A stretch of 64,000 bases of DNA, from positions 3,844,001 through 3,908,000 of the forward strand of contig NZ_CP006704.1 of NCBI RefSeq assembly GCF_000739375.1. Direction: 5' to 3'. The translations under genes and the position numbers were made by a program. The notes beneath the pieces are model-generated. The model searched no databases and was not told where the DNA came from. It saw only the letters and a program-made list of their open reading frames with translations. The DNA comes from Comamonas testosteroni TK102. Lineage in GTDB: Bacteria > Pseudomonadota > Gammaproteobacteria > Burkholderiales > Burkholderiaceae_C. Within the stretch, counting starts at the first letter, position 1; each line of letters begins with the position of its first letter. Positions 1-64,000 of this stretch are shown here, piece by piece.

Positions 1-460
1 AGGTATCGGCATCGAGACGGAAATGCCAGTAGCTGCACTTGCTGTTGGTCAGATCGGGGTCCACGGCCGCATAGTTGAGGAACACGACCTCCTTGCCCTT
101 GTTGCGCGCATTGTGCTTTTCCAGCGCATCCATGATGGCCAGCGCCGGTCCCGAGCCGTTGCCCTGGAACACATAGCGCACGCCCTGGTCCATGGCCGAA
201 CGCAGCGCGGCCGTGGTCTCCTGCGGGCTGAGCTTGTTGTCGATGCCGATGATCTCGAACTTCACCCCCGAAGCATTGCCCTTGTTGAGTTCCTCTGCCA
301 CGTACTGCAGGCTTTTGAGCTGGTTGGAACCCAGCGCTGCCATCAGGCCCGAGAGCGGGTCAATCCAGGCGACCTTGACGGTCTCTCCCTTCTGGGCCAT
401 CGCGCTCCCCGCGCACGCCAGGATCACCGATGCTGTCAAAGCCTTGATTGCAAACTTCAT
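1..460 (-). CDS. Branched-chain amino acid ABC transporter substrate-binding protein (5' part only)
   Basis: This is the N-terminal 153 residues of a periplasmic solute-binding protein; the rest lies beyond the window edge. The start ATG is at 460 on the minus strand, with a GGAGA ribosome site just upstream. A Sec signal peptide ends in AMA before QKGE. The mature part shows family hallmarks: VKVAWIDPLSGLMAALG, an ELNKGN segment, and VRYVFQGNGSGPALAI. LivK/HmuY-like proteins of this type deliver leucine, isoleucine, valine or aromatic compounds to Liv permeases. Substrate cannot be told from this fragment, and Comamonads carry many paralogues. Family assignment is firm; specificity is open. 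Confidence 0.85.
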   Translation of the reverse strand, partial: MKFAIKALTASVILACAGSAMAQKGETVKVAWIDPLSGLMAALGSNQLKSLQYVAEELNKGNASGVKFEIIGIDNKLSPQETTAALRSAMDQGVRYVFQGNGSGPALAIMDALEKHNARNKGKEVVFLNYAAVDPDLTNSKCSYWHFRLDADT

Positions 461-986
461 AGAGCGTCTCCGTTGGTGTTTATGAGCGACACCCAGACTA
501 AAGGGCAAGCCAGCGCCTGCGGCCTGGGGGTTGCCCTAGCGCATATCACATTGGCGACTGCAGGGTTTACCTTAGGCCACAACTTCAAAAACCATAGCTG
601 CATTCTCCTACCCATTAAGGGCCAGAGGCACTTGAGACTTCAACAGTCTGGAGCGGCAACTGGCTTCCGTCAGCCGCTGGCCGCCCAAGCTGCTCAACAC
701 CTGGGCTTGGGCAATCTCCTCTCCTCCAGATGCGGTCGCATCTGCAGCGTCAACGGGCCGAAGCTCAACCTGCCGGCCTTGACCCTGGCCTGCTGCTCCA
801 CCCCACCGGGTAGAGCTTTTCAAAGCGTGCTTCCTCCATCGGCGCCAAAGCAGATAGTGGAACAGGCCACGCGCTCCCTCAAGCCCATGGGGACGAGCAA
901 ACACCGGTTGCTGACGCACCCACCATTGCATGGCCAACGGCGGCAGTTTGTCGCCCAGATCGATCCAAATGGCCCAGCCGCCCAGA
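461..986. other. Intergenic region with a doubtful short ORF
   Basis: About 525 bases lie between the binding-protein start and the ligase terminator. A minus-strand reading frame at 608-937 (109 codons, TTG or ATG start) is open and arginine/tryptophan-rich at its N-terminus, but it has no recognisable domain and no convincing ribosome site. It could be a small real gene or chance openness in GC-rich DNA. The part nearest 460 should hold the promoter of the binding-protein gene. Confidence 0.3.
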
Positions 987-990
987 CAAA

Positions 991-1018
991 AAAGCCATCA
1001 TCTCGCGATGATGGCTTT
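991..1018 (-). terminator. Rho-independent terminator of the acyl-CoA ligase gene
   Basis: A perfect 12-base-pair stem (AAAGCCATCATC with its complement) closes on a four-base loop and is followed on the minus strand by six T residues. It lies 28 bases after the ligase stop codon. Confidence 0.9.
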
Positions 1019-1046
1019 GGTCGGGCCGCGTCAGGCCTAAGGCGGT

Positions 1047-2690
<1,644 letters not shown>

Positions 2691-2894
2691 TGGCAGTCTC
2701 CTGGATAGCGTTGTGATGATCGGCAAGCATCCTATCTCGGGCTTCCCTGCCGTCATCCGAGGACTGTCACCAATGCGTAACCGTGGCGACGTTTGTCTGC
2801 ATCCTCCCTCTGAACGACAAACAAGCACTCAGGGAAAAACCTAGGACGATCTCCAGCGTCAACCGGCTCAACAACCCTGCAAGCCCTGTCCCTG

Positions 2895-4430
2895 ATGCCG
2901 CTCAAGCACAATGCCTGCATGAGCGAATCCCCTGCCCCGCAATGGCGCAAGCCCGGCCGCTTCGAAGCCCTGGGCCCGGCTTTTTTCACCTATCTGCAAC
3001 CCACGCCCGTACCCGAGCCGCAATGGATTGCCACCAGCACCAGCGCGGCACGCTGGATGGATCTGGACCCCGAATGGCTGCACAGCGCCGAAGCGCTGCA
3101 AATCCTCAGCGGCAATGCCGTCTCCGACCAAGGCAGCGGCGGCAGCAAGCCGCTGGCCACGGTCTATAGCGGCCACCAGTTCGGCGTCTGGGCCGGCCAG
3201 CTCGGCGACGGCCGCGCCATCCTGCTGGGCGAAACCGAGCAGGGCTTTGAAATCCAGCTCAAGGGAGCAGGCCGCACGCCCTATTCGCGCATGGGCGACG
3301 GCCGGGCCGTGCTGCGCTCGTCGATTCGCGAGTTTCTCTGCAGCGAAGCCATGGCGGCCCTGGGCATTCCCACCACGCGTGCGCTGGCGCTGACGGGCTC
3401 GCCCCTGCCCGTGGCGCGCGAGACCATGGAAACCGCCGCCGTCGTGACGCGTGTGGCCGAGAGCTTCATCCGCTTCGGCCATTTCGAGCATTTCGCCGCA
3501 CGCGATATGCAGGCCGAGCTGCGCGCCCTGGCCGATCTGGTCATAGACCAGCACTATCCCGAGTGCCGCACGGCCACCGCGCTGAACGGCAACCACTACG
3601 CCAATTTGCTGCAGGCCGTGAGCGAGCGCACGGCCCAATTGCTGGCCCGGTGGCAGGGTGTGGGCTTCTGCCACGGCGTGATGAATACCGACAATATGAG
3701 CATTCTGGGCCTGACCATCGATTACGGCCCCTTCCAGTTTCTCGACGCCTTCGACCCCGGCCATATCTGCAACCACAGCGACAGCCAGGGCCGCTATGCC
3801 TTCAACCGCCAGCCCCAGGTGGCCTACTGGAATCTGTATTGCCTGGGCCAGGCCCTGCTGCCGCTGATCGGCGACGAAGAGCTGACGATTGCGGCGCTTG
3901 AGTCGTACAAGACCGTCTTTCCCGCCGCCTATGCGCGCCAGATGCTGGCCAAGCTGGGCCTGCCCGAGAACGAGGCCGGCACGCCGGCCACCGAAGGCCG
4001 CTTTGCACTGCTGGTCAACCCGCTGCTGCAGATCCTGGCCGACAACAAGGTGGACTACACCATCTTCTTCAGTCGCCTGACCGATGCCGTCGCACAGGGG
4101 CAGGCAAGACCGATCGACTTCGAGCCGCTGCGTAACATCATTCTTGACCGGGCCAGCTTCGATGCCTGGTCGCTCACTTATTCAGAGCAGCTGGCGCAAG
4201 TGGATAGCGTGCAGGCCATGGCTTTGATGCAAGAATCCAATCCGCGCTTTGTGCTGCGCAACCATCTGGGCGAAACCGTGATCCGCGCCGCCCAGGACGG
4301 TGACTTCGCGCCGGTGCAGCAGATGCTGGCCGTGCTGCAAGCGCCTTGTGACTCGCATCCGGACCACGCTGACTGGGCCGGCTTCCCGCCCGACTGGGCT
4401 TCCTCGATTGAAATCAGCTGTTCATCATGA
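2895..4430 (+). CDS. selO: Protein adenylyltransferase SelO (YdiU family pseudokinase)
   Basis: A 511-residue SelO/YdiU protein. Family members have a kinase fold with ATP bound in flipped orientation and transfer AMP to Ser, Thr or Tyr of target proteins in redox stress. Visible motifs are [18 protein letters not shown], the [16 protein letters not shown] loop, the arginine segment [12 protein letters not shown], and the metal-binding [13 protein letters not shown] followed by DYGPF. The protein ends in ISCSS, matching the bacterial version of the C-terminal selenocysteine position of eukaryotic SelO, here cysteine. An alternative start is the ATG at 2919. It overlaps msrB by four bases (ATGA), so the two are translationally coupled, which fits a shared role in methionine and thiol redox damage. 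Confidence 0.95.
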
Positions 4431-4843
4431 GCTTTCCCATCCAGAAATCCGACCAAGAATGGCAAGCCCTGCTGCAGGACAAGGGGGCTGAAACCGCGGC
4501 CTTCCAGGTCACGCGCCATGCGGCCACCGAGCGCCCCTTCACCGGCAAATACGAGCAGTTCTGGGCCGACGGCAGCTACCACTGCGTCTGCTGCGGCAAC
4601 AAGCTGTTCGACTCGCACACCAAGTTCGATGCGGGCTGCGGCTGGCCCAGCTTTGACCAGGCCGTGCCCGGCGCCATCACCAATATCGTGGATCGCAGCC
4701 ACGGCATGGTGCGCACCGAGACGGTGTGCAGCAACTGCGGCGCTCATCTGGGCCATGTCTTTCCCGACGGTCCCACCGACACCGGACTGCGCTACTGCAT
4801 GAATTCAGCCTCGCTGGATTTCCAGGGTGAACACCAAAAATAA
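4427..4843 (+). CDS. msrB: Peptide-methionine (R)-S-oxide reductase
   Basis: MsrB reduces the R epimer of methionine sulfoxide in proteins. The 138 residues include both zinc CxxC pairs (CVCCG and CSNCG), the substrate loop GCGWPSFDQ, the [10 protein letters not shown] motif and the catalytic cysteine in [11 protein letters not shown]. Length is typical for a single-domain MsrB. The start codon overlaps the selO stop, and no promoter can fit between them. No signal peptide is seen, so it should act in the cytoplasm. Confidence 0.97.
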
Positions 4844-4911
4844 GAGCTGACAAGGCTTGAGCAGCAAGGCCTCAGCCATGCCGGCACGGGCGCGCTGCGC
4901 AGGCCCTGGCT

Positions 4912-4927
4912 ATCAGCTTTGATAGCT
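4912..4927. repeat. Short dispersed motif containing TTTGATAGCTG
   Basis: TCAGCTTTGATAGCTG here lies inside a small inverted repeat (CTATCA, loop, TGATAG) in the msrB-yciB gap. The same 16 bases occur at 50981-50996. Shorter relatives such as AATAGCAGC appear in other gaps. The function is unknown; it may be a small dispersed palindrome family. Confidence 0.5.
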
Positions 4928-5060
4928 GAATCCGTCCGGCTCACAAGGCTTTGCTGGCGGTACGGCCCGAGCTTTGGTGCATGATGCGGATTTGCTCGCT
5001 GCGCCGGGAACCTTGCCGGTGCTGCGCAGTCTGAATTTCAGAACGACTACCATTTCGCGC

Positions 5061-5630
5061 ATGAAGCTGCTGATTGATTTCTTCCCCATCATCCTGTTTT
5101 TCGTGGCCTTCAAGGTCTGGGGCATCTACACCGCCACGGCCGTGGCCATTGTCGCCACCGTGGCGCAGATTGCCTATCTGCGCTTGAAGACCGGCAAGAT
5201 CGAACCCATGCAATGGATGAGCCTCGGTGTCATCGTGCTGTTCGGCGGCGCCACTTTGCTGGCCCATGACGACAATTTCATCAAATGGAAGCCCACGGTG
5301 CTGTACTGGCTCATGGGCGGCGCGCTGCTGATCGGCCAGCTGGTGTTCAAGAAGAACCTGCTGCGCTCCGTCATGGGTGCGCAGCTGCAGCTGCCCGATG
5401 CCATCTGGCTCAAGCTCAACTGGGCCTGGACCGCGTTCTTCGCGGCCATGGGCGCGCTCAACATCTGGGTGGCCTATAACTTCGACACCGACACCTGGGT
5501 CAACTTCAAGCTGTTTGGAGGCATGGGACTGATGGTGGTGTTCGTGATTGCGCAAGCCATCTACATGAGCCGCTACCTGCCCCAGGACGGCGCGCCCAGC
5601 GCCGCCGAAGCCAAGGACAAGCAGCCATGA
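5061..5630 (+). CDS. yciB: Septation protein A / inner membrane protein YciB
   Basis: A 189-residue integral membrane protein of the YciB/IspZ family, linked in enterobacteria to cell envelope synthesis and intracellular septation. It opens with the characteristic MKLLIDFFPIILFFVAF and has about five hydrophobic helices, with LNWAWTAFFAAMGALN and a final GLMVVFVIAQAIYMSR helix. The start at 5061 fits the family N-terminus; the open frame extends upstream to 4974 but without similarity to the family. Its stop overlaps bolA by four bases, so yciB and bolA form a coupled pair, as in many betaproteobacteria. Confidence 0.95.
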   Translation: MKLLIDFFPIILFFVAFKVWGIYTATAVAIVATVAQIAYLRLKTGKIEPMQWMSLGVIVLFGGATLLAHDDNFIKWKPTVLYWLMGGALLIGQLVFKKNLLRSVMGAQLQLPDAIWLKLNWAWTAFFAAMGALNIWVAYNFDTDTWVNFKLFGGMGLMVVFVIAQAIYMSRYLPQDGAPSAAEAKDKQP

Positions 5631-5893
5631 ACCTGACCATCAGTGCCCAGGCCATGGACGCCGCCCTGCGCCAGCGTCTGGCCCCGACCCAGCTCGAAGT
5701 CATCGACGAGAGCTATCAGCATGCTGGCCATGCCGGTGCCAATGACAGCGGCGTGGGCACGCATTTTCGCGTACGCATTGCTTGCCCAGCCTTTGATGGC
5801 AAAAGCCGCGTGGCACGCCATCGCCTTGTGTATGATGCACTGCAAGACTTCATTGACCAGGGTGCTCATGCCATCGCCATTGAAGTACTTTGA
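5627..5893 (+). CDS. BolA family protein
   Basis: An 88-residue BolA-like protein. These proteins bind monothiol glutaredoxins and share [2Fe-2S] clusters, and some act as stress or morphology regulators. The family core is seen in LEVIDESYQHAGH (class-specific histidine), THFRVRIACPAFDGKSRVARHR with its helix-turn-helix-like part, and AIAIEVL at the end. It is coupled to yciB by an ATGA overlap. No partner glutaredoxin lies nearby, so an Fe-S role is inferred only from the family. Confidence 0.92.
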   Translation: MNLTISAQAMDAALRQRLAPTQLEVIDESYQHAGHAGANDSGVGTHFRVRIACPAFDGKSRVARHRLVYDALQDFIDQGAHAIAIEVL

Positions 5894-5980
5894 GAACCCA
5901 CGGTTCTGACCACAGGCTCCTTGACGGGAGCCTGTTGTGTATGGACTGAACTTCATTCACTTTTCTCGATCTCAACTCGA

Positions 5981-6772
5981 ATGAGCATGAAACAAAAGCA
6001 ACTGGCCCGCATCGTGGGCGCCACAGTTCTGGGCTTTGCCGCCCTGTCCGCCTCGGCCCAGAATGTGGCCATCGTCAATGGCAAGGCCGTGCCCATGGCC
6101 CGCGTCAACGCCCTGAAGGCCCAGATCGAAGCCAGCGGCCAGCCCGTTGCCCCCGAGATGGACAAGATGATCAAGGACGAGGTCATCGCACGTGAAGTCT
6201 TCATGCAGGAAGCCAACCGCCGCGGTCTGGCCGCCTCCGAGGCCTACAAGCAGCAGATGGACATGGCCCGCCAGACCGTGCTGATCCGTGCGCTGTTCGA
6301 AGACTTCCAGAAGAAGAACCCCGTGACCGATGCCGAAGCCAAGGCCGAATACGACAAGTTCGTCGAGGCCAATGGCGGCAAGGAATACAAGGCCAGCCAC
6401 ATCCTGGTGGAATCCGAGGACCGCGCCAAGGCCATCATCGCCGAAGTGAAGGCCGGCAAGAAGTTCGAAGACATCGCCAAGAAGGAATCCAAGGACCCCG
6501 GATCGGGTGCCCGCGGCGGCGATCTGGACTGGGCCAACCCCAACAACTACGTGCCCGAGTTCACAGAGGCACTGATCAAGCTCAAGAAGGGCGAGATGAC
6601 CGACACGCCCGTCAAGAGCCAGTTTGGCTGGCACATCATCCGCATGGATGACGAGCGCCAGGCCGAAATGCCCAAGTTCGAGGACGTCAAGCCCCAGATC
6701 ACCCAGCAGCTGCAACAGCAAAAGCTGCAGCAATTCCAGGATCAGCTGCGCAAAAGCGCAAAAATCCAGTAA
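5981..6772 (+). CDS. Periplasmic parvulin-type peptidyl-prolyl isomerase
   Basis: A 263-residue PpiC/SurA-like foldase. A Sec signal peptide (about residues 1-22, ending SASAQ) precedes an N-terminal SurA-like helical part with the NGKAVPMARV strand. The parvulin domain spans about residues 125-225 and shows ASHILVESEDRAK, SKDPGSGARGGDLDW, and KSQFGWHIIRMDD. It ends in a glutamine-rich tail. It should catalyse proline isomerisation in exported proteins. The start at 5981 (or the Met two codons on, 5987) gives a normal signal peptide; the 60 bases upstream in frame do not encode a plausible leader. Confidence 0.93.
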   Translation: MSMKQKQLARIVGATVLGFAALSASAQNVAIVNGKAVPMARVNALKAQIEASGQPVAPEMDKMIKDEVIAREVFMQEANRRGLAASEAYKQQMDMARQTVLIRALFEDFQKKNPVTDAEAKAEYDKFVEANGGKEYKASHILVESEDRAKAIIAEVKAGKKFEDIAKKESKDPGSGARGGDLDWANPNNYVPEFTEALIKLKKGEMTDTPVKSQFGWHIIRMDDERQAEMPKFEDVKPQITQQLQQQKLQQFQDQLRKSAKIQ

Positions 6773-6818
6773 CATGCTCTTACGCCAGACCTGAAAAGGA
6801 CTGGCCAGACCATCACCC

Positions 6819-6844
6819 AAGCCCGCGTCAAGCGGGCTTTTTTT
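6819..6844 (+). terminator. Rho-independent terminator after the isomerase gene
   Basis: The stem AAGCCCGC / GCGGGCTT has a five-base loop and is followed by seven T residues. The gene on the other strand ends at 6848, so the hairpin may serve both directions. Confidence 0.92.
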
Positions 6845-6847
6845 GTC

Positions 6848-7732
6848 TCATCGCTGCGGTTTTGCTACATCTTCCGCAGCACCCTGACCAGACTCAGACT
6901 TGGCTGGCGGCAATTGCTCGGGCTTTCTTGGACGGCAATGCGGGGGCTTTCGTGCCGCGCCAGAGCCTTCTTCCGCCCCCTCTTTGGCGGCTCGCCGACG
7001 ACCCTGGTCCTCGGTCTGCAAAGGACACAGCGGCAATTGCGCCGACAAACGAGAGTTTTGTGGCGCCATCGCATCGGCCACCGTGGCGTCGGCCACCGTG
7101 GCATCGGCTGCCGGGGCAACAGGCTGCACAGCGTCCGTGCTCCGAGAAGACGCCTTGGCTGCCGGAGCCCCGCGCGCAGCCGGTGCCGCACTGGGAGCGG
7201 GAGCAGCTTGGAATGGCGGCATGGGCGCCGACGCAGATACGGCAGCCTCCATGCCCAAGGCCTCCGGTGCTTTCTCTGTCTGCACTGACGCCCGGCTCCC
7301 CCTGGATTCCGGGGTCTGCGCAGCCGCGCGTTCAGCGCTGGCGGCCGAAGCAGCTGGCTCAGGCGTTGCCCGCTGTGCATCGACGGCCTGCGACGCAGCG
7401 TCCCCCTCAGGCCGGGCCACGGCTTCGGCCCTGGAATCCGGTTCGCCCCCCCTGCCCTGGTCCGGGCCACTCCACCAGGCCGCATGCTGCAGCATCAGCC
7501 AGCCCACCAGTCCGACGGCCGCCAGCCCACCCAGCGCATGCCGCAGCCAGTAGCGGTCGTTGGCCGCAGGCTGGTCCGCCGGTGCCCCGGCCGCACGCTG
7601 GCGTGCGCACTCGAGAATGGCGGCGCTGCTTTGCGCACTGGGGCCACGGTCCTCTGCCACGGCCTCGTGGTAGAGCTCGCGCAGCACATCGGGCTTGCCG
7701 TTGCCGGGCGGGGTTTCGGGGTGCATATTCAT
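6848..7732 (-). CDS. Single-pass membrane protein, probable anti-sigma factor
   Basis: A 294-residue protein with a short cytoplasmic N-terminus, one membrane helix at about residues 66-82 (LGGLAAVGLVGWLMLQH) and a long alanine/proline-rich periplasmic region. No known enzymatic domain is seen, and no zinc-binding HxxxCxxC anti-sigma motif. Its start overlaps the stop of the ECF sigma gene (ATGA). That coupling and topology make an anti-sigma role likely: the cytoplasmic end would hold the sigma factor and the periplasmic end would sense a signal. The C-terminal half is low complexity with repeats of AVADAT type. The function is inferred from context rather than from homology. Confidence 0.7.
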   Translation of the reverse strand: MNMHPETPPGNGKPDVLRELYHEAVAEDRGPSAQSSAAILECARQRAAGAPADQPAANDRYWLRHALGGLAAVGLVGWLMLQHAAWWSGPDQGRGGEPDSRAEAVARPEGDAASQAVDAQRATPEPAASAASAERAAAQTPESRGSRASVQTEKAPEALGMEAAVSASAPMPPFQAAPAPSAAPAARGAPAAKASSRSTDAVQPVAPAADATVADATVADAMAPQNSRLSAQLPLCPLQTEDQGRRRAAKEGAEEGSGAARKPPHCRPRKPEQLPPAKSESGQGAAEDVAKPQR

Positions 7733-8316
7733 GCCAGTTCCTCCAGCGCGGCACGCAGTTTGGCACGCGCATAGCGCAAGCGGCTTTTAGCTGTTTCCTC
7801 GGCAACACCGGTGGCCTGGGCAATTTCGGCCAGTGTCAGATCAGCCTCGACCTGCAGCAGAAAGCACTCGCGCTGCTCACAAGGAAGCCGCGCCAATGCC
7901 GCCAGAATGGCCTGGGCCATGAGTTGGCGATCGAGTTGCTGCTCAGGCTCGAAGCCCGATGCCGCAAACAGGCTTTCGGCCAGCCGCAGGGACTCTTGCG
8001 TGTCTGCCGACAGGCTGATGCCCGGCCTTTGCCTACGCCAGTGATCGACCAGGCGGTTGTGTGCCATGGTGAACAGCCAGGTCGTGAACTTGCTGCGCAC
8101 CTCATAGCGGGAGGCACTGTCCACCACGGCAAACCAGAGGTCCTGCGCCAGATCGTCGGCCAGTGCCGCATCGCCCGTGTTGCGATAGAAATAGCGCCAC
8201 ATACGCAGGCTGTGCCGGGCATAAAGCGTCTCGAACGCCGTGGCCTGCCCTGCGGCATAGCTGCGCATCAGGGCTTCGTCGGCGGGTGTGTCTGGTGCAG
8301 GCTGCGGTGCGAGCAT
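7729..8316 (-). CDS. ECF-type RNA polymerase sigma factor
   Basis: A 195-residue group IV sigma factor. Region 2 is visible as ALMRSYAAGQATAFETLY, DDLAQDLWFAVVD and TWLFTMAHNRLVDHWRR. Region 4 follows as LPCEQRECFLLQVEADL with the helix-turn-helix LAEIAQATGVAEETAKSRLR. The start is set at 8316 (MLAPQP) because the longer frame to 8346 adds cysteine-rich residues unlike the family. It is the middle gene of a three-gene operon with an exported protein upstream and a membrane protein downstream. The target promoters are not visible, though the operon's own promoter would be a usual one. Confidence 0.92.
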   Translation of the reverse strand: MLAPQPAPDTPADEALMRSYAAGQATAFETLYARHSLRMWRYFYRNTGDAALADDLAQDLWFAVVDSASRYEVRSKFTTWLFTMAHNRLVDHWRRQRPGISLSADTQESLRLAESLFAASGFEPEQQLDRQLMAQAILAALARLPCEQRECFLLQVEADLTLAEIAQATGVAEETAKSRLRYARAKLRAALEELA

Positions 8317-8351
8317 GCCCGCGATTATGCAAACTCCGCAGCCCACCTTGC

Positions 8352-9248
8352 TCAGTTGCGCGGCGGGTCCGGGACAAAGCCATCGTCCCCGGGAAAGGGA
8401 TTGGGCGCGCGCGGCTGCGACGGCCGTGGGCGAGGCTCGCGGATCACACCTCTGGCGACCAGATTGGCATAGCTGTCGTAGCGGATACGCACCATCTGCC
8501 GCGGCTGGTCGGTATCGGCCTCGAACTCCACCTGGGTGACTTGCGAGCGCTCCACCGCGCCATGGCCCGTGCCCAGCGAAGGGGCCGGCGAAGCCGATGG
8601 AGCCCGGCGTTCGGCACTGCGGCTCTTGCTGGCGGCCTGCGGCACGGCGACATCCGCCGTCGCAGATTCAGCCGCGGAGGCACTGGCTGGCGCTTGCGGC
8701 TCATAGAGCGGCCCCTGGTAGGCGGCAGGCTCGGGCAGTTTTTCACGGTACAGCGCAACCCCGATCACGCCCACATCCTGCGGCCGGCCGGTCCTGGCGG
8801 CATAGGACATATCGCTTTCGGAGAAATAGAACGCGGCCACGTTGTCATTGCTCTTGCGCCAGCCCCGCACGTCATAGCTGTCGCCCGCATCCAGCACGTA
8901 GCCGCCTTCGGCGCGGGAGCTCGCCGCCCGGCCGTTGATGGCATTGACCCCGTCGACGCTGATGACGCCCATGATGCGACGGCTCTCGAGGTTGCGGATG
9001 CGCACCGCATAATTGGCACCGGGACGGCCCACCACCCACAGCTCGCCCTCGTGGCTGTACTGGGGCAGTACCCGCCCCGTGGCACGTTCGACGATGCTGA
9101 TCTGGGCCAGCTTTGGGTTGCCGCGCGTCCAGGCCGAAGCCGGCGCGGCGACCACCATTGCGGCAGCGCAGAGCAGCGAAGCGCGCAGCAGACGGCCGCG
9201 CGACAGCAAGAAACCAGGAACCGGGGGTTCGGTACGGACAGACAGCAT
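8352..9248 (-). CDS. Exported protein of unknown function upstream of an ECF sigma gene
   Basis: A 298-residue secreted protein. The signal peptide is clear (RGRLLRASLLCAAAMVVAAPASA, about residues 18-40, read in two parts around LCAAAM). The start is placed at 9248, 8 bases after GGAGG; the frame runs on to 9425 without a signal peptide. The mature N-terminal half resembles a compact beta-rich domain with RNLESRRIMGVISVDGVNA and FYFSESDMSYA. The C-terminal part is alanine/serine-rich and ends with a QVEFEADTDQPRQMVRIRYDS segment and a proline tail. I do not recognise the family. The gap to the sigma gene is 35 bases, so it probably belongs to the signal pathway as a periplasmic sensor or target. 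Confidence 0.75.
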   Translation of the reverse strand: MLSVRTEPPVPGFLLSRGRLLRASLLCAAAMVVAAPASAWTRGNPKLAQISIVERATGRVLPQYSHEGELWVVGRPGANYAVRIRNLESRRIMGVISVDGVNAINGRAASSRAEGGYVLDAGDSYDVRGWRKSNDNVAAFYFSESDMSYAARTGRPQDVGVIGVALYREKLPEPAAYQGPLYEPQAPASASAAESATADVAVPQAASKSRSAERRAPSASPAPSLGTGHGAVERSQVTQVEFEADTDQPRQMVRIRYDSYANLVARGVIREPRPRPSQPRAPNPFPGDDGFVPDPPRN

Positions 9249-9460
9249 GGACAAGGCCTCCTCAAGACACAGCCACAGCGGCTGAAACAAACTTGTCGGA
9301 GGCTCAAACGCAGCAGCAGACGCAACGGGGTCAGGACAGGCGCTCTGATTTGCAAGCATTTGCAACACCATTTGCAACACCGCTTGGCATCGCAGTCGTG
9401 CTCCGGCCCGGCATGTCTGGCACAATCGCGCTCGCTGCAGCCCAAGGCAGGCAGCAATGC

Positions 9461-9571
9461 TGGGGGTGTCCTGACTATGACCGGTCAGGGCTGAGAGAGT
9501 CCCTTTGAACCTGATTGCGCAAGCGGTGTCTTGACCACCGCTTGCCCGAGATCATCCTCGCGCAGGGAAGC
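9461..9571 (+). promoter_or_regulatory. TPP riboswitch (THI element) upstream of cytX
   Basis: Conserved THI-box elements occur in order: GGGGGTGTCC, GGGCTGAGAGAGTCCC, TTGAACCTGAT, and a closing ATCATCCTCGCGCAGGGAAG. An extra perfect stem (GCAAGCGGTG / CACCGCTTGC) is inserted between the ACCTGAT half and the closing half. The gene about 90 bases downstream is a thiamin-precursor transporter, so TPP repression of cytX is expected. Confidence 0.92.
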
Positions 9572-9663
9572 TGTCCAAGGTGTCAGACCGCGACTCGCCA
9601 TGTCTTTCATGGCCCGCCGCGCAAACCATGCGGCCCCTGCTTCGTTTTTCTGGCGGAGCATTC

Positions 9664-10956
9664 ATGAAGTCATCTTCTTCCACATCGGCCAATCGGGCCC
9701 TGGTCCCGGTGACGGCGCAGGAGCGCGTCTTTGCCTGGCGCGACCATGCCTCGCTGTGGTTCAGTCTGGGCGTAGGCCTGCTGGTCATGCAGATGGGAGC
9801 CTTTCTGCTGCCAGCGCTCAGCCCGCTGCATGCGCTGATCGCGATCGGCATCGGTTCCCTGATCGGCGCCGGCCTGCTGGGCTGGGTGGGCAAGCTGGGC
9901 TGCGACAGCGGCCTGTCCAGCGCCGGGCTTATGCACAGCGTCTACGGCCGCCGCTTCGCACGACTGCCTATCGTGCTCAACATCATCCAGTTGCTGGGCT
10001 GGGGCAGCTTCGAGCTGGTGGTGATGCGCGACGCCACCGTGGCGCTGGGCAGGCAAAGCGGCATCATGGGCGCGCCCTACTGGCCCTGGCTCGCCACGCT
10101 GCTCTGGGGTGGCGTGATCCTGCTGCTGATGAGCGGCTCCATGACCACCCTGGTGCGCCGCATCATCTCGCGCGTGGCCTTGCCTCTGGTGATTGCCTCG
10201 CTGCTGTGGCTGAGCTGGCAATTCCTGAAAATGGCCGGAGCCACCGGCCTCGGGCCCCTGCTGGCCCGCGAGGGTGCGGGCGGCATGAGCATGCTCAGCG
10301 CCGTCGATCTGGTGATCGCCATGCCCATCAGCTGGCTGCCGCTGGTGGCCGACTATGCGCGCCACGGCAAAAGCGGCAAATCCGCGCTGACCGGAGCCTG
10401 GACCGGCTTTGCCGTGGCCAATATCTGGTGCTACTCCCTGGGCGTGCTGGTGGCCCTGACGCTGCCCAGCGAAGACCTGGTCACGGCCCTGCTGCTGGCC
10501 CAGGGCGGGCTGATTGCCCTGTCACTGATTCTGATCGACGAAGTGGACAACGCCTATGGCGATGCCTACTCTGGCGCCATGTCGGCCCACAGCCTGCAAC
10601 CGGGCTGGAGTGTTCGCCGCTGGGGCCTGCTGATCGCGTCCCTGTGCACCGCGTTGGCCATGGTGCTGCCCATGCACAGCCTGGAGCCGTTTCTGCTGTT
10701 GCTCAGCTCCTGCTTTGTGCCGCTGTTCGGCGTGATGCTGGGCCGCCTGGCCTTTGGCACCGATGCCGTGGAGCTGATGCAGAAAGCGCCCGCCGTGCGT
10801 TGGGATGCCGTGGCCATCTGGGTGCTGGGCATTGCCTTCTATCACCTGCTGCCCTATGCCAGCACGGCCCTGGGCTCGGCCCTGCCCACGCTGGCGCTGA
10901 CCTTTGTGGTGGCTCTCGCCACACGCCAGCTGCAGCCGCGCTCCGTTGCCGCCTGA
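9664..10956 (+). CDS. cytX: Hydroxymethylpyrimidine transporter CytX (nucleobase:cation symporter-1 family)
   Basis: A 430-residue permease with about twelve hydrophobic helices. Family features are WRDHASLWFSLGVGLLVMQM near the N-terminus, GWGSFELVVMRD, the helix AMPISWLPLVADYARHGKSG and DEVDNAYGDAYSGAMSA. CytX members are predicted, from their TPP control, to import hydroxymethylpyrimidine for thiamin salvage. The start at 9664 follows GGCGGAG; the frame from 9580 lacks family similarity. The THI element directly upstream and the thiamin genes 2 to 7 kb downstream support this over a cytosine-specific role. Confidence 0.9.
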   Translation: MKSSSSTSANRALVPVTAQERVFAWRDHASLWFSLGVGLLVMQMGAFLLPALSPLHALIAIGIGSLIGAGLLGWVGKLGCDSGLSSAGLMHSVYGRRFARLPIVLNIIQLLGWGSFELVVMRDATVALGRQSGIMGAPYWPWLATLLWGGVILLLMSGSMTTLVRRIISRVALPLVIASLLWLSWQFLKMAGATGLGPLLAREGAGGMSMLSAVDLVIAMPISWLPLVADYARHGKSGKSALTGAWTGFAVANIWCYSLGVLVALTLPSEDLVTALLLAQGGLIALSLILIDEVDNAYGDAYSGAMSAHSLQPGWSVRRWGLLIASLCTALAMVLPMHSLEPFLLLLSSCFVPLFGVMLGRLAFGTDAVELMQKAPAVRWDAVAIWVLGIAFYHLLPYASTALGSALPTLALTFVVALATRQLQPRSVAA

Positions 10957-11022
10957 GCAAAAAACAAATTCAATAGCAGCCAATTCCCTTCAACTGGGCA
11001 ACTCAGCCATTTTCTCTGTTTT

Positions 11023-11790
11023 TCATCTGGCGCCCGCCGCCCGCAGCAGCTGCACGACGGCCTGCTGCCCGCGCTGGCGTGCATGGGCCAGGGCCGTCAC
11101 CCCATCCTTGTCGGGCAGGTTCAGATCCGCTTTCGCTTCGATCAAGGCCTGGATGATGGCCTGATGGCGCGGCCCGCCATCGCTGAGCACCACAGCTTCC
11201 ATCAGACAGGTCCAGCCCAGCCGGTTGACATGGTTCACATCCACACCTGCCGTGATCAGCGCATGGGCTGTTTCCAGATGGCCGCGCTCGCAGGCCGGAA
11301 TCAGGGCCGTGCCGCCATAGCGGTTGGTGCTCTTGAGATCGGCGCCATAGGAAATCGTCATGCGCACAATCTCCAGCCGGCCCTGCGCGCCGGCCAACAG
11401 ATAGGCGCTGTCCTGCATCTGGTTCTGGATATTGGGACTGGCACCATGCATCAGCAGCGAGCGTGCCACCTCGATATGGTTGGCTGCCGTGGCCAGCAGC
11501 AACGGGGTATTGCCTCGGGCGTCCTGCACGTCGACGGGCGCGTTGCCAGCCAGCAGATTGCGCACCGCCACGGCATCGCCCTGCGCGGCAGCGGCCAGCA
11601 ATTGCTGGCCTAGCATCTGCGGGTCCCCGGCTTTTGCCGCCGTAGCAGCGGCAGGTGTTGCAGCGGCAGCATTCGCCGACGTGCCGCTCTGGCAGGCCGT
11701 GAGCAGCGTCACTGCGGCCGAAGCCGTCAATGCAATCGTCAATCGGGTAGTCAACGAGGCGCTCCCACGGGCGCGGACTGGCTGGTTCAT
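11023..11790 (-). CDS. Ankyrin-repeat lipoprotein
   Basis: A 255-residue protein with a lipoprotein signal (LLTAC, cysteine at about residue 33), then an alanine-rich linker and about five ankyrin repeats. Repeat marks include DARGNTPLLLATAANHIEVARSLL, GGTALIPACERGHLETAHALI and GWTCLMEAVVLSDGG, with KDGVTALAHARQRGQQAVV last (each read in parts). Ankyrin repeats mediate protein binding; the lipid anchor would place this in the cell envelope. It is a single gene, convergent with cytX and divergent from the SH3 gene. Partner and process are unknown. Confidence 0.88.
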   Translation of the reverse strand: MNQPVRARGSASLTTRLTIALTASAAVTLLTACQSGTSANAAAATPAAATAAKAGDPQMLGQQLLAAAAQGDAVAVRNLLAGNAPVDVQDARGNTPLLLATAANHIEVARSLLMHGASPNIQNQMQDSAYLLAGAQGRLEIVRMTISYGADLKSTNRYGGTALIPACERGHLETAHALITAGVDVNHVNRLGWTCLMEAVVLSDGGPRHQAIIQALIEAKADLNLPDKDGVTALAHARQRGQQAVVQLLRAAGAR

Positions 11791-11914
11791 GGCATTCCTT
11801 GATGGCTGGCTGGGTGTTCAGCCCCTGTCAGCTTTCTACAGGAACTATAGCTAACCACGCAAGTCCGATGAGGGTTACAGCATGTTTTCAATCGATAAAA
11901 GGAGAATCTGCCCC

Positions 11915-12388
11915 GTGTCTTGCAACCGCTGGATCCGCACCGCCGCCACTTCAAGTCTGATCGCGCTGGGTGCGCTCACCGCCGGCCTGCTGCCGGCCCT
12001 CGCACAAGCCCAGGAATTCGTCAGCATCAAGGGCAAGACCGTGAATGTGCGCGAGCAGCCCAACACCCGCTCCGCCACCCTCTGGGAACTGAGCAAGGGC
12101 TACCCACTGCAAGTCACCCAGCGCAAAGGCCAGTGGCTGCGTGTGAAGGACTATGAGTCCACACTGGGCTGGGTCCACGCCCCGCTGACCAGCAAGAGCC
12201 CGCATATGGTGGTGACGGCACGCACGGCCAATCTGCGCTCCGGCCCCGGCCAGAAGCACAACCGGGTCGGCAAGCTGGAGCAATATGAGGTATTGCAGAC
12301 GCTGAAAAAGCAAGGTAGCTGGGCCCAGGTCCAGCGCAGCAACGGCCAGAGCGGCTGGGTAGCCAAGAATCTGGTCTGGGGCTGGTAA
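11915..12388 (+). CDS. Exported protein with two bacterial SH3 domains
   Basis: A 157-residue protein with a Sec signal peptide ending LAQAQ and two SH3b domains. Repeat one has VNVREQPNTRSATLWELSKG and repeat two TANLRSGPGQKHNRVGKLEQ, each ending in a tryptophan motif (LGWVHAPL and SGWVAKNLVW). I chose the GTG at 11915 because AAGGAG lies 9 bases upstream; the ATG at 11882 has no ribosome site. SH3b proteins of this size are thought to bind cell-wall peptides. It is followed at once by a strong terminator. Confidence 0.88.
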   Translation: MSCNRWIRTAATSSLIALGALTAGLLPALAQAQEFVSIKGKTVNVREQPNTRSATLWELSKGYPLQVTQRKGQWLRVKDYESTLGWVHAPLTSKSPHMVVTARTANLRSGPGQKHNRVGKLEQYEVLQTLKKQGSWAQVQRSNGQSGWVAKNLVWGW

Positions 12389-12414
12389 GTGCGGCAACAG
12401 GCGCCCCAAAAGGC

Positions 12415-12441
12415 AAAGGCCTGCAACTGCAGGCCTTTTTT
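12415..12441 (+). terminator. Terminator after the SH3 gene
   Basis: AAAGGCCTGC pairs with GCAGGCCTTT across a very short loop, then a run of T. The thiD gene on the other strand ends at 12456, so it may act for both. Confidence 0.9.
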
Positions 12442-12455
12442 GCGAGTGTCGGCAA

Positions 12456-13328
12456 TCAGCCTTCGACGATCAGCTGCGCGCGCGGCGCATAGCCGTGGTT
12501 GAGGGGGCCGTGGCCCTGGCCGGTGTAGACCTCGGCTCCCGCCTCGATGGCGCCCAGGATATAGCGCCGCGCCTCGGTCACTGCGGCCTCCAGTGCCAGC
12601 CCCTGGGCCAGGAAGGAGGCAATCGCCGACGAAAGCGTGCAGCCCGTGCCATGGCCGTTATGGGTGACGATGCGCTGCGACTGCAGACGCAGATAGTCGC
12701 TGGCTTGCTGGCCTTGCCGACCCAGCACATCCATGACCAGATCGCCGCTCAGATGCCCGCCCTTGAGCAGCACCGCAGGCGCCCCCATGGCCAGCAGATC
12801 GGCCACGGCCGCATCCAGCGCGGCAATGCCGTCGATGCTGCGACCCAGCAGCAAAGCTGCTTCATCCAGATTGGGGGTAATCACCGTCGCCAGCGGGAAC
12901 AGCTCCCGCACCAGCGCCTGGGCCGTCTCGGGAACGATCAGGCGATCGCCGCTGGTGGCCACCATCACGGGGTCCAGCACCACATTCCTGATCTGGTGGC
13001 GACGGATCGCATCCGCCACCACGCTCACCACATCGGGGGTTGCCAGCATGCCGATCTTGACCGCATCGACGCCTATGTCTTGCACAACGGCATCGATCTG
13101 GCCGCGCACGGTATCCAGCGGAATGCCGTGAATGCCCGTCACGCCCAGCGTGTTCTGCACGGTGATGGCCGTGATCGCCGTCATGCCATAGCAGCCCAGG
13201 GCCGCACAGGTCTTGAGATCGGCCTGGATGCCGGCGCCACCGCCGCTGTCCGAGCCGGCGATGGAGAGCACGCGTGCATAGCGCTTTTTTGCGGCGCCAG
13301 AGATAGAGGAAGGAGCAATCACTGTCAT
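12456..13328 (-). CDS. thiD: Bifunctional hydroxymethylpyrimidine kinase / phosphomethylpyrimidine kinase
   Basis: ThiD phosphorylates hydroxymethylpyrimidine twice to give HMP-PP, the pyrimidine half of thiamin. The 290 residues show the ribokinase-like motifs VLSIAGSDSGGGAGIQADLK at the N-terminus, GCYGMTAITAITVQNT, the DPVMVATSGDRL segment, VITPNLDEA, VLLKGGHL, and the anion-hole motif THNGHGTGCTLSSAIAS. It runs opposite to the other thi genes, with its start facing the thiO riboswitch. I see no THI element on its own strand. Confidence 0.97.
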   Translation of the reverse strand: MTVIAPSSISGAAKKRYARVLSIAGSDSGGGAGIQADLKTCAALGCYGMTAITAITVQNTLGVTGIHGIPLDTVRGQIDAVVQDIGVDAVKIGMLATPDVVSVVADAIRRHQIRNVVLDPVMVATSGDRLIVPETAQALVRELFPLATVITPNLDEAALLLGRSIDGIAALDAAVADLLAMGAPAVLLKGGHLSGDLVMDVLGRQGQQASDYLRLQSQRIVTHNGHGTGCTLSSAIASFLAQGLALEAAVTEARRYILGAIEAGAEVYTGQGHGPLNHGYAPRAQLIVEG

Positions 13329-13402
13329 GGCAAAAATTATCGCCCATGCGCATGGTCAATGCGTGCTGTTTGCGGTTGTGCTGTAATGTCCAACGGACGA
13401 AA

Positions 13403-13543
13403 CAGGGGTGTCCCGCAGGCAAGCAGCCTGTGCGGACTGAGAAACACCCTGGGGCTGCGCCAGCTGCCGGCTGCGCACCAGAGCACCATCCGTGCCCTGT
13501 GCCCCCTGCACCCGATCCAGGTCATGCTGGCGTGGGGAGTTTC
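13403..13543 (+). promoter_or_regulatory. TPP riboswitch upstream of thiOSGE
   Basis: THI-box pieces in order: CAGGGGTGTCCCGC, GCGGACTGAGAAACACCC, an extended arm of about 55 bases, then CACCCGATCCAGGTCATGC and TGGCGTGGGGAG. The stem is closed by GGGGTG with the late GGGGAG side. The thiO start lies about 75 bases further on. The P3 arm is much longer than usual. Confidence 0.9.
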
Positions 13544-13618
13544 ACAAGCCGCAAGGCATGCCGCGTTTTGTCCTGCACATGGCCCTGTTCCTGTGTCCGG
13601 ATGGAAAACGATTTGCAC

Positions 13619-14713
13619 ATGTCATTGCTACAAGCTTCTTCAAAGATCGCAATTCTCGGCGGCGGCCTCATGGGCCGTCTGCTGTCGCTGGCCCTGGCCC
13701 AGCGCGGTCACGCCATCGACCTCTATGACGCCCATGGCCCGCAAGGCGATGGCGCAGCCGCGCGCGTGGCGGCCGCCATGCTGGCGCCGCTGGCCGAGTC
13801 GGCCATTACCGAGCCCGGCGTGGTGCGCATGGGCCAGCATGGGCTCAAGCGCTGGCCCGAACTCATAGCCCAACTTGAGCAGCATGTGTTTCTGCAGCAG
13901 AACGGCACGCTGATTCTCTGGCACCGCCAGGATCAGGGCGACGCGGCACGCTTTTTCGGCCTGCTGGAAAAAAACCGGCGCATCAACCCCAGCCTGCCAG
14001 CCATGCAGGAGAAGACCGGCGCGGCGCTGCAGGACTGCGAGCCCGCACTGCAGGGACGCTTCAACCAGGCCGTCTACCTGCCCGGCGAAGGCCAGCTGGA
14101 CAACCGCCAGCTGCTGACGGCGCTGGTCGACAAGCTCACCGCACTGGGCGTACAGCAGCACTGGGAGAGCCCGCGCGAAGTTGGCGACTTCCGCCCCGGC
14201 GAGGCTGGCCAGCCCGACTTCGTGTTCGACTGCCGGGGCCTGGGTGCCCGCACCCAATGGAAGCAGCTGCGCGGCATTCGCGGCGAAGTGGTGCGCATCC
14301 ATGCGCCCGAAGTCACGCTGCAGCGCCCTACACGCCTGATCCATCCACGCTACCCCATCTATATCGCGCCCAAGGAAGACCATCTGTTCGTGATCGGCGC
14401 GACCGAGATCGAGTCCGACGATATGTCGCCGGCCAGCGTGCGCTCCACGCTGGAGCTGCTGAGCGCGGCCTATACCGTGCACTCCGGCTTTGCCGAAGGG
14501 CGGATTGTGGAAATCGCCACCCAGTGCCGCCCCACCCTGCCCGATAATCTGCCCGCCGTGCGTCTGCTGACTCCACGCGTCATGGAAGTCAACGGCCTCT
14601 ACCGTCACGGCTTCATGATCTCGCCCGCCATGCTGGACGTGGTGCTGGAGCTGCTGGACCACGACGACTCGCCGCTGGCGCGCGAGTTCGATGTCGCCGT
14701 GCATCGTGGCTGA
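13619..14713 (+). CDS. thiO: Glycine oxidase ThiO (FAD-dependent)
   Basis: A 364-residue FAD amine oxidase of the DAO family. ThiO oxidises glycine to iminoglycine for the thiazole ring of thiamin in aerobes. The dinucleotide-binding motif AILGGGLMGRLLSLALAQRG is at the N-terminus, with ARVAAAMLAPLAESA, DCRGLGAR, RGIRGEVVRI, and the C-terminal MEVNGLYRHGFMISPAM typical of this class. The ATG at 13619 is preferred; 13601 is an in-frame alternative. It is first in the riboswitch-controlled run thiO-thiS-thiG-thiE. Confidence 0.93.
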   Translation: MSLLQASSKIAILGGGLMGRLLSLALAQRGHAIDLYDAHGPQGDGAAARVAAAMLAPLAESAITEPGVVRMGQHGLKRWPELIAQLEQHVFLQQNGTLILWHRQDQGDAARFFGLLEKNRRINPSLPAMQEKTGAALQDCEPALQGRFNQAVYLPGEGQLDNRQLLTALVDKLTALGVQQHWESPREVGDFRPGEAGQPDFVFDCRGLGARTQWKQLRGIRGEVVRIHAPEVTLQRPTRLIHPRYPIYIAPKEDHLFVIGATEIESDDMSPASVRSTLELLSAAYTVHSGFAEGRIVEIATQCRPTLPDNLPAVRLLTPRVMEVNGLYRHGFMISPAMLDVVLELLDHDDSPLAREFDVAVHRG

Positions 14714-14818
14714 ACTGCGAGCCCGAACTTTGACGCACAGCACTTGCACCCCTGGCGCACGCAAGCGCCGCCGTGCAGAGGTTTAACTTAGCACCCGCTT
14801 TATTTTCCGTTTCATGCC

Positions 14819-15016
14819 ATGAAGATCACTCTCAACCAGCAAGCCGCCGAGCTGCCAGCCCATGCCACCGTGGCCGATGCGCTGGCGCAGATGCAGGCCA
14901 AGCCCCCGTTTGCCGTGGCGGTCAACACGGTGTTTGTGCCCAAGACCCAATATGCCGCCCATGCACTCAACGAGGGCGACAGGATGGAAGTCATCTCTCC
15001 CGTCACCGGCGGATGA
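14819..15016 (+). CDS. thiS: Sulfur carrier protein ThiS
   Basis: A 65-residue ubiquitin-like protein ending in VTGG; the C-terminal Gly-Gly is adenylated and thiocarboxylated to supply sulfur to the thiazole. The family core ATVADALAQM and the strand FAVAVNTVFVPK are clear. It lies between thiO and thiG. A ThiF-type activating enzyme is not present in this window. Confidence 0.96.
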   Translation: MKITLNQQAAELPAHATVADALAQMQAKPPFAVAVNTVFVPKTQYAAHALNEGDRMEVISPVTGG

Positions 15017-15021
15017 GATGA

Positions 15022-15115
15022 ATCCCCCTGAGTCGCTACGCGCCTTCCCCCAAGGGGGGCGACACCTGCGCTGCGAGGCGGCTCTTGCTGGGTGTCTCTC
15101 ACTTGGGTCGTGCCT
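15022..15115. repeat. Comamonad-type intergenic repeat, copy 1
   Basis: This GC-rich stretch shares CCCCCTGAG near its start and GCGAGGCGGCTCTTGCT near its end with the copy at 17970-18100. An inverted CCTTCCCCC / GGGGGG pairing lies within. It sits between thiS and thiG, inside the operon. Confidence 0.75.
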
Positions 15116-15151
15116 GTGCAATGGCTTGCTGATCAAAGATAAAGACCAATC

Positions 15152-15955
15152 ATGAATACAAAAACTAACGACGACGCCCTGGTTCTCTACGGCCAGCGTT
15201 TTGAAAGCCGCTTGCTGCTGGGCACCTCGCGCTATCCCTCGCCCGCGATTCTCGAAGCGGCCGTGGAGCGCTCCAGGCCCGCCATGGTCACGGCCTCGCT
15301 GCGCCGCCAGGGCAGCAATGCCGCCGAGACCGGTGCCAGCTTCTGGGAGCTGCTGCGCAAGCTCAACGTGCCCGTGCTGCCCAACACGGCAGGCTGCATG
15401 ACCATCCAGGAGGCGGTGACCACGGCCCAGATGGCGCGTGAAGTCTTCGACACACCCTGGATCAAGCTGGAGCTGATCGGTGACGACTACACGCTGCAGC
15501 CCGACACGCTCAATCTGGTGGAAGCGGCTTCCATCCTCATCAAGGACGGCTTCCAGGTCCTGCCCTACACCACCTACGACCTGGTGCTGTGCCAAAAGCT
15601 TGTCGACGTCGGCTGCCAGGCCGTCATGCCCTGGGCCGCGCCCATCGGCACCGGCCGCGGCCCCATCAACCCCTATGCCATGCAGATGCTGCGCGAGCGC
15701 CTGAAGGTGCCGCTGATCGTCGATGCCGGCCTGGGCCGTCCCTCCCACGCCTGCACCGTGATGGAGTGGGGCTATGACGCCGTGCTGCTGAACACCGCCG
15801 TGGCACTGTCCGAAGACCCCGTGGCCATGGCCGGCGCATTCACCGATGCCGTCAATGCCGGTCACGCCGCCTGGCGCGCTGGCGCCATGGCAGAGCAAAA
15901 TGCCGCCCAGCCCAGCACTCCCGTGCTGGGCACCCCTTTCTGGCATCAGGAATAA
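15152..15955 (+). CDS. thiG: Thiazole synthase ThiG
   Basis: A 267-residue TIM-barrel enzyme that joins deoxyxylulose phosphate, iminoglycine and ThiS thiocarboxylate into the thiazole phosphate. Motifs are LLLGTSRYPSPAIL, VLPNTAGCMT, KLELIGDDYTLQPD, GCQAVMPWAAPIGTGRG and VDAGLGRPSHACTVMEWG. Length is normal. The gene is 10 bases upstream of thiE, so the two are probably coupled. Confidence 0.97.
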   Translation: MNTKTNDDALVLYGQRFESRLLLGTSRYPSPAILEAAVERSRPAMVTASLRRQGSNAAETGASFWELLRKLNVPVLPNTAGCMTIQEAVTTAQMAREVFDTPWIKLELIGDDYTLQPDTLNLVEAASILIKDGFQVLPYTTYDLVLCQKLVDVGCQAVMPWAAPIGTGRGPINPYAMQMLRERLKVPLIVDAGLGRPSHACTVMEWGYDAVLLNTAVALSEDPVAMAGAFTDAVNAGHAAWRAGAMAEQNAAQPSTPVLGTPFWHQE

Positions 15956-15965
15956 AGGTCGGCCC

Positions 15966-16907
15966 ATGGACTCCGCAGAAATCAAGGCTCTGGCGCAAGC
16001 CATCGTCCACCAGCACAGTGCCAACTTTGGCGCCCAGCTGCACCATGATGCCAACTCGGTCGAGCTGACGCCACAGCCCGTGCCGCCCGCACTGCGCCAG
16101 GAACCCGCCTATCTGGCCGCGCTGGAGGCCTGCAGCCAGCTGGGCTTTATCGCCGTGGATGCGCAGACTCTGGCCCAGGCCTGGCAGTGCCAGAGCGAGC
16201 GCAACAATCACTTCGATGCCACCCACTGGCCTGACGACCCACGCGACTTCGGTCTCGGCAAGGCCGACCCGGCCCAGGCTTTTGCCCATTGCCCGCGCGA
16301 GCTGGGCCTGTATGGCGTGCTGCCCACGGCCGAATGGGTGGGCCGCATGGCCCGTGCTGGCGTGCCCACGGTGCAGCTGCGCTTCAAATCCGGCGACCAG
16401 GCCGCCGTGGCCCGTGAGGTCAAGGCGGCTGTTGAAGCCGTCAAGGGCACGCACGCACGCCTTTTCATCAACGACCACTGGCAGGCCGCGCTGGACGCAG
16501 GCGCCTACGGCATCCATGTGGGTCAGGAAGATCTGGACGTCATCGGCCAGCGCGATCTGGAGACCATCCGCACCTCGGGCACACGCTTGGGCGTCTCTAC
16601 CCATGGCTACGCCGAGATGGTGCGCGCCCATGCTGTCCAGCCCAGCTATATCGCCCTGGGAGCGGTGTTCCCGACCACGCTCAAGAAGATGGCGACGGCC
16701 CCGCAAGGCCTGGCTCGTCTGGCGGCCTACGTGCGACTGATGCAGCAGTACCCGCTGGTGGCGATTGGCGGTATTTCCGAAGACCTGTTCCCCGCCGTGC
16801 GCGCCACGGGCGTGGGCTCGGTGGCCGTGGTACGTGCCCTGGTCAACGCCCCCGACCCAGAAGCAGCAGCCCAGCATCTGCTGCAGCGCATGCAGGCTGC
16901 GGCCTGA
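15966..16907 (+). CDS. thiE: Thiamin phosphate synthase ThiE with N-terminal extension
   Basis: The C-terminal 200 residues form the ThiE barrel, which couples HMP-PP and thiazole phosphate: QLRFKSGDQAAV, RLFINDHWQAALDAGAYG, HVGQEDL, GVSTHGYAEM, ALGAVFPTTLKKMA and VAIGGISEDL. The first 110 residues are an extra part not found in short ThiE proteins (about 210 residues); I associate two-part ThiE with betaproteobacteria. The start at 15966 places it 10 bases after thiG. The role of the N-terminal part is unknown to me. Confidence 0.93.
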   Translation: MDSAEIKALAQAIVHQHSANFGAQLHHDANSVELTPQPVPPALRQEPAYLAALEACSQLGFIAVDAQTLAQAWQCQSERNNHFDATHWPDDPRDFGLGKADPAQAFAHCPRELGLYGVLPTAEWVGRMARAGVPTVQLRFKSGDQAAVAREVKAAVEAVKGTHARLFINDHWQAALDAGAYGIHVGQEDLDVIGQRDLETIRTSGTRLGVSTHGYAEMVRAHAVQPSYIALGAVFPTTLKKMATAPQGLARLAAYVRLMQQYPLVAIGGISEDLFPAVRATGVGSVAVVRALVNAPDPEAAAQHLLQRMQAAA

Positions 16908-16936
16908 GCGCATCGAAGCGCATCGGCTTCCCATTC

Positions 16937-16980
16937 AATAGCCGCCGGCGCTTGATACACAGGCGCCGGCGGCTATTTTC
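16937..16980 (+). terminator. Terminator of the thi operon
   Basis: A perfect 15-base-pair stem (AATAGCCGCCGGCGC and its complement) closes on an 11-base loop and ends in ATTTTC. It lies 30 bases after the thiE stop. Confidence 0.88.
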
Positions 16981-17053
16981 ATTGAGAGACTCAAAACTCC
17001 CGCCGCGCCAGACCTGACTGGCACAGAAAACACCGGAAACGACCAGAAAAAAT

Positions 17054-17077
17054 GCCCGCAGCCAGCGGGCTTTTTTT
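17054..17077 (+). terminator. Second terminator hairpin
   Basis: GCCCGC / GCGGGC with a five-base loop and seven T residues. It may back up the hairpin at 16937. Confidence 0.85.
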
Positions 17078-17246
17078 CTGGAGCCCCGCTGCACAGGCCG
17101 CATGGCTGCTGGGTTTTCTTGATTGGCGCAAGCCCTCTTCGCCGTAAAAGCGGACACACAGGTGACAACCCTGAGTCCATCAGCTTCGGCATGGCCGGTC
17201 CCACACGCGACAATGGGGCGGTTACCAGTCACGCATAAGACAGAAC

Positions 17247-17966
17247 ATGGACGAGCCAATTCTTAGTATGGAAGAACGTGAGGCGATCAACTCTGGTCGC
17301 TGGTTTTCATCCCTTTCGCCCTCTTTGCGGCACGACATTCTTCGATGCGCTTACGTCAAACGATACAAAGATGGCATGCTCATCTGCGCTCGCGGCGAAC
17401 CGCCCGAGGAGTGGATTGCCTGTGCGCGTGGCGCGGTGCGGGTCAGCTCCACCTCCATCACGGGCAAGCAGATCACGCTGACCTATGTGGAGCCGGGCAT
17501 CTGGTTCGGGGATGTGGCGATTCTGGATGGCGACAAGCGCACACACGACGCCTATGCACATGGCGAGACCACGCTGCTGTGCCTGACCAAGGCAGACTTC
17601 AGGCGCATTCTGGCCGAACATGTGGAGTTTTCCGAGGCGATCCTGCGCCTCAATGCGCGCCGTGTGCGCCAGCTCTACGGTCTGGTGGAAGATCTCAATA
17701 CCTTGCCGCTGCGCGCGCGCCTGGCCAAGCAACTGCTGCACCTGACGCGCAGCTATGGCGTGATGAGCCTGTCGGACAGCAACGAGATCCGCATCGGCCT
17801 GCATCTGGCGCAGGAAGAGCTGGCGCAGTTGCTGGGTGCCTCGCGTCAGCGGGTCAACCAGGAGCTCAAGTCCATGGAGCGCGAGGAAGTCATTCGCATC
17901 GAGCCGGGTGGCCTCATCGTGCGCGACCGGGTGACGCTGCTGCGTATTGCCGACACCGACCACTGA
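17247..17966 (+). CDS. Crp/Fnr family transcriptional regulator
   Basis: A 239-residue regulator with an N-terminal cyclic-nucleotide-binding-like barrel (DGMLICARGEPPEEWIACARGAV in two parts, then GIWFGDVAILDGD) and a C-terminal winged helix with EELAQLLGASRQRVNQELKS as recognition helix. There are no Fnr-type cysteine clusters, so it is not an obvious oxygen sensor. It is transcribed alone after the thi terminators and before a repeat. A possible target is the acyl-CoA dehydrogenase pair downstream, but the sequence does not prove it. Confidence 0.92.
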   Translation: MDEPILSMEEREAINSGRWFSSLSPSLRHDILRCAYVKRYKDGMLICARGEPPEEWIACARGAVRVSSTSITGKQITLTYVEPGIWFGDVAILDGDKRTHDAYAHGETTLLCLTKADFRRILAEHVEFSEAILRLNARRVRQLYGLVEDLNTLPLRARLAKQLLHLTRSYGVMSLSDSNEIRIGLHLAQEELAQLLGASRQRVNQELKSMEREEVIRIEPGGLIVRDRVTLLRIADTDH

Positions 17967-17969
17967 TTC

Positions 17970-18100
17970 ACCCCCTGAGCGGCTTTGCCGGGGGCGCCCC
18001 CGCCGCTTCCCCCTCTCTCGCTTCGCTGCGCTTGCGGGAGGGGGACGATGCCATCGCCGCGAGGCGGCTCTTGCTCGGCATCTCTGGCTGGGATCGCGCC
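17970..18100. repeat. Comamonad-type intergenic repeat, copy 2
   Basis: Related to the copy at 15022-15115: it starts with CCCCCTGAGCGGC and holds GCGAGGCGGCTCTTGCT at 18059-18075. It has extra inverted repeats (CCCCCTCTC / GGGAGGGGG). A further small palindrome, CTGCGCCTTCGGCGCAG, follows at about 18169. Confidence 0.75.
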
Positions 18101-18239
18101 AGTTTTCACCTTCGTTTCTCGCTTCATTGCCGCGTTCTGCGGCAACTCTCCCCTTTCACGCATTCGCTCGCTGCGCCTTCGGCGCAGGGTGGCGGGCTGC
18201 GCCTTGCGCATCACAAATCGAACACAGGACTGAGACAGC

Positions 18240-19325
18240 ATGAGCACTTATGACCATTTCGTCGGCACCCGCGCGGTTTCCGATCAGCATGCTTTTGACA
18301 CCGATGCCATGGGTGCCTGGATGAGCGGGCATGTCCAGGGCTTTGAAGGTCCGCTGCAGGTGGAGATGTTCAAGGGCGGCCAGTCCAACCCCACCTACAA
18401 GCTGATCACGCCCGGCAAAAGCTATGTGATGCGTGCCAAGCCCGGGCCCGTGGCCAAGCTGCTGCCCTCTGCGCATGCGATCGAGCGCGAGTACCGCGTG
18501 ATGAAAGGCCTGGCCGGCACCGATGTGCCCGTGCCGCATATGTATGCGCTGTGCGAAGACGAGTCCGTCATCGGCCGCGCCTTCTACATCATGGAATTCA
18601 TGGAAGGCCGTGTGCTCTGGGACCAGTCCCTGCCCGGCATGACGCCCGCCGAACGCGCAGCAATCTACGACGAGATGAACCGCGTGATCGCGGCCCTGCA
18701 CAGCGTGAAGTTTGCCGAGCGCGGTCTGGCCGACTACGGCAAGAGCGGCAATTACTTCGAGCGCCAGATCGGTCGCTGGAGCAAGCAGTATGTGGCCTCC
18801 GTGACCCAGCCCATCCCCGAGATGGACAAGCTGATGGAGTGGCTGCCCGCCCATATGCCGGCCAGTGCGCGCGACGAGGGCCGCGTCTCCATCGTGCATG
18901 GCGACTACCGCCTGGACAACCTGATGTTCCACCCCACAGAGCCGCGCGTGATCGCCGTGCTGGACTGGGAGCTGTCCACGCTGGGTCACCCGCTGGCCGA
19001 TTTCAGCTACCACTGCATGAGCTGGCATATCCCGGCCGAGCTGGGCCGCGGCATCGCGGGCCTGGACATCGCGGGCCTGGGCATCCCCGCCGAGCACGAT
19101 TACATGCAGCGCTACTGCCAGCGCACCGGCATTGCCGATGTGGCCACGCTGCAGCGCGACTGGAACTTCTACCTGGCCTACAACATGTTCCGCATCGCGG
19201 CCATCCTGCAAGGCATTGCCAAACGTGTCGAGGCCGGCACGGCCTCCAGCGCCCAGGCCAAGGCCTCGGGCGACACCGCCCGCCCCATGGCCGAGCTGGC
19301 TTGGTCCTTCGCTCAGCGCGCCTGA
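18240..19325 (+). CDS. Phosphotransferase family protein (ACAD10/APH-like)
   Basis: A 361-residue protein of the aminoglycoside phosphotransferase fold. It shows the nucleotide region MFKGGQSNPTYKL, the catalytic loop IVHGDYRLDNLMFH and the metal motif VLDWELSTLGHPLADFSYH. Proteins of this subgroup are usually beside acyl-CoA dehydrogenases and are thought to phosphorylate hydroxyacyl intermediates, like the kinase domain of human ACAD10/11. Here the next gene, 51 bases on, is an acyl-CoA dehydrogenase. Antibiotic resistance is therefore unlikely. The exact acyl substrate is unknown. Confidence 0.88.
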   Translation: MSTYDHFVGTRAVSDQHAFDTDAMGAWMSGHVQGFEGPLQVEMFKGGQSNPTYKLITPGKSYVMRAKPGPVAKLLPSAHAIEREYRVMKGLAGTDVPVPHMYALCEDESVIGRAFYIMEFMEGRVLWDQSLPGMTPAERAAIYDEMNRVIAALHSVKFAERGLADYGKSGNYFERQIGRWSKQYVASVTQPIPEMDKLMEWLPAHMPASARDEGRVSIVHGDYRLDNLMFHPTEPRVIAVLDWELSTLGHPLADFSYHCMSWHIPAELGRGIAGLDIAGLGIPAEHDYMQRYCQRTGIADVATLQRDWNFYLAYNMFRIAAILQGIAKRVEAGTASSAQAKASGDTARPMAELAWSFAQRA

Positions 19326-19376
19326 CTTTCATCCACCACCACGCAATCAGCCCGTCCCACAACAAAAGGAGCACTC

Positions 19377-20651
<1,275 letters not shown>

Positions 20652-20700
20652 TGCGGGACAGCGGTAGCACATCGCGCCGCTGCTGCTCCCCGGAAACAAA

Positions 20701-20738
20701 AACACCCCGTCAGCCACGGCTGCGGGGTGTTCTTGTTT
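20701..20738 (+). terminator. Terminator after the acyl-CoA dehydrogenase
   Basis: Stem AACACCCCG / CGGGGTGTT with an inner CAGCC / GGCTG stem, then TCTTGTTT. The 170 bases after it are AT-rich and hold no gene that I can see. Confidence 0.85.
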
Positions 20739-20909
20739 CGAAGGCAGACTTGCTATTCGCTATCAATAAAGAAGCTTATATCTCCCTGCATCAAACGATT
20801 TCAGATATAAAACATCTTGAAACTCAATGAATACGTGCGATAAATGCTTCTTAATCAATAGCAGCATGGCTAGCAGCACCGGGACCGGCACCGCATGCCC
20901 GTACCGTGC

Positions 20910-22688
20910 TTAGAAGCTCTCCCACTCTCCATCGTCTGCCGTTGCGGCTTTTTGCGGCTGGGGCGCTGCTGCGCTTTTCGCCGAGCTCAGGACCGGCGGC
21001 TTGCTCGCCGCCGACATCACGGGGCGCTTGAGCGCAGTCGACTGGGCCCTGACCGGAGCCGAGACCTTGATGGCGGCCCTGGCAGGCGCGGGCTTGAACG
21101 TGGCTGGCGCCATGGCCGGCGCGGCCTGCAGGCCGGACTGGGCGCCGAGCTTGAAGAAGCTCACCGTCTCGGCCAGCGCGGCGGCCTGGCCGCGCAGTGC
21201 GTCGGTCGCGGCTGCGGCCTCCTCCACCAGGGCGGCGTTCTGCTGGGTCATCTGATCCATCTGCGTCACGGCCTGGTTGACCTGCTCGATGCCCGAGGTC
21301 TGCTGGTGGCTGGCCACCGAGATCTCACCCATGATGTCGGTGACACGGCGCACGCTCATCACGATCTCGTCCATGGTCTTGCCGGCCTCGTCGACCTGGG
21401 TGCTGCCTTCCTGCACCTTGCTCACGGAGTCGTCGATCAGCTGCTTGATCTGCTTGGCCGCCTCGGCCGAGCGCTGGGCCAGGGTGCGCACTTCGGAGGC
21501 CACTACGGCAAAGCCGCGGCCCTGGTCGCCCGCACGGGCCGCTTCCACCGCTGCGTTCAGCGCCAGAATATTGGTCTGGAAGGCGATGGAGTCGATCACG
21601 CCGATGATGTCCACGATCTTGCGCGAGGACTCGTTGATGGCCGACATGGTCTGCACCACCTGGGCCACGGTGGCACCGCCGCGCACGGCCACCTGCGATG
21701 CGGCAGAGGCCATCTGGTTGGCCTGCTGGGCGTTGCCGGCATTTTGCTGCACGGTGGCGGTCAGCTCTTCCATCGAGGCCGCCGTCTGCTCCAGCGAGCT
21801 GGCCTGCTCTTCGGTGCGCGAGGACAGATCCTGGTTGCCGCTGGCAATCTGGCTGCTGGCCGAGGCGATCGAGTCCGTGCCCTGGCGCACCTGGCCCACG
21901 ATGCGCTGCAGGCTTGTGTTCATGCCCTTGAGCGCCTGCAGCAGCTGGCCCACTTCATCGCGGCTTTGCACGGTGATGCTGGCGCTCAGATCGCCTGCGG
22001 CCACGGACTGCGCCAACTGCACTGCCGACTGCAGCGGAAGCGAGATGGAGCGCGCGATCAGCACTGCCAGCGCCACGCCGATGGCGATGGAGCCCAGCAG
22101 CAGCGCCATCACCCACCAGCGGGCAGCGGCATACAGGTCGTCGCCCGCCTGGTTGGTTTCCTCGGTGGCCTGGTAGTTGATCTCGCTGAGCGCATCCAGA
22201 CGGGTGTTGATGCCGCGGCTGATCTTCAGCGACTCGCCGCGCAAAATCTCGCTGGCGTCATCGTTGAGCAACTGATGGGACAGATCCACCACCTTGGCCG
22301 TCTGCACGGCATAGGCCTTGAGATCCTCGCCGATCTCGGCCAGCAGTGCCCGCTCCTTGTCGGTCTTCACATACTTGGCATAGGACTGCTGGTTCTGGAC
22401 CAGTTCGTCCCAGAGCTTGGGCATGCTCTTGTCATACACCGCCATTTCCTCGGACGACTGCGCCATCACATGCTGCATGGTCTGCGAGCGATAGCGCTGC
22501 AGCTGATAGCGCATGTCCTGCAGGTTGCGCGCCGCCGGCAGCCACTGGCGCGCCAGATCGGTGGCCGTGGCATTGACACGCTCCATCTGTACCAGGCCGT
22601 ACAGACCCGATACCGCGCTGATCAGCAGGATCAGCACAAAAGACACCAGCAGCTTGTTGGCCAGCTTGAGGTTGCGAAAGAAGTTCAT
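20910..22688 (-). CDS. Methyl-accepting chemotaxis protein
   Basis: A 592-residue transmembrane chemoreceptor. There is a first membrane helix (KLLVSFVLILLISAVSGLYG, near residue 10-30), a periplasmic four-helix-bundle sensor of about 160 residues, a second helix (ARWWVMALLLGSIAIGVALA), a HAMP domain, and the signalling hairpin with [20 protein letters not shown] at its tip. It ends in EWESF, a match to the WxxF pentapeptide that recruits methylation enzymes. The start at 22688 (MNFFRNLKLANKLL) was preferred to the longer frame at 22727. The ligand is unknown. Confidence 0.95.
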   Translation of the reverse strand: MNFFRNLKLANKLLVSFVLILLISAVSGLYGLVQMERVNATATDLARQWLPAARNLQDMRYQLQRYRSQTMQHVMAQSSEEMAVYDKSMPKLWDELVQNQQSYAKYVKTDKERALLAEIGEDLKAYAVQTAKVVDLSHQLLNDDASEILRGESLKISRGINTRLDALSEINYQATEETNQAGDDLYAAARWWVMALLLGSIAIGVALAVLIARSISLPLQSAVQLAQSVAAGDLSASITVQSRDEVGQLLQALKGMNTSLQRIVGQVRQGTDSIASASSQIASGNQDLSSRTEEQASSLEQTAASMEELTATVQQNAGNAQQANQMASAASQVAVRGGATVAQVVQTMSAINESSRKIVDIIGVIDSIAFQTNILALNAAVEAARAGDQGRGFAVVASEVRTLAQRSAEAAKQIKQLIDDSVSKVQEGSTQVDEAGKTMDEIVMSVRRVTDIMGEISVASHQQTSGIEQVNQAVTQMDQMTQQNAALVEEAAAATDALRGQAAALAETVSFFKLGAQSGLQAAPAMAPATFKPAPARAAIKVSAPVRAQSTALKRPVMSAASKPPVLSSAKSAAAPQPQKAATADDGEWESF

Positions 22689-22983
22689 GGGGGATGGGGG
22701 GCCTGGGCGACCTGGAAGGTCTGGCACCTGCGAGATGGGAAGTAGGAAGAACGGTCAGAAAAGCGCGTGCACACTGCGCGCGCCTGCGAATTCTATGCAG
22801 TATTTGTTACCTCGAGTAACGGCATCCATGAATAAAACCGATGGGGGTATCAGGGACATAGCGGGGATCAAAAAGACACCCCGATGACGCACGCAAAAGC
22901 CCTGTCAAAGGCCATTGCATCCCCACAGCCGTTTGGCATGAGAAAATCACCCGTTATTTATCAGCAAGAACAACGGATTCACC

Positions 22984-24088
22984 ATGGAAGCAGAACGCGT
23001 CAACTCTATCGGCAACACCCTCCAAGATCTGTCCGAGCGCACGGCAGATCTCCGGAGGTATCTTTGACTACGATGCCAAGTACGAACGTCTGCGCACGGT
23101 AAACGCCTCGCTGGAAGACCCGGCCGTCTGGAACGACCCCAAGAAGGCGCAGGAGCTGGGCAAGGAAAAGAAGTCGCTCGACTCCGTCGTGCTGACGCTG
23201 GAGAAGCTCACCACCGAGTTGGCCGACAACGTCGAGCTGTTCGAGATGAGCAAGGAAGAAGGCGATGATGCCGGCCTCGAGACCATCGAAGCCGAAACCG
23301 CCAAGCTCAAGCCGCTGATCGAGGAGCTCGAGTTCCGCCGCATGTTCGGCGGCGAAGCCGACCCGCTCAACTGCTTCATCGACATCCAGGCCGGCGCCGG
23401 CGGCACCGAGGCCTGCGACTGGGCCAGCATGCTGCTGCGCCAGTACCTGAAGTACGCCGAACGCAAGGGCTTCAAGGCCACGGTCGAAGAAGAGACTCCG
23501 GGCGACGTAGCCGGCATCAAGAGCGCCACCATCAAGGTCGAAGGCGAGTATGCCTATGGCCTGCTGCGCACCGAAACCGGCGTTCACCGCCTGGTGCGCA
23601 AGTCGCCCTTCGACAGCTCGGGCGGCCGTCACACCAGCTTTTCCTCGCTGTTCGTCTATCCCGAGATCGATGACTCCATCGAGATCAACATCAATCCGTC
23701 GGACGTGCGCACCGACACCTACCGCGCCTCGGGCGCCGGCGGTCAGCACATCAACAAGACTGACTCGGCCGTGCGCCTGACCCACATCCCCACGGGCATC
23801 GTGGTGCAGTGCCAGGACGGCCGCTCGCAGCACAGCAACCGTGACGTGGCATGGCAGCGCCTGCGCTCCAGGCTGTACGACTTCGAGATGCGCAAGCGCA
23901 TGGAAGAGCAGCAAAAGCTCGAGGACACCAAGACCGATGTGGGCTGGGGTCACCAGATCCGCTCCTATGTGCTGGACAACAGCCGCATCAAGGACTTGCG
24001 CACCAACGTTGAAGTCTCGGCCACCCAGAAGGTGCTGGACGGCGACCTGGACGTGTTTATCGAAGCCTCGCTCAAGCAAGGCCTCTGA
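22984..24088 (+). CDS. prfB: Peptide chain release factor 2 (with programmed +1 frameshift)
   Basis: RF2 recognises UGA and UAA stop codons. The first 27 codons start at 22984 and meet an in-frame TGA at 23065-23067; the main frame continues from GAC at 23066 after a +1 slip, giving about 367 residues. The peptide anticodon SPF ([12 protein letters not shown]) and the GGQ loop ([17 protein letters not shown]) are present, confirming RF2 rather than RF1. The shift lets RF2 control its own level: scarce RF2 favours slipping past the UGA. Only 19 bases separate it from pepN. Confidence 0.97.
23053..23067 (+). promoter_or_regulatory. prfB: RF2 programmed frameshift site
   Basis: CGGAGGTATCTTTGA: an internal Shine-Dalgarno-like GGAGG, a short spacer, then the slippery CTT-T with the UGA stop. 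The arrangement matches the widely conserved prfB recoding site. Confidence 0.95.
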
Positions 24089-24106
24089 TCCTAGAAAGGA
24101 ATCGAT

Positions 24107-26809
24107 ATGCTGCAACTGCGTGACGGGCAAGCCCCGGCCACCGCGATTTATCGTGCCGACTACGAGGCCCCGGCCTGGTGGATCGACACGGTGGACCTGA
24201 CTTTTGACCTGGACCCGGCCAAGACGCGCGTGCTCAGCAAGATGCGCGTGCGCCGCAACCCCGAGGTGCCGGCACAGGCGCTGCGCCTGGACGGTGACGA
24301 GCTGAATCTGGCGCGGGTGATGGTCAACGGCGGTGGTACCTCCTTCAAGATGGATGGCGACCAGCTGGTGCTGGAGAACCTGCCCGAGGGCAACGAGCCC
24401 GTGGAGCTGGAGATCTTCACCACCTGCGCCCCCATCAAGAACACCAAGCTCATGGGCTTGTATGTGAGCGAGGACACGTTCTTCACGCAGTGCGAGGCAG
24501 AAGGTTTCCGCCGCATCACCTACTTCCTGGACCGCCCTGACGTGATGGCCATGTACACCGTCACGCTGCGCGCCAGCAAGGCCCAGTACCCGGTGCTGCT
24601 GTCCAACGGCAATCTGGTGGAGTCCGGCGATCTGGAGGACGGCCGCCACTTTGCCAAGTGGGTCGATCCGCACAAGAAGCCCAGCTATCTGTTTGCACTG
24701 GTGGCCGGCAATCTGGTGGCCCGCGAGCAGAAGATCAAGAGCCGTGCCGGCCGCGATCACCTGCTGCAGGTCTATGTGCGCCCCGGCGACCTCGAAAAGA
24801 CCGAGCACGCCATGAACTCCCTCATGCACTCCGTTGCATGGGACGAGGCCCGCTTTGGCCTGAGCCTGGATCTGGACCGCTTCATGATCGTCGCCACCAG
24901 CGACTTCAACATGGGCGCCATGGAGAACAAGGGTCTGAACATCTTCAATACCAAGTATGTTCTGGCCAGCCAGGCCACCGCCACCGACACCGATTACGCC
25001 AATATCGAATCCGTCGTCGGACACGAATACTTCCATAACTGGACCGGTGACCGCGTCACCTGCCGCGACTGGTTCCAGCTGAGTCTCAAGGAAGGCCTGA
25101 CGGTATTCCGCGATCAGGAGTTCAGCATGGACATGGCGGGCACGGCTTCGGCCCGCGCCGTCAAGCGCATCGACGATGTGCGCGTGCTGCGCACCGTGCA
25201 GTTCCCCGAGGATGCCGGCCCCATGGCCCACCCCGTGCGCCCCGACAGCTATATCGAAATCAACAACTTCTACACGGTCACGATCTACGAAAAAGGTGCG
25301 GAAGTCGTGCGCATGCAGCACAACCTGGTCGGCCGCGAAGGCTTTGCCAAGGGCATGAAGCTGTACTTCGAGCGCCATGACGGCCAAGCCGTGACCTGCG
25401 ACGACTTCTCGCAAGCCATTGCCGACGCCAACCCCGACTCTCCCCTGGCCCTGCATCTGCAGCAGTTCCGCCGCTGGTACAGCCAGGCCGGCACGCCCGT
25501 GCTCAAGGCCGTGGGCCAGTACGATGCCGACGCCCGGACCTATACGCTGACGCTGTCGCAAAGCTGCGCGCCCACCGTGGGTCAGGCCGAGAAACTGCCG
25601 TTCGTCATTCCCGTGCAAATGGGTCTGCTCACGGCCAGCGGCCAGCCCATCGCCCTGCAATTGCAAGGCGAGGATGCGGACCAGGCAGTCGCCAGCCGCA
25701 TGCTGGTGCTAACCGAAGCCGAACAGCGCTTTGTCTTCAGCAATGTGAGCGAAGCTCCCGTGCCCTCGCTGCTGCGCAGCTTCAGTGCCCCCGTGGTGCT
25801 GGAGCATGAATTCAGCGATGCCGATCTGCTGACCCTGCTGGCCCATGACAGCGACCCGTTCAACCAATGGGAAGCCAGCCAGCGCCTGGGCCTGCGCTAT
25901 GCACTCAAGGCGATCGCTGCCAGCGGCGACGCCAACGCCGAGATCTTGCCGGCAGACTTCATCGAAGCCATGCGCCGCGTGCTGCGTGACGACAAGCTGG
26001 ATGCCGCGTTCAAGGACCTGGTGCTCACGCTGCCGTCCGAGAGCTATATCGCCGAGCAACTGGCCGAGGTTGATCCGCAGCGCGTTCATGCCGTGCGCGA
26101 AGCCATGATCTTGCAGCTGGCGAGTGCCCTGCAGCCCGAGTGGGAAGCGGCTTGGGAGGCCAACCGCGACACCGGCGCCTACCGCCCCGACCATGTCAGC
26201 GCCGGCCGCCGTGCTCTTGCAGGCCGCGCCCTGTCCATGCTGTGCCTGCAGGCCGCCCGGACTGGCGACACGGTCTGGCCCGGCAAGGCCTACCAGCGCT
26301 GCAAGGACGCCGGCAATATGACGGACCGCATGGCGGCCCTCTCCGCCCTGGTCTACAGCGCCAGCCCCCTGGCCGAGCAGGCGTTGCAGCGTTTCCACGC
26401 CCTGTTCAAGCAGGATGCACTGGTGCTGGACAAATGGTTTGCACTGCAGGGCGCAGCCAGCGACCGCGGCGGCGATGTGCTTCCGGCCGTCAAGGCGCTG
26501 ATGAAGCATGCCGACTTCCAGATCAAGAATCCCAACCGCGCACGCAGCCTGATCTTCAGCTACTGCAACAATGCTGGCGCCTTCCATCGCGCCGATGCGG
26601 CGGGCTATGTGTTCTGGGCCGATCGCGTAATCGAGATCGACGGTATCAACCCCCAGGTGGCCTCCCGCCTGGCCCGGGTCATGGACCGCTGGAAAAAACT
26701 GGCCGAGCCCTACCGCTCTGCAGCCCGCGAAGCCATTGCCCGCGTGGCAGCCAAGCCCGATCTGTCCAACGATGTGCGCGAGGTCATCACCCGCGCCCTG
26801 GCGGACTGA
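24107..26809 (+). CDS. pepN: Aminopeptidase N
   Basis: A 900-residue M1 zinc metallopeptidase that removes N-terminal residues from peptides in the cytoplasm. The exopeptidase motif MGAMENKGLN and the zinc site HEYFHNWTGDR followed 18 residues later by E in SLKEGL are intact. N-terminal barrel, catalytic, Ig-like and C-terminal helical domains fit the normal length for bacterial PepN. No signal peptide is present. The stop overlaps the next gene by one base. Confidence 0.97.
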   Translation: MLQLRDGQAPATAIYRADYEAPAWWIDTVDLTFDLDPAKTRVLSKMRVRRNPEVPAQALRLDGDELNLARVMVNGGGTSFKMDGDQLVLENLPEGNEPVELEIFTTCAPIKNTKLMGLYVSEDTFFTQCEAEGFRRITYFLDRPDVMAMYTVTLRASKAQYPVLLSNGNLVESGDLEDGRHFAKWVDPHKKPSYLFALVAGNLVAREQKIKSRAGRDHLLQVYVRPGDLEKTEHAMNSLMHSVAWDEARFGLSLDLDRFMIVATSDFNMGAMENKGLNIFNTKYVLASQATATDTDYANIESVVGHEYFHNWTGDRVTCRDWFQLSLKEGLTVFRDQEFSMDMAGTASARAVKRIDDVRVLRTVQFPEDAGPMAHPVRPDSYIEINNFYTVTIYEKGAEVVRMQHNLVGREGFAKGMKLYFERHDGQAVTCDDFSQAIADANPDSPLALHLQQFRRWYSQAGTPVLKAVGQYDADARTYTLTLSQSCAPTVGQAEKLPFVIPVQMGLLTASGQPIALQLQGEDADQAVASRMLVLTEAEQRFVFSNVSEAPVPSLLRSFSAPVVLEHEFSDADLLTLLAHDSDPFNQWEASQRLGLRYALKAIAASGDANAEILPADFIEAMRRVLRDDKLDAAFKDLVLTLPSESYIAEQLAEVDPQRVHAVREAMILQLASALQPEWEAAWEANRDTGAYRPDHVSAGRRALAGRALSMLCLQAARTGDTVWPGKAYQRCKDAGNMTDRMAALSALVYSASPLAEQALQRFHALFKQDALVLDKWFALQGAASDRGGDVLPAVKALMKHADFQIKNPNRARSLIFSYCNNAGAFHRADAAGYVFWADRVIEIDGINPQVASRLARVMDRWKKLAEPYRSAAREAIARVAAKPDLSNDVREVITRALAD

Positions 26810-27801
26810 TGGACCTGCACATGCTTGCCCGACGCACGGCCCGGGGCTTCCAGGCCCTTGCCGTCGCTGCGGCGAGCATGTCGCTGGGCGCGGCAGCCAA
26901 ACCCGATGCAGGATTCCAAACCCGTTTCGCGCCCTTGTACGCCACCGTCTTCAGCGAAGGCGGCAGCTTCAGCGGACGTGCCATGAGTGCCGATCTGCAG
27001 GCACTGGAGCCGTTGTTGAAAAAGCCCGGAGTCGTTGCTCGCGACGCCTTCCGGCTCTACTACACACAGGCCAGCGTCTATGCGCGCCGCGGCATGTCCA
27101 AGGAGGCCGCCAAGGCAGCCAGCACAGCGCTGACCGCTTTGCCCGCCCCCCAGACAGACCCTGAGCTGTCCTATGCACAGTTCTTCCTGCGCTATTCCAG
27201 CATCCGCTGGCTGGCGGATGCTGGACAGCACGCGGCAGCGCTCAAGCAGGTCAAGGCCCTTCAGGCTCAATACCCGCTGCAGCAGATTGCCGGCCTGCCC
27301 GCCGAGATGCGCTGGGATGAAAGCGCGAAACCCGCACGGGCTCTGGATTTTCCGAGCCAGATGCAGATTCTCGGCATCTACGAGGACGAAGGCTATCTGC
27401 TGCATGAGTTGGGGCGATTCCGCGAAGCCAGGCAGGCCAATGAGCGGCTGCTGCCCGTGGCGCGCGAACGCCTCAACGACATGGGCAAGCTGCAGCAGAT
27501 ACGTGGTGTGCTCACCAATATTGCGCAAAATTGCTATGAGCTGGGCGACCTGAAGCAGGCTGGTGCCTACCTTCAGGAGCGCCTGCAGATTGCGCAAACG
27601 GCACAAGACCATGCCTCCGTCTACGACAGCTATTTCCAGCTCATGGTACTTGCCCATGAGCAAAAGCAGGAACCGCAGGCCCGCCAATGGCTGGCCCGCT
27701 ATGAACAATACGCGCTAGACCAGAAAGACAGCGAGCAGCAAACCCGCGCCAGGGAGCTGCTGACGGAACTGGAGCAGCGCACCACGGGGCATCGTCCGTG
27801 A
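26809..27801 (+). CDS. Exported tetratricopeptide-like protein
   Basis: A 330-residue protein whose ATG shares a base with the pepN stop (TGATG), so it is translationally coupled. A signal-like hydrophobic stretch (LAVAAASMSLGAAA, residues 17-30) comes first. The rest is helical, with repeats such as FRLYYTQASVYARRGMSKEA and EDEGYLLHELGRFREARQAN that fit tetratricopeptide units, and a later GVLTNIAQNCYELGDLKQAG. TPR proteins bind other proteins. The link to pepN is positional only. Replicon-wide conservation of this pair would be a hint of a shared role. Confidence 0.75.
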   Translation: MDLHMLARRTARGFQALAVAAASMSLGAAAKPDAGFQTRFAPLYATVFSEGGSFSGRAMSADLQALEPLLKKPGVVARDAFRLYYTQASVYARRGMSKEAAKAASTALTALPAPQTDPELSYAQFFLRYSSIRWLADAGQHAAALKQVKALQAQYPLQQIAGLPAEMRWDESAKPARALDFPSQMQILGIYEDEGYLLHELGRFREARQANERLLPVARERLNDMGKLQQIRGVLTNIAQNCYELGDLKQAGAYLQERLQIAQTAQDHASVYDSYFQLMVLAHEQKQEPQARQWLARYEQYALDQKDSEQQTRARELLTELEQRTTGHRP

Positions 27802-27866
27802 ATGCGGACGCCCTGCCCTGTTTTCTGTCCATTTCAGACTTGCATCGAATTTCAAGGAGTTGAAAC

Positions 27867-28889
27867 ATGAAGAAAAACATCAGCCTGACCCGCTATCTGG
27901 TCGAGCAGCAACGCGTGGACGGGCTCATCCCCGGCCAGCTGCGTCTGCTGCTGGAAGTGGTGGCCCGCGCCTGCAAGCGCATCAGCTTTGCCGTGAACAA
28001 GGGTGAACTCGGCGACGTCATGGGCACGGCCGGCAGCGAGAATGTGCAGGGTGAAGTGCAGAAAAAGCTGGACATCATCGCCAACGAAACCCTGATCGAA
28101 GCCAATGAGTGGGGCGGCCACCTGGCAGCCATGGCTTCGGAAGAAATGGAAGGCATCTATGTGGTGCCCAACCGCTATCCCCAAGGCGAGTACCTGCTGA
28201 TGTTCGATCCCCTGGACGGCTCGTCCAACATCGACATCAACATGTCCATCGGTACCATCTTCAGCGTGCTCAAGAAGCCCGAAGGCCACCCCGGCGTGCA
28301 TGACAGCGACTTCATGCAGCCCGGCACCCAGCAAGTGGCGGCCGGCTACTGCATCTACGGCCCCCAGACCACCCTCGTGCTGACCGTGGGCGACGGCGTC
28401 TCCATGTTCACGCTGGACCGAGAGCAAGGCTCGTTCGTGCTCATCGAGGAAAACGTCAAGATCCCCGAAGACACCAAGGAATTCGCCATCAACATGTCCA
28501 ATATGCGTCACTGGGACGCCCCCGTGAAGCGCTATGTGGACGAATGCCTGGCCGGCGCCGACGGCCCGCGCGGCAAGAACTTCAATATGCGCTGGGTGGC
28601 GGCCATGGTGGCCGACGTGCACCGCATCCTGTGCCGCGGCGGCATCTTCATGTACCCCTGGGACAAGCGCGAGCCGCAAAAGGCCGGCAAGCTGCGCCTG
28701 ATGTACGAAGCCAACCCCATGAGCTGGCTGGTCGAACAGGCCGGCGGCATGGCTACCAACGGCCGCCAGCGCATCCTCGACATCCAGCCCACACAACTGC
28801 ACGAGCGTGTGAGCGTCGTCCTCGGCTCCAAGAACGAAGTGGAACGCGTGACCGGCTACCACCTTGAGGCCGACGAAAAAGCGCTATAA
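27867..28889 (+). CDS. fbp: Fructose-1,6-bisphosphatase class 1
   Basis: A 340-residue gluconeogenic phosphatase that removes the 1-phosphate from fructose-1,6-bisphosphate. The metal and substrate motifs [19 protein letters not shown] and [15 protein letters not shown], with [20 protein letters not shown] and [10 protein letters not shown], are intact. AAGGAG lies 7 bases before the ATG. Its last codons contain the -10 hexamer of the tRNA promoter, so the gene end and the tRNA promoter overlap. Confidence 0.97.
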
Positions 28890-28890
28890 T
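28864..28890 (+). promoter_or_regulatory. Promoter of tRNA-Thr inside the fbp 3' end
   Basis: TTGAGG at 28864 and a perfect TATAAT at 28885-28890, with a 15-base spacer. The TATAAT spans the fbp stop codon TAA. The tRNA begins 13 bases after the -10 element. Confidence 0.65.
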
Positions 28891-28902
28891 TTGCAGCTTA
28901 TC

Positions 28903-28978
28903 GCCGGTGTAGCTCAGTCGGTAGAGCAGCTCATTCGTAATGAGAAGGTCGCGTGTTCGATTCATGTCTCCGGCACCA
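28903..28978 (+). tRNA. tRNA-Thr (anticodon CGT)
   Basis: A 76-base gene with CCA encoded. Acceptor GCCGGTG pairs with the 3' side CGCCGGC-type end, the D arm is AGCTCAGTCGGTAGAGC, the anticodon loop reads TTCGTAA in CTCATTCGTAATGAG, and the T arm is CGTGTTCGATTCATG with one weak pair. Everything to the right, up to about 63 kb, looks accessory, so this tRNA is a candidate left boundary of inserted DNA. Confidence 0.95.
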
Positions 28979-29084
28979 AAATACTACCAATTCATTGGGT
29001 TTCAGGCAAAAAGTGGGCGCTAATTGGGCGCTGCGAAAAAGCAGCGTCAAACAGCTCCCACACAAAGCCGCCCTGAAGAGGAAC

Positions 29085-29114
29085 ACAAAAAAGCCTGCAA
29101 TCGCAGGCTTTTTT
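29085..29114 (+). terminator. Terminator after tRNA-Thr
   Basis: AAGCCTGC / GCAGGCTT with a four-base loop, preceded by six A and followed by four T; it can work on both strands. Confidence 0.85.
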
Positions 29115-29217
29115 GCCTTGCTCCGGCAATGCCATAACAAACGGCTATCCCGCAAGTTCAAAAATCGGCATCCGCACACTGCAAAGCGGAAGAGGCATAC
29201 TTGGCTACACTCAGCCC

Positions 29218-29702
29218 ATGCTCACAGCCACCCTGCCCTGCCTTGTCGTCTGCATTTCAGACGGTGACACCCTGACCGCTCGATGCGGCGTCCGGGGCAA
29301 TACGAACAGGTCAAAGTGAGGCTGCAGGGCATCGACGTCCCTGAGCGCAAGCAGCCCGCCCGGCAGGCACTGGCCGAGCTGACCTTTCAGAAAGAGGGCG
29401 AGCTGCGCTGCACCAAGACAGACCGTTACAAGCGACAGGTGTGCTCTGTCTGGGTTGCGCCCGCATCATCGCCTGCCGGGCCTCGCACACTAGATGCAGG
29501 CTTGGCAATGGTCACACAAGGCATGGCCTGGTGGTATTGCGCCTACGCCCGCGAACAGTCAGCGCAGGAGCGCGGGCAATACGCGTTTGCTGAGCAAGAA
29601 GCCGCGCCGCACAAAGTGGGTCTCTGGCGTGATTCGCAGCCATTAGCGCCATGGGATTGGCGCAAGGCCTCACGCAAGCTTCGACAAAGCCTAAGTCCGT
29701 AA
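29218..29702 (+). pseudogene. Thermonuclease-like (SNase) gene, frameshifted
   Basis: The reading frame from ATG 29218 gives MLTATLPCLVVCISDGDTLT and then meets a stop at 29319, while the homologous continuation VKVRLQGIDVPERKQPARQA lies one frame over from about 29290. Together they form a short staphylococcal-nuclease-like domain: DGDTLT, VRLQGIDVPE, and VTQGMAWWYCAYAREQS. One base lost or gained in GGCGTCCGGGGC would explain it. A sequencing error is possible. If intact it would be a small nuclease of about 160 residues. It sits between tRNA-Thr and an insertion sequence. Confidence 0.75.
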
Positions 29703-29707
29703 ACGAC

Positions 29708-31398
29708 CGAGGCTGTGTGGAAACGCTTGGCTGACCACGCTTCAAAAATTAAAATCACAGCACCCGTTTTGAGCGAAGTGACCCATGAAGCGATTCATTG
29801 AAGGCCAGACCCGCGAGCAAGTGACCTTGCTGCCCGAGTGTCTCGATGACTTTGTGGGTGCAGACAATCCGGTGCGTATTGTCGATGCGTTCGTTGAAGA
29901 ACTGGACTTGCTCTCACTGGGCTTTGATGGGTCAACACCCGCAGCCACAGGCCGCCCGGCTTACCACCCTGCGGTACTACTCAAGGTCTACATCTACGGG
30001 TATCTCAATCGCATCCAATCCAGTCGACGCTTGGAGCGTGAAGCGCAGCTCAATGTGGAGTTGATGTGGCTTACAGGGCGCTTGGCGCCAGACTTCAAAA
30101 CGATCGCTGACTTCCGCCGAGACAATGGCTCGGGCATTCGCAATGTATGCCGACGATTTGTTGTTCTGTGTCGTGATCTGAAGCTATTCAGCCAAGCGCT
30201 GGTTGCGATTGATGGCAGCAAGTTCAAAGCCGTCAACACCCGTGACAAGAACTTCACCATGGGCAAGATCGACAAGCGCCAACAGCAGATCGAAGAAAGC
30301 ATCCAACGCTATCTGACCGCTTTGGATACAGCGGACCGTACGCAGCCTGTGGAACTGGAAGCCAAGACCACCAGGCTCCAAGACAAGATCACAATGCTGC
30401 GCAAACAAATGCAGGCTCTCGATGAAGTGAAAGAACAGCTCAAAGAGCAACCAGACAAGCCAAGCAACTTTCAACGACAGACCCTGATGCCAGATCCATG
30501 GCCACCAGTGGCCGAGGCTCAGGCATGGTGGCCTATAACGTTCAAGTGGCAGTGGATGCCAAACATCACTTGATCGTTGCCCATGAAGTGATCAACCAAG
30601 GGCATGACAGAAGTGCTTTGGCCTCCATAACGCTGGCTGCACGCAGGGCCATGGGCAAACGTAAGCTGCAAGCCATTGCAGATCGAGGCTACTACAGCAG
30701 CGAGCAGATCAAAGCATGTGAAGACACTGACGTCGCAGCCATTCTTCCCAAACCCAATTCCTCCAACGCTCGCTTCCAAGGACGCTTCGATCATTCGGAC
30801 TTCATCTAGATCCCGAAGGATGATGAATACCAGTGCCCTGCAGGGCAGCGTGCCATTTACCGCTTTACCCGCGAGGAAGGCGGTTTGCAAATGCGGCGCT
30901 ACTGGAGCAGCGCGTGTACGCAATGTGCGATCAAATCCAAGTGCACGTCCAGCGATTACCGACGTATTAGCCGATGGGCGCATGAAGGTGTTGTGGAACG
31001 TGCGCAGCAGCGTTTAGATCAAATGCCAGACGCCATGATGGTGAGAAGGCGAACAGTGGAGCATGTGTTCGGCACGCTCAAGCACTGGATGGGGTACACG
31101 CACTTCTTGACCAAGCGGTTGCCCAATGTCAGCACCGAGATGAGCTTGAATGTACTGGCCTACAACCTCAAGCGAGTGCTTAGCATTCTTGGGTTTGAGA
31201 GAACAATGGCCGCGATGCGTCTGGTGGGCAGATGAGCCTTTTTACGCGGTGAAATTAGAGCAAAAAGGCCTGAATGCCCGATTGGGAGGGGGCAGATTGT
31301 TCTTGGCTGGAAAAATCTTCGACACCATGAAAGGCTGGAAATCTATCGATTCGTTGGCTGAGATGCTGATGAAGTTTTTGAGTTTCCACACAGCCTCG
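29708..31398 (+). mobile_element. IS1182-family insertion sequence, inactive
   Basis: The element is bounded by perfect 17-base inverted repeats: CGAGGCTGTGTGGAAAC at 29708-29724 and its complement at 31382-31398. The length of about 1.69 kb and the transposase type fit IS1182. No clear target duplication is seen in the flanking bases. Its only gene is broken in two places. To its right it abuts a truncated gene. Confidence 0.9.
29785..31235 (+). pseudogene. IS1182-family transposase, frameshifted and with an internal stop
   Basis: The first 225 codons are intact (MKRFIEGQTREQVTLLPECL, then RLAPDFKTIADFRRDNGS and ALVAIDGSKFKAVN). The frame is lost near 30457-30461 and resumes as TDPDARSMATSGRG with VAYNVQVAVDAKHHLIV. 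A TAG at 30807-30809 interrupts it again. The end is typical: RRRTVEHVFGTLKHWMG and ALAYNLKR-type LNVLAYNLKRVLSILG. With two defects it should not make active transposase. Confidence 0.92.
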
Positions 31399-31590
31399 AC
31401 CCCAAGCAGCCGACCGCAAAGCCTCGATCAATGCCGGCTGCGTAGCGAGTGCTGCGGCTCCTAGCGGCCCCGTCACTTGTTGGCCGCAGCCGCATAGCGG
31501 TCGTCTGATCACCAGAGCTGGCGATTGGTCAAGGACAGTTTCTAGGCTATCAGCTGACAAGGCGGTATGAAGCTGCTTGAGTTCGGCCAA
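31399..31590 (-). pseudogene. 5' fragment of an unknown gene cut by the IS
   Basis: From ATG 31590 the minus strand encodes 64 residues beginning MAELKQLHTALSADSLETVL and holding LCGCGQQVTGPLG and QPALIEALRSA, then runs into the IS end. The natural 3' part is missing. I do not recognise the family. The 140 bases between this and the porin hold nothing that I can assign. Confidence 0.5.
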
Positions 31591-31732
31591 CTCCAGACGC
31601 CACGGCTCTACTTTTAAAGGCGATTACAAGCAAAGAGTTCGCTACAAATTTACCTATTGGGGCGCACGCATCAACCTGGGAGCCGTTGAATACCCAACTA
31701 CATGCTATGCAGACGCCCCTGTTTACAACTAC

Positions 31733-32824
31733 TTAGAACGAGTGCCTAATGCCCACCGCTACGCCAGTCTGCGAACCTCCGGCAGTGGTTCCTCCACCAG
31801 CAGCAGCGCCACTGACTGACAAGGCCAACGTACCATCATTGGCGATGTGACCCGCCGTGGCGAACAACGCCGTACGCTTGGACAAGTGATACGTACCGCG
31901 GACGGCATACAACAGTGCCTGATTATCACTATGCTTGTAATCGAGCTTGAAGACTTGGCCATCCAGGACAAGTGCCTGCGTGATGGGGTAAGAAGCGCCC
32001 AAGTACCAAAGGTTGCTTCGTCGTGTCGCAGGCGTTGCGTCATTGCTGCGAGCTATCACACCTCCTCCAACTTTTAGCGCTGCAAACTCGGCCCAGCCAG
32101 CCACGGTTGTACGGCGATCCTTCTTGTCACTAGAGTTCAGACCCGCGAAGGCGCCAGCGCCACCGCGGATTTCATCTACGGCAGCAGATGCTCCCCAAGT
32201 GGGCGCGTCATACTTTACCATAGCGGACCATTGGCGGCAAGCCGACTTGTCAGTTGCGCTCTCGCCAGCGCAGTTGGTCCCTGACGGGCTATTCGCATTG
32301 ACGGTATCGCGCCCAAAGCTATATGTGGCACCAACTGTCAAGCCATTGAATGTGCCGCGATAGGCGATGGAGTTATCTACGCGAGCATTTGGAAGATAAC
32401 TATCCAGCGATCCCGCTCCATAAGCGTTGGGACCCAATATGTCCGCGTCGATCTGCGACCAGAACAACATGGAATATTGACGGCCAAGCGTCAAACTTCC
32501 CCAATCCCCAGACAACCCTACGAAAGCTTGGCGCCCAAAGAAGCGACCTCCTTGATTGAGAGTGCCACTGTCCGTGCCGAAGCCAGATTCCAACGTAAAA
32601 ATTGCCTTGAGCCCGCCGCCCAGATCCTCGGTGCCGCGAAAACCAAGGCGCGAAGGAACGCTTACACCCAGGCCAGGCATACGGGTCAGGCTGCCGTTGC
32701 CGCCGACGTTGCTCAGATGCTCAACACCTGCATCCAGTACGCCGTAAATGGTCACGTTGGTCTGAGCCTGCGCGGCTCCGCAGGCTGTGGCCAGCAGCGC
32801 GCAAGCGAGTGCTACATGTTTCAT
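31733..32824 (-). CDS. Outer membrane porin, general trimeric type
   Basis: A 363-residue betaproteobacterial porin (OmpC/Omp32-like). It has a signal peptide ending GAAQAQ, the family start TNVTIYGVLDAGVEHLSNVG, GFRGTEDLGGGLKAIFTLESG, the RQAFVGLSGDWGSLTLGRQYS strand in parts, and an aromatic C-terminus (VAVGIRHSF) needed for outer membrane assembly. GAGGAG precedes the start. It lies 54 bases after the dioxygenase gene on the same strand, so it probably serves uptake of the aromatic substrate of this cluster. Confidence 0.93.
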   Translation of the reverse strand: MKHVALACALLATACGAAQAQTNVTIYGVLDAGVEHLSNVGGNGSLTRMPGLGVSVPSRLGFRGTEDLGGGLKAIFTLESGFGTDSGTLNQGGRFFGRQAFVGLSGDWGSLTLGRQYSMLFWSQIDADILGPNAYGAGSLDSYLPNARVDNSIAYRGTFNGLTVGATYSFGRDTVNANSPSGTNCAGESATDKSACRQWSAMVKYDAPTWGASAAVDEIRGGAGAFAGLNSSDKKDRRTTVAGWAEFAALKVGGGVIARSNDATPATRRSNLWYLGASYPITQALVLDGQVFKLDYKHSDNQALLYAVRGTYHLSKRTALFATAGHIANDGTLALSVSGAAAGGGTTAGGSQTGVAVGIRHSF

Positions 32825-32878
32825 TCGAATGTCTCCTCTTTCCTCTTTGTGGCTAACAAAAAAATTGGCCGCGAAGAC

Positions 32879-34177
32879 TCAGGCTTCGCTTCGGCCGTTT
32901 GCATCCCAGTCCAATGGGCCGGCGCTATTGCCGGCCACTGAATACAGGGCCTGGGTATTACGGGTTTTCTGGAACTCCTGTAGTGATTGACCACGCATTG
33001 CCGCGTAGATGTGCAGGTTTGATACGCCGATGACGGCGCCCAGCTTTTCCAGCATGAAAAAGATCACGCCGTAATGAATGAGTCCGCGCCAATCGCGGCG
33101 GCGCAGCAGGTCGCGCTCTGTAGCGCTGAGGTTTGCGCGCTCATAAGAGGCTTCTTCATCGGCCAGGAACGCTGTGCGCGCATCGGGCTCGATCAGCGTA
33201 TGTAGAAAACCGTTCAGGCGGAACGCTTTAACACTGCGCTCGAGATTGAACGGATACGTGCCCTGAAGCGATTCAGCACCTGCCAGTTGCGTTGCCATAC
33301 GCGAAAGGTGGCGCTGCATTGCTGCTTGAGGCAATCCACTCTCGGTTGGCTCATAGATGGCGGTGGCTATGCCGGTCATCGACGGCAGGTAATAGCTCCG
33401 ATGCAGACACTGGACCTGGGCCGCCAGAGCACCACGCATGGCCAGCCACATGATGACTTCGGCACCTTCCAGTCCGCCCAGGGTGGCGTACTCGGCCTGC
33501 GTCATCTCAGCCAGTTGTTCTGGATCCTTCTCTAGTAGATCGAGAAAGCGAGCATCCCACTCAGGGTTGTTGAAGCCGGCGCGCTCTCCATGTACTTGGT
33601 GGGACAGGCCGCCGGTGGCCACTATGGCAACGCGAAGCTCCTCGGGATAGCTCTCAATGGCACGGCGCAAGGCCTGACCGAGCTTGAAGCACCGCCGTGC
33701 ACTGGGAATAGGAAACTGCAGCACACCCATCTGCAGCGGCACCAGCTTGACCGGCCACTCTGGTTGATGCGGGCACATGACGGAGAGTGGTGAGAAACAG
33801 CCGTGATCCAAGGCCTTACCCTGGAAAAACGACATGTCGAACTCCTCGCTCATCAGTGATTGGCCGATGTGCGCCGCCAGGCCTGGATGTCCTGCAACAG
33901 GTGGCAGCTCACGTGCTCCACCGCCCTCATCCGCAACGGCCCATTGTTCGCCTACGCCAAGCGTGAACGCCGAGTAGTGGTCGAAGAAAAATGAAGTGAC
34001 ATGATCGTTGTAGATGAACAGCAGAACATCTGGCTGCTTCTCGGTCAGCCAAGCTTGTACAGGCTCGAAAGCCTTGAAGATCGGAGCCCAATCAGGGTCT
34101 TCGCGCTTGTCGCGGTCAAAGGCAAAACCAATCGTGGGAGTGTGCGATGCGGCAATGCCGCCAATGATCTTGGCCAT
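32879..34177 (-). CDS. Gallate dioxygenase (fused LigB-LigA type extradiol enzyme)
   Basis: A 432-residue type II extradiol dioxygenase. The N-terminal 280 residues are LigB-like, with iron ligands expected at His12 (ASHTP) and His59 (YNDH) and the catalytic GGLSHQVHGERAGFN segment. The C-terminal part is LigA-like (KAFRLNGFLHTLIEPDART and LIHYGVIFFMLEKLGAVIGVSNLHIY in parts). Such fusions are the hallmark of gallate dioxygenases (GalA/DesB), which open gallate to 4-oxalomesaconate; protocatechuate 4,5-dioxygenases usually have two subunits. AGGAGG precedes ATG 34177. Later gallate pathway genes are not in the window. Confidence 0.88.
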   Translation of the reverse strand: MAKIIGGIAASHTPTIGFAFDRDKREDPDWAPIFKAFEPVQAWLTEKQPDVLLFIYNDHVTSFFFDHYSAFTLGVGEQWAVADEGGGARELPPVAGHPGLAAHIGQSLMSEEFDMSFFQGKALDHGCFSPLSVMCPHQPEWPVKLVPLQMGVLQFPIPSARRCFKLGQALRRAIESYPEELRVAIVATGGLSHQVHGERAGFNNPEWDARFLDLLEKDPEQLAEMTQAEYATLGGLEGAEVIMWLAMRGALAAQVQCLHRSYYLPSMTGIATAIYEPTESGLPQAAMQRHLSRMATQLAGAESLQGTYPFNLERSVKAFRLNGFLHTLIEPDARTAFLADEEASYERANLSATERDLLRRRDWRGLIHYGVIFFMLEKLGAVIGVSNLHIYAAMRGQSLQEFQKTRNTQALYSVAGNSAGPLDWDANGRSEA

Positions 34178-34375
34178 GGTTTTGTGGCCCTCCTGAAGCC
34201 ACAAGGGTATTTCGTCGATGGATGCAGGCGCGATAACTTGCCCGTGCGAATCACAGATTCGCGTTCAGCTTGAATTGAACTGCTTCAAATACAGGGCGAA
34301 AGTCTAGAAATCGGAGGAGTGTTTGAGGAGATGTTGTGCTGCCTGGCGCGATAACCGGGAGCTATCATCTCCAAC
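34178..34375. promoter_or_regulatory. Divergent promoter region, dioxygenase / LysR
   Basis: About 200 bases separate the dioxygenase start from the LysR start on the other strand. This is the usual place for LysR-type control sites, but I cannot point to a definite operator. The sequence is AT-richer than the coding parts. Confidence 0.5.
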
Positions 34376-35275
34376 ATGAAACTGACGAACCTGCGAGCGT
34401 TGATTGCCGCTATTGAGGAAGGCAGCCTGAGAGCAGCTGGCAAGCGGCTTGGCGTTTCGCAGCCTGCGCTGACAAAGCTGATCCGAGAGTTAGAAAGGGA
34501 ACTGTCAACGACTCTACTGGTGAGATCGACGACTGGAGTTATCGCGACTGCGCAGGGTTTGGTGATGTACGAGCGGGCCGTGGCGGCCGAGCGTGAACTG
34601 ACACAGGCTGTGGAGCAGGTGCGCCAACTCGATGGCAACATGAGTGGTGTACTCAATATAGGTGCAGTGCCGCTGGCTGTAATGCTGTTGATACCGGAGA
34701 CTTTGCGCACATTCGGCAGTGCATTCCCAGCAATTCAATTGCGCATTGTCGAGGAGCTCTATATCGCCCAGCTCACCAGGCTACGCAAAGGAGAAGTCGA
34801 CATTGCTCTGGGGCCCCTGCCTCCTGAACTACCGCCAGGTGAGTTCGTCGTGGAGAAGCTGATGCCTATTGCCATGGTTGCCGTAGCACGCAAAGGCAGT
34901 CCCATGGGACAGGCGCGCTGTCTGCGCGATCTCGCTGAAGCACCTTGGGTCTATACAGGGGCCACGTCGGATGCGGGCTACGCAAAGACCTTGTTCGCCC
35001 AGCACGGCCTTCCACCCCCACCGGCAGGGGCTATTGTCAATTCAACGCTTGGCCTACTGTCTATCGTTGCAAGCGGAAAGTGCGTAGGCCTGTTGCCAAG
35101 GCAAATCGCCGCCCATCCCATGGCCATGCAACATTTGGATGTCATCAAGCTGGAAGAAGGTCCGCTAATCGCCGAGCTCTGTGTGCTCACACGCACGGAA
35201 ACACACCTCAAACCAAGTGTGCGTCACTTCATGGCGCATCTGCATAGGGCTGCACATCAAATTGCCGAGCAATGA
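34376..35275 (+). CDS. LysR family regulator of the gallate dioxygenase region
   Basis: A 299-residue LysR regulator: helix-turn-helix LRAAGKRLGVSQPALTKLIR at residues 16-36, linker helix, then the co-inducer domain with GVLNIGAVPLAVMLLIPETL and LRKGEVDIALGPLP. It is divergent from the dioxygenase-porin pair and 107 bases ahead of the convergent demethylase oxygenase end. Members of this group often answer to protocatechuate- or gallate-type effectors; the effector here is inferred from context. Confidence 0.92.
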   Translation: MKLTNLRALIAAIEEGSLRAAGKRLGVSQPALTKLIRELERELSTTLLVRSTTGVIATAQGLVMYERAVAAERELTQAVEQVRQLDGNMSGVLNIGAVPLAVMLLIPETLRTFGSAFPAIQLRIVEELYIAQLTRLRKGEVDIALGPLPPELPPGEFVVEKLMPIAMVAVARKGSPMGQARCLRDLAEAPWVYTGATSDAGYAKTLFAQHGLPPPPAGAIVNSTLGLLSIVASGKCVGLLPRQIAAHPMAMQHLDVIKLEEGPLIAELCVLTRTETHLKPSVRHFMAHLHRAAHQIAEQ

Positions 35276-35382
35276 TCTTGGCTTGCGCGGCTGATGAACG
35301 TCGTTCTTGGAGAAGAAATGAAATAGCTCCACGCAAGTGCTGCAGACACCGGCGTAGAGCTATTTAAGGTATTCAGTTGTTG

Positions 35383-36492
35383 TCAAATATCGGCACCGGC
35401 TTCTGCCGCGGCGAGCCGGTATAGGACTTGTCGCATGAGTAAACCAGGTTTGTCAGGGGCAAAGTTCAAATCAAACTGAGGCTCGCTGTCGTTCCGAACG
35501 ACATCCAGTATCCATTCCAGTGCGTCAACGTCCTCTTGATAAGCCTTCGTTGATGCAGCCAACAAGTGTTCGTCTGCGGCCTCGTCATCGAGGTTGAAGT
35601 TGCGGCTGCAAAACCACCAGTAATGAATGCCGCCGTTTGTCTCCGGTGTGAAGATGTGGCTGATGTTGAAGCGATAGGTGCGAGGCTGCCCACCGGGGTC
35701 GTTGTTGTCCACGATACGCGCGTATGCCGTATGCAGCGCAGGAGAGACGAAACGCGCATCGGAAAAACGGTCAACCGGCTTGCCAGTGAGGCCTGTAGGC
35801 ACCCCATACACGCCCGGTGGCGGCGAGTTGCGAAGCTCGCGGTCGATGATGACGGTGTTGTTCTCCTCACGAACCTTCAGCCTGGAGCGGGCGTACTCGG
35901 GGGTTCCGATGGCGCCTGGGTGCAAGAAGGGAAAGTGGGTTTGGTCCAGTAGGTTCTCATGCATTGCCACATAGTCAGAAGCAATGTGGAAGCTGCCACT
36001 GACGGTTTTCCAATCGTCGCTGGCCAGCCATGTGGTGTCCGGCACGAGGCTTTCATCGGCATGATCCGGATCACCCATCCAGATCCAGATTAGAGGTCCT
36101 CGTTCAACCGTCGGGAAACTACGCACATTGGCATTTGTCGGAACAATTGGCATGGCGGGCATGTTGACGCAGCGGCCCGATGGGTCGAACTGCATGCCGT
36201 GGTACCCGCAGACGAGTGTGTCACCGATGAGTTTGCCTTTTGCCAAGGGAAATGATCTGTGCGGGCATCTATTCCGAACGGCTACTGGCTCCCCCGCCAG
36301 GGTTCGGTACAGCGCGACATCGATACCAAGCAGACGCCGGCTAATAATTTCACGCGATACCTCGCTGGCCAAAGCTGCAACGTACCAGCAGTTTCGAATT
36401 AGGGGTGTTGAGTGATCAGCAAATCCACCTGGCACAAATTCACGCTGCTCATGTACTTCGATCTCAATGGGGCGTTCAACAATCAGTTCCAT
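35383..36492 (-). CDS. Rieske non-heme iron oxygenase, vanillate O-demethylase type (alpha subunit)
   Basis: A 369-residue oxygenase. The Rieske [2Fe-2S] ligands are Cys76/His78 (RCPHRSF) and Cys95/His98 (VCGYHGMQF). The mononuclear iron site is in HENLLDQTHFPFLHPGAIG, with the two histidines and the bridging aspartate. This pattern is that of VanA and related demethylases, which split aryl methyl ethers into phenol and formaldehyde. It is 21 bases downstream of its reductase gene. An N-terminal stretch of about 25 residues is longer than usual VanA. Beside a gallate dioxygenase, a methoxylated gallate precursor is the likely substrate. Confidence 0.87.
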   Translation of the reverse strand: MELIVERPIEIEVHEQREFVPGGFADHSTPLIRNCWYVAALASEVSREIISRRLLGIDVALYRTLAGEPVAVRNRCPHRSFPLAKGKLIGDTLVCGYHGMQFDPSGRCVNMPAMPIVPTNANVRSFPTVERGPLIWIWMGDPDHADESLVPDTTWLASDDWKTVSGSFHIASDYVAMHENLLDQTHFPFLHPGAIGTPEYARSRLKVREENNTVIIDRELRNSPPPGVYGVPTGLTGKPVDRFSDARFVSPALHTAYARIVDNNDPGGQPRTYRFNISHIFTPETNGGIHYWWFCSRNFNLDDEAADEHLLAASTKAYQEDVDALEWILDVVRNDSEPQFDLNFAPDKPGLLMRQVLYRLAAAEAGADI

Positions 36493-36513
36493 TTATCTCT
36501 CCGGCAATAGCCA

Positions 36514-37491
36514 TTAGGCGTCGAGCACGAGGCGAGAACCTCGAGTTCGCGAGACACAGATGCATAGCGTCTCATCTGATTCTTTTTCTTCTGCTGTCAG
36601 GTAGTGGTCGTGATGTTCGATGCCGCCTTGAGCCTCTATCACGGGAAGTGGGCACAGTCCGCATTCGCCGCGGCGGCAGTCCCAGAGGACAGACACGCCA
36701 TCTGCTATCAATGCATCAAGGATGCTCACATCGCTGCCGACTTGTACGGTCTTACCAGATCGTTGTAGATGGACTGTGAATGGGCTTGCGTCACCGGAAA
36801 TGGCCGCGGTGAACTTTTCACTGCGTACTCGCTCCGGAGCCCAACCCAGTTGGGCTGCAGCAGCATGTGTTGCATCAATCATCGGCCGAGGACCACAGAC
36901 ATAAACGCGAGTCCCCTCCGGTTGGTTGCGCAATAACGCTTCGATATCAGGGGGGCCTTCAGAATCGCTATGGTGAAAACTCACCCGGTCACCAGCAAGC
37001 CTGGCTAGTTCGGAACGGTAAGCCAAGGTCTTGGCACTTCGACCTGCATAAAACACTCGATAGTTGCAATGGCGGCGATGTAGGCTGCGGGCCATCGAAA
37101 AGATGGGCGTGATGCCGATACCTCCGGCAATCAACAAAACATTTTGGTCACGCCTATCGAGGGGAAAGTTATTGATAGGTGGCCCAATTTGCAGCTTGGT
37201 ACCTACCTCAAATGTCGCGTGAATATGCGCGGATCCTCGGGCATGATCCTCTCGCAGGACTGCAATTCGATATGTGTTCCGAGCATCGTCCTCGAGGTTG
37301 TCTCCTCCCACAAGAGAGTAGTGACGGACGATTAGACCTCGTTCCGGAGAGATGGTATGCAGTGCGATGTGTGAACCAGCTGAGTAGGTTGGTAGTTGAT
37401 GACCATCTGCCGAGGTCAAAAGATACTCGCGAACTCGATCCGTCAATTGACGCACCGACGCGACTTGAACATTGAAGTTGGGTCTTGCCAT
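36514..37491 (-). CDS. Vanillate demethylase-type reductase (FMN, NAD(P)H, [2Fe-2S])
   Basis: A 325-residue phthalate dioxygenase reductase-like protein that passes electrons from NAD(P)H to the Rieske oxygenase. The flavin motif RHYSLVGGD, the nucleotide motif LLIAGGIGITPIFSMA and VYVCGPRPMIDATHAAA are seen, followed by a plant-type ferredoxin domain with CRRGECGLCPLPV and a last cysteine in ETLCICVSRTRG. Order and length fit VanB. It lies between the transporter gene (14 bases) and the oxygenase (21 bases), so all three form one operon. Confidence 0.92.
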   Translation of the reverse strand: MARPNFNVQVASVRQLTDRVREYLLTSADGHQLPTYSAGSHIALHTISPERGLIVRHYSLVGGDNLEDDARNTYRIAVLREDHARGSAHIHATFEVGTKLQIGPPINNFPLDRRDQNVLLIAGGIGITPIFSMARSLHRRHCNYRVFYAGRSAKTLAYRSELARLAGDRVSFHHSDSEGPPDIEALLRNQPEGTRVYVCGPRPMIDATHAAAAQLGWAPERVRSEKFTAAISGDASPFTVHLQRSGKTVQVGSDVSILDALIADGVSVLWDCRRGECGLCPLPVIEAQGGIEHHDHYLTAEEKESDETLCICVSRTRGSRLVLDA

Positions 37492-37505
37492 AACGATTTC
37501 CTTGA

Positions 37506-38861
37506 TCAGGAATGAGCCAGCGACTTTGTTTGCCCTTGGCTACGCTTGCCTTCTGCCCAACTGGCCAACATGGCAAAGGCTGCGATCCCTGCCGGGATGG
37601 CCAGCGTGGAAACGATGCCCGTAAATCCCCACCCCATTCCGAGCAGAATGCCTCCGACGGCTGAGCCGAGAATGCTCCCGAATCGGCCCATGCCTTGCAT
37701 CCAGCTCACGCCAGTGGCTCTCGCCATGGTCGGATAGCACGCCGGTGCAAAAGCATTGAGTCCCGTTTGGGCGCCGTTCATGAAGAAACCGGCAGCGAGC
37801 ATCCACAGCGGCAATGTCGATGCAGTCGCACCGGCACCACCAACACCCAGCACGCATATAGCACCACCCAGGTAAGCAACCGAAATGACTAAGGCAGGCT
37901 TGAGTCGGTCCATCATCCAGCCAGTGAGAACGGCGCCGAGAATGCCTCCGGTCTGGAACATGGCCGTGATATTTGCAGCCTCAGTGATTGGCAAACCCGC
38001 ATCCTTCATCAAGGTTGGAAGCCATCCAGTGATGAGATAGATGACCAGGAGACCCATGAAGTAGGTCACCCACAAACTCACGGTCGTGAGTGCATAGCCT
38101 TGTGAAAAGAGAACACCGATAGGCTTCTTCGTATGCACAGGAGGCTCCGGAGCAAAGAAGGTGGTCCCTGGGGCAAACTCCGTCTTGCAGACAGTTGCCA
38201 GAGTGCAGGCAATGCGCGTCGTTGGATAGTTACGCACAAGCATGAATCGGACTGATTCCGGTAAAAGGAAGAACAGGAAAGGCAACAAGGCCAAGGGAAG
38301 AACGCCACCAGCGATCAAGACTGAGCGCCATCCCCAATGCGGAATCATCCAGCCAGCTGCGAATCCGACTATTGCCGAGCCAACGCCAAAGCCGATAAAC
38401 ATGATCGTGATCAGCAAGGAACGGCGACGTTCGGGCACATACTCGGATAGCAGCGTTGTCGTGTTAGGCATGGCCGCACCTAGGCCGATGCCTGTGAGGA
38501 AGCGCATGACAACCATTTGGGAAATGTCATGGGTAAAAGCGGTCAGGACTGTGCAGACTCCGAAAGCCAAGACAGATGCCAGTAAGACGGTCTTTCGTCC
38601 CAGGCGGTCTGATGAAGGACCCGCTGCAAGTGCTCCAATGACCAAGCCCACGGGGGCTGCGCTCATCACCAGTCCAAAGCCTGCTCGTGAAATTCCCCAT
38701 TCTTGAATGATCGAAGGGGCAAGGAACCCCATGATTGCTACGTCGATACCGTCCGCTGCGACTATCAAAAAGCATAGCAACACCAACAGCCATTGCCGGC
38801 CTGTGATGTGTCGTTGATCAATAAAGGACTTGACGTCCACCGACATTGGCAAATTACTCAC
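37506..38861 (-). CDS. Aromatic acid:proton symporter (MFS, AAHS family)
   Basis: A 451-residue transporter with twelve predicted helices. AAHS marks are LLCFLIVAADGIDVAIMGFL in helix one (with the DG-D pattern), GPSSDRLGRKTVLLASVL in loop 2-3 and GIGLGAAMPNTTTLLSEYVP in helix four. Relatives (PcaK, VanK, BenK) take up protocatechuate, vanillate or benzoate. It is first in the operon with the reductase and demethylase and faces a LysR gene. Uptake of the methoxylated acid is the likely role. Confidence 0.92.
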   Translation of the reverse strand: MSNLPMSVDVKSFIDQRHITGRQWLLVLLCFLIVAADGIDVAIMGFLAPSIIQEWGISRAGFGLVMSAAPVGLVIGALAAGPSSDRLGRKTVLLASVLAFGVCTVLTAFTHDISQMVVMRFLTGIGLGAAMPNTTTLLSEYVPERRRSLLITIMFIGFGVGSAIVGFAAGWMIPHWGWRSVLIAGGVLPLALLPFLFFLLPESVRFMLVRNYPTTRIACTLATVCKTEFAPGTTFFAPEPPVHTKKPIGVLFSQGYALTTVSLWVTYFMGLLVIYLITGWLPTLMKDAGLPITEAANITAMFQTGGILGAVLTGWMMDRLKPALVISVAYLGGAICVLGVGGAGATASTLPLWMLAAGFFMNGAQTGLNAFAPACYPTMARATGVSWMQGMGRFGSILGSAVGGILLGMGWGFTGIVSTLAIPAGIAAFAMLASWAEGKRSQGQTKSLAHS

Positions 38862-39001
38862 TTTTGTCTCCTGTGCACCGCCTGAACCGACGGTTTATGA
38901 GCAAGTAAGTTTATTGATTCCAATCGAAGTCAATTAAACTCAATTCTGGAAATCATTTGACGATTTATTGAATAAATAAAGACCTACATAGAGGTCAAAG
39001 A
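38862..39001. promoter_or_regulatory. Divergent promoter region, transporter operon / LysR
   Basis: A 140-base AT-rich spacer with runs such as AATAAATAAAG near 38970 and GATTCCAATCGAAGTC near 38913. It must hold the start signals of both the transporter-demethylase operon and the LysR gene. No definite operator can be assigned by eye. Confidence 0.5.
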
Positions 39002-39880
39002 ATGGACATAGTCACCCACGTTCAAACCTTTGTAGCGGTCGTGCGCTATGGGAACTTCTCCGAAGCTGCTCGGCATCTGGGGGTAGTCCCCTCTGTCATT
39101 GCCAAACGTGTGAGCCAGCTCGAGACAGAACTCAATACCAAGCTCTTTGAACGAACCACGAGGCGTGTCACAGTGACCGAACAAGGCGAGAAGCTCTACG
39201 CAAGGGCTACCAATGTCGTCGCAGAGTTCGAGGATCTGGTGCGTTCGGTTGAGCGAGATGAAGGCAAACCAGAAGGGCACTTGAAGGTGATGGCCCCGAC
39301 AACTTTGACCATGACGGAGCTTGGACAAGTGTTCTGCGGATTCCTGCAAAAGAATCCCGGCATTACCTTGGAGCTGACTTTAGAAGATCGCTCCACCAAT
39401 CCATCTGAAGGCGGCTTCGACATGGCCATCAGCGGACGAGCCGCCAGCTATGAAGGTGTCGTCGACGTACCGCTACGTCCAGTCAAGCCTCTACTGTGTG
39501 CTTCACCGTTTTATCTGCGTGCACACACGCAGATCAATCATCCACGAGACTTGGCTGACTGCGCTTGCCTGGTTTTTTCTGCGACAGGACGGAATTGGAC
39601 TTTCCAAAGTAATAGAGGAACTCTATCCATTGACGTTCACCCTCGACTTATGGCGGATGACAATCGCACGCTTTTGCAAGCTGCAGTCGCGGGACTTGGG
39701 GTGGCGCTGCTCCCTACCTACATCGCGTCTGAGGCAATCGCGGCCGGTGAGCTGGAGATCCTACTGCCAGGCTACGCGCCGCAGGAAAACTGGTTTAAGG
39801 CCTATGTTCCTCGACGGCGGATGGGCGTGCAGCGGGTTAAAGCGTTGCTAACGTATCTTCAGGATTACTGGGTGACCTAG
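39002..39880 (+). CDS. LysR family regulator of the demethylase operon
   Basis: A 292-residue LysR protein with the DNA-binding segment FSEAARHLGVVPSVIAKRVS and the substrate-binding domain ending in LPTYIASEAIAAGELEILLPG. The CrgA-like C-terminal pattern (REFVPRR-type YVPRRRMGVQRVKALLTYL) suggests the CrgA/aaeR group. Its position, divergent from the AAHS transporter, points to control of that operon by its substrate. The following 150 bases up to the IS30 element hold no clear gene. Confidence 0.92.
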   Translation: MDIVTHVQTFVAVVRYGNFSEAARHLGVVPSVIAKRVSQLETELNTKLFERTTRRVTVTEQGEKLYARATNVVAEFEDLVRSVERDEGKPEGHLKVMAPTTLTMTELGQVFCGFLQKNPGITLELTLEDRSTNPSEGGFDMAISGRAASYEGVVDVPLRPVKPLLCASPFYLRAHTQINHPRDLADCACLVFSATGRNWTFQSNRGTLSIDVHPRLMADDNRTLLQAAVAGLGVALLPTYIASEAIAAGELEILLPGYAPQENWFKAYVPRRRMGVQRVKALLTYLQDYWVT

Positions 39881-40034
39881 TTATTCAATTTGAGCCCTGT
39901 GCACATGATCGACGAGCCGCACGATCAAGTCGCTGACTCTGCAGGTTAATCTGTCAATTAAGGCTGGCGACATTCAGCAATCGCTGTTGACGATTGATGT
40001 CACCCAGATACTGCAACATGAATGACTCTGATTA

Positions 40035-41264
40035 GCTGTGGATTCAACCGATGGATGCAACACATTCGTTAAACATCTCAGCCGGGGTTCTGTACCCCAA
40101 GGTCTTCCTGGGCCGCTCGTTTAATTTTCTCGCAATCGCATCCAATTCATCTTGCGAGTAGCCAGAGATGTCGATGCCCTTGGGCAGGTACTGCCTCAGT
40201 AGCCCATTGGTGTTCTCGTTCGTTCCGCGCTGCCATGGGTTTTGTGGATCGCAGAAGTAGACCTGGATGTCGGTGGCCACAGTGAATCGTTTGTGCCCCG
40301 CCATTTCCGATCCTCGATCCCAGGTCAAGGAACGATAGAGCTCTTGTGGCAAGGTCTGCGCATGCTTGGCCAGCGCCGCCGCCACGGTGTACGAGTCCTT
40401 GTCCACTAGTTTGACCAACATTACGTAGCGGGTGTGCCGCTCTACTAGCGTTGCCACCTGGCTGTAGGCATCGCCAAACAACAGATCGCCCTCCCAATGG
40501 CCCGGCACTGCCCGATCCTCTATGCAGGCTGGGCGCTCGCTAATGGGCACTGCATCGACGATTCGGCCATGGATCGGCGTCTTCTGGGTGTAATGGCGTG
40601 AGCGACGCATTCCTCTGGTGCGCCGCAAATGCTCCAGAAGCTCTTTCTTCAAGGCTCCGCGTGTTTGGACGAAGAGCGTGCGATAGATGGCTTCGTGAGA
40701 CACCTGCATATCCTTTGCGCCCGGGTAAGTTCGTTTGAGCCACCCTGCTATTTGCTCGGGCGACCATTGACTCTGCAATTTACCCGCCACGATCTGTGCC
40801 AGCGCAGGATTGCAGGCCAACTTGCACATCTTTGGGCGGTGCGCTCGCTGCCAGGCTGCCTCATCTGCATTTGTAGCTCGGTAGCAAGTCTTGCCGCCAT
40901 TGCGTAGGAGTTCTCGGCTGATGGTGGATGCTGCTCGTTTCAAGCGCCTGGCAACGCAGCGGATGGATTCACCTGCGGCCAACGCCCTGGAGATTTCTTC
41001 TCGCTCAGAAATGGTCAATGCCCAGCGAGACCGACGCCTCGCTGGTGGCCGGATGCCCCCCGTCGCACTCAAGATGGTGTGAATGGACGAGTGTGGTCGG
41101 TCAAACAGCTTGCCGATCTCGTGCAGGGTATCGCCCGCTTTCCAGCGATCCCACATCAGGGCCTTCTGAGCTTCGGTGTAGTAAAACCGCGGTCTTTGCT
41201 TCATGCCAACACTCCATCCGCCAGAGGCAGTCATTGTGTTGCATTGACCAGTTGAATTCACAGC
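40035..41264 (-). mobile_element. IS30-family insertion sequence
   Basis: Imperfect terminal inverted repeats of about 30 bases bound the element: GCTGTGGATTCAACCGATGG begins at 40035 and the complementary end at 41264 reads GCTGTGAATTCAACTGGTCA. Both continue into a shared ATGCAACACA. About 1.23 kb with one intact transposase. The right end cuts the C-terminus of a SRAP gene. A target duplication is not obvious. Confidence 0.9.
40044..41204 (-). CDS. IS30-family transposase
   Basis: A 386-residue DDE transposase with an intact frame. It has N-terminal helix-turn-helix parts (ALMWDRWKAGDTLHEIGKLF and ISRALAAGESIRCVARRLKR), the catalytic core with VPGHWEGDLLFG, SLTWDRGSEMAGH, and NENTNGLLRQYLPKGIDIS holding the final acidic residue, and the usual end LGYRTPAEMFNE. 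The start at 41204 (MKQRPRF) is preferred because the frame upstream crosses the inverted repeat. The element may still be active. Confidence 0.93.
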   Translation of the reverse strand: MKQRPRFYYTEAQKALMWDRWKAGDTLHEIGKLFDRPHSSIHTILSATGGIRPPARRRSRWALTISEREEISRALAAGESIRCVARRLKRAASTISRELLRNGGKTCYRATNADEAAWQRAHRPKMCKLACNPALAQIVAGKLQSQWSPEQIAGWLKRTYPGAKDMQVSHEAIYRTLFVQTRGALKKELLEHLRRTRGMRRSRHYTQKTPIHGRIVDAVPISERPACIEDRAVPGHWEGDLLFGDAYSQVATLVERHTRYVMLVKLVDKDSYTVAAALAKHAQTLPQELYRSLTWDRGSEMAGHKRFTVATDIQVYFCDPQNPWQRGTNENTNGLLRQYLPKGIDISGYSQDELDAIARKLNERPRKTLGYRTPAEMFNECVASIG

Positions 41265-41620
41265 CTGAAGCAGTCGCTGGCGGAAACACATCAGAGGACG
41301 GCTCCTGGCCGCTAGCAGGCATCTGGAACAAGGCCGGGCCAGCATCGAATACGCCGACCGGCAGACGCCTCTTGCTGGGTCCCCGCCAGCCACTGATCCA
41401 GATCCTCCATCTCGATCGGGATCACGCTGCGCTTGTCCTGCTGGTCAGTCGGCAGCCTGGGGTCTGGCTTGTGCATGCGGCTCATCAGGGGATGCGAGTC
41501 GGCATTGATGGTCAGAATGGTGTAGCCCTCCGCCAGCGCACCGGGCGTCAGATCCTTCCAGCGATTCCACAACTCGGCCAGCCCACACGGTGCGCCATCG
41601 CGCCTGGCGAAATCTACACC
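41265..41620 (-). pseudogene. SRAP-domain (YedK/HMCES-like) protein fragment
   Basis: The minus strand encodes FARRDGAPCGLAELWNRWKD, TILTINADSHPLMSRMHKPD and MEDLDQWLAGTQQEA, the conserved middle of SRAP proteins that crosslink to abasic sites in single-stranded DNA. A frameshift near 41350 separates this from the C-terminal VGVFDAGPALFQMPASGQ. The N-terminal third with the catalytic cysteine is missing, and the 3' end meets the IS30 repeat. It is therefore a dead fragment. Confidence 0.85.
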
Positions 41621-41633
41621 ACATGTTTTACCT

Positions 41634-41724
41634 GCCCCTAGCTCGGCTCATCGAGCGCCCAACCCAGGGGACTCAAAATCCCCCGCTGCAAGGCGTGCCG
41701 GGTCGATTCCGGTTCGGGGCACCA
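41634..41724 (+). tRNA. Degenerate tRNA-Leu(CAA)-like sequence, probable attachment-site remnant
   Basis: From 41666 on the sequence is close to the 3' two thirds of a tRNA-Leu: anticodon arm GGGGACTCAAAATCCCC (anticodon CAA), variable arm CGCTGCAAGGCG, T arm GCCGGGTCGATTCCGGT, and TCGGGGCACCA. The 5' part (GCCCCTAGCTCGGCTCATCG) can form a GCTC/GAGC D arm but is two bases short in the acceptor and is separated from the anticodon arm by about ten extra bases. It looks like a 3' tRNA fragment joined to other DNA, as integrases leave behind, rather than a working tRNA. Confidence 0.65.
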
Positions 41725-41790
41725 AAGAAATAATGCTATAACTTTTAAAGACTTTCCGGGAAATGTTCCGGCATGTGTTCCGGTTTTAGC

Positions 41791-41835
41791 AAAAAGATTG
41801 CCTGCACGATGACTCATCTTGCAGGCAACCTTTTT
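41791..41835 (+). terminator. Long terminator hairpin after the tRNA-like sequence
   Basis: AAAAAG, TTGCCTGCA and GATGA pair with TCATC, TGCAGGCAA and CTTTTT around a short turn, with two mismatches. The flanking A and T runs would let it work on both strands. Confidence 0.8.
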
Positions 41836-41967
41836 CCAGCACCCAAAGTTCGAGACTGCAGACACCCAGGCACCATTGATCATGCGTTGGTAAGCCGCTG
41901 CTCGAAGTGCCGACGAGGTTCTTTTAAGACTCTCAAAAGTCGCACCGACACAAAGCCTATCCCTTAC

Positions 41968-42114
41968 CTACTTGTTCTCAACCGGTGCCTCAGAATTCAG
42001 GACTGGCGCAACTGTTTCGGACCCTGTAGCTTTGCGCTGAGCCTTCTCAGCCTTCTTTTTCCTCTTCTCGAGCTCCCGCTGCCTTTTTTCGAATTGGTAG
42101 TTGGGTTTTGGCAT
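41968..42114 (-). CDS. Small lysine/arginine-rich protein (48 residues)
   Basis: The minus strand from ATG 42114 encodes MPKPNYQFEKRQRELEKRKK, then KAEKAQRKATGSE and an acidic-to-neutral tail, ending at TAG 41968. AAGGAA lies about 8 bases upstream of the start. The N-terminal half is a highly charged single helix of the kind seen in a small conserved betaproteobacterial protein family; I recall no function for it. It is below usual ORF cut-offs and could be missed. Confidence 0.75.
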   Translation of the reverse strand: MPKPNYQFEKRQRELEKRKKKAEKAQRKATGSETVAPVLNSEAPVENK

Positions 42115-42128
42115 CAGGCGATTCCTTA

Positions 42129-42487
42129 GTGGTTTAAGTTACCCACCATAACCGATGCACCGTCCTGGGGGGTCTTCATTCGCCCGGAAGTGTTTTTGTT
42201 TTGCTTCCAGCTCAGCTCAATGGCCTACAAGCCGTAGCTACTGCCCCGGCAGATGTTGTGCGCTCCCCTGCGCTTTTTTTAGTGCCGTGCGCAGGTTCAC
42301 ACCGACATGAAGCGGTCAGCCGCAGGCAAATTCGGCCTGACAACCATTGACCGAAAATGCCAGTTCGTCACTTAGCAAGGAACCTGCCGTCCGGCGCCGC
42401 CCGTGAACGGGTCCTGAACCGGGTCAGTCAAGGCGACCCAGGGTGGGGGCTGGGCATTGGCAAGACCAGGGCCAGTGACTCGACCGA
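42129..42487. other. Intergenic region without a recognised gene
   Basis: About 360 bases. There is a small palindromic ending near 42270 (GCGCTCCCCTGCGC then TTTTTTT) that could terminate a transcript. An open frame at 42357-42596 on the plus strand overlaps the end of the PDZ gene and shows no protein-like features. Confidence 0.4.
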
Positions 42488-44380
42488 CTACTTCGGATTG
42501 AATTCGATGCGCGGCAATGACTTTCCGCGTTCGGAAGCGATCAGCATATCGTCCGCCTGTTGCCGGTCGGCCGAGCAGAACGAGGTCATCATGTGATGAC
42601 GCTGAGTACTTATGCCGCTGCAGTGGGAAGCTTCGCAATAGACCCGTGCAGGGCTGTCCCACCGAGCCGGTTCCGCCTCGTTAGCTCGGGCGATAAAGGC
42701 GGTCATCACACGCAAGGCGGTTTTCTCACTTTCGTCCGCATTCAACTCGAAGACGTTTGACCGCACACCCTTGTCGAAGAAGTCCTGCGTCGTTTGCACG
42801 TGCATATGGCAAAAACGCTTGACGACAGGCGGCGGCACGATCTTGGCAGCGAAGGCATAGGTCCGTCCGACCGGCAGCGCTGGCGTATCGCTGCGGATCG
42901 GGCCGACTGGAAGGTCCAGGTCGCGGCCGCCCCGCAGAATACGCAGCATGACCGTCTGGCCGTCAGGCACCTGCCCGAGAATGGTGGCCAGATCGTTCAG
43001 GTCGCGCACCGGCTGGTCGAGCGCCTGCAGAATGACGTCTCCGCTGCGGATACCCGACTCCTCAGCTGCTTTGCCGGGTACGGTGTTCGTTACCATGACT
43101 CCATCGGTCGAAGCGGCGCTCAGCGCCTGCTGCAGCGCAGGGGTCAGCTTCGTGACTTGCGCGCCAATCAGCCCGCGCGGTAGCGGGCGCGCGGGGCCGG
43201 ACGGAGTCAGTGCCGGCATAGCCACAGGTACAGGCACCTGCACGCTTGCCGACAAGGTGATCGAGATGTTCAGCAATGCCTGTTTGCGCCATACCTGCAG
43301 CGGGGCGCGGTAACCGGCCCGTGTGCTAGCGACGATGGTTTGCAGCTCAACCGGTCCGGACACCTTCTGCCCGGCGAACTCCAGAATGACGTCCAGCGGC
43401 TTCAAGCCGGCTGCTGCGGCAGCTCCACCCGGCGTCACATCCACCACCATCACACCCTTGCGTTGACCCAGTTGCAGGGCTTCCGACAAGGAAGGTGTCA
43501 GTGCACCGAAAGTGGCGCCCAGACCGTCGGCGGAAATCGGTGTGGCGACTGTGCCCGGCCCCTGCTTTCCGGCGGTGGATGCCGGCACGGGTCTGGTCGA
43601 TGAGCGCCGCACCGGCGCAGCCGAGGCGGCGTCGGGCAAACGCGCAGTCGGCCGCCAGCTCAGATCGACGAAGGTGAGGTTGAAACCATCGAATACCTTC
43701 TTGTGCACTGCGCGTCCGTGCTGGGCCTCCGCCATCGATTCAAACGAAAGGCAGCTCGGATAGACCGCCGACAGCCTCAGGCCCGGGAGCACATCGCGGG
43801 TGAATTCCTCCGTGTAAAGCTCGGCCAGGGTGAAGGCGGCGGACGGGTTGGCCGCCGGAACCTCAACCGGGAAGACGCTGGTGGCGGCCCCCTTGCGTAG
43901 GTCTGGGTCGCCGACAGCGCAGAAGAAATAGCGAGTCCGGTTGCCGGAAAGGGACCGCTGCGCGGGATCCCAGGGCCTGGGGGTGAAGGCGAGGTCCTGC
44001 CATTTCTGCAGGAAGGTACTAGTTCCCAGTCGCTTAACTTCCGCCCGCTCGGAATCGGCTACCGCTTTGGACTCGTTTGGCGGATAGCAATTCTTCTGAC
44101 CGGTGCCGCCAACGGCGGTGACTACGGCCAAGAACTCAGTCGCCAAGGCTTCCGCCCGAGGAAGTTCTTCACCTGGCTTCCACGACACCGGGAACACCGG
44201 CGAGGCATAGGTCTTAAAGCTGGTTAAATCCTGCACATAGCAGAAGCCGAAACCTGTCTTGGCCTGAGCCTGAGCCTGAGCCTGAGCCTGCGCAGAAGCA
44301 GCCAAGCCAAGCAGGGTCAGTGCCGCCAGGGTCCGGAAGAAAGAGATCGACGGCGATTTCGATTGCATGGCGAACCTCAC
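42488..44380 (-). CDS. Exported protein with three copies of an unknown Cys domain and two PDZ domains
   Basis: A 630-residue exported protein (GTG 44380, or ATG 44368). The signal peptide ends in a run of Ala-Gln repeats. Then come: copy 1 of a domain of about 90-110 residues (FGFCYVQDLTSFKTYASPVF to QKWQDLAFTP), copy 2 (YFFCAVGDPDLRKGAATSVF to FVDLSWRP), a linker, PDZ 1 (KGVMVVDVTPGGAAAAAGLK), PDZ 2 (DGVMVTNTVPGKAAEESGIR), and copy 3 (RFCHMHVQTTQDFFDKGVRS with NVFEL, to the end). Each copy has a Phe-Cys start, an S-x-VF strand and one or more later cysteines. No protease domain is present. Its GTG start overlaps the upstream stop, so it is coupled to the lipoprotein gene. Function unknown; an envelope scaffold or sensor is plausible. 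Confidence 0.85.
   Translation of the reverse strand: MRFAMQSKSPSISFFRTLAALTLLGLAASAQAQAQAQAQAKTGFGFCYVQDLTSFKTYASPVFPVSWKPGEELPRAEALATEFLAVVTAVGGTGQKNCYPPNESKAVADSERAEVKRLGTSTFLQKWQDLAFTPRPWDPAQRSLSGNRTRYFFCAVGDPDLRKGAATSVFPVEVPAANPSAAFTLAELYTEEFTRDVLPGLRLSAVYPSCLSFESMAEAQHGRAVHKKVFDGFNLTFVDLSWRPTARLPDAASAAPVRRSSTRPVPASTAGKQGPGTVATPISADGLGATFGALTPSLSEALQLGQRKGVMVVDVTPGGAAAAAGLKPLDVILEFAGQKVSGPVELQTIVASTRAGYRAPLQVWRKQALLNISITLSASVQVPVPVAMPALTPSGPARPLPRGLIGAQVTKLTPALQQALSAASTDGVMVTNTVPGKAAEESGIRSGDVILQALDQPVRDLNDLATILGQVPDGQTVMLRILRGGRDLDLPVGPIRSDTPALPVGRTYAFAAKIVPPPVVKRFCHMHVQTTQDFFDKGVRSNVFELNADESEKTALRVMTAFIARANEAEPARWDSPARVYCEASHCSGISTQRHHMMTSFCSADRQQADDMLIASERGKSLPRIEFNPK
44263..44292. 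repeat. Hexanucleotide tandem repeat coding for Ala-Gln
   Basis: Four perfect CCTGAG units and a variant fifth unit, on the plus strand, encode the AQAQAQAQAQ stretch at the signal peptidase region of the PDZ protein. Unit gain or loss would keep the frame. Confidence 0.85.
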
Positions 44381-45111
44381 TTCGCGGCCGATGCCGGCGT
44401 CGCCACCTTGGGTGCAGGAGCGGCGACCGCTCCGATGCGCGCCAACGACACCGTTACCTCGCGCTCGCCTGTATCGCCCCGGACGACCAGAGGCAAGGGA
44501 TAGCCATCGCGCATGCGCTTGACGATTGCATCGAGCTGGGCAGGCGACTCCAGCACCTGGCCGGAAGCCTCCAGCACCACCTCGGTCGGCTTCAGGCCGG
44601 CGCGGTCTGCGGGACGCCCTTTTTGCAGTGACACCACTAGAACACCGCGCCCCGTCGGCAACTGCATGGCAGCGGCCAGCGCCGGAGGTACCGCATCGAC
44701 CTTCACTCCAAGCCGCTGAAGGTTGAGCGGGCCTGCCGCCATGGCAGCGTTCGACTTGGCGGTCGGAACCGGTGGCATCGCCGGTTTAGCCTCCGCCGCG
44801 GAGACCGGCCTAGCGGCCGCACAGTTCTTCTCCACCTGCACCCGCTGGATCGCGGCGACGTTGATCCGGCGGCCGTAGGACTGGCCGGTCGATTCGTTGG
44901 CCGTGTTTCCCTGCATTCCTTTCAATGAATTCGCCAAGCCGTCGCAGTCGAGACCCCGGTAGGACTGCTGCATCATGACGATCCCGCTCTCGTCCGAATC
45001 ATCGTAGGCGCCGGTGTAATACTGCACCGCAGCGCAACCACTCATTAAGACCACGGGCGATAGTTTCAATAGCCGGAAAATGAAGGAATGGGGCATGGTG
45101 ATTTCTGGCAT
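44377..45111 (-). CDS. PDZ-domain lipoprotein
   Basis: A 244-residue protein with a lipobox (VLMSGC, cysteine near residue 26), a region with two further cysteines (GLDCDGL and VEKNCAA), a proline/alanine linker and a C-terminal PDZ domain (GRGVLVVSLQKGRPADRAGL and KPTEVVLEASGQ). The start may be the Met at 45096 instead of 45111. It shares the PDZ type with the next gene and is coupled to it (GTGA overlap). Together they suggest a membrane-anchored partner for a periplasmic or secreted complex. Confidence 0.82.
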   Translation of the reverse strand: MPEITMPHSFIFRLLKLSPVVLMSGCAAVQYYTGAYDDSDESGIVMMQQSYRGLDCDGLANSLKGMQGNTANESTGQSYGRRINVAAIQRVQVEKNCAAARPVSAAEAKPAMPPVPTAKSNAAMAAGPLNLQRLGVKVDAVPPALAAAMQLPTGRGVLVVSLQKGRPADRAGLKPTEVVLEASGQVLESPAQLDAIVKRMRDGYPLPLVVRGDTGEREVTVSLARIGAVAAPAPKVATPASAAK

Positions 45112-45117
45112 AGATTT

Positions 45118-45351
45118 TTATTGAACAGGCAAACGTTCGTCCGCAGCGTATCGCGCATTGCGCTCAGCTCTTGCTCTGTCTGCTGCTACAGAGCTACCAC
45201 GTGAAGCAGTTTCAACATTGGCCAGCTGCTGGCGCAAGTTCGTCGATAGATTTGACAAGTCGCGTTGAAAATTTGCTGAGCTTTGTGCTTTTCGGCGCTT
45301 GGTTTCAACCAACGTTTCACCTGTGTCGGGATTGATCCCTTTGTTGAGCAT
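45118..45351 (-). CDS. Small charged protein upstream of the PDZ lipoprotein
   Basis: A 77-residue open frame starting MLNKGINPDTGETLVETKRR and ending in ERNARYAADERLPVQ. It is hydrophilic and helical, without signal or membrane segment. The stop lies 7 bases before the lipoprotein ATG, so it may be the first gene of the operon. In-frame codons just upstream (LHWRLG) are also open, and a longer or degraded ancestor is possible. I do not recognise it. Confidence 0.5.
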   Translation of the reverse strand: MLNKGINPDTGETLVETKRRKAQSSANFQRDLSNLSTNLRQQLANVETASRGSSVAADRARAERNARYAADERLPVQ

Positions 45352-45658
45352 TCCGAGACGCCAATGCAGCCCTCAAGTCAGGAAACCCGCCCGGGTGCGC
45401 AGCCTGGAGCAAAAACTGCCGCAAACACTAATAGAAGTCGCATATCGCCTATTCATTGACTGGGAAGCAATATTTTTCATGCCTTGGCTCGCCAAGTCTT
45501 CACCCAAACTGGCTAAAGGAAAACCCAGCCTAGAAGACTGGACCACATTGCCGTTCACGAGACTCACTCCAAACGACAACTGCCTACAAACATCTGGTCC
45601 CAGACGAAGGCTTCCACGGGATTGGTGTCACGGCAACATGCTCTGACACAATCGCACC

Positions 45659-45913
45659 ATGACCGATGAATCGCCGATCCACATCGCCCACAAGCGCGTC
45701 TGCCAAGCCTTCCTGAGGCACTGGAAGGCCCACGACAACGCCTACCCCAAGCTGATCAAGATGCCGCCGGAAGCATTGCGGCAGTTCAACATCGTCAACT
45801 CCTTGGGCAAGCCCAATGAGCTGTGGGGCGTCCCAATAGAAATCGCCCCCAACACCACGGGCGTGATGATTGCGGTCGATGGGACGGCAATGCCTTTGGT
45901 CGAGGGCTATTGA
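45659..45913 (+). CDS. Small protein of unknown function (84 residues)
   Basis: MTDESPIHIAHKRVCQAFLR begins a soluble, compact-looking protein with KMPPEALRQFNIVNSLGKPN and ELWGVPIEIAPNTTGVMIAV. No signal or membrane part is seen. Its last 17 codons are repeated with a few changes at 47360-47410, beyond the membrane protein gene. The 300 bases before it (45352-45658) hold only weak open frames. The family is unknown to me. Confidence 0.55.
   Translation: MTDESPIHIAHKRVCQAFLRHWKAHDNAYPKLIKMPPEALRQFNIVNSLGKPNELWGVPIEIAPNTTGVMIAVDGTAMPLVEGY
45861..45913. repeat. Direct repeat, left copy (gene 3' end)
   Basis: GCGTGATGATTGCGGTCGAT onward to the TGA is repeated at 47360-47410 with about five changes in 52 bases. 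The two copies bracket the DUF4010 gene. Confidence 0.85.
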
Positions 45914-46096
45914 GGGAGCGTGCAGGCTTGACCCCTCCTCCGTCACGCGGAGGCCTTAGATAGAGATTTAGGCGTCTTACGATCCAGCTCTTATTGCTTT
46001 CGGCGTCATCTCGTACTCAACTATGCTGCGTAGTAGTAGCTGAGGCGCAGTCCCATCAATCGGACGAGCCTTACTCACATCGAGAGGTTGAGACTT

Positions 46097-47332
46097 ATGC
46101 AGCTGAGTTGGGCCGGTGTCGATCATTGGGTAGTCTCCTTAGGCTGTGGTCTGCTTATCGGGCTCGTGAGTGAGCGTCGCGGGAGTGAGCACGAGAGCAT
46201 CGCTGGAACTCGTACCCATGCCATAGCAGCGTTGCTTGGCTGCGCGGCCTGGTGGTTAGGCGTGCTGCCCTTTGCCGTTGTACTTCTGTTGGTCGGTGCT
46301 CTGACCGTTGCAGCCTACTGGCACTCAGCCCCCAAAGACCCAGGGTTGACCAGTGAAGTGACTCTACTTTTTACATTAACTCTGGGTGCCCTATCGCACA
46401 AGAGTCCTACCTTGACTGCAGCCCTGGGCATCCTTTGCGCCTTGCTGGTGCATTCCAAAGGCCCCATACAACGCTGGAGTCGTGAGTTACTCACAGAGAA
46501 TGAACTGAGGGATGGCCTTCTGCTGGGTGCTGCAGCGCTGGTCGTGATGCCACTTTTGCCGCACGCGCCTGTAGATCCATGGGGTGTACTAAGCCTCGCA
46601 GCCCTTTGGAAAGTGGTTGTGCTGTTCATGGCTGTCGGCATGCTGGGCCACATACTTACCCGAGTGCTCGGCCCACATTGGGGACTGCCTGTTACCGGAT
46701 TCTTTTCTGGGTTTGTGTCATCTACTGCGGCTATCGCCAGCCTTGGCAACTTGGCCAAGTCAGACGAACATCAGCAAGCGCAAGCCTTCGGCAGTGCAAT
46801 GCTGGCTCAGTTGGCCTCGCTATGTCTGTTCATAGCCATTCTCTCTGCCACATCCCTTGCGCTAATGCTATCCATGGCAGTGCCTCTTATCGTTGCAGCA
46901 GCCTGCCTTGTGCTGGCTGCTGCCACAGGATTGCTGAATCGACCAAAAATTGCCACGCAAACTGCGTTTGAGACCGAACGGGTATTTAAGCTTTCAACTG
47001 CATTGCTGATTGCCGGCACCATTGCGCTGATGTTAGTTCTAGGCGCCTGGCTCCAGCATGCCTTTGGCAGCACTGGCGTCCTGGTCGCGGCGGCATTTGC
47101 AGCTTTGGCCGAACTGCATGCCGCGGCTGCTAGCTTAGGGCAGCTTTTTGCATCAGGTAGTCTGCCCCTGTCCACCGCTCAATGGGGGTTGGTTGTGATT
47201 CTTGCTTCCAGCGCAATCGCCAAATCCGTACTGGCGTTCGCCGTCGGGGGAGCCAAATATGGAACACGAGTCAGTCTGGGACTGGCCTCTATGGTGACAG
47301 GGGCAGGTCTGTCACTGCTGTGGATTGGCTAA
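46097..47332 (+). CDS. MgtC/SapB plus DUF4010 family membrane protein
   Basis: A 411-residue protein with about eleven membrane helices. The N-terminal part is MgtC/SapB-like (SLGCGLLIGLVSERRG with the RTHAIAALLGC loop) and the rest is the DUF4010 domain (GFFSGFVSSTAAIASLGNLA and AALAELHAAAASLGQL). Start ATG 46097 follows GAGAGG; a TTG at 46088 is possible. The 180-base leader has a CCTCCG/CGGAGG stem and other palindromes but fits no riboswitch that I know. Transport or acid/magnesium adaptation is suggested by the family only. Confidence 0.87.
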   Translation: MQLSWAGVDHWVVSLGCGLLIGLVSERRGSEHESIAGTRTHAIAALLGCAAWWLGVLPFAVVLLLVGALTVAAYWHSAPKDPGLTSEVTLLFTLTLGALSHKSPTLTAALGILCALLVHSKGPIQRWSRELLTENELRDGLLLGAAALVVMPLLPHAPVDPWGVLSLAALWKVVVLFMAVGMLGHILTRVLGPHWGLPVTGFFSGFVSSTAAIASLGNLAKSDEHQQAQAFGSAMLAQLASLCLFIAILSATSLALMLSMAVPLIVAAACLVLAAATGLLNRPKIATQTAFETERVFKLSTALLIAGTIALMLVLGAWLQHAFGSTGVLVAAAFAALAELHAAAASLGQLFASGSLPLSTAQWGLVVILASSAIAKSVLAFAVGGAKYGTRVSLGLASMVTGAGLSLLWIG

Positions 47333-47359
47333 TGCGGACTGATCATCAGCGATGTGGTG

Positions 47360-47410
47360 CGTGATGATTGCGGTCAATGGGACGGAAATGCCTTGGGTCG
47401 AGGGCTACTG
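47360..47410. repeat. Direct repeat, right copy
   Basis: Diverged second copy of 45861-45913, including the stop codon (TGA at about 47408). Nothing of the gene body is present, so it is a 3' remnant. Confidence 0.85.
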
Positions 47411-47464
47411 ACAGACCGCAGTTGCTCCTCTGCTACATGCCTTCACATAGGAGGAATGAGAAAG

Positions 47465-48103
47465 ATGAGAGCTTTTCAGATCGCGGCCATTACCGGCGCA
47501 TGCATTGTTCTTGTAGGGTGCGGCAGCACGGTTCGCTCGCAGGTGTCCGCGTTTCATGAGCTCGATGCGGTCAAAGGCTCAACCTTTGCCATGATTCCCT
47601 ACCCGGAACAAAAAGCTGATCTGGAATACAGGACATATGCAAAGGCCCTGGCTTCTGGCTTGACCAAAGCTGGGTTGCTTGAGACAAACCTGTCAAATGC
47701 TAAATACGCGGTGCTGATGAACTACAGCATCGACAACGGCAAATCCGAAATCTCGTCTGTACCCATCATTGGCCAGACTGGTGTCGCCTCATCAACCACC
47801 TACGGGCAAGTGAACCGCTCCGGCAGTTTCTCGGCAACAACATACAACACACCAACCTACGGCATCGTTGGTGCGACAACCAGATCAGACACAGTATTCA
47901 CACGCCAGCTCACTGTAGACATCGTTGACGCCAACGAGAAGGACGCCGATGGAAAGTATCGCCGTCTCTATTTAGGCAAAGTGCAAAGTCGTGGTGCTGG
48001 TGGTCAGATCGCGCCCGTCATGCCGTACATGATTGAGGCTTTACTGCAGGACTTTCCAGGGAAAAGTGGACAAACCAAAACTGTAGATCTCACAGTGCAC
48101 TGA
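47465..48103 (+). CDS. DUF4136-like lipoprotein
   Basis: A 212-residue lipoprotein with the lipobox VLVGCGS (cysteine at about residue 19). The body resembles DUF4136 proteins: FAMIPYPEQKADLEYRTYAK, ALASGLTKAGL, YAVLMNYSIDNGKSEI, and RQLTVDIVDANE followed by KYRRLYLGKVQS. AGGAGG lies 10 bases before ATG 47465, and 47456 is a less likely start. Proteins of this type sit in the outer membrane; their function is not defined. It is a single gene, convergent with a phage-like pseudogene. Confidence 0.82.
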   Translation: MRAFQIAAITGACIVLVGCGSTVRSQVSAFHELDAVKGSTFAMIPYPEQKADLEYRTYAKALASGLTKAGLLETNLSNAKYAVLMNYSIDNGKSEISSVPIIGQTGVASSTTYGQVNRSGSFSATTYNTPTYGIVGATTRSDTVFTRQLTVDIVDANEKDADGKYRRLYLGKVQSRGAGGQIAPVMPYMIEALLQDFPGKSGQTKTVDLTVH

Positions 48104-48107
48104 GACT

Positions 48108-48883
48108 TCAAACAGGCTTACGCCCCACATAAGCTGCGCCGATCATCCCTGCAGCGCGCTCCCCAAACCTCCCCCACAGCGAATTGCTCGAGGAATTGGC
48201 TGCGATCTGGTTCTGATTGATCTGGCTGTATGTATTCGCAGCCCCAGCTAGCCCGGCCTGGGCGCCCGCGTATCCTGAATTCAGAATCCCCTGCCCGCGC
48301 TCGTAGCCGCGCCCAGTCCAGCATTGGCGCTGCCCACAGCGCCGGCGCCCAGTTGGGATGCGATAGAGGCATTCGTGCCCTGCGCGCTGGCAATATTGCG
48401 CCCAAGGTTGGCAGCGTCCATGCGTCGAGCGTAGCCCTGCTGCTCCACCGCTTTCATGGCGGCATTCGCCGCGCCGGCCTTGGCCTTGGCTTTGGCCGCG
48501 CCAATGTCCATGGAGCCCTGTAGCGCCATCGCCTTGCCGCTGGCTGGATTCACACCAGAGCGTTCCATCGCGCGCATCGTGGCGCCGCGCTGGGCCGCGA
48601 TGCAGGTTTCCACATCGGCGCTCGCGGCTGCCGCCTCGGCTGCGCGGCGCTCCGGGGTGTCATAGGCCTGAGCATCTGCCACCAGCTTCTGCTCGAGCAG
48701 CCGATAGGTGCTTGTGTAGTCCTCGTAGCCCGCCTGCGCCACCTTGTTCTGCAGGTTCTGCGCTTCCAGCTGCGAGCGGGATACCTTGTCGGCAATCGCC
48801 GTGGCCGCAGCGCGTTCATCGGCTGTCTCGCCGTAAATCTGCTTGGCCCAGTCCAACTGCTCCTTGGACAGCTGCGCCTGCAT
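48108..48883 (-). pseudogene. Phage-like virion protein, frameshifted
   Basis: From ATG 48883 the minus strand reads MQAQLSKEQLDWAKQIYGET, an alanine-rich helical body (ASGKAMALQGSMDIGAAKAK), and is cut by a stop at 48281. One frame over it continues as GQGILNSGYAGAQAGLAGAA and SSSNSLWGRFGERAAGMIGA to a stop at 48108. The joined product (about 255 residues) has the composition and motif style of internal virion or DNA-transfer proteins of podophage-like viruses. Upstream codons (QNAAAL) are also open, so the N-terminus may be cut too. The phage assignment is by composition, not by a search. Confidence 0.65.
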
Positions 48884-48911
48884 CAGCGCGGCCGCGTTTT
48901 GCCAGATCCTG

Positions 48912-48935
48912 AGCCACCTTTCAAGGTGGCTTTTT
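48912..48935 (+). terminator. Terminator hairpin module
   Basis: AGCCACCTT / AAGGTGGCT with a two-base loop, then TTTTTC. It belongs to a scattered set of similar hairpins between here and 62.6 kb. Confidence 0.85.
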
Positions 48936-49051
48936 CGTTGGAAAAACGGCTGCGAATGACGCCCCGCAGTTCATTGCTGACGTGATCCGTTTAAGGGCAT
49001 TAAAAGGAGTACTGTGGTGTGAGACGGCCTATCTTGGACCGCCAGCATAGA

Positions 49052-49067
49052 CCGGAGGTCTATATGT
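49052..49067 (+). promoter_or_regulatory. Shared start-region repeat, copy 1
   Basis: CCGGAGGTCTATATGT contains the Shine-Dalgarno GGAGG and the ATG. With the preceding bases it forms a perfect hairpin ATAGACC-GGA-GGTCTAT (49047-49063) that hides the ribosome site. Confidence 0.8.
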
Positions 49068-49282
49068 CTTTCATCGACAAAACCATCTTCAACATCCGCT
49101 CCCGGCTTCCCGCCGTGAAACAGGAAGTCGATTCCCGGACGGTGCCGGATGACGACCGAATCTTTCACACGCCATTTCAAACGGATGCACAGCTGCAGGA
49201 GGAATCTCCTGAGCAGATGCTGCGCAAAAAAACGAACCGTCTTTTGCTGCAAGCGGTCCTCAACAAAATCTCTGCCGCTTGA
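49064..49282 (+). CDS. Small protein A (72 residues) with shared leader
   Basis: MSFIDKTIFNIRSRLPAVKQ opens a charged soluble protein with DDDRIFHTPFQTDAQLQEES and a helical KTNRLLLQAVLNKIS end. No known domain. The start region is the 16-base repeat with an ideal GGAGG. It is first of three tandem small genes with the same leader. Phage or mobile origin is likely from the context. Confidence 0.7.
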   Translation: MSFIDKTIFNIRSRLPAVKQEVDSRTVPDDDRIFHTPFQTDAQLQEESPEQMLRKKTNRLLLQAVLNKISAA

Positions 49283-49294
49283 GCAAGCATCTGA

Positions 49295-49310
49295 CCGGAG
49301 GTCTATATGT
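49295..49310 (+). promoter_or_regulatory. Shared start-region repeat, copy 2
   Basis: Identical 16 bases to the copy at 49052. Here the stem is GACC-GGA-GGTC (49293-49303), four pairs. Confidence 0.8.
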
Positions 49311-49486
49311 TTTCATTACTTGGCTACAAGCGTCAGTCCGAGTTCTGGCGTGATATGTGGGTGATGCTCCTCGAGCCGATTTCACAGATTCAACCCATCG
49401 AATCCAGTCTCGATCCACCACTCGCACCGACACCAAAAGCCCCACAGCCCAGCTCCGAAGCACCTGCTGTCAACGACAAGGTGTGA
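49307..49486 (+). CDS. Small protein B (59 residues) with shared leader
   Basis: MFSLLGYKRQSEFWRDMWVM begins an amphipathic helix that could bind the membrane, followed by a proline-rich tail (DPPLAPTPKAPQPSSEAP). No known domain. It is below common length cut-offs but has a strong ribosome site and shares its start region with genes A and C. Confidence 0.7.
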   Translation: MFSLLGYKRQSEFWRDMWVMLLEPISQIQPIESSLDPPLAPTPKAPQPSSEAPAVNDKV

Positions 49487-49533
49487 CAGTACCACACGGA
49501 GACGCAGCGAGCCCGTAGCCCGCGCGTGTCAGT

Positions 49534-49549
49534 CCGGAGGTCTATATGT
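49534..49549 (+). promoter_or_regulatory. Shared start-region repeat, copy 3
   Basis: Identical 16 bases to the copies at 49052 and 49295. The upstream side (AGTCC) pairs less well, so the hairpin is weaker here. Confidence 0.8.
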
Positions 49550-49728
49550 CAGTAAACCGCATCCCATCTTCATTCCTGAAGGTTTGGAGAACAGTCAGAC
49601 GAGTCTTCGCCAGAGGCGAGCCACTCCCCAGTCCACCCAACATCGAGCAGTGCGGACCTCCTGAAAAAAACAAGCGGAGGCAAAAAGAGAAGCAATCGCG
49701 CATGCACCATAGCTATCGTTACTGGTAG
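49546..49728 (+). CDS. Small protein C (60 residues) with shared leader
   Basis: MSVNRIPSSFLKVWRTVRRV is a basic amphipathic segment, followed by a proline stretch and a very basic end (EKNKRRQKEKQSRMHHSYRY). No known domain. The protein is strongly cationic. It ends about 20 bases before another hairpin (CCACGA/TCGTGG at 49750). Confidence 0.65.
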   Translation: MSVNRIPSSFLKVWRTVRRVFARGEPLPSPPNIEQCGPPEKNKRRQKEKQSRMHHSYRYW

Positions 49729-49776
49729 CTACAGTGCTCGACAGTCCTCCCACGATTTCGTGGTTTCATTTTCAAC

Positions 49777-49800
49777 AGCCACCTTCCGAGGTGGCTTTTT
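49777..49800 (+). terminator. Terminator hairpin module
   Basis: AGCCACCT-TCCG-AGGTGGCT then TTTTT. CACGGAG and an ATG follow within 35 bases, but the frame there is short. Confidence 0.85.
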
Positions 49801-50041
49801 GGTGCACGGAGATCTCGAGATGTGAGCGTTCGGCCAGCATGCGACATGCATGTGCCTTCCCCCGCAGGGCTCTAACGGGGCCATCCGGTGTGACCACTCG
49901 ATCAGGTACGGCAGTTCAGGAATGGGCCTGGGCTGGCGGCAATCAGGAGCACGGCGCTTGCGTCTTGGCAACAGTGACCACACCAGATGGTTCTACCTCC
50001 TTTGGTGTAAGACGAGCTCCTATTGATCGCCCTAAACGCGT

Positions 50042-50180
50042 CATGCAGAATTCGACCCCATCTACCTGTTACGCCGGGCCTGGGATATCTCCCCCTCCCT
50101 TTCTGACCTCTCCCCAGGCGCGACCCGAAAGGTCACCGGCTCTTTATTCAAGCCCGCAGCAAACGCCAGCGGGCTTTCTT
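50042..50180. repeat. Diverged 120-140 base direct repeat, copy 1
   Basis: GCAGAATTCGACCCCATC, GCCGGGCCTGGG, CCCAGGCGCGACCCGAAAGG and a terminator hairpin (AGCCCGC / GCGGGCT, 50151-50175) are matched in order by 62473-62613. The hairpin ends each copy. Divergence suggests old duplication or two related insertions. Confidence 0.75.
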
Positions 50181-50231
50181 TTGTCATCACCAGCGCTTGC
50201 GAAAGACACTGAGTGTTGATCAGTGAAATGC

Positions 50232-50594
50232 CTAGAGTGCGCCCCACACTTCAACGAGGCCAACCAAGTGAAACAGCCCAATCACAAGACAGATGCCAGA
50301 TGACACCAGCCAGAAAGTCTGCGTGTTTGCAGGGAACACCGGTTTGAGAAGTGGAAAAGCAACCGCCCGCGCCAGATACACGGCACAGATAGCTGTGAGA
50401 GCGAGTTTGGTTAGCGGCAAGGGCTCAATGATGCCAGCTCCGGCCAATGCGTAACCCGCGCAAATGAACCAAATCATTGCGATGAAAAGCGTTATCAGTG
50501 CTGGCCTAGGCTTTCCTTGCTCGGCAGCTCGGACCATCCGCTCACTCGCTCCCATCACCCGGTAGGCGGGAGCGCCCATTGCGATACACGCCAA
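50232..50594 (-). CDS. Small integral membrane protein, 5' end uncertain
   Basis: The frame encodes at least 120 residues with four hydrophobic helices (ITLFIAMIWFICAGYALAGA, LALTAICAVYLARAVAFPLL, FWLVSSGICLVIGLFHLVGL). The annotated start is TTG at 50594, but the frame stays open upstream to about 50665 with a further helix (IAALVVGGALSAFAAVAHLA), where no normal start exists. The real 5' end is probably damaged or uses a rare start. The family is not named here. Confidence 0.7.
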   Translation of the reverse strand: MACIAMGAPAYRVMGASERMVRAAEQGKPRPALITLFIAMIWFICAGYALAGAGIIEPLPLTKLALTAICAVYLARAVAFPLLKPVFPANTQTFWLVSSGICLVIGLFHLVGLVEVWGAL

Positions 50595-50792
50595 GTGTGC
50601 TACTGCGGCAAACGCGCTCAGTGCACCGCCAACGACTAGCGCCGCGATCCCAAACTCGACATGGCTCCCCCATTAACTCTGATGATCTGTCAGCATAACA
50701 AGTCGCCATTGCCGAATGAGCACCACAGTTTCAGCGATGCGATGAAGACTTGATCGCCAGATCTCCACAAAACACACTGCTTCTCACCTAAC

Positions 50793-50823
50793 GCCCGCAG
50801 CAATCGCTTGCGGGCTTTTTCTT
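50793..50823 (+). terminator. Terminator hairpin module with downstream RBS
   Basis: GCCCGCA / TGCGGGC with a nine-base loop, then TTTTTCTTT and AGGAG at 50831. The following frame (KLLLAAQWALTGFGLFCLVG, one helix) lacks a start codon and looks like a decayed small membrane gene reaching about 51000. Confidence 0.8.
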
Positions 50824-51023
50824 TGCCTACAGGAGACCAAGCATTCGACTCCATCCAGATCCCACACCACAAAGCTGCTGCTCGCCGCGCAATGGGCTCT
50901 CACCGGCTTCGGCCTCTTCTGCCTAGTCGGTGCGGCCGTGATCATGGCGCTCACACCCGAAGCCTGGCCCCTCTATGCATTCAGCTTTGATAGCTGCGCG
51001 CGATTATTGAACAGGAGATCCTC

Positions 51024-51221
51024 ATGCTCAAGACGATTGTTGACTCCGCGCTAGTCATCGTTGGCGCCCTGCTTATCGTGGCCTGGCTGACTGTGCCTGA
51101 TGCCCAAGCCGATGACCCCCAAAGCATCACCCCAAGCCTGCGCGACGAGTTCGCCTTCCCGGGCATGCACACCGAGTGGCTGGACGGCAAGACTGTGCAA
51201 TGCCTGAAAGTGCCGCCGTGA
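51024..51221 (+). CDS. Small exported or membrane protein (65 residues)
   Basis: MLKTIVDSALVIVGALLIVA is a hydrophobic N-terminal helix, followed by WLTVPDAQADDPQ and a short polar end (DEFAFPGMHTEWLDGKTVQC). It may be cleaved after AQA. AGGAG lies 7 bases upstream. A terminator follows 26 bases after the stop. No known domain; the spacing pattern matches the phage-like modules around it. Confidence 0.7.
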   Translation: MLKTIVDSALVIVGALLIVAWLTVPDAQADDPQSITPSLRDEFAFPGMHTEWLDGKTVQCLKVPP

Positions 51222-51246
51222 CTTCGGCACCCACCTGTTTCCATCC

Positions 51247-51268
51247 GCCACCGATTCGGTGGCTTTTT
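51247..51268 (+). terminator. Terminator hairpin module with downstream RBS
   Basis: GCCACCG / CGGTGGC with a three-base loop, then TTTTTCTTTT, CTGGAG and an ATG at 51282. Confidence 0.88.
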
Positions 51269-51281
51269 CTTTTCTGGAGCT

Positions 51282-51380
51282 ATGCCGCTCAAGGGCAACC
51301 GCACGACCGATAGCCGCCAACATCGTGTTAAGTCACAGTCTGTCGGCGCGAGCACTGCGCAATCACAGCCAGGAAGCTAG
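51282..51380 (+). CDS. Tiny ORF after a terminator module (32 residues)
   Basis: MPLKGNRTTDSRQHRVKSQS starts a polar, basic peptide ending in PGS. GGAG sits 2-3 bases before the ATG, closer than ideal. It overlaps the end of the opposite-strand coiled-coil gene. Real translation is uncertain. Confidence 0.35.
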   Translation: MPLKGNRTTDSRQHRVKSQSVGASTAQSQPGS

Positions 51381-51665
51381 CAGTACTTCGAGATTCGACC
51401 GTATTTTCCCAAGCGCCTCTCTGAAGCGCGCCCCTTCCTCGGCCAGCTTCTCGTGGTCAGGCTCTTGCTGGCTTCTTAGGGCCGTCAAATGTTGATCCAA
51501 CTTTGCGTGCTGCTTGGCGGCCTGCTCTAAAAGCATCTCGGCTTCTGCTTGATCTGCGGCGTTTGCACTCGCCTTCTGCGCACGCTTCATCAGCACATCG
51601 ATGTGATTCAGATCAGCTTCGGACTCGCGTATGTGTCTTTCAGCCATTTGCTCAATCGTTTCCAT
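51363..51665 (-). CDS. Small coiled-coil protein (100 residues)
   Basis: METIEQMAERHIRESEADLN begins an all-helical, charged protein; heptad-like spacing continues through AEMLLEQAAKQHAKLDQHLT and ends EVLLASWL. AGGAG lies 7 bases upstream of ATG 51665. No signal peptide or known domain. The reading quality and ribosome site support a real gene, on the strand opposite to its neighbours. Confidence 0.75.
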   Translation of the reverse strand: METIEQMAERHIRESEADLNHIDVLMKRAQKASANAADQAEAEMLLEQAAKQHAKLDQHLTALRSQQEPDHEKLAEEGARFREALGKIRSNLEVLLASWL

Positions 51666-51895
51666 GACCAGCTCCTAGCTGGGGACCAGTGCGTTGAGAA
51701 CCACGTCAATTTGACCGAAATCTCGCTCCTAAAAGAGCAAAGTAGTCAGATCTACCGTGCCGGCGCCATCACCCCAATATGTAAAGTACCGCATGTCCTC
51801 AACCCACAACAAGCTGCACGTTATCCATGACATGAGCCGCAACGCTCAAGCCCCAGTACTCAGCGGCCGCAACCGCCAACTTTTAAATCTGAACG

Positions 51896-51915
51896 GCCCG
51901 TCATTGAGCGGGCTT
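51896..51915 (+). terminator. Terminator hairpin module
   Basis: GCCCG / CGGGC with an eight-base loop and only a weak T run, then TTTCAGGAG. A short frame at 51793-51935 runs through it. It is less convincing than the others. Confidence 0.55.
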
Positions 51916-51946
51916 CGTCATTTCAGGAGTCCATAGGTTCACGAGA

Positions 51947-52340
51947 ATGACCATTTGGCCTACGCATTTCAGGCGCCGACATCATGCAAGCACTAGTGGC
52001 GGCCAAGAACCGCAGCGTCAAGGGCAGAGTTGTGGTCGACAAGAAGCGCAACAAAGGCAAGACCAGCAAAAAGGCCATGGTCTTTGCCACCAGCAACGGC
52101 GTCGATTCAAGAACCAACGACCACTTTCACATTCATCACGACAAAGTCATCATCGTTGACGGCTCTACCGCAGAAACAGGCTCATTCAACTTTGCACCGT
52201 CTGCTGAAACAGCCAACTCAGAGAAAGTCGTTGTCATTCGCGACATGCCTGAAGTTGCGAAGCAGTACATCGCTCACTGGCAGTCACGCGGGGATCTCGG
52301 AAAGCCCTATCCGCCCATCGACTTGCTGCCACCTACCCAT
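51947..52340 (+). pseudogene. Phospholipase D-like nuclease, truncated and frameshifted
   Basis: The frame from 51984 reads MQALVAAKNRSVKGRVVVDK, SNGVDSRTNDHFHIHHDKVI and IVDGSTAETGSFNFAPSAET: a full HxK(x4)D motif of the PLD superfamily, nearest in style to single-domain Nuc-type endonucleases. Just upstream AYAFQAP lies in another frame, so the gene is frameshifted near 51970. The usual signal peptide is missing, and no stop comes before the terminator at 52350; the frame instead runs on through it to 52781. It should be non-functional. Confidence 0.8.
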
Positions 52341-52349
52341 CTTTACCTG

Positions 52350-52374
52350 AAGCCCGCACCTGCGGGCTTTTTCT
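52350..52374 (+). terminator. Terminator hairpin module with downstream RBS and tiny ORF
   Basis: AAGCCCGCA / TGCGGGCTT with a two-base loop, then TTTCTATTTCTGGAG and ATG 52390. The ORF (MFKSMNISHLSTNTPARRRG, 25 residues) runs through the next hairpin and ends at 52467. Confidence 0.88.
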
Positions 52375-52433
52375 ATTTCTGGAGTCTCAATGTTCAAGAG
52401 CATGAATATTTCCCACCTGAGCACCAACACCCC

Positions 52434-52456
52434 AGCCCGCCGCCGCGGGCTTTTTC
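52434..52456 (+). terminator. Terminator hairpin module
   Basis: AGCCCGC / GCGGGCT with a four-base loop, then TTTTCATT. It lies only 60 bases after the previous module. Confidence 0.88.
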
Positions 52457-52523
52457 ATTCCGAATGACCTCATGCCAGGAGGGAAGAAGCGTAAGCTGGA
52501 GGCCATGTCACGGAGGAGCGAAC

Positions 52524-52781
52524 ATGACGAGCAATGCTTCAGTAACCGTACAGACATATCGCTACGAACTGTTGCCCAGCAACCTTCACGCTGATTGGAA
52601 AATCATCGTTGACAGGGTTCGCGCAGCCTATGACAAGAAGCCGGAATCGGCGATACAGCTGGAAAACGCTCGACAGCATGGGTTCGGCTTTGTGCGCGCA
52701 CTCGCGGCAGCTGGACTAGTGACGGTAGCTGGCAAGGCAGACCTGATGGAGCTATTGCTATACCCCAGGTCATCCTGTTGA
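52524..52781 (+). CDS. Small soluble protein (85 residues)
   Basis: MTSNASVTVQTYRYELLPSN starts a compact protein with ADWKIIVDRVRAAYDKKPES and GFGFVRALAAAGLVTVAGKA. GGAGG lies 8 bases before the ATG. No signal or membrane segment and no known domain. The same frame is open from the PLD remnant upstream, but the ribosome site and the change in composition mark this as a separate gene. Confidence 0.6.
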   Translation: MTSNASVTVQTYRYELLPSNLHADWKIIVDRVRAAYDKKPESAIQLENARQHGFGFVRALAAAGLVTVAGKADLMELLLYPRSSC

Positions 52782-52953
52782 GTACCGGGATTCCCGGTCC
52801 GTAGACGGCTCTGCCCTTTGGCACCTGAGCTCATCCAATGCACATAGCTTTTCGGGCGGGCCAGCGCCCCCGTGCGCAATACGGCTCGCGGCTCACTACT
52901 AACTGAGCTGAAGCTGGCCGGCACGACCAGTCACGACCTATCCACCCATCAAC

Positions 52954-52977
52954 AGCCCGCCAATAAGCAGGCTTTTT
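52954..52977 (+). terminator. Terminator hairpin module with downstream RBS
   Basis: AGCCCGC / GCAGGCT (one mismatch), then TTTTTGC, CTGGAG and ATG 52993. The ORF (MPTPQFLQHNQNGFACLPAP, 35 residues) ends at 53100 and overlaps the start of the MgtC gene. Confidence 0.75.
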
Positions 52978-53092
52978 GCTATCTGGAGCCCTATGCCTAC
53001 TCCTCAATTCCTACAGCACAACCAAAATGGCTTTGCATGCCTGCCTGCACCTCGCTTCATCGCCGGTTGTTCACCGATCGAAGGACCCATCA

Positions 53093-53605
53093 ATGAATGA
53101 CACGCTCAACACCATCACCAGCACCATTGCCAGTGAGTTTTCAGATGTCCCAGACGCTGCCCAAGCGACAAGAATCGTGGTTCGCCTGTTTCTGGCGGCC
53201 GTCCTGGGTGGGCTCCTCGGCTGGCAACGCGAGGCCAACGGAAAAGCTGCTGGCTTGCGCACCCATATGCTGGTGGCAATGGGATCATCTTTGGTCGTGC
53301 TGGTGTCGCTACAGTCTGGTGTGGATACAGCGAATGCTGCACGAGTAGTGCAAGGGGTCATCACTGGCGTCGGCTTTCTCGGTGCCGGGGCGATCCTTAA
53401 ATCTGATGGAGAGAATTCAGCACCTCATGTAAAGGGCCTGACTACTGCTGCCGGACTTTGGCTCACGGCTGCCATCGGCGTATGCGCAGGACTCGGTGAA
53501 GAGGCAACAGCAGTCATCAGCACAATCTTTGCGCTTCTTATCCTGAGCGTGATTCCCATGCTGACAAAAAACAGCCAATCCAGACAGACGACGAAATCAG
53601 AATAG
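53093..53605 (+). CDS. MgtC/SapB family membrane protein
   Basis: A 170-residue protein with four to five membrane helices. The MgtC core is plain: VVRLFLAAVLGGLLGWQREA, GKAAGLRTHMLVAMGSSLVV, GVITGVGFLGAGAILKSDGE and VKGLTTAAGLWLTAAIGVCA. AAGGA precedes ATG 53093. It is the short type without the C-terminal ACT-like domain. MgtC proteins are linked to growth at low magnesium and inside hosts. It is one of the few fully intact genes in this decayed stretch and is followed by a terminator module. Confidence 0.92.
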   Translation: MNDTLNTITSTIASEFSDVPDAAQATRIVVRLFLAAVLGGLLGWQREANGKAAGLRTHMLVAMGSSLVVLVSLQSGVDTANAARVVQGVITGVGFLGAGAILKSDGENSAPHVKGLTTAAGLWLTAAIGVCAGLGEEATAVISTIFALLILSVIPMLTKNSQSRQTTKSE

Positions 53606-53658
53606 TCTCCAAAGGAGGTGCAGGCCGCACATCGGCCTCGCCAGCCACCAAAACTCAC

Positions 53659-53680
53659 AGCCCGCAATAGCGGGCTTTTC
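53659..53680 (+). terminator. Terminator hairpin module with downstream RBS
   Basis: AGCCCGC / GCGGGCT with a four-base loop, then TTTCTCATT, GCGGAG and ATG 53697. The frame after it overlaps the opposite-strand DUF5990 gene and is probably not a gene. Confidence 0.88.
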
Positions 53681-53720
53681 TCATTCCGCGGAGAACATGT
53701 ACCAACAGATGTATCGGAGA

Positions 53721-54176
53721 CTAAGCCGCATCGTGCGCAACGCCCCAGACGACTGCATGCGGCTTCAGCGAAGCGCAAACAGGGCCGCCGTCTCCCATCG
53801 TCCCTTGAACGCGTGCCTCAATGACTCCTCCAGAGGAGAGCACGGCGTCGACGACTTCCTGGGGAATAGACGCCAGCTTCAGCTTGGCGCGACGAGTCCA
53901 GGGCGAGCCCGCCTGCCCCGCAAGGGTGCCGGAATTGATGTAAACGAAACGTTCGGAAGATGGGCCCTGCGCGAACTCACCCAGGAAATTGACTGCGCCC
54001 GTTGCGAGGGGCGATCCCAAGCGAAGCGAGAACTCGAATCGAAGAGGCTCCTGCTGGCCGTCCAATGGATCGAGCAAGTCCGACTTGCCGCGCTGCACGG
54101 CGAACCAAACTTCAGGTGGGGCATCGACCACCAGTATTCGTATACGAACGGACTGCGCGGAGTTTGCTTTGCTCAT
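53721..54176 (-). CDS. DUF5990 family protein
   Basis: A 151-residue soluble protein. It has VRIRILVVDAPPEVWFAVQR at the N-terminus, then FEFSLRLGSPLATGAVNFLG, SERFVYINSGTLAGQAGSPW, ARRAKLKLAS-type RRAKLKLASIPQEVVDAVLS and DGGPVCASLKPHAVVW. This order is that of DUF5990 proteins, found in bacteria and fungi without a known role. Start ATG 54176. It lies opposite to its neighbours and looks intact. Confidence 0.82.
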   Translation of the reverse strand: MSKANSAQSVRIRILVVDAPPEVWFAVQRGKSDLLDPLDGQQEPLRFEFSLRLGSPLATGAVNFLGEFAQGPSSERFVYINSGTLAGQAGSPWTRRAKLKLASIPQEVVDAVLSSGGVIEARVQGTMGDGGPVCASLKPHAVVWGVAHDAA

Positions 54177-54252
54177 GACGACAAACTGCTTTCACTGCTG
54201 GATTTCAACGGTCTCCAAAGGCTCTGACTGTACATGCGTAAAGATGTCATGC

Positions 54253-55068
54253 AACTGCCAGTTGGAGCAGGCCGTCCGGATACCGCTTATCGAACTGCAG
54301 CACTCTCAGTTGCATAACGGACATCTGCGCATGACGGAAGCCGGCCGACTGCTCTACGAGCGCACCGTGCCCTTTCTCGACACTTTGCTCTCCACGCAGG
54401 ATGAACTTGGTGCGGTACAGTGCGAACTGCGTAGTCCTTTGAGGATGTGCATGCCGGGCTAGGCGCCTAGGCTGCTTGCTCCCGTCATCGCCGAATTCTG
54501 TAGCCTCCATCCGGGGATCAAGCTCGAATGCGATACCCGAATGACCGGATTGGAAGTGCTTCGAGAAGACCTCGACCTTTCTATCGTCTTCCACCGAGGT
54601 CACCAGGAGGACCGCGCTTTCATCACACGCGAAGTCGCCACACTGCCCAGCATCGTGGTTGCCGCCGCATCCCTGCTGGCCAAGACAGGTATGCCACGCC
54701 ATGTGCGTGGACTGAAGTCTCTGCCCTGCATCATCACCCTCAGTGCGCTGAAGGGGCAGCCCTGGCAGTTTCAGGATGCTGCGGGCGACATCGTCAAGGT
54801 ACCGGTTCGCAGCCGCTACCGCGTCAAAAGCGGAGAACTGGCCGTGGCAGGCGCACGGCAAGGCATAGGATTTGCGATTGTGGCGGCCTATCCCTGCCAG
54901 GAAGACCTCGCTGCAGGCCGATTGCAGTAGTTGCCACTGAACCTGCGCCCCGCGCCACTGCAATTGCAGGGAGCGTACAGCCATCGCCATTCCGTGACGG
55001 GGCGTGTCAGGGCGCTGCTGAAACGGATACAAGTGCGCCTGGCTGCCTCGGCAAAAGTACTGATGACC
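54253..55068 (+). pseudogene. LysR family regulator, N-terminally truncated with two in-frame TAG codons
   Basis: In one frame: LEQAVRIPLIELQHSQLHNG and LRMTEAGRLLYERTVPFLDT (end of the DNA-binding part), then TAG at 54460, then LLAPVIAEFCSLHPGIKLEC, MTGLEVLREDLDLSIVFHRG, LPCIITLSALKGQPWQFQDA, a second TAG at 54928, and LPLNLRPAPLQLQGAYSHRH. The first helix-turn-helix is missing. Both breaks are amber codons without frame change. It is most likely a decaying regulator of the phzF-like gene that follows. Confidence 0.85.
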
Positions 55069-55217
55069 GGCCTAATCCACGCCATTGACGGCTGGCAGCG
55101 GCCTCGCCCGGCCCGACTATCATGCTCAGCGTGGGAATGGCAGTGCGAAGGCAGCAAGCGCAGCTGCAGGTTCATGCACCAGCCAAAGTCCCAAAATTCC
55201 CCCTCGGCCTGTTCACC

Positions 55218-56021
55218 ATGCAACTTCCCATCCACATCGTTGACGCATTCACATCCGTCCAGTTCAAAGGCAACCAAGCTGCGGTTGTCTTGCTGGAAGA
55301 TTGGCTCGCGGAGCCCACACTCCAGGCCATCGCAACGGAAAACAACCTCTCCGAAACCTCCTTCCTGGTTTGGAGCCCTGCGCGAAATGCCTTTGAGATC
55401 CGGTGGTTCTCTCCGCTCAAGGAAATCGCATTTTGTGGCCACGCAACGCTGGCCAGTGCATTTGTTCTCTTTGAGGCCGACCGACAACTGCGCAACATAA
55501 CGTTCTGGGCCGCGGCAGTCGGCGATGTCACAGCAGCAAGAGAGCACACTGGGCGTATCGTCATGACCTTCCCACGCCGAGATGCACGCCCCTTGGGCGA
55601 GGTTCCAGCGGCCCTTCTTGAGGGTCTAAGCCCCTCACCCGACCATGTCTGGGTGAATCAACAGGCTTATATGGCTGTCTATACGTCCGAAGCTGGCGTG
55701 CGGTCGGTCAAACCCAACCTAGAACTGCTCGAATCTTTGGGCCCATTGGACGTGGTGGTTACGGCACCTGCGGACGTTGGTGCTCCCTACGATTTTGTCA
55801 GCCGCTATTTCTGGCCTGCAAACGGCGGGGATGAAGATCCGGTGACCGGCTCCATACACGCAGCACTTGCTCCATACTGGTCCGAGAAACTCCATAAGAA
55901 GGTCCTGATTGCGCACCAGGCATCACAGCGCACAGGCACCCTGTTTTGCGAGGTGACCGATTCAAACGTCAAAGTGGCCGGTCACTGTGCTCGTTATTTG
56001 ACAGGCACTATCACAATCTAG
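55218..56021 (+). CDS. PhzF family isomerase/epimerase
   Basis: A 267-residue diaminopimelate-epimerase-fold protein. MQLPIHIVDAFTSVQFKGNQ, AAVVLLEDW, the catalytic glutamate region ENNLSETSFLV, IRWFSPLKEIAFCGHATLAS, and the C-terminal GGDEDPVTGSIHAALAPYWS are intact. PhzF itself isomerises a phenazine precursor, but most family members have unknown substrates and there are no other phenazine genes here. The start at 55218 gives the family N-terminus; the frame is open back to 55122. Confidence 0.92.
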   Translation: MQLPIHIVDAFTSVQFKGNQAAVVLLEDWLAEPTLQAIATENNLSETSFLVWSPARNAFEIRWFSPLKEIAFCGHATLASAFVLFEADRQLRNITFWAAAVGDVTAAREHTGRIVMTFPRRDARPLGEVPAALLEGLSPSPDHVWVNQQAYMAVYTSEAGVRSVKPNLELLESLGPLDVVVTAPADVGAPYDFVSRYFWPANGGDEDPVTGSIHAALAPYWSEKLHKKVLIAHQASQRTGTLFCEVTDSNVKVAGHCARYLTGTITI

Positions 56022-56205
56022 GTGCGCCAGTTTGGAGTGGCGGCTTGGCAACTCGCCTGTGGACATAGGTTGAAGCAGTTGATCTCCAACTTCTGCTCGC
56101 GGTCAGAAGCCGCCGCTGGGACTGAATTCCAAACTCAAGTCCACTCAAGTATTGGGAGGCATCGCCAGCGACAGCTTTCGTCTGAATTTAACTGTCCCTC
56201 AAAAT

Positions 56206-56652
56206 ATGCGCATCTCCGTCTCCTCCATCATCGCAAAGCCAACTGCTGTGCTTTTCTGGCTTTCTCAGGACTACGCACGCAGACTCGAATGGGATAGATA
56301 TCTTTGCGAGGCATACCTCATTGGGGGCCATCAAACTGCGGCGGTTGGCATCAAGTCTCATTGCAAGAATCGAAGTGGCTCAGTGATTGAGTCGAAGTAC
56401 ATATCGTTTTCTCCCCCTACGCACGCAGCGGTCCTAATGACCAAGGGGCCATGGATCCTTAGCAATTTCGGTGGGACGTGGCGCTTTAAACCACTGCAGG
56501 ACGGAAAGACAGAAGTTTGCTTCATCTACAACTTTAAGGCCCGTCCTGCGCTTCCAGGATGGATCATTGAACCATTGATCGCTGTGTTCTACCGCAGAGA
56601 TATGCAGCGTCGTTTGGATGCTTTCACGAAGTGGGCTCAAGCTATAGAGTAG
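56206..56652 (+). CDS. SRPBCC (START-like) domain protein
   Basis: A 148-residue protein whose helix-grip pattern fits the polyketide cyclase/RatA-like group: MRISVSSIIAKPTAVLFWLS, YARRLEWDRYLCEAYLIGGH, ILSNFGGTWRFKPLQDGKTE, and FNFKARPALPGWIIEPLIAV-type end (read as YNFKARPALPGWIIEPLIAV). Such domains bind hydrophobic ligands. The start could be 56152 or 56206; neither has a strong ribosome site. The 270 bases after it hold nothing that I recognise. Confidence 0.75.
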   Translation: MRISVSSIIAKPTAVLFWLSQDYARRLEWDRYLCEAYLIGGHQTAAVGIKSHCKNRSGSVIESKYISFSPPTHAAVLMTKGPWILSNFGGTWRFKPLQDGKTEVCFIYNFKARPALPGWIIEPLIAVFYRRDMQRRLDAFTKWAQAIE

Positions 56653-56920
56653 CCCCCATTTGACGTACTCCAGTATCCCCCACTTCACTTGTATTCGGAG
56701 TCCGACCTCAATGATTGCTCAGGGTCGAACCAGTCCGTCGCTGCAATCAAAAGCGGCCACGGCGTTCAACGGCTGGTGTCAGTGATTACCGCCATTCAGG
56801 TCCTGGCTCCTGAATGACTCAGTTCAGCCAGATTCGCAATTGAGAGTTTCTGGCAAATTGCAGGCCAGTGTGTTTGCACCTGACGCATCTCTTCTGAGTG
56901 GAAATCAACAGCGTGGGGAT

Positions 56921-57820
56921 TCAGAGATCCACATGGGCAGCGAGCAAGCGAGTCTTCAGAGATTCAGCGGCAGGACTAAGCACACGCCCTCGCTTCTTTA
57001 TCAAGCCCAAAGTGCGCCACAGCTGAGGCTCGGTCAGCGGCACACCACGGATCTTCGGATGACTCTCTGGCAGCGCAAGCTGCGGAATGGCTGCCATGCC
57101 CAACCCGGCCTCTACAAGAGCGAGTGCGCCGGTGACATGGTTGCATTCGTACCAGGCCATTGGCTGATCCGGCAAGCCCGCCATGACTTGGTCCAAAAGC
57201 AGGCGGTTACTGCTCTGATGCGATACCGATACGAGGCGCTCTCCGGCGAGTTCGGTCCATGCAATCTCTGAGCGACATGCCCATGCATGACTGTGCAGCA
57301 TCGCCAACACGTATCGCTCACGCGTCCAGGTCTCGAATTGGATTCCGGGCTCCTGGCTTCCAGTAAAGCTCACGCCGAAATCTGCTCGACCGCGTACTAC
57401 GGCATCCAGGACATGGCTTGCATTCTCATCAATGACATGGACTTGAACTTCCGGGTACTCGGCAGCAAAGGCACGCAGTGCATTAGGCAGGAGATGGTTT
57501 GCAACCGATGGGATGCAAGCCACCGTCACCGATCCCCGACGAGGCAGGGTCTGATCGTTAACCCGCTGCACTGCAGTCTCAAGGCCCTCTAACGCAGCAC
57601 GCGCTTCAGTGAGGAACTCCTGGCCAATTGCGGTCAGCTGAACGTGTCTGGTTGTGCGCTCAAGCAGCTTGGTTCCCAAAGCATCTTCCAGGCGCTCAAT
57701 TCTTCGACTCAACGCCGGCGCTGATAGGCAAAGACGCTCTGCAGCGATGCGAAAGCTTGAATTCTCAGCAGTGGCTACAAAGGCCTGCAGCTCGGAGATG
57801 TCGAATTTAATGCGCTCCAT
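56921..57820 (-). CDS. LysR family regulator divergent from a Bug protein gene
   Basis: A 299-residue LysR regulator with the helix-turn-helix FRIAAERLCLSAPALSRRIE and the effector domain from RRGSVTVACIPSVANHLLPN onward. The start MERIKFDISELQAF at 57820 fits the family; the frame runs on to 57919. It is divergent from the binding-protein gene with 97 bases between starts, a standard control arrangement. The effector is probably the ligand of the binding protein. Confidence 0.93.
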   Translation of the reverse strand: MERIKFDISELQAFVATAENSSFRIAAERLCLSAPALSRRIERLEDALGTKLLERTTRHVQLTAIGQEFLTEARAALEGLETAVQRVNDQTLPRRGSVTVACIPSVANHLLPNALRAFAAEYPEVQVHVIDENASHVLDAVVRGRADFGVSFTGSQEPGIQFETWTRERYVLAMLHSHAWACRSEIAWTELAGERLVSVSHQSSNRLLLDQVMAGLPDQPMAWYECNHVTGALALVEAGLGMAAIPQLALPESHPKIRGVPLTEPQLWRTLGLIKKRGRVLSPAAESLKTRLLAAHVDL

Positions 57821-57917
57821 GCAATAGTCTACCCATATCTTGCAATTTACAGAATAGTCCCTGAAATTTACGATGGCCGCTTGCACAGAGTTGATTACGA
57901 CTCGACCAGGAGACAAC

Positions 57918-58886
57918 ATGCAAAGACGCCCTCTCGTCCTGGCTGCCGCATTGGCAGCCTGTCTGCCGCCTGCCGGCGCCTACGCCCAGGAATTCCCACC
58001 CAAACGGCCCGTCACCATGGTGGTCGGCTTTGCCGCCGGTGGCTCAGCGGACATCGCGGCACGCATCATTGCCAAGAAACTCGGCGAAAACATCGGCCAA
58101 AGCGTGGTCGTAGATAACAAACCTGGCGCAGGTGGCAACCTGGCACATGCCCAGGTAGCTCATGGGGCCACAGATGGCTCCGTCTTGTTGTTTGGCTCCA
58201 TCGGCCCCTTGAGCATCTCACCTCACTTCATGAAAGTGAGCTACGACCCTCTCAAAGATCTCGCCCCCATCACCATGGGCGTGACCTTTCCCAATGTTCT
58301 TGTCGTGCCTGCAAGCAAAGGCATCAAAACCTTGGGAGAGTTTGTCGCTGCGGCCAAACGCGAACCGGGCAAGTTGGACTTTGCCTCCACGGGCCCCGGC
58401 TCTGCAGCTCACCTGGCGGGAGAATTGCTGAACGACATTGCCAAGATCGATACGGTTCACATTCCCTACAAGGGCGGAGCACCGGCTTTGCAGGACGTGC
58501 TGGGAGGGCGCGTGGGCTCTTTCTATGCTGCGCCGCCTACGGCACTGCCGCATATCGAGTCCGGCAAGCTCATTCCGCTCGCGACCACCGGTCTGACACG
58601 CCCAGCCTACCTGCCCAATGTACCCACCGTTGCAGAGTCCTATCCCGGCTTCAATGCCACCAATTGGTATGCGTTCGTTGCGCCTGGAAAAACACCCAAA
58701 CCATTGCTGGACAGATGGAACATTGAACTCGTAAGGGTGCTGAATGCGCCTGAGGTTCGGGCGAACCTGCTCAAGCACGGTCAAACTGCGGCCCCTACCT
58801 CGCGTGAAGAACTAGCCAAATTCATTTCGACAGAGAATGAAAAGTGGAGCCGCATCATCCGTGAACGAAAAATCACGGCAGATTGA
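57918..58886 (+). CDS. Bug family tripartite tricarboxylate transporter substrate-binding protein
   Basis: A 322-residue periplasmic protein. The signal peptide ends GAYAQ, then EFPPKRPVTMVVGFAAGGSA, GQSVVVDNKPGAGGNLAHAQ, FASTGPGSAAHLAGELL and DTVHIPYKGGAPALQDVLGG, the typical Bug (TctC-like) marks. GGAG lies 7 bases before ATG 57918. No TctA/TctB membrane genes are present, which is usual for Bug proteins: most are orphans. Ligands are mostly small carboxylates; this one is unknown. Confidence 0.93.
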   Translation: MQRRPLVLAAALAACLPPAGAYAQEFPPKRPVTMVVGFAAGGSADIAARIIAKKLGENIGQSVVVDNKPGAGGNLAHAQVAHGATDGSVLLFGSIGPLSISPHFMKVSYDPLKDLAPITMGVTFPNVLVVPASKGIKTLGEFVAAAKREPGKLDFASTGPGSAAHLAGELLNDIAKIDTVHIPYKGGAPALQDVLGGRVGSFYAAPPTALPHIESGKLIPLATTGLTRPAYLPNVPTVAESYPGFNATNWYAFVAPGKTPKPLLDRWNIELVRVLNAPEVRANLLKHGQTAAPTSREELAKFISTENEKWSRIIRERKITAD

Positions 58887-59527
58887 CTGAGCTGCCAGCC
58901 GACTGAGATTGCCAAGGCCCATCGCAAACAAGGGGTCTGCGGAGTCGGCCACTGAACTCAGAGGCTGCCGCTCAGTTCCGTCGCAAGGCGGCTTGCAGGA
59001 CTGGATAGCTTCGATGCTAGTGCCACTGGCCCTTGATCCAGAACCAGTTGCCCAGCTCTCCGCGCCATATCCAACGACCAGGAACCCAAACAATGGGTCG
59101 GGCTCGGTGCCGGCGGTCTGTTTTCAACGATGCTCTGCAGCATGGGAGGCACTGTACTCGCCAAGCAGTGGCCTTTATGCCAAACCCACTGGTCTCACTC
59201 CCAGCGCCAGCACCGGTTCACCCAATGCCACCGAAGCGACGGCGGTGCGCCTCGCTCTTCGATGATGACTCAGGCATCACGCGCTCTTGGACATGAACCA
59301 CCGCTAGCCGTGAATGTCGCTCGGGAGCCACGACGCCCCCGATCAACCGAGTACCGACATCAGTCCCAGAGAGAGCAATCCAACCGAGAAGACCTTCTTG
59401 AGCCTCTTTCGCCGACCTCACTTGCTGTAGAACAGTCACGCCTATTCTGCAGGTTGCTTGACGCGTCGGCGGCAAGTAAAGCGGCCGTCGCGACAGCCAC
59501 ACCTGCAAGCGCACCAGGCCAACCAAA
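58887..59527. other. Region without a recognised gene
   Basis: About 640 bases between the Bug gene and a terminator. Several frames are open on both strands, but none shows a ribosome site with protein-like features. The segment around 59130-59300 could be a worn remnant (LCSMGGTVLAKQ on the plus strand), without any family that I can name. Confidence 0.4.
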
Positions 59528-59528
59528 A

Positions 59529-59554
59529 AAGCCTCGGCACGGTGACCGAGGCTT
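59529..59554 (-). terminator. Terminator hairpin, minus strand
   Basis: AAGCCTCGG / CCGAGGCTT with an eight-base loop and a run of six T on the minus strand side. Confidence 0.8.
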
Positions 59555-59649
59555 GGGAATTAGCGCCAGGGATCAAGCCATCTTTCAGTGCTTCAGCCTG
59601 AACCCAGCGACACGCACCTTGCGCTCGAGATATGACAGCCAGATGGCAA

Positions 59650-59679
59650 AAAGCCCCGACCGTTTCCGATCAGGGCTTT
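59650..59679 (-). terminator. Terminator of tRNA-fMet
   Basis: AAAGCCC / GGGCTTT with an imperfect inner stem, starting 4 bases after the tRNA 3' end; the minus strand continues into T residues. Confidence 0.8.
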
Positions 59680-59682
59680 AAG

Positions 59683-59759
<77 letters not shown>

Positions 59760-59889
59760 ATATTCCGCGTCGGGGGCCGACCACCATTCCTAGGCGCCAG
59801 CTTCTTTCCCCGACCAAGGCATTCTAGCACATATGTATAAATTCACAGCATGAATCTTCATTCAGTGGCCTACACCATGACCAGAAAAT

Positions 59890-59926
59890 GAACACAGCCC
59901 GCTGGCGTACCAAGCGGGCTGTGTTC
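59890..59926 (-). terminator. Terminator of the CsbD gene
   Basis: GAACACAGCCCGCT and its complement pair over 14 bases with a nine-base loop; the minus strand continues ATTTTC. It lies 17 bases after the CsbD stop. Confidence 0.85.
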
Positions 59927-59943
59927 ATTGCAACCTGAGAAGC

Positions 59944-60126
59944 TTACTTTTTGGCCGCGTCGTGAATCGCTTCCTTCAAGTCACCGGCTTTCTTCTGGGC
60001 AGTGCCTTGAACCTGTTTCGCGATGCCCTTGGCTTCCTGTTCAGGGCTGTCAACGAGTTCACCAAACTTCTGCTGAACCTTACCTGCTGCGTCCTTCAAC
60101 GTGCCCTTGACTTGATCAGTATTCAT
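59944..60126 (-). CDS. CsbD family stress protein
   Basis: A 60-residue CsbD-like protein: MNTDQVKGTLKDAAGKVQQK, FGELVDSPEQEAKG, VQGTAQKKAGDLKEAI. It is hydrophilic and helical. GGAGAA lies 6 bases before ATG 60126. Family members are induced in general stress and stationary phase; their mechanism is unknown. It is a single gene with its own terminator. Confidence 0.93.
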   Translation of the reverse strand: MNTDQVKGTLKDAAGKVQQKFGELVDSPEQEAKGIAKQVQGTAQKKAGDLKEAIHDAAKK

Positions 60127-60600
60127 GATGTTCTCCTTATGAACAAGGCCACGAACTGCGGCCTTGGTTCAAAGGTAAACGCTATGAAGGTTGACTGCCG
60201 TGGGACTAGTTTGGGCATCTTTGTGGTAGATACCCTTACACGTTATCAATTGCTCACAACGGTAATTCCAAACCAAAGTTCCGCGGTACACGCGGGCCAG
60301 AGCACTGCTGAATCGATGCCAGCGAGAGCATCGCGACCAGGCAGCCACACGTTGCGAAAAAGATCACGCACGAAATGGCGAGATGAACAGGCTGGATGAC
60401 CAGGACCGAGCGCAACCATCCGCAGGCAAGCGTGGGAGCCACGGGAAAGACGGTAGGGGCTCAAAGCTGACCGATGATTTGAGGAGTGAGCCACGCGCAT
60501 ATGACCGATATAACCGCGAAAGCAGCGCCAGCTCCTGGACGAGATCAGCGCTCAAACCAGCGCCTGGCGCGCAGAGCATTGGTTTGAGTAGAGCGAGCCA
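60127..60600. other. Region with decayed phage-like fragments
   Basis: About 470 bases. A stem CGAACTGCGGCC / GGCCTTGGTTC lies near 60150. From 60383 an open frame ends in an ATGA overlap with the next remnant; near its end, YDRYNRE and, one frame over, RQLLDEISAQTSAWRAEHWF look like one small protein broken by a frameshift. No intact gene is seen. Confidence 0.45.
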
Positions 60601-60779
60601 ATGACACGCATCAACATCACCGAAATATGGGAGCGGCACGGCTACAAGGTCGAACACATTGAACGGGCATGGGTGCACCCCAGCGCAATGTTTATGGGCC
60701 TGACGGCGTGCTGCCGATTGAAGATGCTGAGTACATTCAGGAAACAGAAGCGCTGCGCGACCTCGGCCTCATCGATTAA
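60601..60779 (+). pseudogene. Small phage-like protein, frameshifted
   Basis: MTRINITEIWERHGYKVEHI and ERAWVHPSAMFM read in one frame, then GPDGVLPIEDAEYIQETEAL and RDLGLID in another, ending at TAA 60777. One missing base near 60695 would explain it. The intact protein would have about 60 residues. A terminator follows 5 bases after the stop. The family is unknown to me. Confidence 0.65.
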
Positions 60780-60784
60780 CCCAT

Positions 60785-60806
60785 GCCCGCCCTGAGCGGG
60801 CTTTTT
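60785..60806 (+). terminator. Terminator hairpin module
   Basis: GCCCGC / GCGGGC with a five-base loop, then TTTTTAT. Confidence 0.88.
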
Positions 60807-60994
60807 ATAGCCACCCTTTAGCTAGCTTTATTGTGTCTGCAGATTCTGAAACGTGAGCGTTTGGGCAGCCTGCGGCATGCTTATACCCTGCCCGCCCGGC
60901 CAGACGGACCATTCGTAATATCCTGGGCGCCTTGCATACAGAGCTGCAGTTTGTTTCAATCTCGGCTTGATAGCTCCGAAGGAGGCGGCTCGAT

Positions 60995-61882
60995 TTGAAT
61001 TTATTGAAGAAGCACAGAATCAGTTTGTCAGCGGTGACTGCCGCCTTTGTGTTAGGAGCATGCGGTCAAAAAGTGGAGGTTCCACCTGCACATGTTGGCA
61101 AGATCATGACCAAAGATGGCTATCAGGAAAGCTTGATCCCCACGTCCAAATTTCGCTTAGGCCAGTGCTGGGCATACTGTGACCGCCTGGTCTTGCTGGA
61201 TGTATCAGACAAGGCCTATCAGGAGAGCATGAACATCTTCATACCTGAAGATAAGCTGAATCTGGAAGTGACCATCCGCGCGACCTTAAGCATTAATCCA
61301 AAGAAAACGGCGGAGCTGTTCAATGCTGTCGCACCGACAGAGGTGACGGGAGATATCTCCACTATTGCAAACGAGCAGGTGTATCGCACCTATGCCAGTC
61401 AAATCATTCAAGCCGAGGTACGCGAATACCTGAGCAAGCTCTCTATCAGTGAAATCGCTTCGAGCAATGAAAAGATCAACTCTGACTTGCGGGCACAACT
61501 TGGCAAGGCCATCGAATCGTTGACCCCCTTCTCTGTTCGCTTTGTGGGCATCACCAATCTGAAGTACCCCAAAATCATCACGGATGCGCAGGAGTCCGCT
61601 GCAGAGCGCCGCGAAGCGATCCAAAAAGAAGAAGCTCAATTGGCGATCTCCAAAGCGCAGTTAGAGCGCGAATTGCAGGAAGCCCGTCTGCAGCGAGCGA
61701 TTGACAAGGAAAAGGCGGAAACGGAAGCCATGTCTCAAACAGTGCTGGCTCAATCCGTAGACAGTCGGGTTCTTCAGTTGCGCAAGCTGGAAAATGATCG
61801 TGCCTGGATCGAAAAGTGGAATGGTCAATTACCCACCACAACGTTGGGTGATGCGGTTCCCATGGTGAGTATTGGCAAATGA
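60995..61882 (+). CDS. SPFH/Band 7 domain lipoprotein
   Basis: A 295-residue protein starting at TTG 60995, 9 bases after AAGGAGG. It has a lipobox (VLGACGQ, cysteine near residue 23). The body has the SPFH pattern: VPPAHVGKIMTKDGYQESLI, a beta-rich part, VYRTYASQIIQAEVREYLSK, LGKAIESLTPFSVRFVGITN, and a long charged coiled coil (QKEEAQLAISKAQLERELQE) near the end. SPFH proteins form large membrane rings. A lipoprotein version coupled to a small membrane protein is unusual. Phage or island origin is suggested by neighbours. Confidence 0.83.
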   Translation: MNLLKKHRISLSAVTAAFVLGACGQKVEVPPAHVGKIMTKDGYQESLIPTSKFRLGQCWAYCDRLVLLDVSDKAYQESMNIFIPEDKLNLEVTIRATLSINPKKTAELFNAVAPTEVTGDISTIANEQVYRTYASQIIQAEVREYLSKLSISEIASSNEKINSDLRAQLGKAIESLTPFSVRFVGITNLKYPKIITDAQESAAERREAIQKEEAQLAISKAQLERELQEARLQRAIDKEKAETEAMSQTVLAQSVDSRVLQLRKLENDRAWIEKWNGQLPTTTLGDAVPMVSIGK

Positions 61883-62175
61883 CGCTGCTCTTCAACCTTC
61901 TGCCTTTCATGATCGTGGCAGCAGGTCTTGGCTTGAGTTGGAGGCTAAAGAAGGTTTGGATCCTGCCGGCAACAGTAGCGATCCTGTTTGTGTATTTCCA
62001 GGCACAGCCCTCATACCTGCCCAAAGGCGCTACCACTCGCTCAGAGCTTCCTGCATTCCCTGAGTCCGAAGCAAAAATTGAGGACCGCCTCAGCAAGCCT
62101 GTTTCTGGCGACGAGCGGGACCAGCGCATGAGGGATGCTGTACAGAAAGGCTTGGATTTCAAGCAGCAGCACTGA
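61879..62175 (+). CDS. Small membrane protein coupled to the SPFH gene
   Basis: A 98-residue protein with two hydrophobic helices (LLFNLLPFMIVAAGLGLSWR and KKVWILPATVAILFVYFQAQ) and a charged C-terminal tail (SEAKIEDRLSKPVSGDERDQ). Its ATG overlaps the SPFH stop by four bases, so the two are translated together. A terminator begins 20 bases after the stop. It may anchor or regulate the SPFH assembly. No named family. Confidence 0.8.
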   Translation: MTLLFNLLPFMIVAAGLGLSWRLKKVWILPATVAILFVYFQAQPSYLPKGATTRSELPAFPESEAKIEDRLSKPVSGDERDQRMRDAVQKGLDFKQQH

Positions 62176-62195
62176 CCCAGTCACTCGCTCAGCAA

Positions 62196-62222
62196 AAGCG
62201 CCTCAAATGAGGCGCTTTTTTT
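62196..62222 (+). terminator. Terminator of the SPFH pair
   Basis: AAGCGCCTC / GAGGCGCTT with a four-base loop, then seven T. Confidence 0.92.
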
Positions 62223-63069
62223 ATCAACCAAAGATGGCACTCACCTCGAAGACGAGAACGTGGGCAATTGGCCAGCATCCGGCAACTATGGCGCGCCTCC
62301 GCAAAGCGGAGTGGGGCCATCCTGCGAGACGACTGGAGCAGGTGGGGCCGCTCAGGAGTACGCCAAGGCGACGGCCGATTGAGAGCGCGCGTCGTGAGCG
62401 ACAGCGGCCACGCCAGACAGCGCATCACCACTTTTAGGTAAGCCGAACTCGTCTTGTTTGCCCCAGAGGCCTCAAGCAGAATTCGACGCAATCCAACAGT
62501 TTTGCCGAGCCTGGGCCTTCCCTCCCTCAACCAAATTCCCCAGGCATGACCCGCAAGGTCGTCGGCGCTCTATCCAAGTCCGCAGCAGCCGCTCGCGGGC
62601 TTTTTCTTTGTCCAAATGAAATTCCACGCACGCCACTCGCAACCACCAACAATTCATGGCCCTTGCAGCACAGCCTGGGTCATAGAGATGGTTGCTTGCT
62701 ATTGATGGATATGTGCCACGAAGCGATTCATGACACATCGCGCAAAGGCAAGAAGGAGAAACGGGAGTTCAAGGACGCGGCCAAACCGGGCCGCGCCGAC
62801 TGGATCGGCACGGTGCCGAGAAGGCCTGTCCATCTTTGCCGGCTCTGCTGGTCACTCAGGCCAAGCCATAGCGCATGGTTGGATCACCCTGGAGCCGTCG
62901 GCGGGCTTCTCCTTTGAGCCAAGCCCTGAACCAGAACTGAAAACCAGGACCAAGGCGCCTTGCTGCACGCTGTTGCAGATCGGATATCACTTGACGCATT
63001 CCAACCTGACATCCTGGCAGCACTCCTTGGCCGCTCCACGGCCTTCATCCAGCCCAGTCAGCCCGTGAT
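62223..63069. other. Region without a recognised gene, containing a repeat copy
   Basis: About 850 bases. It holds the second copy of a 120-140 base repeat (62473-62613) and no convincing gene. A plus-strand frame at 62546-62917 is open but crosses the repeat's terminator and has no family features. Confidence 0.45.
62473..62613. repeat. Diverged 120-140 base direct repeat, copy 2
   Basis: Matches 50042-50180 in order: GCAGAATTCGAC, GCCGAGCCTGGG, CCCAGGCATGACCCGCAAGG, and a hairpin (GTCCGC / GCGGGC) with TTTTTCTTTGTCC and ATG 62616. Confidence 0.75.
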
Positions 63070-64000
63070 TCAGAACCTCTCCCAGTCGTCCAATGAACCG
63101 CTCAACGCTACGGGCTCCTTGGGCGCCCGGGCAGGTGCCGCGGCAGGCGCCAGCATCGTGGCCTTGGTGACAGCGCGTGGCATGGCAGATGTACGAGCTG
63201 ACGCAGCAGGTGCCTTCGCCTGTCGCTGCGTCACCGTCACGGACGCGCTTGGGCGAACGGGAGCAGCAGTGTCAACGACTGCCCCACCCAAACGAAAGAC
63301 CCTGACCAGCTCGACCAGACGCGCTGCCTGGCTGCTGAGACTGTCGGCAGCGGCAGAGGATTCCTCTACCAAGGCAGCATTCTGCTGCGTGACCTGGTCC
63401 AACTGGTTCACTGCAACATTGACCTGGGAGATGCCCTGTACCTGCTCTTGCGTGGCCGCGCCCACCTCGTCCAGGAGTTCGGCGACGCGCCGAGCCTGCT
63501 CGACGACTTCCTGCATGGTTGCGCCAGCCTGATCCACCTGATGGGCGCCGGCGTCAACTTTGGACACGCTTTCACCGATCAGGTCCTTGATTTCCCTGGC
63601 AGCCTGCGCCGAGCGATGGGCCAGGGTGCGAACCTCACTGGCGACCACGGCAAAACCACGCCCCTGCTCACCGGCCCGGGCCGCTTCCACTGCAGCATTG
63701 AGGGCCAGAATATTGGTCTGAAAGGCAATGGAGTCGATGACACCGATGATGTCGCTAATGCGGCGCGAACTGGCAGTGATGTCTTCCATGGTGCGCACGA
63801 CCTGACGCACCACCTCACCACCACGGCCTGCCGTCGAGCTGGCGGCATTTGCGAGCTGAGCGGCCGTGCGCACGGTGTCGGCATTCTGGCGCACCGTGGA
63901 ATTCATCTCTTCCATCGACGCCGCAGTCTCCTCAAGGTTGGACGCTTGCTCTTCGGTTCGCTGGCTCAGGTCTGTGTTGCCTGTCGCAATCTGGTTTGCA
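63070..64000 (-). CDS. Methyl-accepting chemotaxis protein (C-terminal part)
   Basis: The last 310 residues of a chemoreceptor; sensor, membrane helices and HAMP lie beyond the window. It has the methylation helices, the signalling tip [20 protein letters not shown], a cytoplasmic tail rich in alanine and proline, and a C-terminal DWERF, a WxxF pentapeptide for CheR/CheB docking. It resembles the receptor at 20910-22688 in the tip but differs in the tail. Its presence marks a return to core-like high GC sequence. Confidence 0.95.

Follow-up and report, generated by a model that had tools for sequence, protein, structure and literature searches.

A repeated start region marks a family of tiny genes dispersed across the genomes and prophages of Comamonas

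The window analyzed here, a stretch of 64,000 nucleotides from Comamonas testosteroni TK102, carries a compact array of three small genes on its forward strand. Gene 1 (49064-49282) encodes 72 amino acids (MSFIDKTIFNIRSR...), gene 2 (49307-49486) 59 amino acids (MFSLLGYKRQSEFWRDMW...) and gene 3 (49546-49728) 60 amino acids (MSVNRIPSSFLKVW...SYRYW). The window contains three exact copies of the 16-mer CCGGAGGTCTATATGT, at 49052, 49295 and 49534 on the same strand, and, as the first-pass annotation had reported and our searches confirmed, each copy contains the GGAGG and the ATG of a separate one of these reading frames. The window holds no further site at up to three mismatches, and three matches were reached in one of 100 shuffles (shuffle mean 0.14). 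In the whole genome ten places match at up to two mismatches, the exact ones being the window's three only. Folding also reproduced the graded stem strengths that had been described: copy 1 forms seven pairs (ATAGACC/GGTCTAT) with GGA as the triloop at 49047-49063, at -6.5 kcal/mol when folded alone, the core of copy 2 has four pairs (GACC-GGA-GGTC, 49293-49303), and copy 3 (49534-49549) has a weak stem, the bases preceding its GGAGG pairing upstream in a wider context.

This hairpin, H2, is preceded in copy 1 by a second one, H1 (49025-49041), with one bulged base on its 3' side. Upstream of both lies a promoter-like block, GTTTAAGGGCATTAAAAGGAGTACTGT, at 48989-49015, whose TAnnnT occupies 49010-49015; seven nucleotides past it, the A at 49022 is the likely transcription start, as this base is nearly invariant in front of H1 among relatives. 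A hairpin followed by a T run, terminator-like to the eye, is found on both sides of the array, before the unit at 48912-48938 and behind gene 3 at 49777-49803. The two are direct repeats of each other (AGCCACCTT..AAGGTGGCTTTTT), and a terminator role is suggested by their sequence. Copy 2 lacks a promoter-like block; the array is probably read from the single block at 48989-49015, with copies 2 and 3 as internal cistrons. Inspection by eye found no leader peptide in a consistent frame. On the left the array is adjoined by a cut-down phage virion structural gene on the reverse strand (48281-48883, phrog_8003, E 3e-35).

A pattern for the block (GTTTN9AAANNGNGTANNGT), with neither H1 nor H2 in the query, was found at 24 places in 18 of 53 Comamonas genomes; the reversed pattern, run as a control, gave 4. 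Twenty of the 22 distinct places lead into a two-hairpin leader and a reading frame of 47-74 amino acids, and the remaining two (L146, L166) look decayed. The order of parts is the block GTTT-N9-AAA-N2-GnGTAnnGT, about six bases, the near-invariant A, H1, three to five bases, H2 and an ATG or TTG. Note that the GnGTAnnnT part of the block is invariant by construction in our alignment table. H1 consists of seven or eight pairs and one bulged base, H2 mostly reads TAGACC-GGA-GGTCTA, and the identical 15-mer TAGACCGGAGGTCTA is present in 14 of the 20 intact units found through the block. The block is confined to the units in this sample of the genus and would serve as their promoter. Of 53 units, 15 are followed and 5 preceded by a predicted terminator with a perfect stem. 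A T7-like promoter, considered for its likeness to the T3 promoter, was dropped, the block fitting a -35/-10 layout with TAnnnT; T7-type RNA polymerase (PF00940) was matched in 0 of 3 genomes by a weak search whose positive control also gave 0 of 14.

The repeated start region is thereby recognized, from sequence comparison, as the mark of a family of tiny genes spread through Comamonas genomes and prophages. Among IMG/VR contigs the exact 16-mer occurs in 18 stretches and marks the start of a small reading frame in 17, the exception being L014; three of the 17 frames run off the end of the retrieved stretch. TAGACCGGAGGTCTANNTG occurs in 11 stretches of the GTDB genome set; the nine from Comamonas each hold a unit, while the two from elsewhere (L073, L075) have no small reading frame behind the motif. 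The placement beside start codons, which the first-pass annotation had put forward as a check, thus holds across Comamonas and its prophages. A covariance model of the leader, R1, built from 24 leaders, matched 70 places in 25 of the 53 Comamonas genomes, with up to six per genome and 28 genomes without a match. It further matched two of six genomes of another genus of the family (g19), four of 399 genomes in a sample of the family and, under stricter filters by which weak members may be missed, one of 399 in a sample of the order, the window's own. In that genome we also observed two further diverged units (L180:3488-3571 and 4665-4750, G000:C1 near 3355000) and others near 2254260 and 3335563. 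A looser viral pattern gave 16 stretches, four of which are units; the covariance model matched none of the remaining 12 (L039-L050) at E up to 1. INPHARED phages yielded no match for the window array, gene 2 or the protein of a further locus, L028, whose leader stretch matched 22 records in terminator-like pieces only. At gathering scores Rfam returned two tRNAs in the window and no leader model, and for 48890-49820 two hits, both far below gathering scores. No paper on the small-gene family was found in the open-access literature.

The unit genes encode 45-78 amino acids, the window's three 59-72, and as pN/pS lies between 0.15 and 0.54 in 11 homologue groups, indicating purifying selection, these small frames are coding. 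Two main protein families, FW and DVDS-DD, stand behind the same leader, with a 47-residue protein as a third type (L079, L125). The FW family is anchored by one invariant tryptophan in 24 aligned members; window protein 3 entered this alignment via its close relative L076:3879. The three window proteins had been called unrelated, which does not hold: proteins 2 and 3 belong to this one family, their genes being paralogues as judged from the alignment, and protein 1 is a member of the DVDS-DD family. Profile searches gathered 35 and 31 protein clusters for FW and DVDS-DD, none with a precomputed Pfam domain, and the organisms named in them are all Comamonas; two of the FW entries come from compost metagenome. 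No match was obtained in Pfam, PHROGs or NCBIfam for the window's three proteins and that of L028, nor in PADLOC for these four and two more small proteins. At L140:4952-5037 an intact leader is followed by a reading frame that fits neither family and resembles a frameshifted FW gene. Small genes in tandem paralogues, structured leaders and prophage links would also suit type I toxin-antitoxin loci, where a small toxin is held under antisense control, but the proteins are charged and rich in proline and glutamine, none of 98 distinct ones has a 19-residue stretch with a mean hydropathy of at least 1.6 (maximum 1.10), and no antisense gene was seen by eye. We regard this explanation as improbable, and a hydrophobic type I toxin was set aside on the hydropathy scan.

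The leaders themselves were compared for covariation. In 24 leaders, gathered with H2 in the query (as H2 was part of the query or model for many leaders overall), double-sided changes were found in six of seven H1 pairs, and H2 was nearly invariant. In 36 more varied leaders, double changes affect all seven H1 pairs and two of seven H2 pairs, 84.1% of the cells pair as compared to 29.5-39.4% in slid versions, and there are 26 double-change cells against 11.0 ± 2.9 in shuffled ones. The control slid by +1 gave nine pairs and 23 cells with double changes, yet only 33% of its cells pair. The stems are thus conserved in related loci and H1 covaries. Of the two outcomes that the first-pass annotation had named as refuting, a motif at random positions relative to start codons and stems not conserved among relatives, neither occurred. 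Single leaders fold only slightly better than their shuffles (z -0.46 to -3.37, 10 sequences), most of the H2 stem is lost in L145, L150 and L154, and the internal cistrons L077:6201 and L079:5518 are without it. In the set found without H2 (20 rows, including the decayed L146 and missing L165), the pairwise difference per site is 0.61 and 0.54 for the arms of H1, and in H2 it is 0.23 for the TAGA and 0.18 for the CC of the 5' arm, 0.04 for GGAGG and 0.38 for TCTA. Judged by these differences, what is conserved in H1 is its shape, and in H2 its sequence as well. A kissing contact between the H1 loop and GGA, for which TCY occurs in 17 of 40 distinct loops against 11.2 ± 2.6 in shuffles, was set aside, the signal being too weak.

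A near-perfect palindrome such as H2 might also be a DNA operator, TAGACC-N3-GGTCTA, bound by a dimeric repressor such as prophage CI, and S24/CI-type repressors are encoded near several units. The palindrome is however fixed in position relative to the ATG, the adjoining H1 covaries as RNA does, and of the 27 IMG/VR stretches with TAGACCGGAGGTCTA, 20 lie at units and the seven others (L051, L052, L054, L056, L057, L059, L061) are not Comamonas prophage promoters as far as seen. The operator, which we consider very improbable, was set aside on this placement.

According to the first-pass annotation, the hairpin conceals the ribosome site. The GGA lies in the loop, and fold prediction does not support concealment: GGAGG is unpaired with a median probability of 0.50 over 54 leaders, compared to 0.20 for controls with the 35 upstream nucleotides shuffled, and to 0.32 for a set of 18 ordinary genes of the window that have a ribosome site, scored over four bases instead of five. 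In a genome rich in G+C, H2 may shield the site from worse pairing partners. An RNA thermometer, suggested by a ribosome site in a moderate hairpin, would open on warming, but predicted access at copy 1 goes from 0.59 to 0.49 between 20 and 60 °C; we set it aside and give it next to no credence. The proposal of a common translational switch fared less uniformly. In its strict form, H2 would block the ribosome until opened or locked by a shared trans factor, an RNA-binding protein or a small RNA. The H2 letters are indeed kept while H1, five bases off, drifts, a contrast that local gene conversion does not explain, and some changes in H2 are paired (GGACC/GGTCC, AAAGACC/GGTCTTT); site access nevertheless exceeds that of the controls, falling below a leader's own control in 10 of 54 cases, and -6.5 kcal/mol is little for a lock. 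We therefore hold the strict form to be unlikely. The masking part of the proposal finds no support in these predictions, and its trans factor survives as a possibility: as the letters of H2 are more strictly kept than those of H1, a common factor, protein or RNA, that reads H2 gains in probability, and we see it as a real prospect short of even odds.

For such a factor CsrA/RsmA would be an obvious candidate, given a hairpin whose loop places GGA at the ribosome site. This layout agrees with PMC7652899, in which CsrA/RsmA leaders present GGA in a hairpin loop with the site over the Shine-Dalgarno sequence, RsmA stabilizing a Shine-Dalgarno hairpin. Against this, PF02599 was matched in none of the 53 Comamonas genomes (the control matched 3 of 14 named genomes, including E. 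coli), the consensus ACA is absent and the loop comprises three bases only. Barring a diverged CsrA-like protein, this refutes control by CsrA/RsmA, and we attach hardly any probability to it; a search of the open-access literature found no paper on CsrA in Comamonas.

The units occur singly or in tandem arrays, in prophage-like as well as ordinary chromosomal places. They are found in IMG/VR contigs, and at some places, L078 for one, inspection by eye showed no phage gene; among neighboring reading frames (56 scanned of 396), S24 peptidases, CI-like proteins and rve transposases were each met five times. The window's array lies within a block of about 1 kb (48901-49885) that recurs in L025, L110, L142 and L143 at 89-92% identity in different surroundings, with further units in front. 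The right flank of the array is present in seven of 53 genomes, and the content of this shared site varies: three genes are present in the window, two units in G441, where both flanks match, and one unit in G445; G420 shows one weak match (19.6 bits), and G444, G442 and G432 have none. The left flank of G444, G445 and G442 rests on a short piece that recurs elsewhere too. This comparison of sequences indicates gain and loss of units at a single chromosomal site. The idea of a gene cassette thus finds support: the units behave like cassettes and bring their own start region with them, promoter-like block included. Other elements were observed in the vicinity. A protein of 169-174 amino acids with a hydrophobic N-terminus is encoded beside eight compared loci, often divergently and about 130 bases upstream (among them L072:453-962, L078:6256-6765, L141:5977-6486; L078 and L114 are the same place), and its L072 copy had no Pfam or PHROG match and one sub-threshold NCBIfam hit. 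Window segments 45640-45916 and 47359-47478 are a small dispersed repeat that relatives carry at several places, L074 having it twice, and segments 49877-50183 and 50793-51222 recur near arrays in L025, L142 and L143, and partly in L115.

Taken together, we favor, with a probability of roughly 0.55, a lineage-specific family of portable, moron-like expression units for small genes in which H2 acts as a hairpin for tuning and display. Transcription would start at the A just before H1, and the mRNA would then begin with a 5' hairpin able to shield it from decay. H2 would present the GGA of the ribosome site in its triloop and tune initiation without blocking it, and in the window one promoter would serve three cistrons. 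A more far-reaching extension, rather doubtful at present, is a Comamonas-wide regulon whose small proteins evolve fast and are encoded in prophage and island arrays, with one dedicated promoter type and one RNA-binding factor reading the ACC-GGA-GGU hairpin; this would be a CsrA-like control without CsrA, spreading together with its target genes. Units are present in about half of the Comamonas genomes sampled, and no library we tried can name them. With a constant leader and a changing protein they offer a clean test system for how mobile genes stay expressed in new places, and through them an RNA-binding factor may be found in a genus without detected CsrA.

Several known systems resemble these units in part. 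Stem-loops of the ompA type at the 5' terminus stabilize mRNA, and here too a hairpin stands at or near the predicted 5' end, although a second one holds the ribosome site. The mRNAs of type I toxin-antitoxin systems likewise have a small gene behind a structured leader and occur in tandem copies, whereas the proteins here are hydrophilic. CsrA/RsmA leaders likewise place GGA in the loop of a hairpin at the ribosome site (PMC7652899), and differ from the present leaders, which have a triloop and no ACA, in a genus where no CsrA was detected in 53 genomes. Morons and prophage accessory loci have their own promoter and often a terminator, lie beside phage genes and are dispensable for the phage, and PMC7067206 places such loci near the repressor gene; the units have a promoter-like block, and some of them terminator-like hairpins. 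Unlike morons, the units also occur outside recognizable prophages, and one promoter-like block and leader is common to many of them with different proteins.
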